A stretch of DNA of 64,000 nt from Branchiostoma floridae (Eukaryota; Chordata; Leptocardii; Amphioxiformes; Branchiostomatidae). Shown piece by piece: positions 1 through 64,000 of this stretch. The notes under the pieces were generated by a model. The model saw only the letters and a program-made list of their open reading frames with translations. It made no database searches and was not told the origin of the DNA. Made by a program: the position numbers and the translations under genes. Each line of letters opens with the position of its first letter. Within the stretch, counting starts at the first letter, position 1. Location: contig NC_049996.1 of the NCBI RefSeq assembly GCF_000003815.2, positions 13,737,297 to 13,801,296 of the forward strand. Reading direction: 5' to 3'.

Positions 1-261
1 AAGAAAGTACACAATACTCAAAAGTATACAATAGTATACTGTGTGTGTGTGTCATTCGGTCTATACAGACTATGAATTATATACTGCTAAGGAGAATAAT
101 CTGAAAAATGAGAGCAACTTACGACCGCCGTCCAGAGCACCAGAATTTCCCCTTAAAGTAGTTTGGACTTCAACAATAGTTCCTGAAACGGAAATCATAT
201 TAAATAATTTACATGTAACATCTTGTATACAAGATAACGTTATTTCAAATGCAACGTTATT

Positions 262-413
262 TCAAATGCAATTTCCAGTGTGATTGTTCAGTTCATCCAT
301 GAAAGATACATAACCTGAAGTGTTGATGTCTTCAGCTGTGAAGCCTTGGTCAGTTGTTTTCAGAACTGTCTGTGGTCCAGCTCCAACTGTTGATTGAGGC
401 CGAATGATGGACC
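262..413 (-). CDS. Possible terminal exon, unknown protein
   Basis: An open frame of about 50 codons on the minus strand follows a plausible acceptor (AG just upstream of 413) and ends in TGA at 262-264. It would enter at phase 1. It could be an alternative 3' exon of the SUEL lectin gene next to it, because a weak phase-1 GT donor exists shortly before that gene's stop. I recognise no domain, and the frame could be open by chance. Confidence 0.2.
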
Positions 414-845
414 CTACTTGGAGATATTGATGTTAACATTTGAGAGATTTTTCCACAGTGATCAGTACAAGTCACATTAGATTACCAATCGTCATTTTGC
501 GACGAAAATCACCAATCAAAACTTTGTAGTGAACTTAACCTTGTGCCTTCATAATAATAAAAAATGATATGAATATTACAAAAAATGCCACAACATCACT
601 TCCTACGAAACTTTTTGTCATATACACAATTACGAGTGGTAAAAGGAACTGTGGCTACGGTTGCAGAAGAACTTGTACTTGGCTGAACTGCCGTGATAAC
701 CTCTGCATGTAATGTAATAACAAAGACGTAGATATGTTATTGACACGGATGATAAGCCTAGGTCACATTATGTAGTAAAGGAAACATAGACGTGCCAAGA
801 AAAATCTTTAAATCTTTCAACTAGCAGCTATTTTACTAATCAGTG

Positions 846-1699
846 TTACAATCGAACAAACAAAGAGAAGTTGAAAACAGTACCGAAGGAACAGCTGTAC
901 TTTAGAGTGAGCACTTTGGATCTTCCTGGACAGGGATCTTCAAGTACATCGTTGTGACTCCTGACCTCGCAGGTGGATTTGCCATCACACAAATCATGTA
1001 CTCGAGCAGTAACGTCAGAAGAGCAGTCACAACCCGGAAAACCAAGGATAGGAAAACAAACCCCACCACAGCGGGCTGTATAGTCTCTTGCCCCATATGA
1101 AGCTGAAATAATGTCGATTGTGCCTGGTCGGATACACTGAATGATCTTATATTTGCCTTCGCAGATGTATGTCGTTTGTGGACCTGGAATAAGAAGTTGA
1201 ATAAGTAACGAATAATAACTATTTTAATGAACGAAATGGCACCAATTGGAATTATGCTAGTGTTGATACGATTTTGAACTGTATTGTATTGTGTTGACCT
1301 TTACACTAGCTAAACAGTTTGCCTGTGTTGGTTCGTTGTGAACAAACGTAAATGAATGAAAACAACAACAACCTGTTTTAAGATTTCAAATGACAAACTT
1401 CTACTGATTTTTTAGAAAAATGTGACAAGCTAGCACTAGTCTATTCTCCTTTTTACTGTCACAGTAAGTACACACAGGTTGCAAAGTTATACAAAGGGTT
1501 ACGACTCACGAGTAATTTTCCTTCATGATGATTAGTGCCTATCTATTGTTGTGTCATACCGTTTCCTTGTAAAGCATAAACCCTAGTTTAGATACAGCTC
1601 AAGATGGCTTATTGTGTACATACCTTCGTTTTCTTGGCTGGAAACTTGGACTAGAAACATGGACACAAAGAACAGAGAGAATACGACAGAATACCCCAT
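846..1699 (-). CDS. Secreted SUEL/rhamnose-binding-type lectin, two exons
   Basis: Exons are 1624-1699 (start codon at 1697-1699) and 846-1183, joined in phase 1, giving about 137 residues. The N-terminus (MGYSVVFSLFFVSMFLV) is a clear signal peptide ending near VSSQ. The rest is one galactose/rhamnose-binding lectin domain (SUEL type, Pfam Gal_Lectin family): an opening ICEG, an ASYG block, paired cysteines GGVC and GCDC, DLCDGKSTC, then DPCPG and a closing KYSC. The usual YGR sugar-contact motif reads YGA here, while DPC is intact. Family members bind L-rhamnose or galactose and act as soluble or egg/mucosal pattern-recognition lectins. With one domain and a signal peptide, this one is probably secreted. 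Splice borders are GTATGT and a TTCCAG acceptor. It is transcribed away from gene A. Confidence 0.8.
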
Positions 1700-3594
1700 T
1701 CTCCTGCTTTCTAACGTAGACATCGTCTAAATCACTACTATGTCAAACAGCTACTAGCATGAAAGAGAAGAACTGTTGGTTTCAGAAGTTGGAAACAACA
1801 GCGTCGTGTTCCTCAAATCGTTTCCGTGTTAGCGTAGGGCCCAATTGTTAATCTTTAACACGGCATGCTTAAGCGCTTGGTGTGTGGACTTTCATTGGTA
1901 TTGCATAGTGATTACAATGGTAGTTAGATGGGTTCACCGATATAAGGAAAGCACATTTGGAGCTGCATGCGTTTCAGACTTCTACGTTAATGTTCAACAG
2001 TTCACGATACGTAGTTGTCATTTTATGTTATGTTTTGTACATGTAGCTTAAGATCATGTAGTGGAAAATTGGACTTGTGTAGCCTTGTGTGGCCGTTTTA
2101 TTTTTTTGTCGCGATCAAAGGTCAATTATCGTGTGCATGCAAACGTGTACCTGTGGGTTAATTTGCGGCAGTGTTCTCACAATTTGCGGGTTTATTTGTG
2201 ATATCATGCGGAGTCAATGACCCCCTGTGCCAATAACCCATATAGCAGACAAGCTCAGTATCCAATTAGAATGCAGAATTTTATTTGTCTCTGTTGCGTG
2301 TTTCCAGATCTATTGAACTGGTATACATTTATTGCTGACATTCATAACTAGTCATAGCAGGACCATAAATTCAATGTAAGCATTTTAGCAAACATAATCT
2401 GGATCAATCTGCGATTTTTGCTGCTCATTTATCCAACTTGTTGCAAAAGATTTATACTACAAGCATTTAGCTAGGTTCGGTAAAGTTTCCAAGTCTTGAC
2501 TCTTGCTCAGAAGATGCAGCATTCATAAAAGTGTTTTGCATCTTATTCAGTGCTGTTAAAGGTTGGAATAGGAAACGTTCCACCACATTGGCGTTATTGA
2601 GTTAGCTATAAGATTGCTTTGTCTCAAGAGGTCCATATCAGTTTTTTGTTTGGTAAACAACTTTTCTTGCATTTGCTCAAAAAGGCATTTAAAGTTTCCA
2701 TTCACTGCGCAAAACAATCAATGCGCACGTATTGTCTGAAATCTCCCCAGACTACTACGGTTTTAATCTGACAATATCAAACTCTCCTAACTTACTGATA
2801 TGAAGCACCAGTTTGTGTATAGTCATGATTGTTTTCTGAAAAAAAAAAGAAAAACCGCCAACATTGCAACACACACGATCTTATAAGCCTTCTAAAGGTT
2901 ATGCTTGAAGTGAGCTATGTGAGGTATGAAGCAGTTCCCAGAAAAATAAAATTCTCACCATGAGATCCATGGCTTCTCCACAGACTCATTATTTGAAAGT
3001 GTCTTTGATATTTCTGACTGCTTAACAGTTACAAACAGTCTTATCCAGAAGTTGAGGCAAGATTAAAAAAAAACGTTTTGAAAATGATCTTCGTAAGGTT
3101 TAGTTGACAATGTGTATCATTCTTGTATATACACTAGTTCCATGGATATGTAGTGGTAGCACTTACATAATTATGTCGTATATTGTTATAAGATCATTCT
3201 TACCAGGATGAGTTATGATGATAATAGATTATTATAAGTAAAAAACTATATTTATTTTACATAATCAAGTGCTATATTATTCAATCTAGCATTTTATTTC
3301 GATACAAGGAGTATTATTGAGTAAATAGCAATGACAATGATCGTCCATGTGTTTGTAATGTCGCGTTGAGGTTGTAACTAACAAAAGACTTCATACAATT
3401 TTCTTCTACCCAGCCTCCATCAAATGAGGGAATTACATGGTTCCGTAAAGATGGGTCCTTCATGGGGATAATATCATCATTCGTTATGAAATTCGTCATA
3501 AAAAAATCAAAACCATCATTGGTACCTTGTTCCAAAAGTCAGTACGTTGCTTGAGTCCTGAATATCTAGAGCTCGAGAATACACATGAATGAGC
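1700..3594. other. Intergenic, no gene seen
   Basis: AT-rich sequence with no convincing exon on either strand. From about 2690 onward it is recognisably paralogous to 16820-17600 upstream of gene B, with the same order of short conserved blocks, so it is the 5' flank of the duplicated receptor unit. Confidence 0.5.
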
Positions 3595-3954
3595 TGTCAA
3601 TCAATCACTACATTTCATCTGCTTGGTCTGATTGTAGTCTAGATTGCGTTTGCCGGCACTTTCAACTGCCGTGTTTACAGTTACAATGCCGACCGGCTTT
3701 CAAGACCTTATTGAAAAATTCCAGGCCTTTCTTCTTGCACTGTTTTTACGTAGGTCAGTGAAACGTGCCTGGATAGTTTTCCGATATCATTACTTTTTCT
3801 GTGTATGACTTACAGTCAGCCAGACATTTTGAGTTATTCAGGCTAAGCTCTCTCGTGAGCTACACGGAGTCGCTTAGCACTCGCTCTGTTGCTCGCTAGC
3901 TGATGAGCACAAATGGAGAGGAACAGGGGAACGCAGAGAGGAGATACCGGAAAG
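3595..3954 (+). promoter_or_regulatory. Conserved 5' flank/5' UTR of gene A
   Basis: This block matches 17590-17997 upstream of gene B much better than the surrounding intergenic DNA does, up to the start codons. It probably contains the promoter and 5' UTR. An additional in-frame ATG at 3913 exists in A but is absent in B, so the conserved start at 3955 is preferred. No TATA box is obvious. Confidence 0.35.
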
Positions 3955-6900
3955 ATGGATAAACCGGCATCATCTTCAAGCCAAGATGTCGGCAAAGGTT
4001 AGTTCTATTCTACGTTTAGCAGGTGACAGTATAATTCGGGACACTCTAATTCCGGAAAACCTTAATAATTTCAGAATAGATTAGCCAGATGAATTAATAT
4101 TTGCAGGTATGATATATCAAAGGATAATGAATATATAGGTTGCAATTATATGTCTCCACAAAGAAAGGTCTGCAGGATTCTGGCTCAGGTTCCCAGAATT
4201 CTGGCAGAATCCCCAGAATTCTGCAGAATTGGCTTTCTTCATGGAGACGTGCAACTTACATATTCATTATCCTTTGCTATGCCATACCTACAAATATTAG
4301 ATTAAATTCGCCCGGTTAATCTATTTTGAAATTATTAACGTTTTCCGGAATAAAGTGTTCGTCCGGAATTATACTGTCGCCTGTTGTTTTCAGATTTCTT
4401 GTTTACCTCTGCATCTAAGTATATGCCAAATGTAGCGTTAGTTATTGGAGTATGTCTAGGTTTCTGTCTTGCGAAGTGACTCAAATTAGTGGTACCCGAA
4501 AGATTGATAAGCCGGTATCAACTTCAGGCCAAAATGTCAACAAAGGTTGGTTCCGTTCTACGTTTTGGCGGGTCTGCCTAAACACCGCAAACGACTCTAA
4601 TATGCTGTGTACATGGGGCAACAACCGGTGGCGCTCTGGATACATTGTTTATGCCTTTATGAATTTAAAAAAATGCAGCAAGTCCTAAGTAGGATATTCG
4701 GTATGTGGGAAGATCTTGGTGCTTCGGAACATTGTATAGTTTTTCACTGGTCTTCCTTTGGTGGCAGATAGCATTTGACATTATGACGAAGTGTTGTAGC
4801 CTAAAGTAGCTTGCTCCGGAAACTGCAGTAGTGCGTTTTTAAATGAACTTGTCTTCGTTTTCTTATATTTCATCATGCATGGTGACTTTCACGATTAAGT
4901 AGGTTACAAAAGTCACAAGTATGTACCCACCATTAAACTCTTTGGAATTATGGCATATTTTGCATCACACATGCAAATGGGGACCTTATTTCCATTATAA
5001 GTTGTATGTTTTGAAGCCTTGTATTTGGAAAACGCTGAAATTATAAACATGCCTCATAAATGATGCATATTTGACCCAGATTACGGGACAAAAACAGATG
5101 ATTATCAACCTTGTGTTAGCAATAAGCTTCATATAGCAATACCGACGGCGGCTGTAGTCACATGGACTAAACCAAAAACAGGGGGTGGACATATTTTTAG
5201 AAATGATCCTGCAGTTCCACAACACCCTTTTACACTACAGATGTTAAACACTAGGGGGGGGGGGGGAGGGAGGGTGCAAAAACACGGTAAAATCGCCTAC
5301 CCACGTACCAAAACCAGAGGTTCAAACGGATACGCAAAGAAAACCACAACAACGACCCTGCAGATCCATAGAAACAACTAGGAGGCCCAAATGTACCCTT
5401 ATGTCAACGTTACAAATCGTCCACATAGAAATACATCTTGCAAAAAAGAATAAATCTATATATCTGAAGAAATGTGATTACATTGACGATAAAGAAACTA
5501 TTTATTGCTTTTTATAGATACCAACGATGCGGCAAATATTGATGGATTAGCTACACGCTTCAAGATGGCAATTTCGAGTTACCATCTGTTGACCATCATC
5601 ACCATGGCAGCGGTTGCCTTGGTAGCCGCAGGAGCTGTTATCACCATGGCTGGTGTCGTCATGTACCTTACTGTCACACCGAACAGGCAGGCTGACATAA
5701 ACGTGGTTAGTTTAAGACTTCTAAAGTACTCAGTGAATCAATTGCGATTTTACCAGTAGTTTTATTACCAGGCCACAAAATCATTTATCACCAAGAGATT
5801 CAAGTTTTACATTTACTTCTTTGCCTATAAATGAATTGTTTATCACAATGACATCATAAACAATTATTTTAGAAAAGCAAATCACAAAAAAAGCCTTGTA
5901 AAATCTACATGTACTTTTAATCACAAGTTTCAGAAGGCCACACCAGTTTTATTTGATGGTCATTGGATATAGAATAAAGTTGCCAGCAACGACATAGGAT
6001 AAATGCAACTCAAAGTGGTTATAGACTGAGCTTATCTTAATCTGCTTATGGAAAGTTGCTTCTGCAAGCAAAAGTCTGAAATATAGACTACGTTCTATTT
6101 TTCAAGTAGTCAGTAATTGAATGTTATGTTAAATGAACACCAGAATGTTAACATTTGCAGGTGCAGGCTGCCAGTCATAACGTTGTGACAGCAACACTGC
6201 CACAGATGACAACCACCCTGTCATGGATGACAACCACCCTGCCGCAGATGACAACCACCCTGCAACAGGTGACAACCACACTGCCACAGGTGACAACCAC
6301 ACTGCCATGGATGACAACCACCCTGCAACAGGTGACAACCACACTGCCTTGGGTGACAACATCATCGCAGTGCTCAAAGCTGACACCTCCAACAAACGGT
6401 GCCGTGACTGGCTCCAACTCCTACAGAGACGTGACCATCTTCACCTGTAACCCAGGATACAAGCTGGTCGGTACTTCTACACGTACCTGTCAGTCTGACG
6501 GGACTTGGAGTGGAGGGTCTCCAGCATGCAAAAGTAGGTTATCAAGAAGAGACGTGTATTCCCAATATATAATAGAATAGTGTGTATGACATACGACGTA
6601 TAAACCAGGGCATATCATTTTGTATATTGTTTTTGTAGTTTCAGGTGCACCTTTGTCTCTATGCATTTGCTATTTATTTGAAATATGTGTTTCAGTTGTA
6701 CAATGCCCGACACTAAAACCTTCAGTCAATGTCATCATGGAAGGGACCAAGTCCTACCGGGGAGTGACATACTTCAGCTGTACCCGCGGACACTCTGTTG
6801 TAGGTGCGAAAAGCATCAAGTGCCGGGCAGACGGTACATGGAGTAACAGGGTTCCTACTTGCAAAGGTACAGATAAAGTTTTGATCTTTTGTTTATTTTA

Positions 6901-9900
6901 TTTCTGTAATCTTTATCCAGGGTGGTCCAAGCTCAGTGTTCTTGCACTGCTTTTCAGTGGAGCCCTGCGTGTTACATAAAAAGAAATTAAACATATTCAT
7001 CACAAACATAGGCAAACATGAATAGACAGCGATAGATTAAATAACAATAGTAATGAAACTGATGTCAACAATAATACTAACCATAACAATAGATGCTGCT
7101 AGTGATGATGATATCAATACAAATGATGAATGAAAATAATGGTACGAAACTAAAGAAAACAATAATAATAATAACAAAATAAATACTATCAAGTTGTCAG
7201 TTTCATTGAGTGGTCAGAGGTCAGGCTAGCCAAGCCCTGCATTTGGTTCTGAAGGTAGATTTTGACGTGCAGGTCTTTACAGATGGTGGAAGACTGTTCC
7301 ATGCAGTAATACCTCTATAAGAGAACTTGCGCTTCCCACATTCCAAACGTACAAGGGGTAGTTTGAGGCATAGGTTCTGACTGTGTCGGGTGGGGTAGCT
7401 GTGAGAGTCAGAAGTCCTTTGAAAACTATTGATGTAATCAGGAAGTTCATTGTTAACTGCCTTGTACATTGATTGTAGCAGGTGCAAGTTTCTCCTGGAT
7501 GTTAAGGTTTTCCAGCCCAAAGCAGATAGCTCATCAACGCCAACATGATGGGTGTATTTCAAACCAAGAATAAGCCTAGCTGCCCGGTTCTGGAGTTTTT
7601 GTAGTCTATCGGATAGACATTTACCACAATTACCCCAAATTACATCGCAATAGTCCATTTTAGGCAAAACCATGGAGTTGAATAACATAACAAGAGTGCG
7701 CTGTGGTAGACAAGGAATTAGGCGCCGTAAGACTCCCAGTCTTGACGAGACTGCATTACATAACTTGTCAATATGGACTTCCAATGTTAAGCAAGGATCA
7801 AGCCAAACGCCCAGATACTTAAAGCTAGTGACAACTTCCAAACTGGTGCCAGAAAGAGTGGTTGACAGTTGCTCTGTACTTGAATGCAGCCTACGCGCTG
7901 TGCCGAAGAGCATTGCTTTACATTTAGTAACATTGAGTGTCAATTTATTTGTGTGTAACCATGTTTCGATACTACGAAGGTCGGCATTCAGACAAGTATT
8001 CACATCCCTCACTGTTTTAGATGCATAGAAAAGTGCAGTATCATCAGCATACAACACAACCTGTCCGTGTGATATATAATCTGGCAAATTATTAATGTAC
8101 AGTATAAACAAGAGTGGCCCGAGAACCGAGCCTTGGGGGACACCAACAGTGACTTCAAGAAAGTCACTCTGGACTCCATTTACGACAATAGTCTGGTATC
8201 GGCTTGTCAGATAAGAACAAAACCATGTCAGTTCCTTATCTTGTACCCCATACATTCTTAGCTTGAGTAGGAGGATCTTATGGCATACCGTATCAAAAGC
8301 TTTCTTGAGATCAAGAAAGATTGCTCCGGTAACAAGACCCTTCTCCATATTTTCAATGATGGAGTCAGTAACATGAACCAGGGTTGTAGTGGTTGAGTGT
8401 GCGGGCCTAAAACCAGACTGAAAACTGTTCAGTATTTTGTGGTCCTTACAGTAAGTGTATACTTGTGTATGTATAGCTTTCTCAAAAATTTTCATAAACG
8501 TTGGTAGGACTGAAATTGGTCTGTAGTTGCTACAACTGGTTTTGTCCCCGTCTTTGAACAGAGATGTAACCTTGGCTCTCTTCCAGTCCTTTGGAACTTC
8601 GCCTGTAGTTAGGGATAAGTTGTAAATGTGAGTGAGAGGTCCTGCTATGATTGGGGCAGCATGTCTGATGAGCCTACTGCTCACTCCATCCAGACCAGTG
8701 CTTTTTCCCAAAGGAATGCTCATGAGCTGCTTGTATGTGAACTCAGTGGAGATGTTTGTGAATTTAAAAGAAAACTGTGCGGGTCCTAAGACTGCTCTGT
8801 ACGCACCAGTGAACGCTGCAGCAAGTTTAGAGCCAATTGAAGTAAAGTAAGTATTAAATATGTTTGCAATACTTTTTTGTTGTTGTTTGGGGACATTAAC
8901 AGGTTGTTTGGCTTGACTCGGTAAGAGTGTTTTCAAAGTGGCCCAGAGACTTTTACTGTCTGTAACATCAGTGTATGGAATAATGCATATTAACTTGTGT
9001 CCATGCTAAACCAGATTTCTTCATTTGTATTGCGCATACACATTTTTGAATGACTTATACTGTATTATACAGTTACCTGAGCGTTATGATAAAAATTGAA
9101 CAATATTGTCGTTGGGTTTGCTTCTTCTACACGTGGTTTACCTCACATTTTACCTATTTCTATATCTAACTATATTATCATGAGGATTCAAGCTAAAGAT
9201 AGGTGATTTATGTATCATGCAAATGCCATTTAAGGCCTTCGTTATTTAAGAATGTCATTTTGTCTTTCTGTACAACATCCAGTTGTAGCATTAATTTGAT
9301 CAAGATTGCGATAAAAACTATGATAACTTCAGACTAAACCAAAAGGTACCTGACCTTAAGATTTCTGTCAGTAGAATGTTTAGAAACAATCTAAATTCCT
9401 ATGAAATATTTAGTAACTTAATGATGACATTTTGCCTCTCTCTGTACAGCTGTACAATGTACCAGACTGACACCCCCAAGAAACGGTGCCGTGAGCGTCT
9501 ACAACTCCTACGGAGACGTGGCCACCTTCACCTGTAACCCAGGATACAAGCTGGTCGGTACTTCTACACGTACCTGTCAGTCTGACGGGACTTGGAGTGG
9601 AGGATCATCAACATGCAGAGGTAGGTTTATTAGATTAATAACATTAGCTGACATTTAATCACAAAGTTCTTTTTGCACAACCATGAAATTTACAAAGAGG
9701 CAACGTTTCGATGACCATCTGTCATCTTCGTCAGGGCTATACTGACAGTGCACTGGAGCTGGGTGTTACAGGTTCACAGTGTACTGGAGCTGGGTGTTAC
9801 AGGTTCACAGTGCACTGGAGCTGGGTGTTACAGGTTCACAGTGCACTGGAGCTGGGTGTTACAGGTTCACAGTGCACTGGAGCTGGGTGTTACAGGTTCA

Positions 9901-11879
9901 CAGTGCACTGGAGCTGGGTGTTACAAGTTCACAGTGCACTGGAGCTGGGTGTTACAGGTTCACAGTGCACTGGAGCTGGGTGTTACAGGTTTACAGTGCA
10001 CTGGAGCTGTGTGTTACAGGTTCACAGTGCACTGGAACTAGATGATGCAGTCCCAACCGTAAAGTATTGTAAACCAGTCAGTATAACCCTGACGAAGATG
10101 ACAAATGGTCATCGAAAAGTTGGCTCCTATAAATTTCATCGTTGTTCATTTTCTTCGATTCTACGTTTCAGCTGTGCGATGCCCAACACTGAGGGGTCCA
10201 ACCAATGGCAATATGAGAGGCTCCAAGTCCTACCGAGGATCTTTGCGCTTCACCTGTGACCGCGTGTACAACCTTGTGGGTGCAAAGAAGATCAGGTGCC
10301 AGGCAGACGGTACATGGAGTGACAGGGTTCCCACCTGCAAAGGTAAGCATCTTACGTCTATTACTCACTACAATGCTCCCATCTTTGTAATTGACTGACC
10401 CAAGTACAATTACTACCTCAATGTGTTGCTTTACGTATATTGAACCTGATGATTTCTGAAAAAGTTTTAAAATTGTGCAAATGTATTTGAAATGTTTCAT
10501 AACTCGAGGACATCATTTTGTTTTGTTTCTCCGTACAGCTATACGATGCCCGACGCTGACACCACCAGAAAACGGTGCTGTGAAAAGCTCCAACTCCTAC
10601 AGAGACGTGACCTTCAAGTGTGACCCAGGATACAAGCTGGTCGGTACTTCTACACGTACCTGTCAGTCTGGCGGGACTTGGAGTGGAGGGTCTCCAACAT
10701 GCAGAGGTAATTAGAAGAGAAAAGAACCAACAGTATCTAGCCTGAAGGTTGACCTCTGTTTGTATTACTAATGATTGTTGTAGAGAGAAGCCTTACATAA
10801 CTTACTGCATTTTTCCTTATAGCCCCTAAAAAGTGGCGTGAAGATTGGCGTTGCGGGCAGGCTTTCCCCGCTGAAGACGGTAACCCTGCTGAATGCAACC
10901 TGGGGGGTTTGAAGCCATGCTGCTCCAATGCATACTGGTGCGGCAACACCGCATCCCACTGCGACTGTAAGACTTGTGTCGACTACAGAAAGACAGGTAT
11001 GCTAGATATTCACTTTAGCACATAAAAGATTGTAATCCTACACGTACTTGTCAGTCTGACGGCATTTGGAGTGGAAAATCACCAACATGCACAGGTGTTT
11101 GAGAACTTGTTTCCAATGCTACTTTTACTGAAATAAAGTACGCTTTGCATGTCTATATTGAAGGTGAGATATAGAGGCAATTGAAAATTATCTAATGTTA
11201 AACTGGAGTTCCACGACCCCATACCTTCGCCAAATGATCTTATAATTAACCTTTACAACTGGTGTATTAGTTATGCCTGTCATGAATTATGCAAATGTGG
11301 CCCTCATTTGCATAAATCATATTAGTTGGTCATCTTCTCTCCCAAAATAACAGATGTACACAATCTATGGTCAGATAATAAGAAGGCATTCATAGCATTT
11401 CTCATGATTTATGAAAATGAGGTCATCATTTGCTTAATTAATGTTCAATGATGTTTACCTTTACATAACCTTCAAATGCCACTAGTAAGAAAATCCTACT
11501 ATTTACCACAATGGGATCAGATTCAGAACATTTAACTATATGATGCATCACTTAAGCTACCTACATACCAAAAATCATGACGATCCGTCAACCCCATCAT
11601 GACTTATTCCCTTTCAAAGTTTGACACTAAACCGGCCCTGCAGTTCCACAAGAAGCCGCTAGGGGCACAGACCTACACTCTCAGCCCCATGAGCTATCTA
11701 TCGCTCAAATATCAAGACAACAGCATGTGCAAAACTCGAGATATCAAAACAGCAAATTCCGCTGCAGTATCGTAACAAGTTGCTCTGGTGGCTCAAAATC
11801 TAATCATGTCTCATCAAGACCTCCCTACAAACTAAATATCAATACAATCCATTTAAGCGTTCTCAAGTTATGCTGGTCT

Positions 11880-11955
<76 letters not shown>

Positions 11956-13374
11956 TACATAGATACATACAAAAGCTGTTGTTCACAAAGGAATGACAGG
12001 TAAACTTCATTTCTTTACTGAGGGACTTACGTTAGACGCCTTTTCTGATGGTAAGAAAAAAACGGTCGGAAAAAAGTAAAAAAAAATCAAGCAAAAATAA
12101 TCTCCTGAGTCTTAATTAACAGATATGCTAGAAATTTATCTTTTACACTTCTTCATTTGGAACATCAGAAGAGTTTTTGAGTGACAGGCAGTTTGATTTG
12201 ATATAACATAATCAGATGCCAAGTGAATGTTGATTACACAGGCCTCTGAGGTGAAATAAAGATACAGGAATCCATTCAATCCATCCATACAGAAAAAAAG
12301 AGAACTAAAAGTCCTTTGTGACACTTTCAGCTGAATGCAGAAATGGCTACCAATTGCTTGCTCAAACCTGTTTCCGGGTTTCTCGCGACAAAAAGAACAA
12401 CGATGACGCCCAGGCGGCCTGTGAGAAGGAGGGAACCACGCTAGCCATGCCCAAGACGAGGGAGTTGGACGTCTCGCTGAGAAACTGGGTCAGCAAGTTT
12501 GGAAAGTCTGCTTTCTTCTGGATCGGTCTGAAGCAAGTTCCTGTCAAAATCTGGCAATGGGAAGACGGGTCTCACATAGGAAAACATGACTACAAGGTAC
12601 GTTATTACGACCTGTGTGCTGTTGATTAAGAGTTGAGTTGCTTCCTAAATACATAATTTATCCTTCAGTGCCGTCTTACCTTTAATGATATTACTCCAAC
12701 AATATTCTGTGTCTCCTGGCAAAGGTTTTTGAAAGACCAATATTATATCCTTCTACCTGATTCTTATTTTGGTATAAAAGTGTCTTTGTGTATAAAAAGT
12801 ATGTTTTTGCTCGACATAGCACACACACACAAACTTGGTCTTCTCAAAACTCAACTACCAAAATGCCAAATATCATAATGGTTACAATATTTACAGAGAT
12901 TTTTCTGTATGCTTCCCACAAATATGTGAAAACACAATCACAACAACAGAAAAACACACACAAAACAGTACCTCCATAGAGAAAAGCATCATTGTCATCG
13001 TTCATAGGACTAATTAAAATAATATTTTGTTGTTCTTACTAGTCATCACCATCACTGTTATTGCTAGTGATGTCGTCGCAGGTTTGTGTAAAAATCTCAG
13101 AGTCATTATTTTCAGTCCAAGAAATGAAATGGGTTATAGAAAAGGACACAGTCAGATTAAAGTTGACTGGATTATGTTATATTATTTGTTATTAGATCAT
13201 CTATTTTCTTTGGCTAGGGATGGAATCCAGGAGAGCCAGCGGCATCTGATTTCGTCAACTCGGCATGGTGGTCAGTAAAAAAAATGTGTAGGGCGCACTG
13301 GTACTTATATGTGGGACGATGCTGAATGCAGTTATAGCAGAAGGTACATCTGTCAGGCTTCTAGGGTCGACTAA
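3955..13374 (+). CDS. Gene A: type II receptor, 5 CCP + hevein-like + CTLD
   Basis: Proposed exons: 3955-3997, 5518-5705, 6167-6533, 6696-6866, 9450-9620, 10172-10342, 10539-10706, 10823-10996, 12331-12596, 13218-13374. All phases fit. Order of the protein: short cytosolic tail, uncleaved membrane segment, Thr-rich stalk, five CCP domains, one hevein-like cysteine module, and a C-terminal CTLD split over two exons. It is about 620 residues if translated as read. It has no N-terminal signal peptide, so it is a type II surface protein with the lectin head outside. The final exon carries a frameshift in an A8 run (see 13218-13374), so the CTLD as written is incomplete: the gene may be a recent pseudogene, or the base may be a sequencing error. 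It is paralogous to gene B, which has more CCPs and no hevein-like exon. Confidence 0.75.
4018..4386. mobile_element. Fold-back MITE, 369 bp, in intron 1 of gene A
   Basis: The ends form a long inverted repeat: AGCAGGTGACAGTATAATTC at the left mirrors the right end, continuing into matching TTCCGGAAAAC and TCAAAGGATAATGAATAT arms. Nearly the whole element is palindromic around a short AGAATTCTG-rich centre. The paralogous intron of gene B lacks it. TTT on both sides may be a 3-bp target duplication. The superfamily is not assigned. Confidence 0.7.
4452..4545 (+). CDS. Alternative first exon of gene A
   Basis: An ATG-started frame of 31 codons ends at AAAG followed by GT with the same phase 1 as exon 1. 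Its last codons repeat the exon 1 ending (KPxSxS-QxVxK), so it looks like a tandem duplicate of the first coding exon and could give a longer cytosolic tail. Gene B has a decayed equivalent near 18260-18360. Use of this exon is unproven. Confidence 0.35.
5085..5420. repeat. Dispersed intronic repeat with G-tract
   Basis: Sequence containing ATCCTGCAGTTCCACAAC and a run of G residues near 5257. Related copies occur at 18940-19280 (gene B intron 1) and, more distantly, near 11600-11850. No coding capacity is seen. The 18940 copy is also shared because the introns themselves are paralogous. Confidence 0.45.
5518..5705 (+). CDS. Gene A transmembrane exon
   Basis: Enters in phase 1 after TTTATAG and leaves in phase 0 at a GTTAGT donor. 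It encodes a juxtamembrane DTNDAAN segment, then a hydrophobic stretch of about 30 residues beginning LLTIITMAAVAL and ending VVMYLTV, followed by TPNRQADIN outside. There is no charge inside the membrane segment, so no obvious pairing site for a charged adaptor. Genes B, C and D have homologous exons at 19520, 47629 and 55661. Confidence 0.8.
6167..6533 (+). CDS. Gene A Thr-rich stalk plus first CCP
   Basis: The exon opens AASHNVVTATLP and runs through about nine copies of a short MTTTLPQ/VTTTLQQ repeat, then straight into a CCP domain starting CSKLTPP and ending SPAC. The Thr repeat looks like a mucin-type O-glycosylated stalk. Phase 0 in, phase 1 out (GTAGGT). An alternative acceptor six bases upstream exists; the one chosen matches gene B. 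Confidence 0.75.
6696..6866 (+). CDS. Gene A CCP exon 2
   Basis: A 171-base phase 1-1 exon encoding one sushi domain with four cysteines (VQCP, FSC, IKC, PTC) and the conserved DGTWS before the last cysteine. It belongs to the subtype carrying VGAKSIKC. Acceptor TTTCAG, donor GTACAG. Confidence 0.8.
6893..8975 (-). mobile_element. 5'-truncated non-LTR retrotransposon (reverse transcriptase)
   Basis: A minus-strand open frame from about 8975 to 7221 encodes most of a non-LTR reverse transcriptase: NYRPISVLP, FLDLKKAFDTV, GVPQGSVLGP, the catalytic YADD box and KFKYLG-type blocks, ending in the typical W-NSLP segment. No endonuclease domain remains, so the copy is 5' truncated. The frame has no internal stop, which suggests a fairly recent insertion. 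The 3' tail (6893-7220) has ATT/TTG-rich simple sequence and resembles the 3' end of the relic at 60336. Gene B intron 4 (around 21035-21065) shows the uninserted site. It resembles the CR1/Jockey-like group, but the exact clade was not resolved. Confidence 0.9.
9450..9620 (+). CDS. Gene A CCP exon 3
   Basis: A 171-base phase 1-1 sushi exon between CTGTACAG and GTAGGT. It encodes [39 protein letters not shown] and STC. It has no in-exon ATG, so a simple ORF search misses it. It belongs to the subtype that is almost identical in genes A, B, C, D and E. Confidence 0.8.
9700..10127. mobile_element. Inverted-repeat element with 31-bp tandem core
   Basis: About 46 bp at 9700-9745 (with TCATCTTCGTCAGGGC) is repeated in inverted orientation at 10077-10127. 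Between them lie nine full and one partial copy of a 31-bp unit (CACTGGAGCTGGGTGTTACA as core), starting at 9751. Because 31 leaves remainder 1 when divided by 3, all three frames stay open through the array; these ORFs are artefacts. Inverted termini around a tandem core fit a non-autonomous transposon with an internal minisatellite. It lies in an intron of gene A. Confidence 0.7.
10172..10342 (+). CDS. Gene A CCP exon 4
   Basis: A 171-base phase 1-1 sushi exon (TTTCAG to GTAAGC) encoding VRCPTLRGPTNG, SYRGSLRFTC, KIRCQADGTWS and PTC. It belongs to the KSIRC-type CCP subtype, which alternates with the TRTCQSDG subtype along the array. Confidence 0.8.
10539..10706 (+). CDS. Gene A CCP exon 5
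   Basis: A phase 1-1 sushi exon of 168 bases, one codon shorter than its sisters in the DVTF-KC segment. All four cysteines are present (IRC, FKC, TRTC, PTC). Acceptor CGTACAG, donor GTAATT. Confidence 0.8.
10823..10996 (+). CDS. Gene A hevein-like cysteine-rich exon
   Basis: An open 58-codon exon between CCTTATAG and GTATGC, phase 1-1 like the CCP exons around it, but not a CCP. It encodes about nine cysteines with the pattern WRCG-(x)n-EC-(x)n-PCCSNAYWCGN-(x)n-HCDCKTC. The CCSxxxWCGxxxxxC core is the signature spacing of hevein / type 1 chitin-binding modules. If functional it would add a second, chitin- or GlcNAc-directed binding site between the CCP stalk and the CTLD. No other receptor in the window has it. 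The cysteine pattern is read directly; the binding function is inferred. Confidence 0.65.
11033..11094 (+). pseudogene. Decayed CCP exon (3' half)
   Basis: Only the last third of a sushi exon remains ([17 protein letters not shown]), followed by GT. The first two cysteines and the acceptor are missing, so it cannot be spliced in as a domain. It marks a lost CCP just before the CTLD exons. Confidence 0.65.
11883..11953. repeat. (CA)n microsatellite
   Basis: About 35 uninterrupted CA dinucleotides within an intron of gene A. Confidence 0.95.
12331..12596 (+). CDS. Gene A CTLD exon 1
   Basis: A 266-base exon, phase 1 in and phase 0 out, between CTTTCAG and GTACGT. It encodes the N-terminal two thirds of a C-type lectin domain: AECRNGYQLLAQTCFRV, DDAQAACEKEG, LAMPKT, then FFWIGL (the WIGL fold motif) and WQWEDGS. 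All expected cysteines are present. Confidence 0.8.
13218..13374 (+). pseudogene. Gene A CTLD exon 2, frameshifted
   Basis: The exon opens in frame with GWNPGEPAAS but hits TGA at 13323-13325. The end of the domain (TGTYMWDDAEC, then RYICQAS and a TAA at 13372) is intact in the next frame. The shift maps to an eight-A run around 13277. Compared with gene B, four codons around the CVQYWAG segment are also missing. As written, the CTLD loses its last two cysteines. Either a genuine inactivating change or a homopolymer sequencing error. Confidence 0.7.
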
Positions 13375-13477
13375 TACCACGGAAAAATATGACAACCGGA
13401 GAGGAAGGCGGGAAAAGCTTAAAATCTCCCAAGTCAAACTTGTGGTTTTCAGGAAAACGGTAAGATTGAAGTGCATA

Positions 13478-13577
<100 letters not shown>

Positions 13578-13599
13578 TTCCAGCCGTAGGTGTTGCTTA

Positions 13600-14972
13600 G
13601 CTTGATATGGAAATAGAGCAACTGTTATTCTGTTGCTACATTTGTATGCAACGTTTATTTATCTTCTTGAATGAATGATATGTGGTAAAATGTTGTGGTT
13701 CTAATAGAAGTACTATACACCAACATGACGTTATAATCCAAATTGAACATATCCTTCAAAACACCGTTATAACGCCACATTTAATAACTTGCCAAACTAT
13801 GGAAAAGTTCACAAATCTTGCAGCATTTCGGAAAGTGTTTAGCAAATGAGTACAATGAAAGTAGTGTTTGTAATAAGCTCATTAATACTAACTCAGCATA
13901 ACACAATGGAATGTAAAAACACCAGGACATTAGTTGGACCCATTATGTGTTCTATGCGTTTTTAGAGTTTGGCCAACTTGTTGAGGAAAAAATGTACATT
14001 TGTCAAGTGTCATAGAAATAGCACTTCATAAGAACATATTGACCATTTTTACAGGATTAAAGGTTGGTGGGTCGCTTGATATGGAGATGGCCCAATTAGC
14101 AATTGAATGGCTGCAGAGTGCATTCAGTAGTCTCGATGTATTAAGTTTACCTTAAATCTTTCATTTTGGGTTTTCTTGCTTTTTGTGAGTTGTGGCATGG
14201 CATGTCATACATGGCCTACATATACATTGATTTACCTACTTTTATTTGTAACATCACTTGCTTTGACATTTCTTTGTTTATCATGTAAATAGTATTGCTA
14301 TTTCAACGTAGTTGTTGTAATGGTATTTGTATAACTTATCAACAATCTACAAAAGTTGTATAAATGGCAACTTTAGTTTGTCCATTTACGCATTTGAAAC
14401 ATTATGGTTATATAATATCATATCATAACCTATGTTTTCAATTCACTCAGAATGTTGTCACGTGAATCTTTCATGTATTTAATTCATTCAGTCAGAGTAA
14501 GGGGTTTAAAGACTGTCATTTCATTACAAGTAATATGGAAAAAGTTATCATGGATACATAAACACAAATGATAACATTTAAAGCAACATGGAATTATCTA
14601 TGTTTATTTTGGTTATAAGACTTCAGAAATATTGTAGCAGTTTAAAAACGTGCCAACACGTGATAGAAATAGCAATGTCAAGCATTATCATTACGTAATA
14701 AAATTAAAAGAAAAAATTCCAGTTCATTTGTCAACCGCTTTAATTGTTTAGTCCAGCAAAATCAACTCAAGTTTGGCATGTCGATATGACTTTGCAATTA
14801 CAAGTGTACACAACTACACAGACAACATTTTAGAAAATGCAAAATGTTTCCCCTCTAGCCTTTTGTCAAGCTACTCACACACAATGCCATATCATTAGGC
14901 TCGCCCTATAATGCATTATATTGTGTGCAAGTAAAGTACAAAGATAACTTTAGGCCCCTTTTATCTTAGAGC
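13600..14972. other. 3' flank of gene A, paralogous to 27890-29395, with CTLD relic
   Basis: No intact gene. The segment aligns with 27890-29395 in the same order, so it is part of the duplicated unit. At 13966-14015 there is a remnant of a second CTLD final exon (MYICQVS followed by TAG) preceded by the same GAGTTTGGCCAAC block as the relic at 28429. This shows that an older CTLD exon 2 once lay here. Confidence 0.55.
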
Positions 14973-15937
14973 TTAACCCTATTCAGACGGGGGGGGGGGG
15001 CTTTTGAGGCCTGCGCTAACTTTGATGTCCTATAACGCCAGAACGGCTTACGCTAGAGCAACCAAATTTGGTGAGTTTTTCTAAAATATGGTTGGCAACA
15101 ATTTCACGAAGTTTGACAAATTTTCCATTTTTTCGTGTTGCCATAGCAACCGTTTGTTGACAGGCAGTTTTGCCAAAAATCACTATTTTTCGTTCTAACA
15201 ATGTATTTTTCACATTTATTTGCTATATTACTGCTATTTTGTTACATAAATAAAATCTTAAATTATTTAGCATATCTTTCATAATTATATATCCATAAAT
15301 TATGCTAATTTGATGACGTCATCAGCCCAAAATCCAAGATGGCGGACCGTATGGCCAGATCAAGAATAATAAGCTAATTATCCCTTAAAATTTGTAACCA
15401 CCTGGTATTTTTTCATCAAAAACCATCGAAATGAATGAATCTAGTCTATTTCCATTGCACTTTGTGGTTATTTGTTGCAAAAAAAGTATTTTTAAAAATT
15501 CAAGGTGGTGGATATAATATGGCGGAGCCCAACTCGTATCTCAGATGTGCATGACGTCATTTTATGACGTCATTTTGACGTCTTTGATGTTGCTATTGGC
15601 AACGCAAGTCGTAATAAACATTATTATTCTGTTATCTGCACTTGTTGTTACATTTTTGTAGCATAGCTTGAAGTTTTCTGAGAATACCATTTTTTCATGG
15701 GTCCGACCAATATAATCAAATTGATGACGTCATAATTACGTCATCTTACGTCAACACAACGTTAAACGTCACATACTTGTCAGATATTATGTCGACATTA
15801 TGTTCTGAAAATTTGGTGGCCCTACGGCACGTCGTTTTAGAGTTATAGGACTTAAAAGTGGAGGGCCTCAAAAGCCCCCCCCCCCCCCCCCCTCCGGTCC
15901 AGGGATGACAAAAAAACCCCGGTCTGAATAGGGTTAA
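14973..15937 (-). mobile_element. Non-autonomous piggyBac-like element, copy 1 (965 bp)
   Basis: Bounded by TTAA at both ends with inverted termini starting CCCTATTCAGAC, then a G- or C-homopolymer and CTTTTGAGGCC. TTAA target duplication plus CCC-led termini is the piggyBac signature. There is no transposase ORF. A second, oppositely oriented copy is at 29396-30361. It contains four perfect TGACGTCA palindromes at 15314, 15552, 15565 and 15725, and a CCAAGATGGCGG segment. Confidence 0.85.
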
Positions 15938-16452
15938 GGCCGTCCTTGTCAAACGATAATGATTATCATGTGATAGACATCTGCTCTTAGTTGGGGCATC
16001 AAGAGATCAATAAGCATCTAAAATGATTCATTGTCCATCTCACTTTTTCTTCGTAAACAACTTTTTTAGCAATTTACGTTCGCAACGTAAATCAATCCAG
16101 AAGCACGTGCTGTCTGGAAGCTCCTCAGACTATTACAATGTTAAATCTAACTAAAACTGCAAAACAAGCTTTCATCTTTGTCTTTTCATTTACATGCTTG
16201 TTTGTTGCGACTGGTATTATTTTCTGCAAATGAAAATTCATCGAAATTGCCAATCTAAACTTTGTACAAAGGCTTCAAAGGGCGGATCATTCTAGGTCTG
16301 ACGTGGGCTAGGCAATGATTATTAAGCAGTTCTCCGAAAAATGTATATTTTCTCTAACGACGTTTAAAGTGTCATTGACACTAATGGCTGCCTATCCCTT
16401 ACAGTCTTTTTTCTAGCTGAGACATTTAGGTCTTTTTACCAGTTACTCATTC

Positions 16453-16494
<42 letters not shown>

Positions 16495-17589
16495 TAGTTT
16501 CGTGGTGATGGAATTTTGAAAATATAGATCATCGTTCTCTTAAAATCTTATGTAATATACTTCTTCAAGCTCATATAGCTTGAATATATTGTGGGATAAG
16601 ATGATGAGAAATTACTGTTTGATGGCGTTCAGCACCAGGGACAGGTGTATTTGCCTGTGTGTGAATGCATATAGAAGAGTAGATTCATCCCTAAAGTAAG
16701 ACAACTGGAGCTACACAGTTCAAGTTTTTAACTATTATTCAGCATGTCGGCCAATCTACTCTACTATATACTGCCTGTGTGTGGATAGTTTTCAGCACCA
16801 GGATTTGTATCCGCCCAACAGACATTCATACTTTCAAAACAGCTAATCAATGCTTGCGCGTTGTCTGAAAGCTCCCCAGACTATTACGATTCTTAATCTT
16901 ACAATATCAAACGTTGGAAACCTGCTTTGATCTATTCAACAAACTGATATGAAACACTTTTTGTGTATATAGCAGTGCTTTATGATCATGGTTGTTTTTG
17001 AAAGAAATAAGAAGACAGCCAATCTTTAAAGGCCTTCTAAAGGTGACTCGGTTTATGTTTGAAGTGAGCTATATAATGGGTATGAGGTAGCTCTCAGAAA
17101 AATAAAATTGCGTAATTCTTATCATAAAATCCAGAACTTCTCCATAGACTCATTATTTGAAAGTGGCATTGATATTTGTGACTGCTTACCAGTTACAAAC
17201 ACTCTTATCCAAAAGTTGAGTGAAGTGTTTTTGAAAACAAAAAAAAGCTCCGTATGCATAAATGGGTACGTTTTGAAAATGTCTCTTACCCGGATGAGTT
17301 GAGATGATAATGAATTTACTGTTAGTATGAAACTATATTTATTTTACACAATTAAGTGCTATATCATTCAATTTAGCATTTTATTTTCAATACAAGGGCT
17401 AACAATCAATATCAATAATAATAATTGCCCATATGTATGTATGAGGCACCTCCTCGAACACAGGACCCCCATTTTAGGAATGATCATTAAACATGACGCA
17501 AAAAAAGTGTGGGTACATTGTGGCAAAAGTCAGTAAATACGTTGCTGACTCCTAACATTTAGAGCTCGAGGATTCATATGCAGAAGCTG
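15938..17589. other. 5' flank of gene B, no gene seen
   Basis: Contains blocks repeated at 2690-3300 and at 31000-33660 (for example GCACGTGCTGTCTGGAAGCT near 16105) and one to two copies of a 43-bp unit near 16620-16800 that is expanded at 33858-34322. No coding exon recognised. Confidence 0.5.
16457..16491. repeat. (TA)n microsatellite
   Basis: About 17 TA dinucleotides in the flank upstream of gene B. Confidence 0.95.
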
Positions 17590-17997
17590 TCAGTCATTCA
17601 CTTATTCATCTGGCTAGCCTCGATAAGTAGTCTAGGTTGTGTTTTTACACATACATATACATTACACATACATGTAGTCTAGATTGTGTTTGCCAGCACT
17701 TTCAACTGCCGTGTTTACAGATATGATGATGACCGGCTTTCAAGAACTTATTACAAATTCCAGGCCTTTGTTCTTGCGTTGGCGGGCCACTTTTACTTAG
17801 GTCAGTAAAACGTGTCTGGATGGTTATCTAAAATCATTAATTTCCTGTGTATGACTTACAGTCAGCCAGACATGGGCTATTCAGGCTAAGCTCTCCCGTG
17901 AGCTACACGGAGTCCTTTGGCACTCGCCCTGTTTCTCGATAGCTGATGAGCCCATACAGAGAGGAACAGGGGGACGCCGAGTAGAGATACCGGAAAG
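17590..17997 (+). promoter_or_regulatory. Conserved 5' flank/5' UTR of gene B
   Basis: Counterpart of 3595-3954. The two blocks stay alignable up to the start codon, including the GGCTAAGCTCTC and GAGCTACACGGAGTC segments. Probable promoter and 5' UTR, inferred from conservation only. Confidence 0.35.
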
Positions 17998-20900
17998 ATG
18001 GCTATTCCGGAAAGACCGTCTCCAAGACAAGATGTCAACAAAGGTTAGTTACATTCTACGTTTTCAGATTACAGTAGAAGCCAGTTAGTTGCACAACGGA
18101 TAAACACACACATCACAGCTAGATAACTTCGCATTATTGCACCAGCCGGATAATTGCACGAAATTAACTGGCAAATAGGCCGTGCAACTAAGCGGCTTGT
18201 ACTGTACTTGTTTACTTCTGCATATAATTCTATGTTAAAGGTAGCGTTATTTGTGGGTCTATGTCTAGGTTTGTATCTTGTGAAGTGTACCCGAAAGATT
18301 GATATACCGGTATCACCATCATTATGCCGGTATCACATTCAAGCCAAGATGTCAACAAAGGTTACTCAATTTTACGTTTTCACATTTCTTTACCTTTCAG
18401 TATAATTCTAAGGTTAAAAGTAGCGTTAGTTGTGGGGCCATGTCTAGGTTTGTGTCTTGTGAAGTGGCTTCGGTGGCCGAGTGTTTAGGCCATCGATCAA
18501 ACTAGAATCTGGGAAAAGAACATTTGCATATAGAGGTGCAGAAAGCTGTAATACACAGCTTTCCCTACATGTGAAAATTGCATTATCCATAAAACATTAA
18601 CAAAAACTGTGCAAGACAATTGTGCGACATGATTATGGACATGAGTAAGGACATATTTGCTGTATTTGACGATATGTTGTGCTAGGTAAATATTGCATTG
18701 TATGGTATGTGCCAGTCACTGATGGGAGATTATCCTGGTAAAATAATACAAAAATAGATAGACAAATAAATACAAGATTCTTAAAGCTATAAACAATGCT
18801 TAATTGCATTTAGAAATTGCTCTTGGTACTTCTTTCCGATCGTTGTATATTATGTCATTGGTCTTTCTTTCGTGGCAGATAGCATTTGGAATTGAGAAGA
18901 AGTGGCGAAAACACTGAAACGAGATAAATTACTCATAAATTATGCAGATTTGACCCAGATTACGGGACAAAAAACAGATGAATATCCACCTTGTGTTATA
19001 GCTTCATATAACAGTGCTGGCAGCGGCTGTTGTCACATGGACTCAACCAAAAACAGGGGGTAGACATATTTTTAGAAATGATCCTGCAGTACCACAACAC
19101 CGTTCTACACTACCAAGGACAACCGCCAGGGGGCCAAAAACACATCGCATACCATCGTACCAAATATCATGGCAATCCATTTAGGGGTTCTCATGATATT
19201 CAAACTGATACGCAAAAAAATGCAGCAACGACCCTGCAGATCCACAGAAAGGAACAAGGAGGCCCGAATTTGTTACTTTTGGGGGGAAGAGCATGTATAA
19301 GCCATGAGGCTTTTTCTCTCCCTGCACGTTCTTTCATCCTTTAATTTGTGTTATGTTATCTTTTTTTTTTCAAAAATTGTGCAAAATAAATTAAATCAAA
19401 TCAATGTACCCTTATGTCAACACCACATATCTTCCACGTAAAAATCCATCATGCAAAAAAGAATAGCTCTACCTGCACAAATGTGATTATATTAATGATA
19501 TGTATTGTATTTTTTACAGATACCAACGATGCGGCAAACACGTCTGGGTTTGCTACAAGCTGCAAGATGGCAATTTCGCGTTACCGTGTGTTTACCATCA
19601 TCACTATGGCAGCGGTTGCCTTGGTAGCCGCAGGAGCTGTTCTCACCATGGCTGGTGTCGTCATGTACCTTACTGTCACACCGAACAGGCAGGCTGACAT
19701 AAACATGCATATGGTTAGTTTAAGACTCTTAATGTAGACATTGAATCCTTTAGTAGTTTATGCCCAGGCCAGATAGATTATCCTATCACAAAGAGCTTCA
19801 ACTTAATCTTCCATTCTATCAGTCTTTAAAGTTAATTCTTTGTCTATGAACGGATTACTTTCTTTATCACACGGACAGCATAAACAAAATAATGTACCTA
19901 CTAAAAGAATTTTCTCTTTTAGAAAAGTAAGTCATGAAAAATTACTGACTAGTATCAGAAGGCCACACCATCCGATCTAATTTGTTGGCCCTAGTATATA
20001 AAAAAAAAGAACCAGAATGTTTCTACGATTGGCTGCTGGAACAGCAACGACATCGGAGACCATGCTTTGGATAGTTGATTCTGCTTTTACAAGTAGAAGT
20101 ATAAAATACACACTGCGTTCTCTTTTTCAATAAGTCAGAAATTAAATGATACCATTAGAATGTTTACCTCCACAGGCTGCCAGTCATAACGTTGTGACAG
20201 CTACAATGTCGCGGGTTACAACCACACTGCCACAGGTGACAACCACACTGTCACAGGTGACAACCACACTGTCACAGGTGGCAATCAAACCGCTACAACT
20301 GACAACCAAACCGCTACAGATGAAAACCACCCAACCACAGGTGACAACCAAACCGCTAGAAGTTACAACCAAACCGCTACAAGTGACAACCATACCGCCA
20401 CAGGTGACAACCACACTGCCAAATATGACAACCAGCCTGCAACAGGTGACAACCACCCCGCCGAGGGTGACAACAGCATCGAAGTGTTCAAAGCTGCCAC
20501 CCCCAGGAAACGGTGCCGTGACTGGCTCCAACTCCTACAGAGACGTGGCCACCTTCACCTGTAACCCAGGATACAAGCTGTTCGGTACTTCTACACGTAC
20601 CTGTCAGTCTGACGGGACTTGGAGTGGGAAACCACCAACATGCAAAAGTAGGTTAAACAGAAGAGAAAATGAATTGCCAATAAATGAAACAAATATACAT
20701 GCTGTATATATGGGAGTACATGATTTTTTGGATATTATGTATTCTGTATGATACGTTTAAAATTCACCTCTTAGACTTAGTTGCTTCCCTGATATATACC
20801 TGGTGTAAATTTCGCCCTTTTTTTTCAAATCTTTGTTTCAGTTGTACAATGCACGTCACTGAAACCACCAACCAATGGCATCATGAGAGGGGCCAATTCC

Positions 20901-23900
20901 TACCAGGGAGTGACATACTTCACCTGTGTTCGTGGGTACACTCCTGTAGGTGTAAAGAGCATCAGGTGCCAGGAAGACGGTACATGGAGTGACAGGGTTC
21001 CTACTTGCCAAGGTACATGTAAGGTTTTGATCTTTTTGTAGCTTCGTTGTACGGAATAATGCATATCGACATATGTCCATGTTAAACCAGACTTCTGTAT
21101 TTGCATTGTTTTAAATGATTTATACTGAATTTTAACACATATGTATCCCACAGGTCTGATTATCTACTTTTATACCTTAGCGTTATAATAAAAGGGCACT
21201 TGAGCGTTATGATAAAAGGGCATGACCAAGTTGAACAATATTATCGATGGGGTTGCTCCTCTACATATATGGTTTTACCTCACACGGTAGCTATTTCTAT
21301 ACCATATCTATCTATCTGAATATGAGCATTCAAAGTAAAGGCACATGGTCAGATGGTTTCTGTATGGTGTAAATGCAATTTAAAGCCTTCAATGTCATTT
21401 GGTCTTTCTGTATAACATCCATATTTAGGTTTAATTTTATCAAGATTGGGATAAAAAACTACTATATTATAATTTCAGACTAAATAAAATATAACTGGCC
21501 GCATGATTTCTGTCATTAAAATGTTCAGAAACAATGTAAATGTCCATGAAATGTTTTGTAACCAAATGATGGCATTTGTTTTGCCCCTCTCTGTTTTACA
21601 GCTATAAAATGTACCAAGCTGACATCCCCAGCAAACGGTGCCGTGACTGGCTCCAACTCCTACGGAGACGTGGCCACCTTCACCTGTAACCCAGGATACA
21701 AGCTGGTCGGTACTTCTACACGTACCTGTCAGTCTGACGGGACTTGGAGCGGAGGTTCTCCAACATGTACAGGTAGGTTTATCATATTTGATAACATTAG
21801 CTGACATTACATAACAAACGGCAAGCCTTTGCCCAGATGCCACCAAACACAACATCATATATTGTAATTATATAACTAGGTGATGTCATTTTGTCTCCTC
21901 TGCACAGCTGTTCAATGTACCAAGCGGACACCCCCAAAAAACGGTGCCGTGACTGGCTCCAACTCGTACGGAGACGTGGCCACCTTCACCTGTAACCCAG
22001 GATACAAGCTGGTCGGTACTTCTACACGTACCTGTCAGTCTGACGGCACTTGGAGTGGAGGATCTCCAACATGCACAGGTAGGTTTATCATATTGGTAAC
22101 ATTAGTTGACATTATGTAGCATCTCTCACTATTATGTATTTTGTACCATGTATATAAATTGTGTATATAAACTTATTAGGACTTAAAATGAATATATATA
22201 AACTGTATATACTTTGTCTGACCCTTGCCTCTTCCCTCATGACCTCAATGAAAAGCTGTCTGCATGCCGATTTGAGCTTACATGAATAAACAAGGTTAAA
22301 AGAAACAAACATTACAGAGCAAACAGTAAGCCTGTTCTTATATGTCACCAAACATGCATTACAAACATCCTTTTCAGGGAATCTACCAAGAATATAGTGC
22401 CATTATCCAACCCACCCACCAATTCTATGCTGAGTATAAATCAAAACTTTTTAAGGCTTGGTGTCGAACGCAGTCCTGTCAGATATATATTTCATCACAC
22501 AATACTTCGTGGATTCTATAAATATTTCACAGAATCAAAAACATTACGTCCATTGGAAAGTTCCATACCCTAGAAGAACGATGGAATATGACCCACGTAG
22601 GCATAGCCATCCATGATTCCAAAATGAGGACAAAATCCGCTCTGTCATGCTAGACAGTACCTCGTGACGAGCCTTGTGCCATCTCTCCAAGGATGAACTG
22701 ATTTTTTAGTTGTGAATTTTTCTATATCCGTTCATCAGAATTGTTAATTTTCGTCGGTCTATGTTTCAGCTGTGCAATGCCCAACACTGAGGCGTCCAGC
22801 CTTTGGCTATATGATAGGATCCACGACGTCCTATCAAGGATCGACTCGCTTCACCTGTTACCGCGGGCACAAACTTGTAGGTGTAAAGAGCATCAGGTGC
22901 CAGGAAGACGGTACATGGAGTGACAAGGTCCCTACTTGCCAAGGTACAGGTAAAGTTGTGATCTTTTAGCTTTAGTGTATACAAAGAGTGTAAATCAACT
23001 GATGTACGTGCTAAACTAGATTTCTGTATTTGTATTGTATAAGTCGTTTATAATGATTCTTCTGAATTACACACAGTTACCTCAGCGTTATAATAAAAGG
23101 GCATGCCCAAGTTGAACTGATTTTTAGTGGTGGTGAATTTTTCTCTATCACATGAATCATAATTGTTCATTTTATTCGATTCTAGCTGTGCTATGCCCAA
23201 CACTGAGGTGTCCAGCCAATGGTGACAAGAGAGGTTCCACATCCTACCCAGGATCGACTCGTTTCACCTGTGACCGCGGTTACAAACTCGTGGGGGCGAA
23301 AAGTACCAGTTGCCAGGCAGACGGTACATGGAGTGACAGGGTTCCTACATGCGAAGGTTACTAAAAAGTCCCCTCTTTGTTATTTTACCCGAGTAAAATT
23401 ACTACCTTTATGCGTTTATTTGCGTGCACTGAACCAGATGATTTCTGTCCGTAAAAAGCTCAGAAAACTCGAGGATGTCATTTTGTTTTGTTTCTCTGTA
23501 CAGCTACACGATGCCCAAAGCTGACACCCCCAACAAACGGTGCCGTGACTGGCTCCAACTCCTACGGAGACGTGGTCATCTTCGCCTGTAACCCAGGATA
23601 CAAGCTGGTCGGTACTTCAACACGTACCTGTCAGTCTGTCGGGACTTGGAGCGGAGGTTTTCCAACATGCAAAAGTAGGTTATTAAGAAGGGAAAAAAGA
23701 ATTGCCAATAAATGAAACAAATATTCTATACACGCCCATAGCTGCCATTGTGAAGCTACATGCTTGGTGTTGATTCTGTCATGTGAAATCTGCGATTTGA
23801 TTTCTTAAGGTTGGGATTAAAAAAAAACTGTCCTATGATAATGTCAGACTAAATTAATAGGTAATGTCTGCGTGATGTCTGTCAGCAGAATGTTCAAAAA

Positions 23901-25828
23901 TGTTTTGTAACCAAATGATAGGATTTTTTGTCTCTTTCTGTACAGTTGTACAATGTACCAGGCTGACACCCCCAGCAAACGGTGTAATGTATGGCTCCAA
24001 CTCCTACGGACACCGGGCCACCTTCACCTGTAACCCAGGATACAAGCTGGTCGGTACTTCTACACTTACCTGTCAGTCTGACGGGACTTGGAGCGGAGGA
24101 TCACCAACATGCAGAGGTATGTTATTAAGAAGGGATGCCGATAAATGAAACAAATTTTCTATACACGCCTACAGATGCCATTGTGGAGCTATATCCTTGG
24201 TGTTGATTTTGTCATGTGTGAAATCTGTGATTTAATTCTAATTGATTAAGGTTGGGATAAAAGCTATCCTATGATAATGTCAGACTAAACTAGTAGGTTA
24301 ATGGCTGCGTGATGTCTGTCAGTAGAAAGTTCAGAAATGTTTTGTAACCAAATGATGGTATTTTTTCTTTCTTTACAGTTGCGCAATGTACCATGCTGCC
24401 ACTCCCATCAAACGGTGCCGTGACTGGCTCCAACTCGTACGGGGGCGTGATCACCTTCATCTGTAACCCAGGATACAAGCTGGTCGGTACTTCTACACGT
24501 ACCTGTCAGTCTGACGGGACTTGGAGTGGGAAATCACCAACATGTACAGGTAATCGAGAAAATAAAGATAGAAAAATGTTTGAGAACTACTTGTATCCAG
24601 TGATACGTTTACTGAAATATAGTATACTAAAAATTCCTCTGTGGGACTTTCAGCTGAATGCAGAAATGGCTACCAATTGCTTGCTCAAACCTGCTTCCGG
24701 GTTTCTCGTGACAAGAAGAACCACGATGACGCCCTGGCAGCCTGTGAGAATGAGGAAGCCACACTAGCCATGCCCAAGACGAAGGAATTGGACGTCTCGC
24801 TTAGAAACTGGGTCAGCAAGTTTGGAAGGTCTCAGGACTTCTGGATCGGTCTGAAGCATGGCCGTGGCAGAATCTGGCAATGGTCAGATGGGTCTAGATT
24901 AGACGACCATGACTACAAGGTACGTTATTACCACCTGTGTGCTGTCGATTAAGAGTTGAGAAGGCAATATACAATCCTAATTCCTAAATACATAATTTAT
25001 CTTTCAGGGCTGTCTGTCCTTTAATGATATTACTCCAACATCTGTGTCTCCTGACGAAGGTTGTTGAAAGACCAATATCATATCCTTCTACCTGATTCTT
25101 ATTTTGGTATAAAGGTGTCTTTGTGTATAAAAGTATGATTTTTTTCTCGACATAAGCACACACACACAAACTTGGTCTTCTCAAAACTCAAATGCCAAAT
25201 ATCATAATGGTTACAATATGTACAGAGATTTTTCTGTTATGATTCCCACAAAAATGTGAAAACACAATCACAACAGCAGAAAGACACACACAAAACAGTA
25301 CCTCCATAGATAATATCATCATTGTCATTGTTCATAGAACTAATTACAATGATAGTTGTTCTTACCAGTCATTATCATCACTGTTTCTGCTACTGTTGTC
25401 CTCGCTGGGTTATGTAAATATCTGAGTCTTTATTTTCATTCCGAGAAAGGAAATGGGTATAGAAAAGGACACAGATTAAATATAACTGGATCATCTTACA
25501 TTTGTTGACATTGAACTATCTATCTTTTCATTAGGGATGGAATCCAGGAGAGCCAAAGGTAACTCAGTTCCTCAAGTCAGCATGGTGGTCAAAAGGAGCA
25601 GGGTGTGTACAGTACTGGGCAGGAGGCACTGGTACCCATATGTGGGTCGATACTGTGTGCAGCCGTACCAAAAGGTACATCTGTCAAGCTTCTCGGAGTC
25701 TGATCCCACGAGAAAGTGTGAAAACCGGAGATGAAGGTCAATCATTTACTAAATATCCCCTCTTTGTTATTGTACCCGAGTACAGCTACTACTTTAATGG
25801 GTTTATTTGCGTGCTTCAAACGAGATGA
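17998..25828 (+). CDS. Gene B: type II receptor, 9 CCP + CTLD
   Basis: Proposed exons: 17998-18043, 19520-19713, 20176-20647, 20842-21012, 21602-21772, 21908-22078, 22770-22943, 23186-23356, 23504-23674, 23946-24116, 24379-24549, 24654-24919, 25535-25828. About 880 residues, all phases consistent. Cytosolic tail of about 15 residues plus juxtamembrane segment, one membrane helix, a Thr-rich stalk, nine CCP domains and a C-terminal CTLD with no frameshift. The CTLD frame stays open past the position where C and D stop, to TGA at 25826-25828; alternatively a weak phase-1 GT at 25737 could splice to the CCP exon at 25920. No signalling motif is visible in the short tail. Best-preserved member of the plus-strand arm. 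Confidence 0.75.
18070..18206. mobile_element. Fold-back MITE with TA duplication, intron 1 of gene B
   Basis: Ends CAGTAGAAGCC and GGCTTGTACTG are inverted repeats extending through GTTAGTTGCAC/GTGCAACTAAG, flanked by TA on both sides. TA duplication and CAGT termini fit the Tc1/mariner-pogo group. Gene A lacks it. Partial relatives lie at 48747-48879 (gene C) and 56815-56849 (gene D). Confidence 0.75.
18324..18360 (+). CDS. Possible alternative first exon of gene B
   Basis: A short ATG-started frame (MPVSHSSQDVNK) ends AAAG before GT in phase 1, the same border as exon 1. It is a duplicate of the exon 1 ending, parallel to 4452-4545 in gene A. The longer upstream frame seen in A is broken here by a small deletion. 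Confidence 0.25.
18940..19280. repeat. Dispersed intronic repeat
   Basis: Contains CCTGCAGATCCACAGAAAGG and is related to 5085-5420 in the paralogous intron of gene A. No coding capacity. Confidence 0.4.
19520..19713 (+). CDS. Gene B transmembrane exon
   Basis: Phase 1 in, phase 0 out (GTTAGT). Encodes DTNDAANTSG, CKMAISRYR, then the hydrophobic helix VFTIITMAAVALVAAG through VVMYLTV and TPNRQADIN. Closely similar to the gene A exon. No charged residue within the helix. Confidence 0.8.
20176..20647 (+). CDS. Gene B Thr-rich stalk plus first CCP
   Basis: Phase 0 in (CCACAG), phase 1 out (GTAGGT). About 13 copies of a degenerate VTTTLPQ/VTTKPLQ repeat precede a CCP that starts CSKLPPPGNG and ends PPTC. 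The repeat number differs from gene A, as expected for a mucin-like stalk that grows and shrinks by slippage. Confidence 0.75.
20842..24549 (+). CDS. Gene B array of eight CCP exons
   Basis: Eight phase 1-1 exons: 20842-21012, 21602-21772, 21908-22078, 22770-22943, 23186-23356, 23504-23674, 23946-24116, 24379-24549. Each encodes one sushi domain with four cysteines and DGTWS (VGTWS in the sixth). Exons 1, 4 and 5 are of the KSIRC/KSTSC subtype; exons 2, 3, 6, 7 and 8 are of the TRTCQSDG subtype, which is nearly identical in nucleotide sequence from exon to exon. The 22770 exon has one extra codon. CCPs are rod-like spacers that also bind ligands in complement and adhesion proteins. Confidence 0.8.
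24654..24919 (+). CDS. Gene B CTLD exon 1
   Basis: A 266-base phase 1-0 exon closely matching 12331-12596 of gene A: AECRNGYQLLAQTCFRV, DDALAACENEE, LAMPKT, DFWIGL, WQWSDGS. Acceptor CTTTCAG, donor GTACGT. Confidence 0.8.
25535..25828 (+). CDS. Gene B CTLD exon 2
   Basis: In frame from GWNPGEPK through GCVQYWAGG, THMWVDTVC and RYICQAS, so all CTLD cysteines are present. The sugar-site triplets are unusual: EPK where EPN/QPD is expected, and WVD where WND is expected, so classical Ca-dependent mannose or galactose binding is unlikely. The stop codon used by the other genes after QxS is lost by a small shift. Confidence 0.65.
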   Translation, partial: GWNPGEPKVTQFLKSAWWSKGAGCVQYWAGGTGTHMWVDTVCSRTKRYICQASRSLIPRESVKTGDEGQSFTKYPLFVIVPEYSYYFNGFICVLQTR

Positions 25829-25919
25829 TTTCTGTCCGTAAAAAGTTAAGAAATTTTGCAAATGCATTTGAAATGTTTTGTAACTCGAGGACGGCATCTT
25901 GTTTTGTTTCTCCATACAG

Positions 25920-26090
25920 CTATACGATGCCCAACGCTGACACCCCCAGCAAACGGTGCTGTGAAAAGCCCCAACTCCTACAGAAGCGTGGCCACCTTCA
26001 CTTGTGACACAGGGTACAAGTTGGTCGGTACTTCTACACGTACCTGTCAGTCTGACGGCACTTGGAGTGGAGGATCTCCAACATGCAAAG
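25920..26090 (+). CDS. CCP exon downstream of the gene B CTLD
   Basis: An intact 171-base phase 1-1 sushi exon ([37 protein letters not shown]) with good borders, located after the CTLD rather than before it. Either an extension of gene B via a weak donor at 25737, or the leftover of a third, mostly deleted receptor copy. The sequence upstream of it (from about 25740) aligns with the intron upstream of 23504, which supports duplication of an intron plus CCP exon. Confidence 0.5.
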
Positions 26091-26204
26091 GTAGGTTTAT
26101 CATATTTGATAACATTAGCTGACATTGCATAACAAACGGCAAGCCTTTGCCCAGATGCCACCAAAGACAACATTATATATGGTAATTATAGAACTAAGTG
26201 ATGA

Positions 26205-26354
26205 CACGTCAAACAAACGGTGCGGTGACAAGCTCCAACTACTACGGAGACGTGGCCATCTTCATCTGTAAACCAGGATACAAGCTGGTCGGTAATTCTA
26301 CACGTATCTGTCAGTCTGACGGCACTTGGAGTGGAGGGTCTCCGACATGCAAAG
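26205..26354 (+). pseudogene. CCP exon with deleted 5' end
   Basis: Aligns with the CCP exon at 21908 from the SNSYGDV-equivalent onward ([26 protein letters not shown]), but a deletion has removed the acceptor and first cysteine. The flanking intron matches that before 21908 up to the breakpoint. Confidence 0.65.
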
Positions 26355-26899
26355 GTAGCTGAATCATTTTTAATTTAATTACACTAGCTGAGATTACAGA
26401 GTAAATGGTTGCCTCCAAACACAACATGTAATGTTGCAACTGTTGTACAACGGACATCCAGGGCCGGGAATCTACCAAGAACATAGCACCATTATCAAAA
26501 CCCACAGTTTGTAGACTAGAAATCAGACCATCGTAAGGCTTGATAGTAAAACTTCCCACAATGCCTTGGTACATCCCTGACAACCACATATTTCTTCATG
26601 CAATACTTTGAATACTTCGAAGAGTCAACAACATTACATCTGTTTGACTTTTCCATGACCTAGACGAATGATGGAATATGACCTACGTAGGCACGGCCGC
26701 CCGTCCTTGGCACTTAGATGATGATCAAGGAGGACACAGGAATTCAGCATGGCGAACGCACCCTGTCATGCTGTCATTCTGGAAAGGAACTTGTATAGTT
26801 GTTAAGTGCCTGATGGCACCTAAGGATGAAGTGATTTTTTTAATGGTGACTTTTTCACATTAATCATAATTGTTTAATTTCTTCAATTCTATACTTCAG

Positions 26900-27070
26900 C
26901 TGTACAGTGCCCAACACCGAAGCGTCCAGCCAATGGGGGCAAGAGTGGTTCCACGTTCTACCGGGGAGTGACTTACTTCAACTGCAACCGTGGGTACAGA
27001 CTTGTAGGTGCGAACAGCATCAGGTGCCAGGCAGACGGTACATGGAGCGGCAGTGTTCCCACCTGCAAAG
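26900..27070 (+). CDS. Orphan CCP exon (third receptor copy)
   Basis: An intact phase 1-1 sushi exon (VQCPTPKRPANG, YFNC, SIRCQADGTWS, PTC) with acceptor CTTCAG and donor GTGAGG. No CTLD exon 1 follows; instead a G-rich repeat begins. Reading through the donor gives a charged, repeat-derived sequence that is not a real domain. Confidence 0.5.
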
Positions 27071-27079
27071 GTGAGGATC

Positions 27080-27835
27080 AAAGCTGGGTGGAAGTGTTGG
27101 AAAGAAGGGCAGAAAAGATGGAAAAAAGGGGGGAACAGATGGAAAAAAGGGCGGAAGAGATGGTAAAAAGGGCGGAAGAGATGGAAAAAAGGGGGAAAGA
27201 GACGAAAAGACGGTGGGAAGGAAAGATAAGCTGGGGTTAAGCATGACAAGCTGGAGAGAAGTGTGAAAAGCTGTGGGGAAAACATGACAGGCTGGGGGGG
27301 GGATTAAAAGCGTGGGGAAAACATGAAAAGCTGGGGGGAAAGCAAGACAAGCTGGGGGGAAAACATGACAAGCTGGAGGGTAAGCATGAAAAACTGGAAG
27401 GAAAGCGTGAGAAGCTGGAGGGAAAACATGGCAAACTGGGGGTAAGCATGAAAAGCGGGGGGGGGGGCATGACAAGCTGTTGGAAAAGCATGACAAATGG
27501 GGGAAAGCATGACAAATGGGGGTTGGGGTGACGGAGTGTGAAAAGCTAGCTGGGAGGAAAGCATGGCAAGCTGGGGGGAAAGCGTGACAAGCTGGGGGGG
27601 GGGGTGACATGACAAGCTGGTGGAAAGCATGGCAACATGGGGGTAAAGTATGGCAACCTGGGGGAAAGCATGAGAGGCTGGGGGAAAGCATGGCAAGTTT
27701 GGGGGAAAACATGACAAGCTGGGGGGGGGGGGGCATGGCAAGCTGGGGGGAAACATGGCAAATTAAGCTGGGAGAAAGCATGGAAAGCTTGGAGGAAAAT
27801 GTGAAAAGCTGGAAAAACATTAGATTTCCTCCGGC
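27080..27835. repeat. Purine-rich, G-tract minisatellite
   Basis: Degenerate 20-24 bp units such as AAAGCATGACAAGCTGGGGG, with G runs up to 12, after an initial GGAAAAAAGGG stretch. The plus strand is almost pure purine plus scattered T/C. It occupies the place where CTLD exons would be expected, and beyond it (from about 27840) the sequence again matches the 3' flank of gene A. Long Pro/Cys/Phe-rich ORFs on the minus strand are artefacts. Potential for G-quadruplex or R-loop formation. Confidence 0.8.
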
Positions 27836-28428
27836 AGGCTCGAGGTTGTCAGGGAAAAGGTAAAATGGAAGTACATAATACAATCGAGAGCTTTAGAAGT
27901 GTTGCCTAGTTTAATATGGAGATGGACCAACTGCTATTTCAGTCTTTTTGTAATTTCAGTAACACATTCATTTATGTAACTCATTCAGTTTAAAACATGC
28001 ATGAAATGATATTTTATTTGCTCATCAAATGGCATCACGTTAAAATTAAATCATGTTTAAGTTTTCAGACGTAATCTATTGCTTCATTTGTATGCACCTG
28101 TCATTGATCTTATTGAGTGAATAATATGGGGTAAAATGTTGTGGTTCGTATAGAAGTAATATACAAATAACCCTATGGTCTTGAGTGAACACATCCTTCA
28201 AAACCCTATTATACCACATCATTAAATGATTTTGTATGTTAAAGTAGTCAGAGTTCAGAGATCAAGCAGAATTTCGAAAAGTTTTTAAAAGCAAAACTTT
28301 AAAAGCAAAACGTACAAAGAAAGTAATAGTGGTTATAATTAGCTCACCAAATCAGCATTACCCAATGTATAGATGTAAAAATACCAGGACATTAGTTGGG
28401 TCCATTACGTCTCAAATGCGTTTTTAGA

Positions 28429-28495
28429 GTTTGGCCAACAACTCCTATGTGGGATGATACTGGATGTCGTTATAACAGAATGTACATCTGCTGAG
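28429..28495 (+). pseudogene. CTLD exon 2 remnant
   Basis: Encodes [16 protein letters not shown] followed by TGA, the last piece of a CTLD, with no upstream half. The GAGTTTGGCCAAC block just before it also precedes the smaller relic at 13966 downstream of gene A. Confidence 0.65.
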
Positions 28496-29395
28496 TGTCT
28501 TAAAAGCTGCCCTGCATAAGAAGAGAAAGCTCAAAACTTTTTACAAGCTTAAAGGTTGATGGTTTGCTTAATATGGAGAAGGACCAATTAGTAATTGCAT
28601 GGATGTCAACAGCATCAAGAAGTTTAAATGTGTTCAGTTTACGATCATACTTCCAGCTGTTGTAAGTTGAGACATGGCATGTCATACATGTACTTACCTA
28701 ATTTTATATATTACATTACATGGTAATGAGGACAGTGCTTTGTTATGTCAATAGTATTGTTGTTTCAACGTATCTGTTGTTATAGTGTTTGTGTAATTGA
28801 TCAATATACAAAAGTTGTATAACTGGCAACTTTTGTTTATCCATTTACCAATTTGAAATCTTATGGTAAAATCAGAATATCATAATCTATATTGCTTTTC
28901 AATTAACTCAGACTGTGGTGACGTGAATCTTTCATGTATTTCGTTCATTTAGTCAAAGTAAGGGGTTTGACATAAGACCGTGCTTTTAAAGTAACTGTGG
29001 TTTAAAGTGCTATGGTAAAAGTTAACATTGAAATGTAAAAATAATAATATTTATAGCAACGTGGGATGCTCTATATTGATGTTTTATCAAGACTTCAGAA
29101 ACATTGTTGACTCACAAGAATTCAGAAATATTATAGCAGCTTAAAGAACGTTTAAGTCAACACGTATGACAAGTAAGAATGTTAAGCACATACGATTAGC
29201 ATTACGTAATAAAATCAAAAGAAAACACCAGTTCATTTGTCAGCAACATTGTTATTCTTTAACGTTTACTCTAACAAAATGGAATCAACAAGGTGTTATG
29301 CTAGGTCAATATCACTTTAAAAGCGTGAACAACAATTAGACATTTTTGCGAAAATGCAGAATATGTCCCCTGTAGCCTTTGTAGACTTCTCCCCC

Positions 29396-30361
29396 TTAAC
29401 CCTATTCAGACCGGGCTTTTTTGGTCATCCCTGGACCGGGGGGGGGGGGGGGGGCTTTTGAGGCCCTCCACTTGTAAGTCCTTTAACTCATGAACGACGT
29501 GCCGTAGGGCCACCAAATTTTCAGAACATGATATCGACATAATATCTGACGAGTATTTGACGTTTGACGTTACTTCAACGTAAGATGACGTAATTATGAC
29601 GTCATCAATTTGATTATATTGGCCGGACCCATGAAAAACGGGTATTCTCAGACTTCAAGTTATACTACAAAAATGTAACAACAAGTGCAGGTAACAGAAT
29701 AAAAATGTTTATTACGACTCGTATTGCCAATAGCAACATCGATGACGTCATGATGACGTCATAAAATGACGTAATGCACATCTAAGATACGAGTCAGGCT
29801 CCGCCATATTATATCCACTACCTTGAATTTTTTAAACTACTTTTTTTGCAACAAATAATCACAAAGGGCAATGTAAATAGACTAAATTCATTCATCTAGA
29901 TGGGTTTTGATGAAAAAATACCAGGTAGTTACAAATTTTAGGGGATAATTAGCTTGTTATTCTTGATCTGGCCATACGGTCCGCCATCTTGGATTTTGGG
30001 CTGATGACGTCATCAAATTAGCATAATTTATGCATATTTAATTATGAAAGATATGGTAAATAATATATGATTTTATTTATGTAACAAAATAGCAGTAATA
30101 TAGCAAATAAATGTGAAAAATAGATTGTTAGAACCAAAAATAGTGATTTTTGGCAAAACTGCCTGTCAGTAAACGGTTGCCATGGCAACACGAAAAAAAT
30201 GGAAAATTTATCAAACTTCGCTAAATTGTTGCCAACAATATTTTACGAAAACTCCCCAAATTTGGGGGTTTTAGCGTAAGGCCTTTTGGCGTTATAGGAC
30301 ATCGAAGTTGGGGCAGGCCTCAAAAGCCCCCCCCCCCCCCCCCCGGTCTGAATAGGGTTAA
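29396..30361 (+). mobile_element. Non-autonomous piggyBac-like element, copy 2 (966 bp)
   Basis: Flanked by TTAA, termini CCCTATTCAGACCGGG and its inverse, and homologous along its length to 14973-15937 but inverted. Four perfect TGACGTCA palindromes at 29597, 29743, 29754 and 30005. No ORF. Its flank lies only about 100 bp from the position equivalent to copy 1. Confidence 0.85.
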
Positions 30362-30879
30362 AACTATATCATTGTAAATTGTGATGTGGCCCCAGGTCAT
30401 CAACATGTTTTGTGAAACTTTTAGTGTAAAATGAAAGATGCACAATTCTCTTCACAAAATCTATTTTTGTCTCTTTTTGTGAATGGATGTAATATGCCCA
30501 TTCTAAAGTATACGCCCATTAAGTATACGCACATAAACAAGTATTGCATAGCTATAGTTTATGCAGAAGAAAGAAGACGAAGAGCAAACCAGTGAAAACA
30601 ATTATACTGAGATTTTGGTAAATTGGGAATTGTGAATTCAACCACCGTAAGAGAAGACAAGACAAGAACACGCGCAGGTTATATAAGTATGATGAGATAA
30701 AGAAAAATAAAGGTTGCCGAAAATCTAGAGCTAATGATAAAATTGCTATCGCTGAAAATACCCAAATATGGAGTATATGATACGTACATTCTTCAGATGA
30801 TCATATGATTTAACATGAGCATATTAAAGGAATAGCATTCAGAACAACGTTGAAGAATTTGCTAAGGGTAATGCTCTAT

Positions 30880-33660
30880 GGAAAAGCATCATTGTCAAAC
30901 GATGATAATAGTTATGTGGTAGTCTTTTGCTCTTAGTTAGTGCATCAAGAAATCCATAATCATCTAAACTGTTCGTCTCACTTTTACTTCGTAAACAACT
31001 TTATTACTTTATGATCAAAGGCCTTTGCAATTTACATTCGCAACGTAAAACAATCTAGGGGCACGTGCTGTCTGGAAGCTCCTCAGACTATCACAATGTT
31101 TAATGTAACAAAATACTGCAAAACAACTTTTAATCTTTTAGTTTTCATTTAAATGCTACTGCGACTTGAATTTTTTTCTGCAAAATGAAAATTCAACGAA
31201 ATTGACAATATAAACGTTGTCTAAAGGATTCAAAGGTGACTCAGTCTATGTCTGGTGGGCTATGCATTGGTTATGAAGCAGTTCCCCGAAAAATGTATAA
31301 TTGAACAATACTACTGGTTATGGAATAAAAAAAAATACGTTGCACATACTTTTAACCTGTCTTGGAATTCAAAACTTGAGGTCATGATCCTATGGCCAGT
31401 ATGGGTACTAGTATTCCTTGGAAGGAACCATAATACTATTCCTATCAACAGGCAGTACCCATAGAATAACATAACTTATCATCTGAAATGTTTCATTGTC
31501 CATCTCACTTTTACATCGTAAACAACTTTATCACTTTATGATCAAAGGCCTTTACAGTTTACATTTACGTAAAACAATCTAGGAGCACGTGCTGTCTGCA
31601 AGCTCCTCAGACTATCACAATGTTTAATCTAACAAAATACTGCAAAACAACTTTTAATCTTTTAGTTTTCATTTAAATGCTACTGCGACTTGAATTTTTT
31701 TCTGCAAAATGAAAATTCAACGAAATTGACAATATAAACGTTGTCTAAAGGATTCAAAGGTGACTCAGTCTATGTCTGGTGGGCTATGCATTGGTTATGA
31801 AGCAGTTCCCCGAAAAATGTATAATTGAACAATACTATTGGTTATGGAATAAAAAAATACGTTGCACATACTTTTAACCTATCTTGGAATTCAAAACTTG
31901 ATGTCATGATCCTATGGCCAGTATGGGTATCCCTTGGAAGGAACCATAATACTATTCCTATCAACAGGCAGTACCCATAAAATAACATAACTTATCATCT
32001 GAAATGTTTCATTGTCCATCTCACTTTTACATCGTAAACAACTTTATCACTTTATGATCAAAGGCGCACAAAACTATATCATTGTAAATTGTGTTGTGTT
32101 CAAGTTAAGAAAAAAGATAACTCCAGGCTCCATGTCATAAATATGTTTTGGGAAACTTTTAGTGTAAAATCAAATATGCACAATCTTCTCTTCACAAATC
32201 TCTTTTTGGTTCTTTTTGTGCATTTTGTGAATGGATGTAATATGCCCATTCTAAAGTATACGTCCACTAAGTATACGGGCATAGACAAGTATTGTATGGT
32301 TTATGCAGAAGAGAGAAGAAGAACAAACTAGCAAAAAAACATTATGCTAATACTAGTACGATATATTATTCATACTAAGGTAGAATGGAAATTGTAAACC
32401 CAACCACCCAAAGAGGATGCGACAAGAACACGCGCAACTTATATACGTATGAAATGATATATAGATGAGATAAAATATCGAAGAAAATAAAGGTTGCCAA
32501 AAAGCCAATGATAAAATTGCTACCGATGAAAATACCCAAAGGTGGAGTATATAATACGTACATTCTTCAGATGATCATATGATTTAACATGAGCAAATTA
32601 AAGGAATAGCATTGACAACAACGTTGAAGATTTTGCTATGGTTAATGCTTTATGGAAGAGCATCCTTGCCGAACGATAATCATTATTATGTGGTAGTCTT
32701 TTTGCTCTTAGTTGGGGCATCAAGAGATTAATAATCAACTAAAATGTTTTATTGTACGTCTCACTTTTACTTCGTAAACAACTTTATTGCTTTATGATCA
32801 AAGGTCTTTACAGTTTACATTTACGTAAAGCAATCCAGGAGCACGTGCTGTCTGGACGCTCCTCAGACGATTACAGTGTTTAATCTAACGAAATACTGCA
32901 AAACAACTTTTAATCTTTTTGTTTTCATTTAAATGCTATTGCAACTGGTATTATTTTCTGAAAATGAAAATTCAACGAAATTGCCAATTTAAACGTTGTA
33001 TAAAGGATTTAAAGGTGACTCAGCTATGCATTGGTTATGAAGGAGTTCCCTGAAAAATGTAGAATTGAATAATACTAATGGTTATGGAATGCAAAAAAGA
33101 AAATGTTGCACTTAGTTTCATCTTGTCTTGGAATTCAAAACTTGAGAACAGGATCTTGTGGGTATCCCTTGGAAGGAAATACTATTCCTACCAACAGGCA
33201 GTACCCATAGAATAACATAACTTATCATCTAAAATGATTCATTGTCCATCTCACTTTTACTTCGAAAACAACTTTATCACTTGATGATCAAAGGACTTTA
33301 CAGTTTACATTTACGTAAAGCAATCCAGGAGCACGTGCTGTCTGGAAGCTTCTCAGACGATTACAATGTTTAATCTAACTAAAACTGCAAAACAAGCTTT
33401 AATCTTTTCCTTTTCATTTAAATGATAGTTTGTTGCGACTGGTGTTATTTTCTGAAATGACGATTCATGAAAACTGCCAATCAGAGCTTTGTAAAAAGGA
33501 TTTAAAAGGCGAATCAGTCTAGGTCTGACGTGGGCTATGTAATGATTATGAAGCAGTTCTCTGAAAAATATATGTTTTATCTACAGACTTTTTAAGTGTC
33601 ATTGACACTAATGGCTACTTATCCCTTATAGTCTTATTTCTAACTTAGGCATTTTATGTG
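30880..33660. repeat. Tandem copies (about 0.5 kb) of receptor upstream flank
   Basis: The block containing GCACGTGCTGTCTGGAAGCT recurs near 31058, 31585, 32840 and 33330, each followed by the same order of motifs (CTGCAAAACA, GCTATGCATTGGTTATGAAG). The 31490-32000 copy is very close to 30970-31490. A single copy lies near 16100 upstream of gene B. No gene is attached to any of these copies. Confidence 0.65.
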
Positions 33661-33857
33661 TTTTTCCATCAGAATAGATGTTTCGTTGACAAGGTATTCA
33701 GAGTATACATATATACCTAGTTTGGTGGTAACGGAATGAAGAAAATATACGTTATCGTTCTCTTGCTATCGTATGTAATATGTTTCTATAGGTGAAGCTC
33801 ATAATTATTTCAAATAGTGTGGGGGATACGATAATGATAAATTACTATTAACATGAT

Positions 33858-34322
33858 CGATGGTGTTCAGCACCAGGGACTGGTGTGTTTACTCGTGTGT
33901 GAATGTTTTTCCAATACCAGGGACAAGTCTGTTTGCCTGAGTGTAGATGATATTCATCACCAATGACAGGTAAGTTTGCCTGTGTGTGGATGGTGTTCAG
34001 CACCAAGGACAGGTATGTTTACCTGTGTGTGGATGGTGTTCAGCACCATGGAAAGATATCTTTGTCTCTGTGAGAATAGCGTTCAGCACTAGTGACAGGT
34101 GTGTTTGCCTGTATGTGGATGGTGTTCAGCACCAGGGACAGGTATGTTTGGCTGTGTGTGGATGGTGTTCAGCACCAGTGGCAGGTGTGTTTGCCTGTGT
34201 GTGGATGGTGTTCAGCACCAGGGACAGGTATGTTTGGCTGTTTGTGAATCGTGTTCAGCACCAGGGACAGTTATGTTTGCCTTTGTGCGGATGGTGTTAA
34301 GAACCAAGGACAGGTGTGTTAA
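33858..34322. repeat. 43-bp minisatellite
   Basis: About eleven degenerate copies of a 43-bp unit with core GATGGTGTTCAGCACCAGGG followed by ACAGGT and TGCCTGTGTGTG. One to two ancestral-looking units exist at 16620-16800. Because 43 leaves remainder 1 when divided by 3, ORFs through it in all frames are artefacts. Confidence 0.8.
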
Positions 34323-35698
34323 TAACAAATAAGAAAATATGTTGATTTTACTCAACACAATGCTTTATCATTCAATGTGGTATTTTATTTCAATCAGATG
34401 GTAAACTTTGATAGTGATGATAATGATTGTCATTATGATAAATATAATGAAATGTTGTAATTATAATAAAAGAGAGGTTATATACAATCACGAGGGAATT
34501 ACATGATCCGAAAGAGCCTGGATCTTTAGGGGGAGGGGTGTGATATGATGTTACTTATCACCATTTGTTATCATATTTATCATAAAACATTTCACAATTT
34601 TTTTATATCTTGCTGTAAAAGCCAGATACCAATTATGTCATTTTATCATCTACTTGGTGTATATATTATCACACATAGTTTGCACATAGTTAAATGATGC
34701 ACTTCAAAACCTTTTGTGTCATCTGTTCTAAGCCAAATGCCCCTAATGTGTACAATAAAGGTCTTCATTTAATTCAAGTAAATTGCATTCATAGTGGTTT
34801 ACAGTAAAATACATATCAATTTAGATAAATATTCCAGGAATACGAGAAAATCATTCTCAAGACTTATTTGATTAAAGCAATTGAAAGCTCTTCATTTTTG
34901 GGATCTGTCCTAAACCAAATGGGGAAAATATATACAAGAATGGTCTTCATTCAATTGAAGTCAATTTCATAGTTGTGTTGTGATGCACAATCGTGCACAC
35001 CATCAGAAGGTGTAAGATACCAGTTACATGCTGTATTATCAAATACCGCTGCTAACGTTATGTAATTGGACATACAATTAGAGTCTACGGTTTGATTTGG
35101 CTCTTTGAAACGAGAAGGAGATACACACATGGCAGTGTTTTACCTTCCTCAAAACACTAAAGAGGAGAGCAATACAAATGACACGTCATATGAGATGATT
35201 TCTCTCTGTTCTAGCCACACTCACTTAATATTGATTATGCTGTTTGCATTTAGAAACATACAGCAGTTGCATCAATGTATTATTATTCAAGCAGACCATT
35301 GTGTACAGTATATATTAAGAAAAATATCATATGAAAGTTAGTAATCAAAGTGAAACCCTTATTTAGTAATTACAGAAAATTAATCGGTATATGGGGGTGG
35401 AATATAAACATCACAAAAAAGTCTCATATTGGGGAGGAGAATATGCGCTCAAGTGATGTATTGTATTTAGTCCATTCCACCAACTTTCATTGAAAGGCAC
35501 TTGAAATGACATACCTCACTCCACCCAGATATAAAACTGTCCATGTCTATCTTAAAGGAAAAAAAAAACATTACACTTTAATACTAGTGTTGATGTTGTG
35601 AACCTAGGTATTGTTACGTATATGTAAAGACACCTCTTGATACGAAACAAAATAAGACTGTGCATTGTGCAAGGTTTGTTTCCGACCTAGTCGGACAT

Positions 35699-35738
<40 letters not shown>

Positions 35739-36788
35739 TTGACAGAAAATATTCCATATTATGTTAAAAGATTCAATTTGCTCTTCTTAACACACACTAT
35801 TACACATAAAACATCTATTTAGGTACACAACTTACTTACACAATATTGTCTACGACATCATATGTGTTTCTTCGTAGTCATTGTTAACGTGATTTAGTGC
35901 GTACGTGTTATTTGCACTATCATAAAGTTCAGCACAAAACACATTGTGCACATGTAGTTCTAGACCATGCTAAATTTGTACCGTTTGGCATTTATATACA
36001 CGAGGCAGTGGAATCAAACGCTGCAGCGCAAGTGCGAAACCTATGCTCGCATAAATCCTTGTCAGACTGCAAAACTAAGATTTTAATGATGTCAAACAAA
36101 AACATTGGTTATAATAGGTTCGTACATTATTTCTGAATCTAATTGCGTTGGTAGGTGCCGTTACACTACCTTTTAATCGAGTAGAAACTAGACAGTGTCT
36201 GTGCCCACGCAAATGTATGTTGACATGTTATTGTGGTTGCTTGATTTACTATAAGTCTGAATTCATTCAATCAGTTTCTGTTTTCAACATCGAGTTCCTG
36301 TTCTAAACAATCTCGGCTTAACTTAGCGTTTGGTGCAAAGCCATCGTGTTCTATATTTATTGGTAAATCATTGACTACCACTACGTTCCTTCTTGTGGCT
36401 CTTTCTTAACTTTCAAAACCTTAATACCGTTTTTTATGAAGCCACTGAGTTATGGTACCTTAAATTAAATTCATGCATAACAATAGAAAATGTATGATAT
36501 AAACTGGTGTATACGTAAGGGTGAAAATTAGGTTTCACAAAACAGCAACTCCAAAGTCTCCTGTAACAAATAATGATCCTGCACGAAAACTGGAGGCAAA
36601 TATCTTTTGATTATAGCCAAAAGCTAAGTTGGGAAACCTTGCCTGTTTGTCAGTGCAACCAATAAGTAAACTTTATTAAAGAAATGCATGCTTGCATTTT
36701 TGTTAGGAAAACAAATCGGTAAACAAAACAAAGAAACAATCCTCGTGGGGTAAGATTAAACAAAATAAGAAAAAAGTAGGGTAACAGT
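34323..36788. other. AT-rich intergenic, no gene seen
   Basis: No exon or RNA gene recognised. Contains a (TA)n run at 35703-35735. Short ORFs here have no recognisable domain or splice context. Confidence 0.5.
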
Positions 36789-36924
36789 GAAATGGTATAC
36801 TCTCCAAGCAGAGGTTGAGTCGCGTAGATATAGTAGCAGTCGGAAAAATTACACAGCCGCTCCTTTTCCGACTACTACTACTATATCTACGCGACTCAAC
36901 CTCTGCTTGGAGAGTAGAAATGGT
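36789..36924. mobile_element. hAT-type fold-back MITE with 8-bp target duplication
   Basis: A near-perfect hairpin: ACTCTCCAAGCAGAGGTTGA and its inverse with a short loop, flanked by GAAATGGT at 36789-36796 and 36917-36924. An exact 8-bp duplication is typical of hAT elements. The end sequence CTCCAAGCAGA is shared with the element at 59526. Confidence 0.85.
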
Positions 36925-37277
36925 GAACTGTATTATGTTTGTGGTAAAAAGAGTGTCCGACTCAAGTATCTTAACATGGTGTCTTCAACTGCCTTCTATA
37001 TATGTTATAAGAAATCTGGAGATAGTTATTTATGAGAAAGGGTGTCGGCCAAGGTCTTAAAAAGAAATGGAGGGGGTAGTTTTCCAAACAGTCTTTGAAA
37101 TCATTCAATTCTTCATACAACTTCAGACTTGAAATGTCTGACTTGCATTGAAACTTACATCCAATGTAACAGAGCAAAATGGTTGTTAACATACTGACAA
37201 ACTTTGCTGACAAAGTCAAGATGGTCAGATCATTAAAGCAAAGCCTCAAAGTCATTTAAGCCACCCGAAGGAGACAT

Positions 37278-37622
37278 TCAACAGCCCATGTTATTGATAC
37301 GGCCTGTGATGACTGAGAGTGCACCACCAAGAAGACCTAGAAAGTTACCCAAGAATGATTCTTTCTCACGTTCCCAATCGCTCCATCGCGGCTCTTGCCC
37401 ACGTGACTTACATTCATTAGTCCGTGGCCTATCGTCATTGGTCCGTGGCCGCTCCTGCCCACGTGGCCTATCGTCATTGGTCCATGGCCGCTCCTGCCCA
37501 CGTGGCCTATCGTCATTGGTCCATGACCGCTCCTGCCCACGTGGCCTTCCTCCATTGGCCAATGGCGGCTCCTGCTTTCCGTAGTTGTTCCATTTCCACG
37601 GGTCAACACGAAGCGGAAAATT
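37278..37622 (-). CDS. Gene P terminal exon: NDDRPRGQERPWT repeats and hydrophobic end
   Basis: Phase 0 exon after TGTACAG. Starts NFPLRVDPWKW, then four variants of a 13-residue basic repeat (NDDRPRGQERPWT), a charged linker, and a short Gly/Leu-rich hydrophobic stretch (FLGNFLGLLGGALSVI) before a final NNMGC. I do not recognise a family. In a type II protein this would be the outermost end. The hydrophobic patch is too short and Gly-rich to be a second membrane helix with certainty. Confidence 0.6.
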   Translation of the reverse strand, partial: NFPLRVDPWKWNNYGKQEPPLANGGRPRGQERSWTNDDRPRGQERPWTNDDRPRGQERPRTNDDRPRTNECKSRGQEPRWSDWEREKESFLGNFLGLLGGALSVITGRINNMGC

Positions 37623-40600
37623 CTGTACAAACACAAGAAATGAATAAAAAAATGTACAGTTACTGTATGGCACTAATAGCCATAGTTTTCATGTTCATAA
37701 AATGATCACCGGTACCTCTTGATAATGAAGCACCTGCTTTCTTGCCTTCAAACAAAGACATCTGTTGCGTTTGATGGTGTCGTACTCACTGGTGCTGAAG
37801 TAGCCATCTCTGGTGATGTAGTTCCCATCATTGATGGTGGAGTGGTCATCACTTCTGTTGTAGTCGTCATCACTTCTGGTGTAGTTGTCACCACTTCTGG
37901 TGTAGTCGTCATCGCTTCTGGTGTAGTTGTCACCACTTCTGGTGCAGTCGTCACCTTTGGCGGTTGGGTTTTGATCTCTGGTGGGGTAGTTGTCATCTCG
38001 CGATCTTTGCCGAAGACTGTGAGACGCTAAAGTGTCGAGTGTGAGAATGCGAGTATAAGAACGAGTTGTACAGAAAATCATACTACATAGACATTTTCAG
38101 GATCTCATTACGTGCTATGCCTATGACATGATGAGTTCTATGCTTAGCTCAGGAAGCAAACAAAGTCATTACTGTGACAACTCCATGTATACACCATGTC
38201 TTACATGTTGTCATGGCAAATGAAGTTGCTCTCTCCTTGAGCGACCAACCGTACACCAAGTCTCCAATCGTGCAACATGTCCCGTAAAAACGTCAATAGT
38301 GTGTGTATAATCATCACTGCAAAGGTCAAGACATTTGTGGTATGGCAGAAAAAATCAGGAAACAACAAAGTAAAAGAAGGATTTTGACCCACAAGTAAGC
38401 AACCAGTTACTTGTATACACATTTGGCAATTGATGTCATACAATGGGTATGTTCCGCACAGGTGAAACTGTTAGGTTAAGAAATGTGTCTTACTTTCGGT
38501 GTTGTAGGCAATTGCATGGCCTTTGATAATCCAGCCAAAGGAGGGAGGGCGGTGGTTCCCGAAAGGCGTGCTCGCGGTGGAGTGTTCTTCCCAGGACGTG
38601 ACTCGTTCCAATAGTTAGGGGTTGACATCCTGGATGGCTACGGTATTGAAAGTATGGAGACATGTTTTCAATTCAAATGCATCAACTTTTATAAGCAAAG
38701 CAATTTCGCTATGCTAGCAGAATGTCTTAATGTTTTGGTTGCCTGAACCACATTTTAGTATCAGTGTCTGGTCTGGACTGGCCTAGACACTGAACAACTG
38801 ATCAGAGGGGCAGAGGACAGAGCCAGATGGGCAAAGATCACTGCTGATGGATGTCGTGGAGCCCCTACGACCACTGTGGGTACGAGCCGTGAGTGAGTGA
38901 GTGAGTGAGTGAGTGAGTGACAGTATCAATGGATGAATAGACTCATATGAGGGATTATGCGTTTATTAACACAGTCAATCAAGTTTGTTTTTAAGGACAA
39001 TGAATAAAATTAATGATAATAGATAAATATCATAAGACAACAATGTGATGTCTCATAACAAAATAAAGTACTGAGAGACTGACCGGGTGAGTCTCTGCCT
39101 TGTTCCCCACATTGGAGAGGACATACATGCCGACACAGGCTCCTGCACCGACAATGGCGACCAAAACAACACTGGCGATGATGGAACGGACCACGCAAGG
39201 GCGGCGAAGCTTTTTCTTGAACCTTCTGAGGAGCCGACGAATGCCTAAAATTTCCATTGAAATATATAATTTCTGTCTATTGTACTGTCAATGTACAAGA
39301 AATACAGTTATATTTATTTTTAAGTGATAGACAACAATCAGTTGTACTCTTGCTAATAGTTATAGTAACGATGTGGTGCATGATAAGAAAAAATATGTTG
39401 TGTATTGGTAAGAATATCTTTACAAATTGGATGTCTGTGCCTCTTTTGCTGCATTATCGTTACTATTGCACTATCATTCATTACTATGTATAGTAGTATA
39501 TCCAAATTGATCAAAATGCAAGCATTGGAAGTATTGAAACATTGAGATATAACTATTTCAAAATCTTTGTTTAAATAATCCACAATATTCTATCACAAGA
39601 CTGTCCTAGATTGTTTTACTATACACATGTTACTTATATATGATGCAATAAAAATAGTTAATTCAAATTTCAAAAAGTAATTAAAAAAGCAAAGTTACCT
39701 CCTTTTCGTTTCTGTTGTCGCAACGCAGCAGGTACATACAACTGGTTTTTCATGAGACCAGTGTTGTTGCGAATTGCAGTGTGTGGTTGTGGGGTGTTCG
39801 GCAGAGGTCTACCGGTTGACTGGCCGCCACGACTCTTTTGTTCACCAGCCTGTCGCATGTCGTTGCGGCTTGCAGTGTGTGGTTTTGGGGTGTCCGGCAG
39901 CAGTCTACCGGTTAACTGGCCACGTTTTTGTTCACCAGCCCGTCGTGTGTTGTTGTGGTTTGCAGTGTGTGGTTTGGGGGTGTTCGACAGCGGTTTACCG
40001 GTTGACTGGCCACGTTTTTGTTCACCAGCCCGTCGCATGTCGTTAATTTCATCTTCGTCGATGTAGTTGTACTCATGTTCGTCACTATCGTCATTGTGGC
40101 CTATTGTAATAGAACATACATAGATGTAAGTTAGACATCCAGGTAATAAGATACACCAAAAAGTAGTTACTCAAGCAACTGGATATGATTTTGGAAACGG
40201 TCAGATGTTTCAACTGCGATCCAGCAGTTTTCGTCAGTGACACTGAAGTGATCTGGAAGAAACAGGTCTTTAATACTCTAACTATGAATGAAGACAATTT
40301 CAGATGTCCAATAGGAAACGTTGTAAGACAATTCAGACAGAAGACAATTTTGATTCCAAAGAAAACAAAGGTAAGGCAAAGTCAAGCTGAAGAAAATTTG
40401 GATTTCAAAGGATAGCAAGTCTGTCGTATATCGTTGATTTCATCTTCCTCGATGTAGTTGTGCTCATGTCCGTCGTCGTCGTCATTGTGACCTATTGTAA
40501 TAGATGATATTTTTTGGTGAAAGTTGCCTTCAGATACTTTGTTACTGGTTGATTTTGTATCACGAATTCGAAACGTCATACGTTTCCATTTCTAAAACTT

Positions 40601-41621
40601 TATCCAATAACAAAGGGTTATTTTACATGTGAAAATTTTTGTCTGAATTTCTTATCGCATTTTTCAATTACATATACAATTTACATAAACAACACTTAAC
40701 ACATACACAAACATAATCCGAGGATCCAATGAAAAGAAAAAATACAGTAGAGTGACATGCAGAAATTACAACATTTACGGTGTAATACTCAGAGCATGTA
40801 GCAAAACAGTATATGAAACAAATTATTACATTTCATAAACATCGTAAGTAAAATGTTTTTTTTTACAAACATTTAAAAAGATTAATTTCTCATCGGATGT
40901 TACCATGGCATACACAATTTCCATCAACAAAACATAATCACCTAGACAAATATAATCCACAAATTACAATAACGTGTCATGCTCAACCAATAATAAAGGA
41001 ATAGATTTGAACAATTTCGGAAGAATTGTAAATGAAATTAAGAAGTACAGTTACAATATGAAAAAAATGTAAATTTTTATATTTCAAGTCCCAAGATATG
41101 TATAATTATCCAACAATAGTAACGAATATTGTTTACTATCTAGTAGATCATTTGCGACCCACAAAACCAATTCTTATTTAATTAGAGATAAACTCTAAAT
41201 GGTTTGATAAACGATAGCAATTTTCTTTGCACTAAAATTGAATAAAATATATGGAAACTTGCTTAACAATCAATCAACAAATCAACAGGGTAATCATGAC
41301 AGAAAAGAGCATAACCAAACTTAAACTGCAAGTAAAACAAGTACATAATGATACATGAACTATTGCAACACAGGAAAAATGCTATCACGTATGGGGGTTC
41401 TACACAAATAGTAATGTGACTATTACTACGTGCACAGAGTCAACTTGTATACGTCTTTACACACGTCAGTTAGTACATTGTTACACACCTGTATCAACAT
41501 CCTTGCTAGAAAGCATTGCCGGAGTGACGTTAGGACGACCCTTTTGCGGAGGTTTCTGGCGTCGAGAAGCATATGCCAGGTCTTGACGGGCTTCGGAAAC
41601 TTGACCATAACATTTAGCCAT
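37278..41621 (-). CDS. Gene P: type II membrane protein with receptor-like tail, no lectin domain
   Basis: Six exons with matching phases: 41489-41621 (start ATGGCT), 39699-40100, 39084-39244, 38494-38637, 37790-38026, 37278-37622 (TGA). About 473 residues. Cytosolic part (about 200 residues): SRRQKPPQKGRP, then an acidic tyrosine box (EYNYIDEDEIN), three tandem copies of a 31-33 residue basic repeat starting RAGEQKRG and containing NTPKPHT, then YVPAALRQ. Next a strongly basic RRLLRRFKKKLRR stretch (positive inside), one membrane helix (IIASVVLVAIVGAG), a Pro/Ser stalk, a TTTPE mucin-like repeat and a tail with 13-residue repeats. The tyrosine box and YVPxAxRQ also occur in genes C and D, so P shares their cytosolic design but has an unrelated ectodomain. 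Function unknown. Confidence 0.7.
37790..38026 (-). CDS. Gene P Thr/Pro-rich stalk exon
   Basis: Phase 0-0 exon of 79 codons, acceptor CTTTAG and a perfect GTGAGT donor. Encodes about seven VVTTTPE/VMTTTTE repeats, resembling the mucin-like stalks of the lectin receptors. Probably O-glycosylated. Confidence 0.65.
38771..38920 (+). mobile_element. 3' tail of a non-LTR retrotransposon
   Basis: A frame reading VWTGLDTEQLIRGAEDRARW followed by stop and then a (GAGT)n tail. AEDRxRW near the C-terminus plus a simple-sequence tail is typical of severely 5'-truncated LINE insertions. It lies inside an intron of gene P, in the opposite orientation. Confidence 0.55.
40410..40491 (-). pseudogene. Duplicate of the gene P tyrosine-box exon, truncated
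   Basis: The acceptor and first 27 codons match 40030-40100 (NDDDDGHEHNYIEEDEIND), but the similarity stops after the box and no donor follows before a TGA. The first tyrosine is replaced by histidine. Probably a non-functional exon duplicate. Confidence 0.6.
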
Positions 41622-41756
41622 TGAACAGACGGTTGACAAGCGCTTAAGCCTAAGCACCGATCACAATGCGACAGTTTGAACCGACAGACCGTTGGATATT
41701 CAAAACTAGTTTCGTAGACTGGCGCAATAGCCTTTCAGTCAGGAAAAACCCGATTG

Positions 41757-42490
41757 CTTATTCATCAGCTGTTGCAATCAAATCAATGCATGTATATAAA
41801 ATACTCGATTTTATATCCCTTTTTCTTTCCCTGATACGAACGACTCGATATGTTTTTGTGAGTGAATATCATGATGATTCTATCATTATCAAAAGTGGCC
41901 TGTTGACACTTAAAAAAGCACAAAACGGAACACACCAACAGGGTAATATACATGCAGTAGGAAAAGGCCAATGAACCAAATAAGGCATTTAACTCATCAA
42001 TACTCATAGAATTGTTGCGTGGTACTTTAGATGTAATACCTGATTTTATATGCCTTATTCTGCCTCTCACACGAATGAATCGACATATCTTTGTGAATGG
42101 TAATCATAGTGATTCCATCATTATCAAAATTGGCTTCTCTACTGTTGATACTAGAAAAAGAGCGCAAAACGGAAAACACAAAGAGAGTAATGAACAGTAG
42201 AAAAGGCCAATGAATCATAAAAGGCAGTTAACTCATCAATACTCATAGAATTGTTGCGTGGTGCTTTTTTTAATAGCTGATTTTACATCCCTTTTTCTTT
42301 CTCTCATACGAATGACTCGGCATGTTTGTGAATAATGATCATGACGATTCAATCATTATAAAAACTGGCTTCTCTATTGTCGATAATGAAAAAAAGACAA
42401 AACTGAAAACACCAAGAGTGTAATGAACAGTAGAAAAAGGCAAATGAACTATACAAGGCAGTTAACTCATCAATACTCATAGAATTGTTG
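41757..42490. repeat. Three tandem copies of a 237-bp unit
   Basis: CTCATCAATACTCATAGAAT recurs at about 41993, 42230 and 42467, each preceded by a shared AT-rich block; the first unit is more diverged. It lies just upstream of the gene P start, where it may include promoter sequence. Confidence 0.7.
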
Positions 42491-42743
42491 CGTGGGTGCT
42501 CTCGAGGCACGTGCCACTATGCAGGCGTAGAACCGACCGACTGAAGGCCAATGGATGATGAAGTCTCGAACAGATTGCAGAACAATCCAATTTGAAAAAA
42601 AAAACACGTCTTAAGCTTTTAGATGAAAGTACACCCACACTCTGCAACCTATTGATAATGGTATTAGTCTGTAGCAGCTTGATCGATTTGAGTTGTAATT
42701 TGCTTTTGTGATCAGCTTTTTTGTGACAACAGAACGTGCCGCT

Positions 42744-42748
<5 letters not shown>

Positions 42749-42832
<84 letters not shown>

Positions 42833-42891
42833 GAGCGGGAGAGGGGGAGACAGAGAGATAGAGGGAGGGAGAGAGAGACAGAGAGAGAGAG
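42749..42891. repeat. (GA)n microsatellite
   Basis: About 40 perfect GA units followed by an imperfect G-rich purine stretch. Arg/Glu and Ser/Leu repeat ORFs through it are artefacts. Confidence 0.95.
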
Positions 42892-44166
42892 GACCTGTGC
42901 TTGTGCTCATCATATTGTCTCAATAGATGGACCATAAATCCAATCGGCCCTGGAAAACAGTGCTGTTGAAATTGTTCTTTACAATTTTTGTAACCATAAC
43001 AGATCATTGGAAAGTATTATTGGCTTGACTTCATTTCCTTTTGTTGGAAAACATTTAAATCTTTACTACACATAATATCACATGTTCTGGTATTTTTGCA
43101 TTTCATTACTTATTGCTAATCAATGTGCTTAACGTTTCGACATATTTGCTGTACCACTGGCAATAATTACGTGATTGCTTTGCCACTTTTACAAGCTGTT
43201 ACAAGGTCTCTGATTTTTTCCTTAAAACATGAGAATTTATGATTGTTCGTGCATGATCATCCATCTTATAATTGAGTATTTTTATTTATTATATCATTAT
43301 TTACATCTCATCATAACAGGGTTTTAAATCCCAACGGAGCTAAATTTTCTGGACAGAGATAGAGGACTAGAGATTTTCGTCTACTTCACAAGAAAACATT
43401 CCCGAATCACAGTCTAATTACAATTATTGTTTACAGTTTTTGTTATCCAGACTAATTAGCATAAATGGTTATTGACATACTTAAACTACTTTTTCTTGGA
43501 ATAAAAGTTGAAAATTTAAAACAATAATATTACTGACGAATGGACTGGATTTTGTCTACGTTTTATTACGCAATACTAATCAAATGTGCTTAGCAATCTT
43601 ACTTTGACAGCGATATTGTTTTATAACTTTATAAAGGTATTAAAAGATCTCCAAGTTATTTCATAGAGAATTTTCATCTAAGATTATTCCACGTTGCCGT
43701 TGATGTTAATTTTTTTATACGCTCATATTAAATTGTAACATTGTGATCGAAGCATAATATTTTCACCTCTCTGAATGACACAAATATATATAAAGGAAAG
43801 ATGGACAGTTTGAAAACGTTAACATAATATATTGTATGATATTGGGACTTAGTCATAAGCTTTCAAGTTGTTAAGTGAACAAATAAAAAAGATTGCAAAA
43901 TCAGCTTCAACGACGCTATTGATATGAAAAAAAGATAAAGCAATGGCCGTACATGCAAGTAGCCAAAAAGGCAGTAAATACATTAGGACGTATACATGAT
44001 ATGCCATGCACCAACCTCCCACAACAAAGAAACTAAAACTGGAAATTTGATTATAAACAGAACACAACCTACTTGTGGAACCCATGCACTGGCCAAGTTG
44101 TTGCATCTATAAGCTTATCAACAAACTTTAAGGTAGTAAAATTGTTATGATTTGAACATGGTGTTT
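42892..44166. other. 3' flank of gene C, no gene seen
   Basis: AT-rich sequence, paralogous to 52000-53335 and 58560-60330 downstream of D and E. No coding exon. Confidence 0.5.
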
Positions 44167-44316
44167 TCAAGACTCTTGACAAATGTACCTTAGGTTATAA
44201 CCGCATGCAGTATCGTCCCACATAGGGGTATCCGTGGGTCCTGACCAGTATTGCACACAGTCGGAGGATTCAAACCATGCCTTGATACCCGAAGCAGGCT
44301 CTCCTGGATTCCATCC
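44167..44316 (-). CDS. Gene C CTLD exon 2
   Basis: Phase 0 exon with acceptor GTAAG. Reads [33 protein letters not shown] and stop. EPA replaces the EPN/QPD sugar-specificity triplet; WDD keeps an acidic residue at the WND site. All cysteines are present. Confidence 0.8.
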   Translation of the reverse strand, partial: GWNPGEPASGIKAWFESSDCVQYWSGPTDTPMWDDTACGYNLRYICQES

Positions 44317-47300
44317 CTTACCCGAAAAAAAAAGCAAAAAAGTCACTTTATTGTCAAGAAGTAACATTGCACAAATATCTTTGATATGGGTGTATCGTTT
44401 TCTATACTCCACTTCTGAAACCTAGTGCGCTGAGTAAAACGTAAACTATATGAAGCACTAACAATGATTACAATGACCTTGAAGCAAAATAGCACGATAC
44501 ATTTTATTTTTTCTAATAGCTTCACAAAAAATACTTTTTAAGAGTTGTTCTCTGACAAAAGGGAACATCACAGAGAAATATCCGAATTCAAGTTGTAATA
44601 GATTGCGTTTAACGAATGAATAAATACGTTAATTACATTAACCTTTAATTAACTAAAAAAAACTTGTCAGGAGAAACAGGATGATGCGGGGATAAAAGGA
44701 AAAAGAACTTTGTACGGAGAGGGGAAGTTCCTATTTGTATTCTGTCTTCACAAGACCTCTACTACATGTACTCTTTTGAGATGGCATCAAACAAAACGTG
44801 TTAACGTACCTGATAATGGTGGTCATGGTCATCTAGGCTAGATCCGTCTGCCCATAGCCAGGATCCAGATTCCTTCAATCCAATCCAGTACTTGGAGTCC
44901 TTTCCGTACTTGTTGACAATCACATTTCTCAGAGCGACGTCCAGTTCTTTCGTTTTCGGCATGGCTAGTGTGGCTCCCTCTCTCTCACAGTCCGCCTGCG
45001 CGTCTTCGTAGTCCTTTTCTTCAAGTCCAACCCGGATGCACGTTTGAGCAATTAGTTGATAGCCAGCTCTGCATGTAGCTGAAACAGTCACAGGAGTTTT
45101 TGGTCAGCGTTCATCCTTTTTGGATTTCCTGCTGCATGTGTATTATCCAGCCGGTATAGATGATCTTGTGCAAGTCATGCAAGTCTTTGAGTTACTTGAG
45201 TTGCTTTTAAAGCTGATTGAATATATATAACATGATCAACTTTCTGACTTCCAGATTGGTCATGACGTCGAGAAAGACGTGCTTGAATGTAGCAGCTTTT
45301 GGCAGCTTTTGAAAGTAATATTGTCAGAAATAACTTTCTGGAGGCTTATTCCTTGGTAGCCAAATGGTACAAAAGTTCAAATGATTTTGAGCAACCACTT
45401 ACCTTGCTATACAGCTTCAAAAAAGTGCACATCAACATACTAGCAGCTAAGATACTTGGTACAGAAAATTAAAAAAAAATAAATGAACGACTTAAGATAC
45501 CACCTTTGCAAGTGGGAACTCTTCCGCCCCATGTAACGTCCGCCTGGCAACTGATGGTTTTCGCACCCACAAGGTTGTATCCGTAGCCACAGGTGAAGTG
45601 CATTGATCCTCGGTACGCCGTAGAACCTGTCATGTGGCCATTGGCTGGAGGCACCAGTGGTGGGCATTGCACAGCTGAAACATAGAATCGTGATAAAGTT
45701 ATTATGCTTGAGAGAAAAGAAGAAAAGGTAACACTGTTGTGGCTGCAATATTGCATATTTCTTTTATACATGAAAACTTTACAAGCAGATGTAATATGGT
45801 GGACCCTACTAAACGTTCACTACTTTATTTCAGCAAGGTAGGATACATTGGTAGTTACAGACTCGAACTTGTAACATTTAAACTGGATCTTGATCTAAAT
45901 TGTCTTCAGAAGTTACCTGTACATGTTGGTGAACCTCCACTCCAAGTCCCGTCAGACTGACAGGTACGTGTTGAAGTACCGACCAGCTTGTATCCTGGGT
46001 TACAGGTGAAGGTGGACACGTCTCCGTAGGAGTTGGAGCCAGTCATGGCACCGTTTGCTGGGGGTTGCAGCTTTGTACATCTTACAGCTGTACAGAGAGA
46101 GACAAAATGCCATTTTGATTAATCTATGAAGAGTTTATATGGCATCTACACAGTTTCTGATCCTTTACAGACAGACATAATCTGGCTATATGCACTCCTT
46201 TCCTACATTTAAGCTATTAAACATCAAAGCCCTTAATACATGTACCTTGGCAAGTAGGGACCCTGTCACTCCATGTACCGTCTGCCTGGCACCTGATGCT
46301 TTCTGCACCTACAAGTTTGTACCCACGGTTGCAGCTGAAGTACGTCAATTCCTTGTAGGACTTGGTCCCTCTCATGATGACATTGACTGAAGGTTTCAGT
46401 GTCGGGCATTGTACAGCTGAAACACAGATTTCACATATGACAAAATCAACACCAAGCATATATCTTTACTAGGGAAGAAACCAACGGTCAATCTTAACCT
46501 TGTCATACGGAGCACAGAATTCACAAAACCATGTATACAGGATAGACATTGTATTGAACATTTGTTTCTTCTGAATAACATACCACTGCATGTTGGTGAT
46601 ATTCCGCTCCAAGTCCCGTCAGACTGACAGGTACGTGTAGAAGCGCCGACCAGCTTGTATCCTGGGTTACAGGAGAAGGTGACCACGTCTCCGTAGGAGT
46701 TGGAGCCAGTCATGGCACCGTTTGCTGGGGGTGCCAGCTGTGAACACTGCGGTGCGGTTGTCACCTGTGGCAGTGCGGTTGTCACCTGTGGCGTGTTTGT
46801 CACCCGAGGCAGTGTGGTTGTCACCTGTGGCGTGGTTGTCACCTGTGGCGGTGTGGTCGTCACCTGTGGCAGTGTGGTCGTCACCTGTGGCAGTGTGGCT
46901 GTCACCGGTGACAGTGTGGTTGTCATCCAAGGCATTTCCGTTGGTATCGCAACATCAAAACTGTTGTTCTATTTGGGTAAAGAAAAGTACAATCTATGTT
47001 TGTATCCTGCAAGTCAACAACGTAGCACAATGTAAAGGGACTGTTTGTGCTTGCAGGTGTAAATTTGTAGTTGTAAAATCAATATCATGTTAGATTTACT
47101 TACTTCAGTTGCAGTTATCTCCGACATTGATGCCAGAAACATGCTGGTTGCTAGATGTAGTCCGGTTGTTTTTGTTTTTGAGACAATAAAGGACGGCTTC
47201 GTCAAATCAACTGGCAGGTAGATTACAGTTGAATTGATACCTTTCACAGGCTTAGCAGTTGTCCAATTGCCTTCATCTGTCATCACAGCGGGCTATCAAA

Positions 47301-50300
47301 AATAGAGGTAATCTTAATCTTAGTTTAATCTCTCATTTCATAAACGGCAAAGATTACTGTTTAAGATTAAAGTAATTGTAGAGCAAAATAAATCTTCCCC
47401 CTCTGACTCTATTTTCATTTTATTTTTCCAGTTTAAAAGTAAACCTTATTTCCGAGAATGTCGCAAGAGTTCTTTCATTTTATTAAATTAAATTAGATTG
47501 AAACTCCTGCAAATTGTAGTAACAGGATGCTGCAAATTTTGGTGATTCAGTTGATATATATACTCTTTGATATATATGATTGTGGATGTATGTTGATTGA
47601 CTCATTGAATCTAATGTATAAGACTAACCGTGTTGATTGTCATTAGCCTTTCAGGTGTGGTAGTGAGATATGATATAGTTCCAGCGCCTATCGCTGCGGC
47701 CACTGCAACTGCGATGAAGATTAGCAGGTGGTAACTGGTAAGCGTCATTTTGCAGCTTGTGGCACTCCAACAACTGTTTCCTGTATCTTTGGGGTCTGTG
47801 ATAAATCAAACGGTTTGCATAAATGGTGTGCACTACATGCATGTGTCATTTTTATCATATTTACAGAGGTTCATATCAAACCCCTGGAACGATGCAATAG
47901 AGAATTATGAAGAAGGATCCGTTGGCAATGGTAAGAGAATATCAATCAAAAGTCCAATTGCTGCAATGACTGACCATGTTATCTATTCAATTCAATTGTA
48001 GTTGTGAGGGAATAATAAAATATACCGTGGTTTATGTTTGTTATAATGAATTCATATCACACTACATATAGTTATATATATCATATAGTGTTTGTTCAAA
48101 CTTGCTACATATATTATGATTATTTTGCATCCATTTAGCATACTTAATTAGAATCTTCTGTGCCACGACTCTCACATCGCTGTGTTAATTCATAACTAAT
48201 GCCTTTTTTGCACTATCATTGGGTAGTAGAGGAATGAACACTCATCTCTCTTTACCTTGTCGGAAGGCACCAGGCACATACATCTCATTGTACAGTAGGT
48301 CAGAAACGTTACAGCCTGCAGTTTTGGGGAGTATACATAGACAAACTGTTCATTAGAGCCCACTTTATAAGAATGCTACCTTACAAAGTGCAGTAACGAT
48401 AGTAATATGAACGTAAAAACAAACTTCTGCCTTTATTACCTTGTCGGAAGGCGCCAGGAACATACGTCCCGTCGTCCAGAAGACCAGGAATGTTGGAGTC
48501 CGTAGTTTTGGGGACTGAATCGTCCGTCTCTGTATCAGCCGGTTGTTGCCGTAGGTTGTTAATGTCATCACTGTCCAGATAGTTGTACACGTTCGCGTTG
48601 CTGGTGTTAGGGACCTCATTGCTGTCAGTCGACGCAATTTCGACCTTGATTTCTCCTCCTTTGGAAAAAGGACGAATAGAAATATTCAATACATGAATAG
48701 CTCGGGAATGAATAGCTTATGAATAGCTTAGTTTAATTGACTTAAAAGTATAGTAAAAGCCAACTAATTGCACAACGGATTACCACGCACATCTCTTAAT
48801 TGCATGGGATGCAAAAATCCTAAACAGGTGTGTTGCAGCTGGGTAACTTCGCATTGTTGCAACACCTGGATAATTGCAGNNNNNNNNNNNNNNNNNNNNN
48901 NNNNNNNNNNNNNNNNNNNNNNNNNNNNNNNNNNNNNNNNNNNNNNNNNNNNNNNNNNNNNNNNNNNNNNNNNNNNNNNTATAGTAGAAAGCAGCCCAAA
49001 CTGTGTGTGTGTGTGTGGTTGGGTAGGGGTGCACAGTTGGTAGAAATACTTAGATTTCTTTGCAGACAAAATGTCTCCACCGTGAAGAAGAGACTGAGGC
49101 CACTCGATATTTGATTTTAAAATGGCAGGGTATTCGTATAGATTTTTGCGACAAAAAAATATCACCAGTATCACTTGTAGATAAGGTCGTACCTGTATTG
49201 ATGTCTTGGCTTGGAAGTGGTGGGAGCGGGCGACGAGCTTTGTTGTCCCCATCGTTAGCCTTCTGATCTTTTTCCTTTGTTATCGTCGCCCTCGAGATAC
49301 CTTAAGAGCAAGGACAATGGGGTCACTGAACTGTAGATATGCAAAATCTGCAACTAAAATGTATGATGGGCGAAAAACTTAAGAGTTTGACAACATGTAC
49401 CTGTTGTTAGTAACTATGAAACACCTAATGTACAACCCGAGTTAATTGATTTTAGTTATATTATAATTGTTTTAGTTTTATGCAGACTAAATTCTAGGCA
49501 CTCCTTCATCATTAAGTGGCATCTCAATAAACTAAAGTCAAAGGCGAGGGGGGAGTAATTAGTATGGATACGGATGGACCGTGGTTAATTAGAAAATTGG
49601 ACAAGATTGCAGAAAAACGTACGTAGATGGAACAGTTAAGAGTATAAAGATCAGCAATGTCGTAGACCTCAACATTGATCGTAGACAGAATTACTGTAAT
49701 GACAATGTTTTATGAATTATACATGAATTTTAAGGTTGAAATGAAGTGAACATTCAGAATACGAAACGCACCTTCGCCATCTTCCTGTACTAATGCATCA
49801 GGCACCTTCTGGCATACAGGAACTGTGAGAACGCCCGTCCCCACAACGGCTGTCTGTCTATGTTGTTTTTCCTGTTCGTCGGTATGTCGTCGCTTGTTGA
49901 TTTCATCTTTGTCTACGTAATGGTACATGTGGATGTCAGGATCTTCATGGTCCCCTTTGCCAGCAGAGAGTGTTAAACTTAGCTCTCTACCTGCAAGGAG
50001 TTAAAAAAAGTACCATGTTATGAAACAGGAAACATTTAGTATGTGTAGACGAATTTATTTTGATAGAATGAAAGTTACACTAGTATCTACTATGGAAAGG
50101 GCTTTGAAAACAGAGTGTGTATGTGGTGTGTGTGTGGGGGGGGGGGGGGGGGCTGGGTTGCCTCTGAGGAGCAAGTTGAATGTTTCGAGAGGTAAATCTG
50201 GTAAAGACAAGATTTGTATAGCTTTTGAAGTAGTAGAATGCATCCTACCTGTTCTTACGTAGTGGTATGGGAGTGGTGGCAACGGGCGACGGGCTTTGTT

Positions 50301-50354
50301 GTCTCCACTATGCGCCATGTCCACCTGACAAGGATCCTTTTTAGTTGTGGTCAT
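44167..50354 (-). CDS. Gene C: type II CTLD receptor with long signalling-type tail
   Basis: Exons (5' to 3'): 50249-50354, 49772-49990, 49193-49300, 48440-48658, 47629-47795, 47104-47292, 46584-46968, 46246-46416, 45917-46087, 45504-45674, 44810-45078, 44167-44316. Phases match throughout; about 774 residues (794 with optional exon 48256-48315). The start MTTTKKDP is chosen because the longer upstream frame is broken by a stop in gene D. Four cytosolic exons carry two RRPLPPLP SH3 ligands and several tyrosine boxes. Then one membrane helix, an N-glycosylated linker (NWT, NST), a Thr-rich stalk fused to a CCP, three more CCPs and a complete CTLD. Most complete member of the minus-strand arm. 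Likely a cell-surface pattern-recognition or self/non-self receptor; ligand unknown. Confidence 0.8.
44810..45078 (-). CDS. Gene C CTLD exon 1
   Basis: A 269-base phase 1-0 exon, two codons longer than in D and E (DDHDHHYQ end). Reads [50 protein letters not shown]. Confidence 0.8.
45504..46416 (-). CDS. Gene C three CCP exons
   Basis: Exons 46246-46416, 45917-46087 and 45504-45674, each 171 bases and phase 1-1. They encode CCPs starting CPTLKPSVNV, CTKLQPPANG and CPPLVPPANG. The first and second have near-identical copies in gene E (62988-63158, 62663-62833); the third differs more from 62250-62420. Confidence 0.8.
46584..46968 (-). CDS. Gene C Thr-rich stalk plus first CCP
   Basis: Phase 0 in, phase 1 out (GTATGT). 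NNSFDVAIPTEMPW leads into about nine VTTTLPQ/VTTTPQ repeats, then CSQLAPPANG to PTC. Same length (385 bases) and about 98 percent identical to gene E 63320-63704. Confidence 0.8.
47104..47292 (-). CDS. Gene C extracellular linker exon
   Basis: Phase 0-0 exon of 63 codons with a GTAAGT donor. Contains NWT and NST N-glycosylation sites, and a hydrophobic/Thr segment (TGLHLATSMFLASM). Present in C, D (55068-55238) and E, absent from A and B. No known domain recognised. Confidence 0.7.
47629..47795 (-). CDS. Gene C transmembrane exon
   Basis: Phase 1 in (ATCACAG), phase 0 out (GTTAGT). DPKDTGNSCWSATSCKM, then the helix LLIFIAVAVAAAIGAGTISYL, then TTTPERLMTIN. Homologous to the A, B and D exons, with two cysteines just inside the membrane. 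Confidence 0.8.
48256..48315 (-). CDS. Gene C optional 20-codon cytosolic exon
   Basis: A phase 1-1 cassette with acceptor CTGCAG and donor GTAAAG encoding SDLLYNEMYVPGAFRQ, a duplicate of the 3' third of exon 48440-48658. It adds a YNEM tyrosine and a second YVPGAxRQ box. Gene D has a related segment near 56340-56400 with a changed box (FVPSAFRQ). Possible alternative exon. Confidence 0.4.
48440..50354 (-). CDS. Gene C cytosolic tail exons
   Basis: Four exons, all leaving in phase 1. 50249-50354: MTTTKKDP ending KARRPLPPLPYHYVRT. 49772-49990: MYHYVDKDEINKRR box and a KVPDALVQEDGEG end. 49193-49300: KARRPLPPLPSQDINT, a second SH3-ligand copy in which the tyrosine is serine. 48440-48658: VYNYLDSDDINNLRQQ box and YVPGAFRQ before the membrane exon. 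RPLPPLP is a well-known class I Src-family SH3 ligand; L-P-Y-H-Y-V fits the ITIM pattern. Confidence 0.7.
48880..48979. other. Assembly gap (100 N)
   Basis: Exactly 100 N in an intron of gene C, directly next to a MITE fragment related to 18070-18206 (starting at about 48747). ORFs drawn through the gap are meaningless. Confidence 1.
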
Positions 50355-50560
50355 CTTCGACCAAACAGCTGAGGACCTAGGGTACTGGAGGTCACTTCCT
50401 CCACGTGCGAGCTGTTCAGTCTTATGCAAATTAAAATGTTTGTAGGAATTTTGCTCGATGAAATTAATTCGATTCGACGGAGATCAGACGACAGGCCACA
50501 AGAGAAACCTGAATATGGCTTGAAATTGTGAGGAATGAGCATGAGCTCGAGAGACAAGCA
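50355..50560 (-). promoter_or_regulatory. Conserved promoter region of gene C (E-box and octamer)
   Basis: Immediately upstream of the start codon, alignable with 56966-57170 of gene D. Contains CACGTG at 50402-50407 and a perfect octamer ATGCAAAT at 50424-50431, both kept in D with the same spacing. An octamer suggests POU-factor control; inferred from sequence only. Confidence 0.4.
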
Positions 50561-53335
50561 CTATTTTTTAAAGCAGTAGTTAAAACATTTTGGCCTTTTG
50601 ACGTTGGTAAGCTGTAGATCTACCTCACATCTAGACTGATCTGGTAAATGATAATGAATAAACAATAATTTATTAATGACAATTCATAAAATTGTCCATG
50701 GAATACGTATCACTTATTCAATGTTTTATGAATAAATTTAAGGAGCTTGTCCTTGTCTCAATCATGTGATGAAGAACGAAAACTAGCGCGTAGCAAAACG
50801 AGAGAGCATGTTATGTTACAGTTGGGAGCGATTTTCGATGCGCCCAAAATGAATTTCGACCTTTTTGACATTGTCGCACTGCAGCAACATTCTAATTTCT
50901 AATGCAATTAAATATTGTTTCGCATCAGAGTAACACGTGGTACTAAGTAGTTGCCTAAGGAATGCATCTAACCATTGATCAAAGAAAATAATTCTTTTAT
51001 CCAACCTTCTTTGTACCTTTCGTACAGTCAGTGAGCAGCTGTTTTGATCATTTGTAATTACTTTGATACGATCTGCATTCAATCAAGAAATGAATTGGTC
51101 TGCATTGCAAGCAGAAACATTTGGTAAACATGGCTGTTTGCAAAAAAACAAAACGTTATTTCTCTTAGCTTGAGAAGTAATCTGAGTGGGTCTAAATCAT
51201 AGTTATCATGGCATATTTGGAACATTATTTAGTTTTTTGTGGCATGAATTTTAAGGGAATTGTATACTGTATCTTGTATCCAAGAGGGGTCTTGTATTGA
51301 TATCAAAACAAGAAGCGAAATAAAGATACCTTTTCTGTCTGCTAAATTAATCAACATTATTGAGTTTTATCAATATCTATTGAATTTCTGTACGTATTCC
51401 TTTTGTAGATGGGCCCGTTCAATCGATAGTCCCAAAAAGAAAGGTCCAGATGGTTCTATATTCTACAAATAAAGGAATAGGAATTTGGCTTGCAAACAAT
51501 CAAGAAAAGAGTGAGCATATTATTTAATGGGCTTCTTCAAACCATCCGAGCCCTTCAACGGGACACAAACTGATATGAAGAAATTGTTCACAGGTATCAA
51601 TGAGAAAATGGTATCAAATCTTAGCCAAAATAAAGTATACATAGTACATGTAAATGTTTTGTTCTAACAAGTTTTTTTATCCATTTAGATAAAAATATGA
51701 AATATATGAAAGAAAAGTATTGATGAGAACGAGAAAGTAATATTTCGATGATATCAACACCTTTATTATGCTTTTCAAGATTGTTCCTACCAACTATTTT
51801 CGTATAATTTCTAAAGTAAAAGATATTAAGCACTTCTTTCACAATACATTTGATCTATCATGTAATCAGTTTATGTAGGTATAATCCACACCTGGCATTT
51901 TCAAGGATAGAAATTGTCTATTTAAAAACATTTTATATATAAACTGCCATTGTTCTTATCATATTGTCTTAATCGTAATGCATGAACTCTAAATTCACTA
52001 GTTTGTCAATTTGTGTGGATCAGTGAAGGAGGAAACCTTCCAAAGTCACAATCGCATTATAATTGTTGCTTACAATTTTAGGAACCCTGGCAAGTTATTG
52101 TAAAATGCTATTGGGAAGTTCATTCCCTTTTGTTGGAATAAACGTTTAAAACTAATTACACAAATTAGCACTGACGAATGTTCTGGTATTTTTACATGTC
52201 CTGACACAACGCTAATGAAATGTCCTGAAATTTTTTTACTTTGTTTACGTGACCATTTACCAAGGCTGTCACAAGATCTCTGAGTTCTTCCTTAAAACAT
52301 CAACATGTGCGATCATTCCACATTGGTGTTAATGTCATTCGTAAATCATCATTTTATATCATCATTAGATATTTGCAACCTTTGTTATTTCATCTCAGCA
52401 TACGTAATACAATAGCCTGAATTTTACTAGATGTTTTTCTTCTATCAGCAAATTCCAAAGGAGATAAATTCTCTGGCCAGGGACAGAGGCCTGAGGACTT
52501 TCATCCACTTCACGAGAAAACCTTCCCTAGTCACAATCTAATTACAATGGTTGTTTACGGTTTCTGCTACCCATACTAATCAGTGTGAAGTGTTATTGAC
52601 ATGCTAAAGCTACTCCTTTTTCTTGTAATAAACGTTAAAAATTTATAACAATTATATAACTGACAAATGAACTGGATTTTGTTTACATTTTTTAAGTAAT
52701 ACTAATCAAATGTGCTTAATAATCTTACTTCCACAGTGATATTGTATATATAATTTTATAAAGATTACAAGATCTTCAAGTTGTTCCATAGAGAAATTAC
52801 ATCTAAAATCATTCCACATTGCCGTTAATGTTAACGTTATTCCTTTAATACGCTCATATTAAATGGTAACATCATGATCGAAGCATAATACTTCCTCTGA
52901 ATGACAAAAATAAAGGAAAAATATATGTAACAACAGTTTGAAAACGTTAACATAATATATTGTATGATATTGGGACTTAGTCATAAGTTTTCAAGTTATT
53001 AAGTGAACAAATAAAAAAGTTACCTTCATACAAGTTTTCTGAACGAATAGATTACAAGACTGAAACAGCAGCTACAACGACGCCATTGTCAGTATTGATA
53101 TGACAAATAAAGCAATGGCACCACATGCAAGTAAGCAAAGCATACATGTAGAAAAGAAAAGAAACACATTAGGCCGTATATATGACATGCCATGCCTCAA
53201 CTCGCAAGAAAGAAACCAAAACTGGAAATTTAAGTGAACACAACCTACTTGCACTGGCCAAGTTGGTGCATCTCCTATTAAGCGTATCACCAAGCTTTAA
53301 GCTAGTTAAATTGCTATGTTTTTGAGCAGGGTGTT
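50561..53335. other. Intergenic C-D spacer, no gene seen
   Basis: AT-rich, paralogous to 57171-60330 in the same order (for example ATCCAAGAGGGGTCTTGTAT at 51278 and 57848), showing that the duplicated unit includes the spacer. No coding exon recognised. Confidence 0.5.
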
Positions 53336-54016
53336 TTAAGAATCCTGACAGATGTACCTTAGGTTATTACCGCATCCAGTATCGTCCCACATAGGGGTGC
53401 CCGTGGGTCCTGACCAGTACTGTACACAGTCTAAAGAACGCAACCATGCATGGATACCCGAAGGCTCTCCTGGATTCCATCCCTAACCCGAAAAAAGGCA
53501 AATAAGTCACTTTATTGTCAAGAAGTAACATATCTATGATATGGGCATATCGTTTTCTATAATCCACTTCTGAAACCTAGTGCGCTGAGTAAAACGTAAG
53601 ACTCTGAGATTTTTGTCTACAAACCAACAAAACCTACAGTAGCCTAACAATGAACACCTTGAATGGATGACCTTGAAGCAAATTAGCACGATTCTTTTCT
53701 AATGGCTTCACGATCAATACTTTTTAAGTAACACACAAAGCGTGTTAACGCACCTTGTAATGGTTGTCCTGTAACATAGACCCGTCTTCCCATTGCCAGT
53801 ATCCACAGTCCTTCAATCCAATCCAGTACTCGGAGTTTTTTCCGAACTTGTCGACAATCAGGTTTCTCAGAGCGACGTCCAGTTCCTCCGTTTTCGGCAT
53901 GGCTAGCGTGGATCCCCCTCTCCTACAGGCCATTTGCGCGTCTTCGTAGTTCTTTTTGTCAAGAACAACCCGGATGCACGTTTGAGCAATTAGTTGGTAG
54001 CCAGCTCTGCATGTAG
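53336..54016 (-). CDS. Gene D CTLD exons
   Basis: Exon 1 at 53754-54016 ([49 protein letters not shown]) and exon 2 at 53336-53482 ([27 protein letters not shown]). An extra cysteine is present in LKDCG, which could be free or pair between chains. EPS replaces EPN. Confidence 0.75.
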
Positions 54017-56965
54017 CTGAAACAGTCACAGGAGTTTTCGTCATCATTTATCCCTTTTGGATTTCTAGCTGCACGTGTCTTATTTGGCCGGTTTAAATGA
54101 TCGTACGCAAGCCAAGCAAGTCTTTGAGTTACTTTTAGGCCTTTAAAGATGATCAAAAAATCAATTTTCTGACTTTCGGACTGGTCATGCCGTCTAGAAA
54201 GACGTGATGGAATGTAGCAGCTTTTGAAAGAAATATTTTCAGAAATAACTTTCTGGAGGCTTATTCTTTTGTAGCCAACTAGTACAAATTTCAAATGATT
54301 TTGAGCAACCACTTATCAAGCACATCGTACACATCAACATGCTAAGATACTTGGCACAAAAAATAAATGAACGATTCATGATCAATGCAATTGGCTACAT
54401 GCAATCGGTCAATCTTAAACTTATCATACAGGGGGCAGAAAACAAAACACAAAACCATGCACTCTGATGTATACAAAGCTGTGTGTTGTATCTTTTTTCA
54501 ATTATTGTCAAACCATTTTTCTTTTCTGCATTACATACCTTTGCATGTTGGTAATTTTGCGCTCCAAGTCCCGTCAGACTGACAAGTACGTGTAGAAGTA
54601 CCGACCAGCTTGTATCCTGGGTTACAGATGAAGGTGACCACGTCTCCGTAGGAGTTGGAGCCAGTCATGGCACCGTTTGCTGGGGGTGGCATCTTCAAAC
54701 ACTGCGGTGCTGGTGTCGTCTTTCGAGGTGTAGTTGTCATCTGGGGCATCGTGGTTGTCAAAAGTGACAGGGTAGTTGTTCCCTGGGCCGGTGTGGATGT
54801 CACCCGTGGCAGTGTGGTTGTCATCCAGTTCAACGTGGTTGTCATTTGGGGCAGTGTGCTGCTCACCATTGACAGTGTGGCTGTGGATGTCACCCAAGAC
54901 AGTTCCGTTGGTATCAAAACATCAACGCTGGTGTTCTGTTGAGGTAATCAAAATGCAGAATTTCATCTGGTATCCTTTAAGTCATCAACACAATGTAAAT
55001 GGGTTGTTTGTGCCTGCATATATGAATGTGTAGTTGTAAAACCAATATTATCTTAGACTATACTTACTTTATCTGCAGTTGATGATTGAAACATGAAGAT
55101 TGCAGACACGTAGGTTTTTGTGACATGTACATTCAAGGATGGCTTTGTAAAATCAACTTGCAGGTAGGTTGCAGTTGAATTGATACTTGTCACAGGCTTT
55201 GCAGTTGTCCAATTGTCTTCATCTCCCATCACAACGGGCTGTCAAAAATAGATAATGTTCCAGTTTAACACTGAATCTTACTTTTAAGAACGAATTGAAT
55301 TGGTTGTGACCTCATACATGAACTTCTGGTAAGTTTTGCAAGAGTTATATGAGATGTTCTTAAATTCAAAGTCCTGCAAAATCTATTAATAGGAAAGACC
55401 TCCCTCACTGTTTTCATGTCCATTGTCCACTTTAGTGCTCTCGTAAATCTAAGGATGAACAACTAACATTGTCTTTTATATGAAATCCTCGTATGATATG
55501 TAATTTTCGTATTGCCAACTTTTGCAAGAGTTCTTTCATTTGGTTAAATTCCTGCAAAATGTTTTAACATATGCAATGTTTTGGTGATTCATTTGTATAG
55601 CCATGAATTAAGATGCATGTTGGTTGACTTATGGATCTAGATCTAAGGTATAAGACTAACCGTATTGGTTTCCATTTGCCTTTTAGGTGTGGCAATGAGA
55701 TATGCGACCACGCTAATTCCAACGCCTATCAAGAAGGCCACGGAAACAGTGATTATGGTAATCAGGCAGCAACGATTAAACGTCATCTTGCAGCTTGTAG
55801 CAATCCAACAAGTGTTTTCTGTATCGTTGGTATCTGCGAGCAATCAAACAATTTGCATTAAATTCTGTGTACTATATGTCGTTTTCAACAATATACATAC
55901 TATTAGATTGATATTAAGCCTACGTCGCTACACAAATATTAATGGAAAAGTATCAACATTGTAGTGGTAGTAATTTTTGTGTAATTTACAAACGAAACAT
56001 CAACTAAAAATAATAATTTGAATTGCAATCACTAGCCATGTCATTTATGCACTTCAGTCGCATTTTTTGGGGGAAATTTTGAAATACACTGCTGTTTGTT
56101 TTTCATTTGCAGTGATATACATTGCCCCTAAATTCTTCAAAATATATCTAATGAAACCTCTCATGTAGTGTTCCTTAAAACTTGCTACATGTATTAGGAT
56201 TACCTTTCATTAATCTAGCATACTTCATTAGAATTTGCTGTGCCATGACTATCACATCGTAGTCTTTATCTATAACTAAAACCCCTCTTTTTGGTACTAT
56301 CACTTGGTAGTACAGGAATGGACAATATCTCTTAACCTTGTCGGAAGGCACTAGGCACAAACATTGCGTTGTACAGAAGGTCAGAAATGCTACAACATGT
56401 AGTTTTGGGGAGTATACAAAGACAATCTGTTCATTAGAATCAACTTTATAACAAAGCTACCTTACAATGTGCAGTAACGATAGCAACATGTACGTAAAAA
56501 CAAGCCTCTGTCTTTACCTTGTCGGATGGCGCCAGGCACGTACATGCTGTTGTCAATAAGGCCGGTAATGTTGGAGTCCTTCGTTTTGGGGACTGAGTCG
56601 TCCGTCCCTGTATCAGCTGGCTGTTGCCGTAGATTGCTAATGTCATCTCTGCCCACGTTCGGGTTGCTGGTGTTAGGGACCTTCTGGCTGTCATTCGACG
56701 CAATCTCGACTTTGGTTTCTCCTCCTTTGGTAAAGAAAGACAATAAAAACACTCAATAGCTAGGGCAACCTTTTTTTCCTTGACCTTACTATATAGTTTC
56801 AATTGAGTTGAAAGTACAGTAAAACCCAACTAATTGCACAACGGATTAGCGCATCCTACCTGTTCTTACGTCTTGGTATGGAAGTAGTGGCAACGGGCGA
56901 CGGGCTTTGTTGTCTCCACTATGTGCCATGTTCATCTGACGCGGATCTTTTTCAGTTGTGGTCAT
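53336..56965 (-). CDS. Gene D: type II CTLD receptor with reduced tail and one CCP
   Basis: Exons: 56860-56965, 56518-56724, 55661-55833, 55068-55238, 54539-54935, 53754-54016, 53336-53482. About 487 residues. Compared with C it lacks the two middle cytosolic exons and three CCP exons. The SH3 ligand is damaged (RRPLPLLP), and the VYNYLDSDDI box of the second tail exon is shortened to VGRDDI, losing its tyrosine. One LPYQDV tyrosine motif remains. The membrane helix ([16 protein letters not shown]), linker with NWT and NST sites, Thr-rich stalk with one CCP, and a complete CTLD are intact ([23 protein letters not shown]). It looks like a signalling-reduced paralogue of C rather than a pseudogene. 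Confidence 0.75.
54539..54935 (-). CDS. Gene D Thr-rich stalk plus single CCP
   Basis: Phase 0 in, phase 1 out (GTATGT). [14 protein letters not shown], degenerate MTTTLPQ repeats, then [10 protein letters not shown] to LPTC. No further CCP exon lies between this and the CTLD. Confidence 0.75.
56805..56860. other. Deletion junction in gene D tail region
   Basis: The left side matches gene C at 48740-48782 (a MITE terminus, CCAACTAATTGCACAACGGA) and the right side matches gene C from about 50241 (GCATCCTACCTGTTCTTACG). About 1.45 kb present in C, including two cytosolic exons, is absent between them. The breakpoint lies within the MITE sequence. Confidence 0.65.
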
Positions 56966-57170
56966 CGTCGACCAAGCAGCTGAGAGCTAGGGTACTGGAG
57001 GTCACTTCATCCACGTGCGAGCTGTTCAGTCTTATGCAAATTAAAATGTTTGTAGGAATTTTGCTCGATGAAATTGATTCAATTCGCCGGAGATCAGACG
57101 ACAAGCGTTAAGCCACGACAGAAGCGTGACTGTGGCTTAAAATTGTGAGGAATGAGCAGGAGCTGGAGAG
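56966..57170 (-). promoter_or_regulatory. Conserved promoter region of gene D
   Basis: Counterpart of 50355-50560, with CACGTG at 57012-57017 and ATGCAAAT at 57034-57041. The conserved spacing suggests D kept its expression signals even though its tail motifs decayed. Confidence 0.4.
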
Positions 57171-59516
57171 ATCTCTATTTTTGAAGCAGTAGTTAAAACA
57201 TTTTGGCTTCTAGGCGTTGGTAAATTAAACATCTACTTCATTTCTAGACTGATCTGGTAAATGATAATGAATAATCATTAATATTTTAATGACAATTGAT
57301 CATACTGTCCTTGGAATAAGTATGACTTATTCAATGTGTTAGAAAGAAATTTTTGGAGCTTGTCACTGTCTCAATCATGTAATGATGAGCGTAAATGAGT
57401 GCATAACAAAAAGAGAGACCATATTATGTTACCATTAGAAACAATTTTTGATGCCCCAAAATGCATTTCGACCTTTTTGAAATTGTCGATTGTAGCCACT
57501 TTCTAATTTCTAATGCAATTAAATGTTGTTTTCGCATCTGAGTACCACGTGATCCCTTGATCAAAGAAAATAACTCTTTCATCGAACCTTCTTTGTACCT
57601 TTTGTAAGGTAAGTGAGCAGCTGTTTGATCATTGGTCATTACTTTGATACGACATGCCCTTTTTTCAAGAAATGGATTGGTCTGCATTGCGAGCAGAAAC
57701 CTGCCTGTTTGCAAAAACAAAATGCTAATTCTCTTAGCTTGAAAAGTCATCTGAGTGTGTGTAAATCATACTTATCATGGCATATTTGGAACATTAACTT
57801 ATTTTTGGGGGGAATAAATTTTGTGGAAATTGTATACTGTATCTTGTATCCAAGAGGGGTCTTGTATTGTTATCAAAACAAGAAGCGAAATAAAGATACC
57901 GTTTTTGTCTGCTAAATTAATCACCATTATTGAGTTGTATCAATATCTATTGAATTTCTGTACGTATTCTTTTTGTAGATGGGCCCGTTCAATCGATAGA
58001 CCACAAAAAGAAAGGTCCAGATGGTTCTATATTCTACAAATAAAGGAATAGGAATTTGGCTTGCAACCAATCAAGAAAAGAGTGAGCATATTATTTAATG
58101 GACTTCTTCAAACTGCCCGAGCCCTTCAACGAGACACAAACTGATATGAAGAAATTGTACACAGATAATAATTAGTAAATGGTATCAAATCTTAGCCAAA
58201 ATAAAGTATACATAGTACATGTAAATGTTTTGTTCTAATTAGTTTCTTTATTCAATTAGATAAAAATATGAAATATTCGAAAGAAAAGTATTGATGAGAA
58301 CTTGAAAGTAATATTTCGATGTTATCAACACCTTTATTGTGCTTTTTCTCAGATTGTTCCTACCAACTATTTTCGTAATGTCTTAAATAAAAGATAGTAA
58401 GCAGCTTCTTTCACTATACATTTGCTCTATCATGTAATCAGTTTATGTAGGTATACTTCAAACCTGGCATTTTCAACGATAGAAATTATCTTTTTGGAAA
58501 GCCTTTTATATATAAACTGCCCTTGTTTGGATGGAATCTAAATTCACTATTTTGTAATTTTGTGTGGATCAGTGAAGGAGGAAACCTTCCAAAGTCACAA
58601 TTGCATTATATTTTTTGCTTACAATTTTAGGAACCCTGGAAAATTATTGTAAAATGCTATTGGGAAGTTCATTCCCTTTTGTTGGAATAAACGTTTAAAA
58701 CTGATTGCACATATTAGCATTGAAGAATATTCTGGTATCTTTACATGTCCTGACACAACGCTAATGAAATGTCCTGAAAGTTTTTTTACTTTGCTAACGT
58801 GTCCATTTACAAAGGCTGTCACAAGATCTCTGATGTCTCCCTTAAACATCAACATGTACTCATTCATTGTACGATCATTCCACATTTCTGTTAATGTCAT
58901 TCATAAAGCATCATTTTACCTGATCATTAGATATGTGCAACTTTTGCTATTTCATCTCCGCATACTTACTGAAATAGCCTGACTTTTACTAGATGTTTTA
59001 CTTCCATCATCAAATAATTCAAATCCCAAAGGAGATAAATTTTCTAGCCAGGAAGGATTTTCCTTCACTTCACGAGAAAACCTTCCCTAGTCACAATCTA
59101 ATTACAATGGTTGTTTACGGTTTTTGCTACCCAGACTAATCAGTGTAAAGTGTTATTGACATGCTAAAGCTACTCCTTTTTCTTGGAATAAACGTTGAAA
59201 ATTTATAACAATTATATAACTGACAAATGAACTGGATTTTGTTTACATTTTATTACGTAATACTAATCAAATGTGCTTAACAATCTTACTTTAACAGCGA
59301 TATTGTATATATAATTTTATAAAGATTACAAGATCTTCAAGTTGTTCTATAGAGAAATTACATCTAAAATTATTCCACGTTTATCTTTTTATACGCTCAT
59401 ATCAAATTGTAACATCACGATGGAAGCATTATACTTTCACCTCTCTGAATGACCAAAATAAAGCAAAGATGTATGTAACAACAGTTTAAAAAAGTTACCA
59501 TAATATATTGTATGAT
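57171..59516. other. Intergenic D-E spacer, no gene seen
   Basis: Paralogous to 50561-53000. No coding exon recognised. Confidence 0.5.
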
Positions 59517-59676
59517 ATTGGGGCTTAGTCTCCAAGCAGATCCGACGGTGCCTAAAGAGATAGTATCAAAGCTGGCAAAGGAGTATAGCTGGCCACAGGA
59601 AGTCAAACGGGCACCGGAGCCGCTTTGATACTATCTCTAAGGCACCGTAGGGTCTGCTTGGAGACTAATTGGCGCT
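59517..59676. mobile_element. Fold-back MITE (hAT-like) with 8-9 bp target duplication
   Basis: Hairpin element 59526-59667 with ends TAGTCTCCAAGCAGA and its inverse, arms of about 46 bp. Flanks ATTGGGGCT (59517-59525) and ATTGGCGCT (59668-59676) form a target duplication with one mismatch. The empty sites ATTGGGACTTAGTCATAAG are preserved at 52971 and 43845. Confidence 0.8.
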
Positions 59677-60335
59677 TAGCCATAAGGTTTCAAGTTGTTT
59701 AAGTGAACTGATAGGTACAAAAGGAGACCGATTCCGTACATGGTGCAGCTGCTAAACAACACTTAAATGTTACATATGGACTATGGTCTATTTGGACATT
59801 TGAACAGCTACACTACTATTGTGTGCCACTCTATCAGGCAATCATGTATTCTGTTTATATACTGTGTTTTAAAATAATTCTGTAATTAAGATTTTAAATT
59901 AGTTTTTTTTGTTGCAAAATTGTAAGTGTGATCATGTTATATATGTACAAGCATAATTCAGGTAACTGAGGTTGCCTGCGAGGCCTTGTACATTGTGTAT
60001 ATGTTTCCTGAATAAACCAATCATCATCATCATCAACAAATAAAAACCATTTATACAATTTTTATGAACGAATGGATTAGTAAATTAAAACAGCAGCTAT
60101 AACGTCACTACTGGTGTGAGAAATAAAGCAATGGCCGTACATGCAAGTAATTATAATAACCAAAGTATAAAAAAAGGCAGTAAACATATTAGGCCGTATA
60201 TATGACATGTCATACACCAACTCACAAGAAAGAGACTACAACTGGAAATTTGAACGTAAACTGAAAACAACCTACTTGTGGGGTCCATTCACTGGTTAAC
60301 TTGGTGCATCCTCCTATCAAGCTTAACACCGAGCT

Positions 60336-60998
60336 TTATTTATTCATTCATTTCTGTATTCTTTAACCAGGGTAACTCCCTCAGTGGCATATGCACTGCT
60401 TTCCAGGGAGACCCTGGGTACACGTATACACAGAGTTAATATACAATGCATGTAAAAACGTATACATAACAAAGACACGTCCATCATCAAATCAAAATCA
60501 TATCCATTTTCATAGTCGTTATCCGTGCCAAGTCGTCAATCGTAAAATCAGGGGGCAGATGTCAGCACATGTTTTTAGATTTTTTTTTTAAAGAGCGGTC
60601 AGTCGTGGCCACTATAAACGAAGCTGGCAACTCATTCCGAGCAAATGCACCTCTGTATGCAAATTTTCTACGGCCGGATTCAATTCTGACTTTAGGTAGC
60701 TGTAATGATGTATTTGTATCGTGCCTAGGTGCATAGGCGTGAGACGTTCTATCGATTATTTGTAAGTATTATTCAGGTAACTGTTGGTGGGTGGAGTGAC
60801 TTGAAGACAGTGTACAGGAGATGCATTTGCCGACGAGAAGCCAGGGAATCCCAATGCAGACAGTTATCTACATGTGATATACGTGGCAGACCGAGAACAA
60901 GCTATGCTGCACGGTTTTGTAGTTTCTGGAGGTTATGAGAGAGAGAGAGAAGGGGAGCCCCGGCAGTTGTACCATACAGTATCACAAACAACTTAAAG
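60336..60998 (-). mobile_element. 5'-truncated LINE relic downstream of gene E
   Basis: Minus-strand fragments read LQKLQNRAA-stop-LVLGL, HWDSLASRRQMHLLY and RRKFAYRGAFARNELPASF, matching the C-terminal end of the reverse transcriptase at 7221-8936, followed by the same kind of 3' sequence. It contains stop codons. It ends about 10-20 bp from the gene E stop; the paralogous site in gene D (53290-53310) is uninserted. Confidence 0.75.
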
Positions 60999-61006
60999 CT
61001 TTTGAT

Positions 61007-64000
61007 TTATGTTTTTGAGCAGGGCGTTTTTCTAGGACACTTGACAAATGTCCTTTTGTGAATTCCGCAGTCTGTATCGTCCCACATGGGTGTACCATTG
61101 TATCCGGTCCAGTAGTGCACACAGTCCGAGTGAGAAAACCACGCCTTGATATCCGAATCAGGCTCCCCTGGACTCCAGCCCTAACCAAAAGAGAAAGTCA
61201 GTTTATTGTCAAGAAGTAACAAAGCCCAAATATCTTTATGTACATCGTTTTGTTTGATCCGTTTCCAAAACCTATTGACTCCGAGATTTTTCATGCAAAC
61301 CAATAAAACCAGCAGCACGAACAATGCACACGATGACCTTGGAGCAAAATAGCATGAGACATTTTACTCTTTTCGAATACTTTTTAAGACTTGTTCTCCA
61401 GTGAAAGGGAAAATCTCAGGGAAATATCCGGATTCTGTGAAACGGGAGAAACAGAATGATGTGGGGGTAAAAGGAAAAATAGATCTTGGAAAGGGCAAAG
61501 CCTGTATTTGGCAGCACTGATTGTATTCTGTCTTCAAAAGTAATTAGCCACTCTTTTCAGTCGGCAGCACACAAAGCGTGTTAACGCACCTTGTAATGGC
61601 TGTCCTGTAGGCTAGACCCGTCTTCCCATCGCCAGAATCCAGATTCCTTCAATCCAATCCAGTACATGGAGTCCTTTCCGTACTTGTCGATGATCAGATT
61701 TCTCACAGCGACGTCCAGTTCCTCCGTTTTCGGCATGGCTAGCGTGGCTCCCTCTCTCTTACAGGCCGCTTGCGCGTCTTCGTAGTCCTTTTCTTCAAGT
61801 CCAACCCGGATGCACGTTTGAGCGAGTAGTTGGTAGCCATTTCTGCATGTAGCTGAAACAGTCACAGGACATTTGGTCATCGTTTATTGTTTTTGGATTT
61901 CCAGCTGCATGTGTTTTGTGTGACAGATATAAATGATTGTATGCCAAGCAAGTCTTTCGTAAGACTTTTAGGTTTGTGAAGTTGATAAAATATGATAATC
62001 AACTTTCTGACTTCCAGACTGGCCATGACGTAGGGAAAGAAGTGATTGAATATAGCCGCTTTCGGTAGCTTTTAAAAGTAATATATTCAGAAATTGCTTT
62101 CTGGAGGTTTATTACTTTGTAGCCAACCGGTACAAAAGTTCAAATGACTTTGAGCAACCACTTACCTTGCTATACAGCTTCAGCAAAGTGCACAGCAACA
62201 TACTAAGATATTTGACACAGAAAATAAATGAACGACTCTAGATCCCCACCTTTGCAAGTGGGAACGCTGCCACCCCATGAGCCGCCTGCCAGGCACCTGA
62301 TAGTCTCCGCACCTACAACGCTGTATCCGTGACCACAGGTGAATCGCATTGATCCTCGGTACTCCGTAGAACCTGTCATGTAGCCATTGGCTGGAGGCAC
62401 CAGTGGTGGGCATTGCACAGCTGAAACATAGAATCGTGATAAAATTAAAATGCTTGAGAGAAAAGAAGAAAAGGTAACACTGTTGTGGCTGCAATATTGC
62501 ATATTTCTTTTATACATGAAAACTTTACAAGCAGATGTAATATGGTGGACCCTACTAAACGTTCACTACTTTATTTCAGCAAGGTAGGATACATTGGTAG
62601 TTACAGACTCGAACTTGTAACATTTAAACTGGATCTTGATCTAAATTGTCTTCAGAAGTTACCTGTACATGTTGGTGAACCTCCACTCCAAGTGCCGTCA
62701 GACTGACAGGTACGTGTAGAAGTACCGACCAGCTTGTAGCCTGGGTTACAGGTGAAGGTGACCACGTCTTTGTAGGAGTTGGAGCCAGTCATGGCACCGT
62801 TTGCTGGGGGTTGCAGCTTGGTACATCTTACAGCTGTACAGAGAGAGACAAAATGCCATTTTGATTAATCTATGAAGAGTTTATATGGCATCTACACAGT
62901 TTCTGACTCTTTACAGACAGACATAATCTGGTTATATGCACTCCTTTCCTACATTGAAGCTACTAAACATCAAAACCTTACATGTACCTTGGCAAGTAGG
63001 GACCCTGTCACTCCATGTACCGTCTGCCTGGCACCTGATGCTTTCCGCACCAACAAGTTTGTACCCACGGTTGCAGCTGAAGTACGTCAATTCCTTGTAG
63101 GACTTGGTCCCTCTCATGATGACATTGACTGAAGGTTTCAGTGTCGGGCATTGTACAGCTGAAACACAGATTTCACATATGACAAAATCAACACCAAGCA
63201 TATATCTTTACTAGGGAAGAAACCAACGGTCAATCTTAACCTTGTCATACGGAGCACAGAATTCACAAAACCATGTATACAGGATTGTATTGAACATTTG
63301 TTTCTTCTGAATAACATACCACTGCATGTTGGTGATCTTCCGCTCCAAGTCCCGCCAGACTGACAGGTACGTGTAGAAGCGCCGACCAGCTTGTATCCTT
63401 GGTTACAGGAGAAGGTGACCACGTCTCCGTAGGAGTTGGAGCCAGTCATGGCACCGTTTGCTGGGGGTGCCAGCTGTGAACACTGCGGTGCGGTTGTCAC
63501 CTGTGGCAGTGCGGTTGTCACCTGTGGCGTGTTTGTCCCCCGAGGCAGTGTGGTTGTCACCTGTGGCGTGGTTGTCACCTGTGGCGGTGTGGTCGTCACC
63601 TGTGGCAGTGTGGTCGTCACCTGTGGCAGTGTGGCTGTCACCGGTGACAGTGTGGTTGTCATCCAAGGCATTTCCGTTGGTATCGCAACATCAAAACTGT
63701 TGTTCTATTTGGGTAAAGAAAAGTACAATCTATGTTTGTATCCTGCAAGTCAACAACGTAGCACAATGTAAAGGGACTGTTTGTGCTTGCAGGTGTAAAT
63801 TTGTAGTTGTAAAATCAATATCATGTTAGATTTACTTACTTCAGTTGCAGTTATCTCCGACATTGATGCCAGAAACATGCTGGTTGCTAGATGTAGTCCG
63901 GTTGTTTTTGTTTTTGAGACAATAAAGGACGGCTTTGTCAAATCAACTGGCAGGTAGATTACAGTTGAATTGATACCTTTCACAGGCTTAGCAGTTGTCC
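61007..64000 (-). CDS. Gene E (partial): CTLD receptor, 4 CCP, frameshifted CTLD end
   Basis: Exons within the window: 63840-64000+ (linker, cut by the window edge), 63320-63704 (Thr-rich stalk plus CCP), 62988-63158, 62663-62833 and 62250-62420 (CCPs), 61590-61852 (CTLD exon 1), 61007-61180 (CTLD exon 2). Tail and membrane exons lie beyond 64000. The last exon reads GWSPGEPDSD, DCVHYWTG, MWDDTDC and then a one-base deletion before the usual RYIC, giving a different end (RTFVKCPRKTPCSKT) and a stop at 61007-61009. From about 62380 to the window edge it is nearly identical to gene C. CTLD exon 1 (CRNGYQLLAQTCIRV) looks like a mixture of the A/B and C/D types. Confidence 0.75.
62380..64000 (-). 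repeat. Segmental duplicate of 45640-47258
   Basis: Exons and introns both match the gene C block at about 98 percent by eye, with small indels (six bases near 63285). D, which lies between C and E, is much more diverged in the same region. The copy may reflect recent gene conversion or duplication, or an unresolved haplotype in the assembly. Confidence 0.75.

Follow-up and report, generated by a model that had tools for sequence, protein, structure and literature searches.

Repeated SH3-ligand and di-tyrosine exon cassettes in the predicted tail of a lancelet lectin receptor: a possible dock for Src-family kinases

The predicted cytoplasmic tail of gene C, a probable lectin receptor gene of the lancelet Branchiostoma floridae, is assembled from two-exon cassettes, and the tails of gene C and of the majority of its tandem sisters consist of one to three of them. 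A cassette opens with an exon for a class I SH3 ligand, in most cases RPLP[PL]LP, and its second exon encodes a KIT-like di-tyrosine module ~30 residues on, YxY[VIL]D with acidic residues behind it. The preferred reading, to which we assign a probability of roughly 0.45, is that these tails serve as two-point docks for Src-family kinases. The window analyzed is a 64,000-nt stretch of the B. floridae genome (GCF_000003815.2, NC_049996.1, 13,737,297-13,801,296, forward strand). If the docking reading is true, lectin receptors of lancelets tether a kinase through a canonical SH3 ligand in repeated cassettes, in a lineage that branched off close to the chordate base.

Gene model and predicted topology

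Gene C was modelled as 12 exons, all on the minus strand, that encode 769 residues in an open frame; their phases agree, and the only stop codon is the terminal one. The protein is predicted to run from a cytoplasmic tail through a membrane span and a stalk to four Sushi domains and a C-type lectin domain. The tail exons comprise E1, the start-codon exon of the model (50249..50354, phase 1 donor), and E2 (49772..49990, 219 nt), E3 (49193..49300, 108 nt) and E4 (48440..48658, 219 nt), each of phase 1-1. A possible extra tail exon, E5 (48256..48315; CNVSDLLYNEMYVPGAFRQ), is open and of phase 1-1; it may be what is left of a copy of E4 and was omitted from the 769-residue model. The membrane-span exon (47629..47780; LLIFIAVAVAAAIGAGTIS) has a mean Kyte-Doolittle value of 2.38 and is followed by a stalk exon (47104..47292) with the N-glycosylation sequons NWT and NST. 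A Thr/Pro-rich stalk segment shares an exon with Sushi 1 (46584..46968), and Sushi 2, 3 and 4 each occupy one exon (46246..46416, 45917..46087 and 45504..45674, respectively). The lectin domain is encoded by a first exon (44810..45078) and a last exon that contains the stop codon (44167..44316). The four Sushi domains and the lectin domain (Lectin_C) were identified with Pfam.

In the first 331 residues, the top four 19-residue hydropathy windows all fall at the same span, which begins near residue 235. Because the Sushi and lectin domains follow this span, the N-terminal end is predicted to be cytoplasmic, as an initial annotation of this DNA had presupposed. The reverse orientation, with the N-terminal end outside the cell, was rejected given the sequons and the Sushi and lectin domains located after the span. 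By prediction, with hydropathy read over the first 331 residues, gene C thus has the N-terminal cytoplasmic tail, single span and C-terminal lectin domain of a type II C-type lectin receptor, and its family probably represents lancelet cell-surface lectins. Gene C does not belong to the group V C-type lectin receptors of the vertebrate NK complex, which are not known to have another ectodomain, since four Sushi repeats precede its lectin domain. Group V receptors are described in an excerpt of PMC3061320 as a single lectin domain on a stalk.

Cassette exons of gene C and its sister genes

RPLPPLP is encoded twice on the minus strand, in E1 (50268..50288), where YHYV follows, and in E3 (49212..49232), where SQDI follows. 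The initial annotation had described both copies in this form and had delimited the second exon exactly (49193-49300). E1 and E3 are a homologous exon pair, and KARRPLPPLP is present in both. The class I pattern +xΦPxΦP is found in both exons and in 17/19 homologous exons of this genome, and RxxPxxP is kept in 18/19; these 19 exons, from which the repeat exon at 39670-40170 was excluded, are copies related to one another, including one identical pair, and the homology search that retrieved them itself gives weight to the motif. Across the 19 exons, the SH3 core has a pN/pS of 0.25 and its flanks (GDNKA..P) a value of 0.22. Because the flanks are constrained like the core, and because the core shows zero synonymous change in the exon-3 clade, the conservation points to a constrained exon more than to the SH3 core.

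A chance origin of the ligand was rejected. Of 20,000 shuffles of the 235-residue gene C tail, 0.22% contain one or more R-x-Φ-P-x-Φ-P. In the whole window, R.[LIV]P.[LIV]P has five matches in six frames, three in exons of the gene C family and two near 7.6 kb, whereas 60 dinucleotide shuffles of the window gave 0.85 on average and never more than 3. KARRPLPPLPYHYV and KARRPLPPLPYHYVRTG are candidate SH3-binding peptides of the lancelet tail. A literature search found no paper joining "RPLPPLP" with "SH3", and among the matches listed for lancelet lectins, none describes this tail by its title or the start of its abstract.

E2 and E4, also a homologous exon pair, encode the di-tyrosine modules YHYVDKDEI (49899..49925, minus strand) and YNYLDSDDI (48561..48587, minus strand), respectively, and E4 contains YVPGAFRQG in addition. 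Strict YxY[VIL]D is found in both gene C modules and in 16/20 homologous exons, and a looser form in 19/20. The strict form is absent from exons near 126 kb, 73 kb and 40.5 kb and from gene D. The 20 exons were found by homology and include the modules at 39670-40170 and 40418-40492; a partial E4 match without the di-tyrosine part (near 99 kb in the joined region) and E5-like matches were left out. In the 19 looser modules, Y is present in 18/19 at each tyrosine, V/I/L in 19/19 and D in 17/19, and the acidic positions after the D are also kept, the columns being partly set by the choice of rows with [YH]x[YF][VILM]..[DEK][DEK][IVLS]. Both gene C modules match the KIT/PDGFR-type Src SH2 site YxYΦD at the level of the pattern, and the likeness to KIT, FLT3 and PDGFR relies on what we take to be their letters, YxY[IV]D. 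A hemITAM is a single YxxL preceded by acidic residues, whereas the acidic residues of gene C come after the tyrosines. An ITAM was rejected, as the YxxΦ sites of the tail are 28 and 111 residues apart, which does not correspond to ITAM spacing.

Along the array, SH3-ligand and di-tyrosine exons mostly alternate. The neighboring gene D, whose homologous first tail exon is located at 56860..56965 (minus strand), retains the ligand and has lost the di-tyrosine module. In the homology search, a ligand exon near 129.7 kb had no module exon, and a gene near 99-97 kb had no ligand exon. A separate locus near 9.316 Mb, which is in neither the ligand nor the module counts, encodes YHYVDRDDI and YVPSALRHG and has no SH3-ligand exon within 10 kb. 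Gene C and the next-but-one gene differ by 0-2% from exon 2 on, in exons and introns alike, compared with 4% in intron 1 and 9-12% in exon 1 and upstream; this divergence was rejected as proof of selection because it mainly shows recent duplication or conversion. If the docking reading is true, the array is a natural series in cassette number, and in Y, F, S or H at the position after the ligand, for the coupling of SH3 docking to tyrosine phosphorylation in immune-type receptors, and it bears on how this coupling arose in chordates.

The tyrosine adjoining the SH3 ligand

The splice end of E1 determines the residues that follow the ligand. E1 had initially been ended at YHYV, and this boundary is revised here to YHYVRTG. 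The donor ACAG/GTAGGA, which yields ...LPYHYVRTG, is of phase 1 and fits the phase of E2, and AG/GT was read by eye at this place in 19/19 homologous exons. An alternative upstream donor (TAC/GTAAGA) is of phase 0 and would drop the V of YHYV.

LPYHYV (50256..50273, minus strand) lies in the predicted cytoplasmic tail and fits the ITIM pattern [SIVLT]xYxx[IVL], as had been proposed, but its tyrosine is not kept outside one lineage. The residue after the ligand is Y in six, F in six, S in six and H in one of the 19 homologous exons, and among the 17 codons under comparison, amino-acid change is most frequent at this position (pN 0.46, all 19 exons). The ITIM pattern fits 6/19 exons, all within one lineage of seven, and an ITIM-like hexamer appears in 34% of 20,000 shuffles of the 235-residue tail (mean 0.40); the pattern is thus neither kept among homologues nor above chance. 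The di-tyrosine tyrosines are more widely kept (16/20). Moreover, the L at Y-2 comes from the SH3 ligand, so the fusion of ligand and ITIM needs only a Y and, at +3 from it, a V, I or L. The Y lineage, in which LPYHYV and LPYQDV are the fitting forms, is present on two contigs and exhibits synonymous change at the Y and V codons. Its tree support is 94/92, just below what the tool itself takes as a firm branching, in a tree built from exons and 60-base flanks with the variable codon included. In one lineage an optional tyrosine has been added to the SH3 ligand, and its reading as an ITIM is weak. Serine follows the ligand in 5/5 exon-3 clade exons and once elsewhere. The serine copy in E3, taken in the initial annotation for a docking-only module, does carry serine but is not a variant of gene C alone.

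Kinase docking and competing readings

RPLPPLP is near the class I form preferred by Src-family SH3 domains. The genome encodes Src-family-like SH3 domains, with AL[YH]DY, an acidic RT loop, DWW and PSNY, at at least four loci. At E<=1e-6, six of 11 SH3 matches are located at four Src-family-like loci and five at four other, less Src-like loci. From exon structure, conservation and these candidate SH3 domains, we infer binding, phosphorylation and signal direction as follows. Most likely, the SH3 ligand of the resting receptor would hold a Src-family kinase and would also open it. Upon clustering of the lectin/Sushi ectodomain, the kinase would phosphorylate the di-tyrosine module ~30 residues on, and the phosphorylated module would bind the SH2 domain of the kinase, as the second point of the dock, or recruit other SH2 proteins. 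In a doubtful extension of this docking reading, the tail would be a modular, exon-encoded kinase clamp in which the number of cassettes (one to three) tunes the kinase load, and the LPYxxV of one lineage would be a switch between SH3 and SH2 binding that evolved independently of the similar one in CD3-epsilon.

Known systems share parts of this arrangement. Y397 of FAK is an SH2-binding site. The FAK linker resembles gene C in that a class I-type Src SH3 site, RALPSIP, shortly precedes Y397 (excerpt of PMC6528292), but this site occurs as a single copy in a kinase, whereas gene C repeats the ligand in a receptor tail with YxYΦD. KIT, like gene C, has two tyrosines one residue apart, and its Y568-Y570 recruits Src-family kinases via SH2 (excerpt of PMC7409304). 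The KIT/FLT3/PDGFR sites are juxtamembrane in receptor kinases and, unlike those of gene C, have no SH3-ligand exon partner; homology is not claimed. Displacement of SH3 by PxxP raises Lck activity, and the RK motif of CD3-epsilon recruits Lck through its SH3 domain before phosphorylation (both from an excerpt of PMC8068026). In CD3-epsilon, moreover, a single tyrosine belongs both to an SH3 ligand and to a phosphotyrosine motif (PxxDY/ITAM; excerpt of PMC2661883). However, its ligands are non-canonical, its motif is an ITAM rather than an ITIM and it is a receptor-complex chain, whereas gene C combines a canonical class I pattern with a type II lectin.

The initial annotation had placed a Src-type SH3 ligand beside an ITIM. 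In this reading, which is quite improbable, a Src-family kinase on RPLPPLP would phosphorylate LPYHYV, which would recruit an SHP/SHIP-type phosphatase, and gene C would be inhibitory. The ligand half of the proposal is supported as a pattern, which is kept in 18/19 exons, with Src-family-like SH3 loci present, and the ITIM half is weak, given its fit in 6/19 exons, a non-phosphorylatable F in another 6/19, its frequency in shuffled tails and the origin of its L from the ligand. The reading is favored by the fit in 6/7 exons of the Y lineage, which is found on two contigs and shows synonymous changes in the Y and V codons. Inhibitory C-type lectin receptors such as MAFA have short tails and are not known to contain Sushi domains or repeated exon cassettes. 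MAFA resembles gene C in being a lectin-like type II receptor whose cytoplasmic part has a tyrosine motif, and it pairs an ITIM with a site for SH3 proteins such as Lyn, but this site is PAAP and not RPLPPLP (excerpt of PMC3061320). PMC8211107 (excerpt) reports a lancelet Lck, a lancelet receptor of the ITIM type, and SHP and SHIP homologues in lancelets, which, together with the pairing in MAFA, also favors the reading. The receptor, the Lck-associated BbLcLRR, resembles gene C as a lancelet membrane receptor with ITIM or ITIM-like tyrosines, which Lck phosphorylates in BbLcLRR, but has an LRR ectodomain; the main text of PMC8211107 does not contain the word "proline" and discusses no proline-rich SH3 ligand under it. 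A docking site that adjoins or overlaps a substrate tyrosine has precedents in MAFA and CD3-epsilon. One CD3-epsilon study, however, concluded that SH3 occupancy prevents phosphorylation of the shared tyrosine (reviewed in PMC2661883, excerpt). This runs contrary to the idea that docking would deliver the kinase to its substrate, and an SH3 domain bound to the ligand may shield the adjoining residue.

Two other readings assign the tail to different partners. In a trafficking tail, which is rather unlikely, YHYV, YHYV and YNYL would be YxxΦ clathrin-adaptor signals, and the SH3 ligand would recruit an endocytic or cytoskeletal SH3 protein for uptake of lectin-bound particles. YxxΦ also serves as a sorting-signal pattern, ligand uptake is common among lectin receptors, and all three sites precede the span; V/I/L occupies +3 of the first module position in 19/19 rows, which were chosen to require V, I, L or M. 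A bare YxxΦ, however, needs neither the second tyrosine (18/19) nor the D (17/19) nor the acidic positions that are kept. Improbable, too, is an SH3 ligand for a non-kinase adaptor (e.g. p85-, Crk-, Nck- or cortactin-like), with the modules phosphorylated by any nearby kinase. The preference of Src-family SH3 domains for forms near RPLPPLP argues against the adaptor, but class I ligands are common to many SH3 proteins, and the 5/11 matches at less Src-like loci indicate that other SH3 proteins are encoded. An excerpt of PMC10453029 likewise describes class I ligands as not special to one SH3 family.

Exon structure and topology of gene C

In the window, which covers C18:13737297-13801296, gene C, a predicted lancelet lectin receptor, was modeled from the sequence as a chain of 12 minus-strand exons with AG/GT ends, phases that agree from exon to exon and no stop codon before the final one. 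The tail exons E1 (50354-50249), E2 (49990-49772), E3 (49300-49193) and E4 (48658-48440) are followed by a membrane-span exon (47780-47629), a stalk exon (47292-47104), an exon for a Thr-rich stalk and Sushi 1 (46968-46584) and the exons for Sushi 2-4 and a two-exon lectin domain, whose 3' end lies at 44167. The 769-residue product contains four Sushi repeats (E 4.4e-42) and a C-type lectin domain (E 6.1e-15). The position of the start codon is a modeling choice; four of the 14 exons of the first type (near 145, 115, 114.9 and 93 kb of the joined region C18:13737297-13901000, which starts at window position 1) lack the first ATG. E5, an open minus-strand exon at 48315-48256 outside the 769-residue model, may be a further gene C exon or, alternatively, a relic.

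In the product, 235 residues precede LLIFIAVAVAAAIGAGTIS, the most hydrophobic stretch among the first 331 residues, and the sequons, Sushi repeats and lectin domain are all C-terminal to it. Because this is a type II layout, the N-terminal tail is predicted to be cytoplasmic, in agreement with the initial annotation, in which the tail was placed inside the cell. E1 is homologous to E3 and E2 to E4 (E2 and E4 are 219 nt each). The junctions among E1-E4 are all phase 1, so E2, E3 or E4 could be duplicated or lost with the frame intact.

SH3 ligands and the residue that follows them

Two copies of RPLPPLP are encoded on the minus strand, as the initial annotation had claimed. The one at 50268-50288 continues as YHYVRTG and the one at 49212-49232 as SQDINTG. 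An end of exon 1 at YHYV, also proposed there, is ruled out by the E1 donor ACAG/GTAGGA, which is phase 1, fits E2 and gives YHYVRTG, and by AG/GT at the same position in all 19 homologous exons. The two ligands represent one event because E1 and E3 are homologous. Among 20,000 shuffled versions of the 235-residue tail, 0.22% contained R-x-Φ-P-x-Φ-P one or more times and 34% an ITIM-like hexamer. The first 331 residues of gene C contain three such hexamers: LPYHYV, a second at the membrane and a third that is extracellular. Thus, in the proposed fusion of a Src-type ligand to an ITIM-like motif, the ligand exceeds chance and the ITIM fit does not.

Of the 19 matches that the exon 1 peptide has in the whole genome, 17 lie within 100 kb of each other on C18 and the other two on C14, and an exon-by-exon search of the joined region and 10 kb of C14 yielded the identical set of 19 SH3-ligand exons. 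Those on C18 sit in a head-to-tail array of lectin genes, with 10 two-exon lectin domains (44 to 138 kb) and 9 membrane-span exons on the minus strand of the joined region; the plus strand carries additional lectin exons below 29 kb. R-x-x-P-x-x-P is found in 18 of the 19 exons, the class I pattern +xΦPxΦP (PMC10453029) in 17 and the ITIM pattern in 6. Across the 19 exons compared, pS is 0.33 and pN 0.08 at the core positions (ratio 0.25), and pN reaches 0.46 at the tyrosine position and 0.45 at the +3 position. The flanks (GDNKA..P, ratio 0.22) are constrained like the core, and the core of the exon-3 clade lacks synonymous changes altogether; these counts speak more for a constrained exon than for a constrained SH3 core.

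The residue directly after the ligand is Y, F or S in six exons each and H in one. In the Y lineage (seven rows, tree support 94/92), Y is present in six and V in all seven, with synonymous changes at each, and LPYxxV could therefore have a lineage-specific role. The tyrosine context is YHYV in gene C and YQDV in the other five Y copies. The exon-3 clade (support 100/100) has serine here in all five of its exons, and one further, separate serine occurs near 142 kb. F is present in all three copies of the three-ligand gene near 116-113 kb, and its occurrence in six homologues suggests that an aromatic residue can be retained here without phosphorylation.

The initial annotation interpreted the overlap of ligand and tyrosine as loading a kinase beside its own target. 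The fused tyrosine, if phosphorylated, could recruit SH2 proteins, and an SH3 domain bound on RPLPPLP may cover the adjoining residue. One tyrosine is common to the SH3 ligand and the ITAM of CD3-epsilon, as described in PMC2661883, and its phosphorylation abolishes Nck binding; one study cited there reached the conclusion that phosphorylation is prevented by the SH3 domain, and in another, proline mutations abrogated ITAM phosphorylation, which implies that the motif would help. Given possible masking and these findings, the overlap may, by analogy, be a switch rather than a kinase loader.

Di-tyrosine modules and cassette number

Strict YxY[VIL]D is present in 16 of the 20 di-tyrosine exons (E2/E4 type) found by homology, and a looser form in 19. 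In these 19 modules, whose selection by the loose pattern partly presets the column counts, the first Y is found in 18, the second Y in 18, V/I/L in 19, D in 17, an acidic residue two further on in 19 and I at the ninth position in 17. A distant tail exon on C14 near 9.316 Mb (L050:4180-4480) encodes YHYVDRDDI and YVPSALRHG, and no SH3-ligand exon was found in the 10 kb read; the module may therefore be more widespread than the ligand. Many di-tyrosine exons close with another conserved tyrosine peptide, YVPGA[FIL]R (48444-48464, 48260-48280 and array homologues). A sibling tail exon on the minus strand (39670-40170) encodes YNYIDEDEI, YVPAALRQ and three internal repeats that carry KPLSNTP, RLLPDTP and RPLPNTP; two of these three peptides fit RxxPxxP. 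HNYIEEDEI, at 40418-40492, is a second module.

By position, exons of the SH3-ligand and di-tyrosine types alternate along most of the array, as cassettes of one exon of each type. Two cassettes are present in gene C, in the tails near 67-65, 84-82, 93-91 and 145-142 kb and on C14, three in the gene near 116-113 kb and one in the genes near 127-126 and 73 kb. In gene C, 29 (cassette 1) and 31 (cassette 2) residues separate the last ligand proline from the first module tyrosine. Exceptions are a solitary ligand exon near 129.7 kb and the neighboring gene D, which keeps one ligand exon and has lost the di-tyrosine part of E4 (YxYΦ) through an in-frame four-codon gap (56516-56722, minus strand); in gene D, the exon search also turned up nothing homologous to exon 2 or exon 3. 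The exon search of the joined region found only a partial E4 and no ligand exon for the gene with a span near 98.5 kb.

A candidate two-point dock for Src-family kinases

At least four SH3 domains encoded in the genome closely resemble that of c-Src: they have AL[YH]DY, DWW, PSNY and an acidic RT loop, and in two cases the domain is divided between two exons. Src binds FAK at two points. The YxYΦD module resembles the Y568-Y570 site of KIT in its letters. The KIT site recruits Src-family kinases through SH2 (PMC7409304). In FAK, RALPSIP stands before Y397 (PMC6528292), and the lancelet ligand similarly lies some way ahead of the tyrosine site. Based on the candidate SH3 domains, the class I ligand, the KIT-like module and the FAK-like placement, the cassette can be read as a two-point Src-family dock, with a probability slightly below even (roughly 0.45), lowered because the flanks are constrained like the core and the strict module is found in 16/20 exons. 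In such a dock, the SH3 ligand would load and open the kinase, the loaded kinase would phosphorylate the di-tyrosine module, and the kinase SH2 domain would afterwards hold on to the phosphorylated module. What the sequence shows is the anatomy, its conservation and a set of candidate SH3 domains; the binding, the phosphorylation, their order and an activating or inhibitory outcome we infer.

The lectin-like receptor MAFA has been described as pairing an SH3 site for Lyn with an ITIM (PMC3061320), and an LRR receptor that bears an ITIM has been published together with Lck from lancelets (PMC8211107). The gene C family differs from both in its canonical class I ligand repeated in phase-1 exon cassettes with a di-tyrosine module, in its Sushi-lectin ectodomain and in a number of cassettes that varies naturally. 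Between gene C and the next-but-one gene (47500-50600 versus 64200-67400, joined C18), identity is ∼98-100% from exon 2 onward, whereas divergence is 9-12% in exon 1 and upstream of it and 4% in intron 1, a pattern that points to a recent event, either duplication or conversion, whose breakpoint lies near intron 1.
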